Source: Lachnospiraceae bacterium
Lineage (GTDB): Bacteria > Bacillota_A > Clostridia > Lachnospirales > Lachnospiraceae
Length of the DNA: 6,564 bases
Direction of reading: 5' to 3'
Assembly: GCA_009911175.1 (NCBI GenBank)
Contig: QXWX01000170.1
Span: 1 to 6,564, forward strand
A model generated the notes under the pieces. The model was not told where the DNA came from and did no database searches. It saw only the letters and a program-made list of their open reading frames with translations. A program made the translations under genes and the position numbers. This document shows positions 1-6,564 of the stretch, piece by piece. Each line of letters starts with the position of its first letter. Position 1 is the first letter of the stretch.

Positions 1-318
1 ATTAGTTGCCTTACTGTAAATATCATCCTTTATTCTCTTAGATATCTTATTATTTAACCAACTCGCCAAGTAAGTTTCTCCCATACTAAGTATTGAATTT
101 CCCAAAAACAAAACGAATAGAATACTAATTGTATACAGTATTCTATCGAATGACTTTATAGTAACATAATTTATAATGTTGCCCATAAAATATATAGGAA
201 GTAAACCCATGATATTACTTAGCATAGTAAGAGTGTAAAGACCTACAAATTTACTCCTATAAGGAGTAATATAATTTTTTAGTAAATTTTGATAAGCTTT
301 TTTCTGCCATATCTTCAA
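1..318 (-). CDS. ABC exporter, N-terminal part (runs off left edge)
   Basis: This is the first 106 codons of a membrane protein read leftwards, open to the window edge with no stop. The start is a TTG at 318-316, preceded by AAAGAGGTG (326-334) with a 7-nt gap. The ATG two codons inside is in another frame and closes quickly. The protein has a basic amphipathic start (KIWQKKAYQNLLKNY, then TPYRSK), a hydrophobic helix at about residues 24-44 and a second at about 60-79. It ends in the charged stretch NNKISKRIKDDIYSKAT. This layout, with two long helices and a cytoplasmic extension bearing a coupling-helix-like segment, is typical of the transmembrane domain of type I ABC exporters (permease fused to ATPase). 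The ATPase half would lie outside the window. It is the last visible gene after the two Cys-rich precursors on the same strand, so export of the modified peptide is the likely role. No peptidase C39 domain is seen at the N-terminus, so leader removal is probably done elsewhere. Family is fairly sure; substrate is inferred. Confidence 0.72.
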   Translation of the reverse strand, partial: MKIWQKKAYQNLLKNYITPYRSKFVGLYTLTMLSNIMGLLPIYFMGNIINYVTIKSFDRILYTISILFVLFLGNSILSMGETYLASWLNNKISKRIKDDIYSKATN

Positions 319-325
319 CTATATA

Positions 326-334
326 CACCTCTTT
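326..334 (-). promoter_or_regulatory. ribosome binding site fixing the TTG start
   Basis: On the minus strand the sequence is AAAGAGGTG, 7 nt before the TTG at 318. It is the only purine-rich Shine-Dalgarno match near the start of the exporter frame. It is what supports initiation at TTG rather than at a later in-frame ATG (the first is about residue 32, inside the first membrane helix). Confidence 0.6.
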
Positions 335-345
335 CAATCATGTAA

Positions 346-380
346 GAGAGGGATATAAAGATATATCCCCTCTCATTTTT
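346..380 (+). terminator. terminator-like hairpin in front of the exporter gene
   Basis: GAGAGGG-ATATA (346-357) pairs with TATAT-CCCCTCTC (362-374) over 12 bp with a single bulged C, around the loop AAGA. On the plus strand it is followed by ATTTTT (375-380), so it resembles an intrinsic terminator for plus-strand transcripts such as any from the IS630 remnant. On the minus strand the same hairpin lies in the leader between the precursor genes and the exporter and lacks a good U-run. There it could act as an RNA-stabilising or read-through-limiting structure. Structure is clear; function is inferred. Confidence 0.5.
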
Positions 381-518
381 AGATTATGAATATGACTTTA
401 ACATATGTAAACCTTATACTTTACTAGTACAGCATTTCACCATTTTTTAAGTAACATTACTGTATTCAAAACTTCCCATATATGACATAATGAAAAGAAA
501 ATACAACTGAGACTATAT
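381..518. other. non-coding stretch, no gene seen
   Basis: About 140 AT-rich bases lie between the hairpin and the IS630 remnant. On the minus strand the longest ATG frame is 13 codons without a convincing ribosome site. No additional Cys-rich precursor is present. No clear transposon inverted repeat could be recognised at the edge of the IS630 remnant. Confidence 0.4.
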
Positions 519-755
519 ATGCCATTTATTGCTGTTCCCGTAAAAATACCTGAAGCCATCCAGCCTGTCCTATTTAAATTTGCCAAAAGCAAGGCTTTTC
601 CAACCCGTCAGGTGCAGCGTGCCAAGATTATCCTGCTTGCCACAAACGGACTTGATATTATGCAGATATCCAAACAGATAGGTCTCGGGCAAGATTCAGT
701 CAGTTCCTTCCTGAATGATGCCCCACGCCCTGAGCAGCCTCCACATTATTCTGAC
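519..755 (+). pseudogene. IS630-type transposase remnant (N-terminal fragment)
   Basis: The plus-strand frame from the ATG at 519 encodes about 79 residues resembling the N-terminus of IS630/Tc1-mariner-group transposases. The stretch TRQVQRAKIILLATNGL (29-45) followed by IMQISKQIGLGQDSVSS (47-63) is the usual helix-turn-helix. The downstream motif LNDAPRPEQPPHYSD (65-79) normally follows only after several dozen more residues, so an internal deletion has joined the two pieces. After about 755 similarity stops. The frame continues only into antisense of the neighbouring Cys-rich precursor gene, ending at 890. The whole DDE catalytic domain is missing, so it cannot be active. It lies antisense to the RiPP cluster, between the precursors and the exporter, and has higher GC than its surroundings, as expected for imported DNA. 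Confidence 0.75.
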
Positions 756-773
756 AGCAAATCATCAATTTAC

Positions 774-917
774 TTAATCATCTGGTTTCATTGTTGTACT
801 ATTACCTACGCAACCCTGACAGCTTGTACACTGTCCTTTACAACCAGTACATCCTCCCTGGCATGGGCACCATCTAGGCTGTATGGTTGAAGAATATCCC
901 ATTGTTGATAATTTCAT
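774..917 (-). CDS. Cys-rich RiPP precursor peptide A (CXXX-type)
   Basis: This 47-residue peptide starts at the ATG at 917 and stops at TAA (774-776). A strong AGGAGGG-like ribosome site (GGAGGG at 925-930) lies 7 nt upstream. The N-terminus MKLSTMGYSSTIQPR acts as the presumed leader. It is followed by WCPCQG and a core with cysteines at 17, 19, 23, 26, 30, 33 and 36, separated mostly by Gly, Gln, Thr and Ser. The tail NSTTMKPDD is uncharged to acidic and cysteine-free. It aligns without gaps over the first 21 residues with the precursor encoded just upstream (946-1104), which establishes it as a real gene despite its small size. Its spacing mixes CX3C and CX2C, unlike the more regular CXXX repeat of its partner. 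It is the last gene before the IS630 remnant. Expected role: substrate of the radical SAM fusion protein, giving a crosslinked peptide. Final product and activity are unknown. Confidence 0.82.
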   Translation of the reverse strand: MKLSTMGYSSTIQPRWCPCQGGCTGCKGQCTSCQGCVGNSTTMKPDD

Positions 918-924
918 TTTACAT

Positions 925-930
925 CCCTCC
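925..930 (-). promoter_or_regulatory. strong ribosome binding site of precursor A
   Basis: GGAGGG on the minus strand lies 7 nt before the ATG at 917, within a 28-nt gap after the stop of precursor B. No promoter was seen in that gap, so both precursors are probably on one transcript. Confidence 0.6.
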
Positions 931-945
931 TATGTATATAGAATA

Positions 946-1104
946 CTAAATTCCTGGATGACTAAGAACTTTACTATCACAGTAGCCAGAACAAGTTCCT
1001 CGGCACCCATGACATGTTTTTGCACAAGTAAAACCACACGTTCCTTGACATGGACACCATCTAGGTTCTACCGTAGCAGAATTCATTATTGAACTTAACT
1101 GCAT
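946..1104 (-). CDS. Cys-rich RiPP precursor peptide B (CXXX repeat)
   Basis: This 52-residue peptide starts at the ATG at 1104 and ends at TAG (946-948). AAAGGAG at 1114-1120 lies 9 nt ahead of this ATG and selects it over an in-frame ATG at 1155 that has no ribosome site. The leader MQLSSIMNSATVEPR is followed by WCPCQGT. Eight cysteines lie at 17, 19, 23, 27, 31, 34, 38 and 42. From C19 on the spacing is X3, X3, X3, X2, X3, X3, which is the CXXX repeat that gives this RiPP group its name. The tail is DSKVLSHPGI. Residues 1-21 match precursor A position for position (pattern M[KQ]LS[ST] then PRWCPCQG). The gene follows the accessory protein gene by 66 nt. Known of related systems: radical SAM/SPASM enzymes link cysteine sulfur to residues between cysteines (sactipeptide or ranthipeptide chemistry). 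Here this is inferred. Confidence 0.85.
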   Translation of the reverse strand: MQLSSIMNSATVEPRWCPCQGTCGFTCAKTCHGCRGTCSGYCDSKVLSHPGI

Positions 1105-1170
1105 AACATTACTCTCCTTTCTATAAAAGTAATTAAAGGTATCAAGTGTTATCACTTCATATCCATAATC

Positions 1171-1467
1171 TCAAGCTTGTTGATTTTCCATGTAATGAAT
1201 ACTCCTATCACTAAAGTCAAGCATGTAGTTTTCTCCTTTTTCTGGATCAAGCTGATACTTTTTAATAATTTCATTCCATGCCGCACGATATATAGTCATG
1301 CTAGCTTTTAAATCCTTTTTAATTTGTCCATACATTTTCGAGTTTTTACAATAAAGTTCATTATCAGCTGCTAATGTTTTTGTCAATACTTTAAGCGAAT
1401 TAATTTCTTCTATAATATCCATCATTTTTTCATTTTCTTTTTTCGTTATCACTGCCACCGTATTCAT
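1171..1467 (-). CDS. CXXX repeat peptide modification system protein
   Basis: This is a 98-residue cytoplasmic protein with no membrane segment. The ATG at 1467 is chosen because GGAGGG sits 4 nt upstream. Longer in-frame starts (1533, 1479) would overlap the maturase gene or the ribosome site itself. The N-terminus MNTVAVITKKENEKMMDIIEE is followed by a long charged helical, possibly coiled-coil, stretch to about residue 70 (EINSLKVLTKTLAADNELY, then KMYGQIKKDLKASMTIYRAAW). A short C-terminal segment ends in DRSIHYMENQQA. Size, the opening 'V-I-TKKE' pattern and the position between the radical SAM gene and Cys-rich precursors fit my recollection of the small family annotated as CXXX repeat peptide modification system protein. 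Its biochemical role is not established; leader-peptide binding or enzyme scaffolding is plausible. The gene begins 14 nt after the maturase stop, so the two are co-transcribed and possibly translationally coupled. Confidence 0.68.
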   Translation of the reverse strand: MNTVAVITKKENEKMMDIIEEINSLKVLTKTLAADNELYCKNSKMYGQIKKDLKASMTIYRAAWNEIIKKYQLDPEKGENYMLDFSDRSIHYMENQQA

Positions 1468-1481
1468 ATTTCCCTCCATTT

Positions 1482-3644
1482 TTAACAATAATGCCTTGCA
1501 TATGGATTGCATACTAATTCTTCTATAACACATTCTATTGGATCAGAGTAATCAATCACTGGAATTTCGATATCTGCTCCATACTCGATTTTTTCTTTAT
1601 GTAAAATCTGTAACAATTTCATAGATGCGTTTCTTTCAATATGGCTTTTAATACATTGAGCGGAGCCTGGAGTATTAAATTCCCTGGTTTTTTTTCTGTT
1701 TAATAAAACACATCTGTTACATTGGTAAGCATCACAGCGTTTGCATAATGGTGAATTAGATAAACTTAACATATCAGCCAACTTATATTTTGTAATTCCC
1801 GTTTCAATATCTCCTATATAATCTTCTGGAGAATTGAAATAAAATGCCGGACATATATATAACTTTCCATTGGGTGCTAATGCATAGTTATGGACTCCAC
1901 AATTGCAATTATTCATTTCATCTAAGAACAAACGATCAGTCAATATATTTATTTCCCGAAATTCTTTTCGTTTAAGATATGAAACTATCTCTGCTATCAT
2001 TAACTCCAGTTGTTCTTTATAAATAGTAGAAAATCTTCTCTGAAATTCAAATTTGAAAATTATATTAATTCTTTGACATATAGGCAGCAATTTCGTAACC
2101 ATATCAGCTAATACCGGGAAAGACTCTTCGTGAATATTTAAAAGAACAATTTCATTTCCCTTAAATTCGGTAACTTCTCTCGAATCTATAACAACATACT
2201 TATCATAATTTGAATATGGCAATTTTATATCATTATGACACAATTCAATTCTTGATATAGTAGAAAATCTATCTAAATCTATTATATTGTCTTGAGATTT
2301 TGAGTTTAAAATAACCGGCTTATAAAAATTTTTTTCGCAAAACTCTAAGCCACTTTTAGCAACTTCTTCACTCATAACAGCACCTACAGTACTATTTGAT
2401 GAATAATCGCAACACTCTACTGCATCATCACTCATAATAAAATACAAGTGTTTCTTATTCCGCAAAGGAGATTTTCTATCGATCCCTTTTTCTCTTCTTA
2501 ACCTATCCCAATAATAATTATTAGCCCGAACTCTTGCTTTATGCATCTTACAAATATATGTTGCTCTGGCATAAATTGTATCCTCCTCAGTACAATCATA
2601 ATTGCATCCTTGACACCAAGCGCAACCAGATGCGATTTCACAATTCAAACATTCATCATTACTAATTGCTTTTGTAGATAAAGTCAAAAACGGCCTTATC
2701 TTATCGTAATCAATTCCTGTATCAATATCGCCAATAGGAATTCCCTGTTTTTCACAAAGTGTAAAATCAGAAAAACGCAAACACGGATAAAAATTACCTT
2801 GTGCATCAATTGCTAACATTCTTCCTGTACCACAATAATTAGAATTAATTATTGTCCGATCATTTGGCATGCCAATCATGTCATCAAATAGTGTACAGTT
2901 AACTTTATCCCACAACTCGAACTCAATAATATAGTCAGCCAAATTACGCATCTGCTGTTCAAAGATTTTATCGTCTCCTTCTTTCCATACATCTTCAAAT
3001 ACAACATTAGCTGGAATTATAGAAAGTCCATTCTCCCATAAATGCACGATGCTTTCTTTCAAATATATCAAATCTTCACTTCCAAAAGTTACTTTTGTGG
3101 TTGAATTTGGAAACTCTTGTAACCATAATGGCAAATTTTTATAAACATCATCATATGAACCCTTACCATTTTGATAGATCCTATGCATATCATGCTTCCG
3201 TTTAGTTCCATCAATAGTAATTCCTATATCCAATTTACCTTTATTTTTTTTTATAAATCTTTGAACATCTGATCTATCATATAATGTTCCATTAGTTCCT
3301 ATATGAATCCGATAATTTTTTGACCATTTATGCCCCAACTTATACGTCTTAATTTTAATGTAGTCCATGATACGATCGATTAAGTCAATTTCTAACAATG
3401 GTTCACCACCAATAAAATCCCATAATACAGCTTCTGCATTAAACATTTGGGGATTATCCAATAAATAATCGATGGCTTTCTTGGCCACATCAAACGACAT
3501 TCTATGCTTTTCATTTTTATGAACCTCATAGCAATAAGAACATCTCAAATTACAATCTTCTGTTACAATAAAGGTAACTTCATAAGCCTTTCCCTCTTTC
3601 CATTGGCTTATCCCTGAACCCATTAAGTAATTACCATTACTCAT
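1482..3644 (-). CDS. radical SAM/SPASM peptide maturase fused to CXXX repeat peptide maturase
   Basis: This 720-residue cytoplasmic iron-sulfur enzyme starts at the ATG at 3644, with GGAGG at 3656-3660. Residues 18-385 form a complete radical SAM/SPASM protein. The SAM-cluster motif is CX3CX2C (C31, C35, C38) in VTEDCNLRCSYCYE, followed by GGEP at 79-82 and the motif GITIDGTKRKHD at 141-152. The SPASM region has C271, GX4C ending at C288, then C332, C335, C341, C344, C347, C351 and C365. It closes with the typical CKMHKARVRANNYYWDRL (365-382). This half closely resembles the 'radical SAM peptide maturase, CXXX-repeat target family'. From about 397 a second unit begins (KKHLYFIMSDDAVECCDY). 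It lacks CX3CX2C but has its own SPASM-like cysteines: C580, C582, GX4C at C598, C634, C637, C642, C645 and C664. It resembles the normally separate 'CXXX repeat peptide maturase'. Expected job: installing thioether crosslinks in the two precursors encoded downstream. Family assignment is strong; exact chemistry is inferred. Confidence 0.87.
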   Translation of the reverse strand: MSNGNYLMGSGISQWKEGKAYEVTFIVTEDCNLRCSYCYEVHKNEKHRMSFDVAKKAIDYLLDNPQMFNAEAVLWDFIGGEPLLEIDLIDRIMDYIKIKTYKLGHKWSKNYRIHIGTNGTLYDRSDVQRFIKKNKGKLDIGITIDGTKRKHDMHRIYQNGKGSYDDVYKNLPLWLQEFPNSTTKVTFGSEDLIYLKESIVHLWENGLSIIPANVVFEDVWKEGDDKIFEQQMRNLADYIIEFELWDKVNCTLFDDMIGMPNDRTIINSNYCGTGRMLAIDAQGNFYPCLRFSDFTLCEKQGIPIGDIDTGIDYDKIRPFLTLSTKAISNDECLNCEIASGCAWCQGCNYDCTEEDTIYARATYICKMHKARVRANNYYWDRLRREKGIDRKSPLRNKKHLYFIMSDDAVECCDYSSNSTVGAVMSEEVAKSGLEFCEKNFYKPVILNSKSQDNIIDLDRFSTISRIELCHNDIKLPYSNYDKYVVIDSREVTEFKGNEIVLLNIHEESFPVLADMVTKLLPICQRINIIFKFEFQRRFSTIYKEQLELMIAEIVSYLKRKEFREINILTDRLFLDEMNNCNCGVHNYALAPNGKLYICPAFYFNSPEDYIGDIETGITKYKLADMLSLSNSPLCKRCDAYQCNRCVLLNRKKTREFNTPGSAQCIKSHIERNASMKLLQILHKEKIEYGADIEIPVIDYSDPIECVIEELVCNPYARHYC

Positions 3645-4042
3645 TATTCAACTTTCCTCCTACCTAAGTATATATCTTCTGGGGATCTTTAACCCTTCCA
3701 TTACTGCTTGGTGCCACATGCTCAGTGATTTTTTCTGTATGGTTTCTGAACTTCTTATGTTATTGGAGCGATGGGAATCACAATCGTACGGCTTGACCAC
3801 CGGCTCTGCCGGTGGTTTGAGTGAACCCCTCCGGGGCATTTTTCGGTATCGCTTATAGGCGGTGTCTAAGCAACCCCTTTTTCGATGCTGCCTATCAGCA
3901 GTATCTTATTAACCTCTGGTACTTGGCTGTCTCTTAAAAGAGGCTCTTTATCCTTCTATTCTACTGCACTCTTCCTGCTCTTCGATGTACTTTTTATTTC
4001 TTTTCTTGCACGATATTCAATTGTCAAAATTCAGGTAAAACC
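3645..4042. other. roughly 400-bp spacer, probable mobile-element debris
   Basis: No convincing gene is found on either strand. Open frames are short, lack ribosome sites, and their translations match no family I recognise. GC content rises sharply in 3770-3900 compared with the flanks. The stretch holds a perfect 9-bp hairpin (3796-3816), a smaller CCCC-TCC-GGGG hairpin (3826-3836) followed by ATTTTT, and a 6-bp inverted pair ATAGGC / GCCTAT around 3855-3895. Such clustered GC-rich palindromes are common at the ends of IS200/IS605-type or other insertion sequences, but no transposase piece is recognisable. No convincing sigma-A promoter for the maturase gene was found here. The nearest weak candidate is TTAAAG about 14 nt from TATACT, around 3665-3690 on the minus strand. 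Confidence 0.45.
3796..3816. repeat. perfect 9-bp GC-rich hairpin
   Basis: ACCACCGGC (3796-3804), loop TCT, GCCGGTGGT (3808-3816). It is not followed by a T-run on either strand, so it is not an obvious terminator. Its strength and setting suggest a palindrome of the kind found at IS200/IS605 ends or in dispersed REP-like elements. It lies about 150 nt upstream of the maturase start codon. Confidence 0.6.
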
Positions 4043-4639
4043 TCATTCATTGAGATTCCGAGAAATTATATAGTGATTTTTGCAAATCCCTACAAACATC
4101 ATAAAACATAATACTATATGCGAATAAATTATCCCCCAATAAATACATTCAACTTTTAATAATAATCCAAAAAGCATAATCATTATTTGAAGTACAAGCA
4201 AAATAGTTGTTATTTTACGGTATTTTCTCTTCTCAGTTTTGCTTAAACGTTTGTTTTTTGAATCAACCGGAGCCAAACCACAAATACTTATCTGTAAAAT
4301 AAGTAAAAATATATATCCTGCTTGAAAAACAAACATATTTATGTTCATTTTATTTAACATACAGAGAAAGATGATTAATATTGCTGAAACTATTCCACAC
4401 AAATATCCTTTATCCGCATGATACCCTCCTGAATAACGTCTTAGTGGAATATATGAACATAAGAAACATACAACCAATTGAATTTCTCCAAAAAAGCAAC
4501 CTATTATAATGGCAACTAATAAATTGATACATTCTTCAAAAAAAATCAAATACGCATATTGATATATATCTTTTTCCTGTTCACATATGTATTTACTTTT
4601 TATTTGATATTCCAAAACTTTACTTACTAATGAATTCAT
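4043..4639 (-). CDS. agrB: AgrB-like pheromone-processing membrane protease
   Basis: This 198-residue integral membrane protein matches the usual AgrB length. It cleaves the C-terminal tail of AgrD and forms the thiolactone ring. The signature LRRYSGGYHADKGYLC (66-81) contains the catalytic His74 and Cys81, seven positions apart as for H77/C84 of the Staphylococcus aureus enzyme. The second family motif, APVDSKNKRLSKTEKRKYRK, starts at 123. Membrane segments lie at about 38-64, 80-96, 101-121, 144-162 and 166-186. The start at 4639 lies 16 nt after the agrD stop and has a weak AAGGAAAAGAG ribosome site, suggesting translation partly coupled to agrD. The gene ends in TGA, with no clear terminator before the following spacer, so read-through towards the maturase gene is possible. 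All key residues are intact, so it is probably functional. Confidence 0.93.
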   Translation of the reverse strand: MNSLVSKVLEYQIKSKYICEQEKDIYQYAYLIFFEECINLLVAIIIGCFFGEIQLVVCFLCSYIPLRRYSGGYHADKGYLCGIVSAILIIFLCMLNKMNINMFVFQAGYIFLLILQISICGLAPVDSKNKRLSKTEKRKYRKITTILLVLQIMIMLFGLLLKVECIYWGIIYSHIVLCFMMFVGICKNHYIISRNLNE

Positions 4640-4655
4640 CTACATTCTCTTTTCC

Positions 4656-4820
4656 TTATTTCCTCTGAAACTTTTTCCTTTTATAAAATTCTTCAGGAAC
4701 TTTTGGCTGGTGGTGCACCCATACACAAGTACTCTCTACAGATATTATAGCCAGAAATAGCGCCAAAGCATTAACCATTCTCCAAATTTTTGTTGTCAAT
4801 AATCTTTTAATTCTTTTCAT
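4656..4820 (-). CDS. agrD: AgrD-like cyclic lactone autoinducer precursor
   Basis: This 54-residue peptide has its ATG at 4820, with AAAGGAG (4830-4836) 9 nt upstream. The basic N-terminus MKRIKRLLTTKIWR is followed by a hydrophobic helix (VNALALFLAIISV, 16-28) that anchors the precursor at the membrane. The signal region is ESTCVWVH, then the processed tail HQPKVPEEFYKRKKFQRK. The QPK-x-PEE block is the conserved recognition tail of clostridial AgrD. By alignment of Cys32 and V41-P42 with Cys28 and V37-P38 of S. aureus AgrD, AgrB should cut after His36. That gives a five-residue thiolactone ring C32-V-W-V-H36 with a short Ser-Thr exocyclic tail. It is followed directly by agrB, its processing enzyme. 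It is too short for most automatic callers. Assignment is confident; the exact mature ends are inferred. Confidence 0.9.
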   Translation of the reverse strand: MKRIKRLLTTKIWRMVNALALFLAIISVESTCVWVHHQPKVPEEFYKRKKFQRK

Positions 4821-4861
4821 CAATACATTCTCCTTTCACATGTGCTAAAATTATTATATAC

Positions 4862-4890
4862 TTTATACGACAAAATAATTTATTTTTCAA
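4862..4890 (-). promoter_or_regulatory. sigma-A-type promoter for agrDB
   Basis: On the minus strand TTGAAA (4890-4885) and TATAAA (4867-4862) are separated by exactly 17 nt. This gives a predicted start near 4855 and a leader of about 35 nt before the agrD start codon. It lies just after the terminator that ends the kinase transcript, so agrD-agrB form their own transcription unit. The fit to consensus is good (TTGAAA versus TTGACA, TATAAA versus TATAAT). Confidence 0.72.
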
Positions 4891-4892
4891 TG

Positions 4893-4913
4893 CATTTACT
4901 AAAATGACATTTA
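4893..4913 (-). promoter_or_regulatory. possible LytTR/AgrA-type operator (paired TAAATG)
   Basis: Two TAAATG hexamers (4913-4908 and 4898-4893) lie 15 nt apart start to start, abutting the -35 box of the agrDB promoter. The first is part of the palindrome AAATG-T-CATTT (4912-4902). Paired direct repeats immediately upstream of -35 are where LytTR-type regulators such as AgrA usually bind. The site does not match the staphylococcal consensus, so this is a positional argument only. AT-rich DNA produces such repeats by chance. Confidence 0.35.
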
Positions 4914-4930
4914 AATCGGCAAAATATGCA

Positions 4931-4969
4931 AAAAAAAGATTGTTGTAATGTATTGAGTAACAACAATCT
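4931..4969 (-). terminator. rho-independent terminator of the kinase transcript
   Basis: On the minus strand AGATTGTTGT (4969-4960) pairs perfectly over 10 bp with ACAACAATCT (4946-4937) around a 13-nt loop. It is followed at once by six T residues (4936-4931). It ends transcription of the regulator/kinase unit before the agrDB promoter. The upstream arm overlaps the direct repeat bordering the small inserted element, which has pushed the terminator away from the kinase stop codon. Confidence 0.8.
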
Positions 4970-5071
4970 ATGATAAGCAGAAATGAACCACCCCGCCGCA
5001 AGCAGCGGGGTATCCTATCTTAGCATCTTTTTTCAGAACGACGCATGCGGCGGGGAATTAACCCTATGATA
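4968..5071. mobile_element. 88-bp GC-rich hairpin element with 8-bp flanking repeats (MITE-like)
   Basis: The 8-mer CTATGATA occurs at 4968-4975 and again at 5064-5071, bracketing 88 bp of clearly higher GC. Inside, CCCCGCCGCA (4991-5000) can pair perfectly with TGCGGCGGGG (5046-5055), making a long hairpin. Alternatively ACCCCGC (4990-4996) pairs with GCGGGGT (5005-5011) in a short local hairpin. The two are mutually exclusive. Removing the element plus one repeat would leave the kinase stop codon directly in front of its terminator stem. That makes a recent insertion with target duplication the simplest reading. No coding capacity is present; the 64-codon minus frame through it is fortuitous. 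I recall similar CCCCGC-rich hairpins as dispersed repeats in Clostridia. The transposase family that would move it is unknown. Confidence 0.6.
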
Positions 5072-5073
5072 GA

Positions 5074-6372
5074 TTAAAAAATTGTAAATACTATCGAAAC
5101 TGTAAAAAGATTTTTCTCAGTATTTATCTGTAAATATCCTCCATACTTCTCTATACATTTCCTTACATTTCGTATTCCCATTCCATGTTTTCCTGGTTCA
5201 TCTTTTGTAGAATAAAAAATTTCACCATATCGTTTTAACACTCCAGTATATTTATTCTCTATTCGCAGCATTAAAAAATGTCCTTTTTGAGTAGTAAAAA
5301 TATTAATATCAATAAAACTATCTTTTTCTTTTTTTGATGCTTCAATAGCATTATCTATAATATTTCCCATAATGATGATAATATCAATATCTTGTAAGAA
5401 ATTCAAATTAATACCAGGCTCAACATTTGCACTAAATCTAATACTATTATTATTTGCTTCTCTCTTTTTTTCACATAGTATTGTATTTAATATTTTATTT
5501 CTACAGAAAAAATCATTTTCCATTTCTCCAATTCGTATTTTCATATTCTGAATCATAGATGTTATCTCTTTATTTTGTTCCTGAATTGCTAAATTTCCTA
5601 TAGTTTTTAATAGAAAATTCAAATCATGCATATAATATGAATGTTGTATATTAACTGCTTCCATTCTATCATAATACTTTTTCTCCATATCTGTTTTTAA
5701 GGACATCATTTCAAGTTTTTGCTTTTTCTTATCTAATAAGAAAACATAATCATATATCAAAAAAATCACGATATTGGAAAGTAATAACAAAGTACATCCT
5801 ATTATTAATATTACCTCATTTATTCCAGATATCTTCATCATCCATCCCGAATATAGTAACGCACTGTATAACCAAAAAGTTGCAATCGGCAAAATCAAGG
5901 AATATATCAGCAACTTATTATCCATACCATATTCTTCTTTATTTAGGTGCTTTTTGGTAACAAACAAAATGATAAAAGTCATTAGCTTTTCTAGGCAAAT
6001 GATTATCAATTTTAATATATCCATTTGAGAATACCAACAATATTGCTCACCTAAGATAAGGGATAGTGCAAACTCAAAAATAATTTCTACTCCTGCAAAA
6101 ACTGTATAAAATACAATAAAGCAAAAGAGCTTTTCTTTTATCAACCCGTCAAATAATATGAATGAAAATATAAGATAAACTATAAAGTTTGAAAATAAAT
6201 TTAATATTGAATTGTTAAATGAATTAATATAAATAATCATTATAACAATTGCAAAATATATAACAATAGTATATAAAAACCTTTTTGATTTTCTTTTCAA
6301 TATTTCTTTAAAAAAAGTATCAAATATTATAATTTCAAAAATACAAGTTAATAAATTCATAACATTTTCCAT
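5074..6372 (-). CDS. AgrC-like sensor histidine kinase (GHKL ATPase domain)
   Basis: This membrane sensor kinase is 432 residues from the preferred ATG at 6372. That ATG lies 1 nt after the response-regulator stop and has AGAAGGA upstream. A TTG start at 6405 would add 11 residues but lacks a ribosome site and overlaps the regulator gene by 32 nt. The first about 210 residues hold six or seven hydrophobic helices, as in AgrC pheromone receptors. A coiled linker follows (LDKKKQKLEMMSLKTDMEKK). The phospho-acceptor box is YYMHDLNFLLKTI with His249. The ATPase domain carries an N-box NIIDNAIEAS (N337, D340, N341) and a G-box GKHGMGIRNV (G397, G399), ending in a typical SIVFTIF strand. All catalytic motifs are intact. 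It is expected to bind the AgrD-derived peptide and phosphorylate the LytTR regulator encoded just upstream. Gene order regulator-kinase-agrD-agrB differs from staphylococcal agrBDCA. Confidence 0.85.
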   Translation of the reverse strand: MENVMNLLTCIFEIIIFDTFFKEILKRKSKRFLYTIVIYFAIVIMIIYINSFNNSILNLFSNFIVYLIFSFILFDGLIKEKLFCFIVFYTVFAGVEIIFEFALSLILGEQYCWYSQMDILKLIIICLEKLMTFIILFVTKKHLNKEEYGMDNKLLIYSLILPIATFWLYSALLYSGWMMKISGINEVILIIGCTLLLLSNIVIFLIYDYVFLLDKKKQKLEMMSLKTDMEKKYYDRMEAVNIQHSYYMHDLNFLLKTIGNLAIQEQNKEITSMIQNMKIRIGEMENDFFCRNKILNTILCEKKREANNNSIRFSANVEPGINLNFLQDIDIIIIMGNIIDNAIEASKKEKDSFIDINIFTTQKGHFLMLRIENKYTGVLKRYGEIFYSTKDEPGKHGMGIRNVRKCIEKYGGYLQINTEKNLFTVSIVFTIF

Positions 6373-6373
6373 A

Positions 6374-6564
6374 TTATTTTCTATTCCTTCTATATTTTGC
6401 TCCAAGATATTCTGTAAATCTATTATGAAATACTTCCTTTTTAGATCTTGAAATATTTAAAGTTGTTAGATCTTCTAAAGTAATAACATTATCCGTAGTT
6501 CCCGCTACATAATTCCCTCTACACGCCCTCAAGACAATCTGATAACAGCATAAAGCCCTTTATT
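6374..6564 (-). pseudogene. LytTR-type response regulator, 3' end, apparently interrupted
   Basis: The minus frame ending in TAA at 6374-6376 encodes 61 residues back to a TAA stop at 6560-6562. The last about 45 residues (NVITLEDLTTLNISRSKKEV, then FHNRFTEYLG and a basic tail) match the C-terminal beta-strands and the conserved 'ISRSxKKE' end of LytTR DNA-binding domains. This is the output domain of AgrA-type regulators. The gene stops 1 nt before the kinase ATG, the normal regulator-kinase arrangement. However, the stop at 6560-6562 falls inside what should still be the LytTR domain. The region around LRACRGNYVAGTTD also looks shortened relative to the family. Another frame reading KGLYAVIRLS near the edge looks LytTR-like, suggesting a frameshift around 6530-6560. 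It could also be a genuine gene with a sequencing error; the window edge prevents a decision. Confidence 0.55.

Follow-up and report, generated by a model that had tools for sequence, protein, structure and literature searches.

A Lachnospiraceae Locus with Two Tandem Cys-Rich Precursors and One Fused Radical-SAM Maturase: A Probable Variant of the CXXX-Repeat RiPP System

What does a locus make when it encodes two small, Cys-rich peptides next to a single radical-SAM gene? The question is raised by a stretch of 6,564 nucleotides from a Lachnospiraceae bacterium (GenBank assembly GCA_009911175.1, contig QXWX01000170.1, positions 1 to 6,564), referred to here as the window, in which two peptide genes, A and B, lie in one direction with the genes for a maturase and an accessory protein (Table 1). 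The answer that we favor, and consider probable, is that this is a CXXX-repeat radical-SAM RiPP cassette in which one enzyme turns both precursors into peptides with non-alpha thioethers, two fixed products that are passed to the adjacent ABC exporter. As a two-precursor member in which one enzyme faces substrates of 47 and 52 residues, the locus would be a convenient test case for CXXX chemistry.

Table 1. Features of the window, in order of position
Feature	Position	Strand	Basis or remark
Start of a likely ABC exporter, no peptidase domain before the membrane part; runs off the window	1..318	-	PF00664, 23.3 bits (cut-off 28)
Possible transposase remnant, HTH part, lying between exporter and A	519..773	+	HTH_23, 16.2 bits (cut-off 24.6)
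Precursor A, 47 aa	774..917	-	ORF; no NCBIfam or Pfam match
Precursor A leader, residues 1-16	917 down to 870	-	
Precursor A core, 7 Cys, spacers 1,3,2,3,2,2		-	spacers computed
Ribosome-binding site of A, AGGAGGG	925..931	-	read directly
Precursor B, 52 aa	946..1104	-	ORF; 8 homologue clusters
Precursor B leader, residues 1-16	1104 down to 1057	-	
Precursor B core, 8 Cys, spacers 1,3,3,3,2,3,3		-	spacers computed
Ribosome-binding site of B, AAGGAGAG	1112..1119	-	read directly
Accessory protein, 98 aa, CXXX repeat peptide modification system protein	1171..1467	-	TIGR04116, 60.9 bits
Maturase, 720 aa, CXXX-repeat radical-SAM/SPASM	1482..3644	-	
Maturase N-half, residues 1-388, radical-SAM/SPASM, expected active	3644 down to 2481	-	
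Maturase C-half, residues 389-720, a radical-SAM copy that is presumably inactive but has all Cys of a second SPASM set	1485..2480	-	
Stretch without recognized gene, between maturase and agrB	3660..4042	.	GC-rich hairpin, arms 3796-3804 and 3808-3816
AgrB-like protein, neighbor	4043..4639	-	PF04647, 123 bits (cut-off 23)
AgrD-like peptide precursor, neighbor	4656..4823	-	TIGR04223, 38.9 bits (cut-off 19)
AgrC-like sensor kinase, neighbor	5074..6405	-	PF14501, 83.1 bits (cut-off 22)
End of a gene running off the window	6374-6532	-	no family match

The original prediction for this DNA described two tandem Cys-rich precursors, each with a strong ribosome site of its own, and both reading frames are indeed present where it placed them, the ATG of each lying 7 nt after its ribosome site (AGGAGGG for A, AAGGAGAG for B). 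The B frame is open upstream to a GTG at 1155, which would give a 69-aa form; we prefer 1104 as the start because of the position of the ribosome site. Upstream extensions similar to window positions 1105-1155 occur with three sequences from the homologue search (P0121, P0125, and P0126), perhaps reflecting only conservation of the ribosome-site region. The gapless match predicted for residues 1-21 is equally clear: 13 of the 21 residues are identical (7 of the first 15 and all eight of PRWCPCQG), and the best ungapped local BLOSUM62 score of 92 was reached by none of 5000 shuffles of B, whose maximum was 59. At the DNA level 43 of 63 bases agree, and within the shared block the only codon differences, at C17, C19, and Q20, are synonymous, which suggests selection and argues against a very recent copy. 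A had also been placed antisense to a transposase-remnant frame. The overlap exists (774-890, with a plus frame at 519-890, possibly IS630-like), but the sole transposase-like part of that frame, an HTH match over its residues 30-64, scores below the Pfam cut-off and lies outside A; the frame has no match in PLSDB.

A homologue search, suggested as a check on the prediction, found relatives of both peptides: three clusters for A, at 66-84% identity (E up to 10), and eight for B (E up to 1). We aligned 11 sequences (A, B, three homologues of A, and six of B), leaving out P0121, which differs from the 69-aa form of the window's B by one change, and P0128, a frame-changed variant. Residues M1, W16, C17, P18, C19, Q20, G21, C23, C26, C30, and C33 are invariant in all 11, so that the peptides do not diverge fully after the shared block, as had been supposed; four further Cys (C23, C26, C30, and C33) continue through both. 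The A-type spacers were identical in all four sequences computed, and the B-type spacers in the three computed of seven, the other four B-type rows being free of gaps in the core. Since the cores are conserved family by family, A and B look like two fixed products, and the expectation of a conserved leader with a diversified core stands for the leader, which is common, and fails for the cores, which are not hypervariable. On the evidence of this alignment, A and B are two separate, stable peptide families, new here, with irregular Cys spacing. P0128 follows B up to CPCQGT and then continues in another frame, a shift that one deletion of 31 bases would explain; P0128 is known from one contig of 4717 bases and is either a real variant or an assembly error.

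The homologues of A also bear on a different reading of that gene, according to which it is a decaying copy whose tail was changed by a mobile element landing behind it, leaving only B functional. All three homologues of A stop after 42-43 aa, 6-7 residues (MI...) past the last Cys, whereas the window's A carries a different 11-residue tail beside the possible transposase remnant. We nevertheless regard decay as unlikely, given that the leader, all 7 Cys, their spacing, and the strong ribosome site of A are intact and that A and B differ in the common block only synonymously.

Coinciding sizes of the longest contigs suggest that homologues of A, of B, and of the maturase are neighbors elsewhere: 298619 bases for P0125 (B) and P0130 (A), 8939 bases for P0131 (A) and P0005 (a maturase, 70%), and 3598 bases for P0126 (B) and P0007 (a maturase, 77%). 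It counts against linkage that no maturase of the 298619-base contig is among the 120 maturases listed; the enzyme of that contig may be broken, unannotated, or elsewhere.

To what system does the locus belong? TIGR04115, TIGR04119, and TIGR04116 are the families with which NCBI describes the radical-SAM system of CXXX-repeat peptides. The maturase, of 720 aa, exceeds the cut-offs of the first two (531.6 bits against TIGR04115, cut-off 350; 242 bits against TIGR04119, cut-off 150), and the 98-aa protein passes TIGR04116 (60.9 bits, cut-off 50). These scores, together with the homologues of both peptides, uphold the prediction of a RiPP system that combines two precursors with a single maturase. 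Against the repeat model TIGR04114, B falls 0.3 bits short (19.7 bits, cut-off 20); among five B homologues scanned, P0122 and P0124 (21.6 each) and P0126 (20.4) pass, and P0125 (16.7) and P0127 (19.6) lie below. A has no match to TIGR04114 at E 10 and fits no NCBIfam or Pfam model, and the locus is therefore classed with the CXXX systems on account of its enzymes, A counting only as a variant precursor. Counting against the CXXX reading, three-residue Cys spacers make up 2 of 6 in A and 5 of 7 in B. The CXXX-repeat family is a recognized one, defined by computation and little studied, and its original description is reportedly that of Haft and co-workers. A literature search on the system and on TIGR04114-04117 and 04119, whose mostly open-access coverage makes it no proof of absence, found no paper; in the papers found on CXXX, radical SAM, and RiPP, the CXXX passages seen concern the CxxxCxxC motif or other peptides.

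How typical the window is of its family can be judged from 22 related loci (L001-L003, L009-L012, and L035-L049) with maturases 40-60% identical. Our count took in frames between 25 and 200 aa long that lie within 4.5 kb on the same strand as the maturase and have at least four Cys and a close Cys triplet; several of the loci end before 4.5 kb, at the end of a contig or stretch. Cys frames without a regular repeat in L003, L040, and L047 were set aside as chance. A Cys-repeat peptide lies near the maturase in 21 of the 22, the exception being a 3-kb contig piece (L043); in seven of these 21 (L010, L036, and L038-L042) it is an Anaerococcus-type peptide with only four Cys, and one of them, L039, is the A. 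prevotii plasmid, which is also L008 (the peptide agrees). The start of the L035 peptide, which opens almost at its first Cys, is uncertain. Two precursors with similar leaders are found in four of the 21 loci (L045, L047, L048, and L049), with cores that differ, least so in L045; in L045 and L047 an inner ATG was taken as the start of one peptide each. Paired precursors are thus an ordinary part of the locus.

The window shares with the CXXX-repeat system (TIGR04114, 04115, 04116, 04117, and 04119) its maturase, accessory protein, Cys-repeat precursor, and adjoining ABC exporter, and four of 21 relatives have the pair as well. It differs in a leader that ends in PRW, a core that opens with CPCQG, irregular spacers, and a precursor, A, that lies outside the models. 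Leaders of the relatives are typically like SKI or LFSxKKI, and those of the window (GYSSTIQPRW and MNSATVEPRW) look altered, by eye; an opening WCPCQG was seen, again by eye, in none of the peptides listed for the other loci. Of the spacers in the relatives 142 of 169 are three residues long. The figures come from 15 of the 21 loci, which contribute 19 peptides; L009 is left out, as are five loci whose peptides nearly repeat the Anaerococcus-type one. Judged by sequence, the PRW/WCPCQG pair with its irregular spacing is a new variant of the CXXX-repeat precursors. Exporter-like transporters 29-32% identical to the window's occur in two of the 22 loci, L003 and L048.

The high Cys and Gly content of A and B would also suit metal-binding peptides, with the maturase acting elsewhere or only protecting them. 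We think this very improbable, since Cys-repeat peptides adjoin this type of maturase in 21 of the 22 loci and since the maturase fold matches that of a thioether-forming enzyme. The protein itself looks like a radical-SAM/SPASM enzyme of the CteB type joined, in one chain, to a duplicate of itself that is presumably inactive, and this union of an enzyme with an inactive-looking copy is the most interesting part of the locus. The maturase is neither a typical SCIFF (six Cys in forty-five) nor a typical PapB (ranthipeptide) maturase by score (133.9 bits against TIGR03974, below the cut-off of 425, and 220.6 bits against NF047865, below that of 340). The first 90 or so residues of the SCIFF enzyme CteB have no counterpart in the window maturase, which has a second half that CteB and PapB lack, and the window cores lack the Cys-X3-Asp of those systems. 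A sequence search of the PDB with the C-half alone found no relative up to E 10; the second look covered Foldseek matches, and absence there excludes nothing. The accessory protein has no PqqD-type (leader-binding) match up to E 1, which proves nothing, and a literature search for tandem or inactive radical-SAM enzymes found no paper. We speculate, with considerable doubt, that the dead half lost its radical-SAM cluster, kept its SPASM set, which would give the whole enzyme up to five [4Fe-4S] clusters, and replaced the missing N-terminal recognition domain, presenting A and B through WCPCQG, so that one machine would yield a matched two-peptide product. The inactive-looking second copy offers a concrete, testable idea of how a maturase without the standard leader-binding domain handles Cys-rich substrates.

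In the mechanism that we envisage, the common leader and the WCPCQG block would dock A and B on the same enzyme, and the CteB-like N-half would generate a radical on the core and link Cys sulfurs to nearby residues. The substrate could be held by the C-half or by the accessory protein; as an inactive duplicate with two SPASM cluster sites, the C-half would most likely hold the leader or the Cys-rich core. To judge from the closest relatives of the maturase, the cross-links are most likely beta- or gamma-thioethers. CteB-type and freyrasin-type enzymes form gamma and beta thioethers, according to the available portion of one report (PMC8326336), and the acceptors of PapB are described, in the portion available of another (PMC9413430), as Asp or Glu, which become joined to Cys. 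A and B are both free of Asp, Glu, and Asn from their first Cys to their last, which counts against PapB-like acceptors; Thr, Ser, Gln, or Lys acceptors would be needed, or a different cross-link. The neighboring ABC exporter would then secrete two fixed products, which may act as a pair.

A and B might instead be halves of a single two-peptide bacteriocin working like thuricin CD, a proposal that we regard as possible but somewhat unlikely. Such a product would agree with two stable families that have a common first Cys block, with the presumed same-contig pair at 298619 bases, and with the exporter beside A; the precursors of the thuricin CD cluster, in the part of its description available to us, are likewise a tandem pair of small Cys-rich peptides with strong ribosome sites of their own (PMC3132745). 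Thuricin CD, however, requires two radical-SAM enzymes, as stated in the accessible part of PMC12093266, whereas the window, which ends inside the exporter gene, holds one radical-SAM gene and one CX3CX2C motif, and one half of its maturase is expected to be active. The Cys pattern and the maturase family differ as well, and no immunity gene was recognized among the ten window ORFs scanned. A thuricin-CD-like cluster with an enzyme of 518 aa is named on an A. prevotii plasmid in the same partly available source (PMC3132745). That enzyme is not the CXXX maturase, which in L008 has 728 aa.

The agr genes that adjoin the cassette raise the further possibility that the cluster is a signal or effector unit under quorum control. 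AgrB, AgrD, and AgrC lie upstream on the same strand, and an agr-controlled RiPP-like (LanM-like) enzyme is described for Clostridium acetobutylicum in the portion available of PMC10301443. The arrangement speaks rather against such control, which we consider improbable: about 400 bases without a recognized gene separate the agr genes from the maturase, agrC and agrD are separated by a terminator-like hairpin, the window contains no LytTR-type site pair (0.47 expected in shuffles), and AgrB, AgrC, and AgrD are found in none of the 22 related loci (tblastn, E 0.01). Within the agrC/agrD gap, at 4989-5055, are GC-rich inverted repeats with 13-nt arms, and the terminator-like hairpin is that of the minus strand. 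Terminator-like sites in the window number 5, compared with 1.5 in shuffles, promoter-like sites show no excess (22, compared with 26.7), and a comparison with Rfam gave no match. AgrC has matches in 107 of 196 genomes, and the top-ranked of these is 27% identical. Four families with centers chosen by such matches had no maturase (0 of 296, 70, 38, and 22). We would guess that the stretch at 3660-4042 is a mobile-element remnant; it has no match in Pfam, in PLSDB, or in the 196 genomes, which proves nothing.

The nearest maturase in the genomes searched is 59% identical and is cut at a contig end (G1255), and within its family it is the only one counted (1 of 27, itself); a search of genome contigs gave three loci at 43-45%. 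Counted with the centers included, the maturase or a member of its family is present in 4 of 391 (class), 1 of 388 (phylum, the center itself), 12 of 219 (the order of G120), and 5 of 11 (the family of G245). The 3.2-kb contig of G1255 on which the maturase is cut (contig 365, L043) also carries, by eye, IS3-like transposase frames. G1343 has three CXXX maturase loci (L047, L048, and L049) and G1153 two (L044 and L045); four of the five are paired.

As to plasmids, the window DNA matches one record (Anaerococcus prevotii, which covers part of the maturase at 66%), the maturase protein also one (46%), and B none in PLSDB; we reject a plasmid origin, and likewise a phage origin, the window DNA matching a single record of the phage collection, a short fecal scaffold (71%, in two pieces). 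The maturase protein has 68 matches in phage records, one of which covers most of it (44%); the others listed are weaker radical-SAM matches over about half of the maturase, and the search of viral contigs gave no maturase. The DNA pattern of the core start (W-C-P-C-Q-G, one free codon, Cys) occurs in three viral stretches, none of them a Cys-repeat peptide. L009 (MT837480.1, 2222-6270), a fecal scaffold that is labeled phage, encodes a split CXXX maturase and a precursor of 174 aa with 32 Cys; this precursor has a twin-arginine-like start and adjoins frames that, by eye, resemble tatA and tatC.
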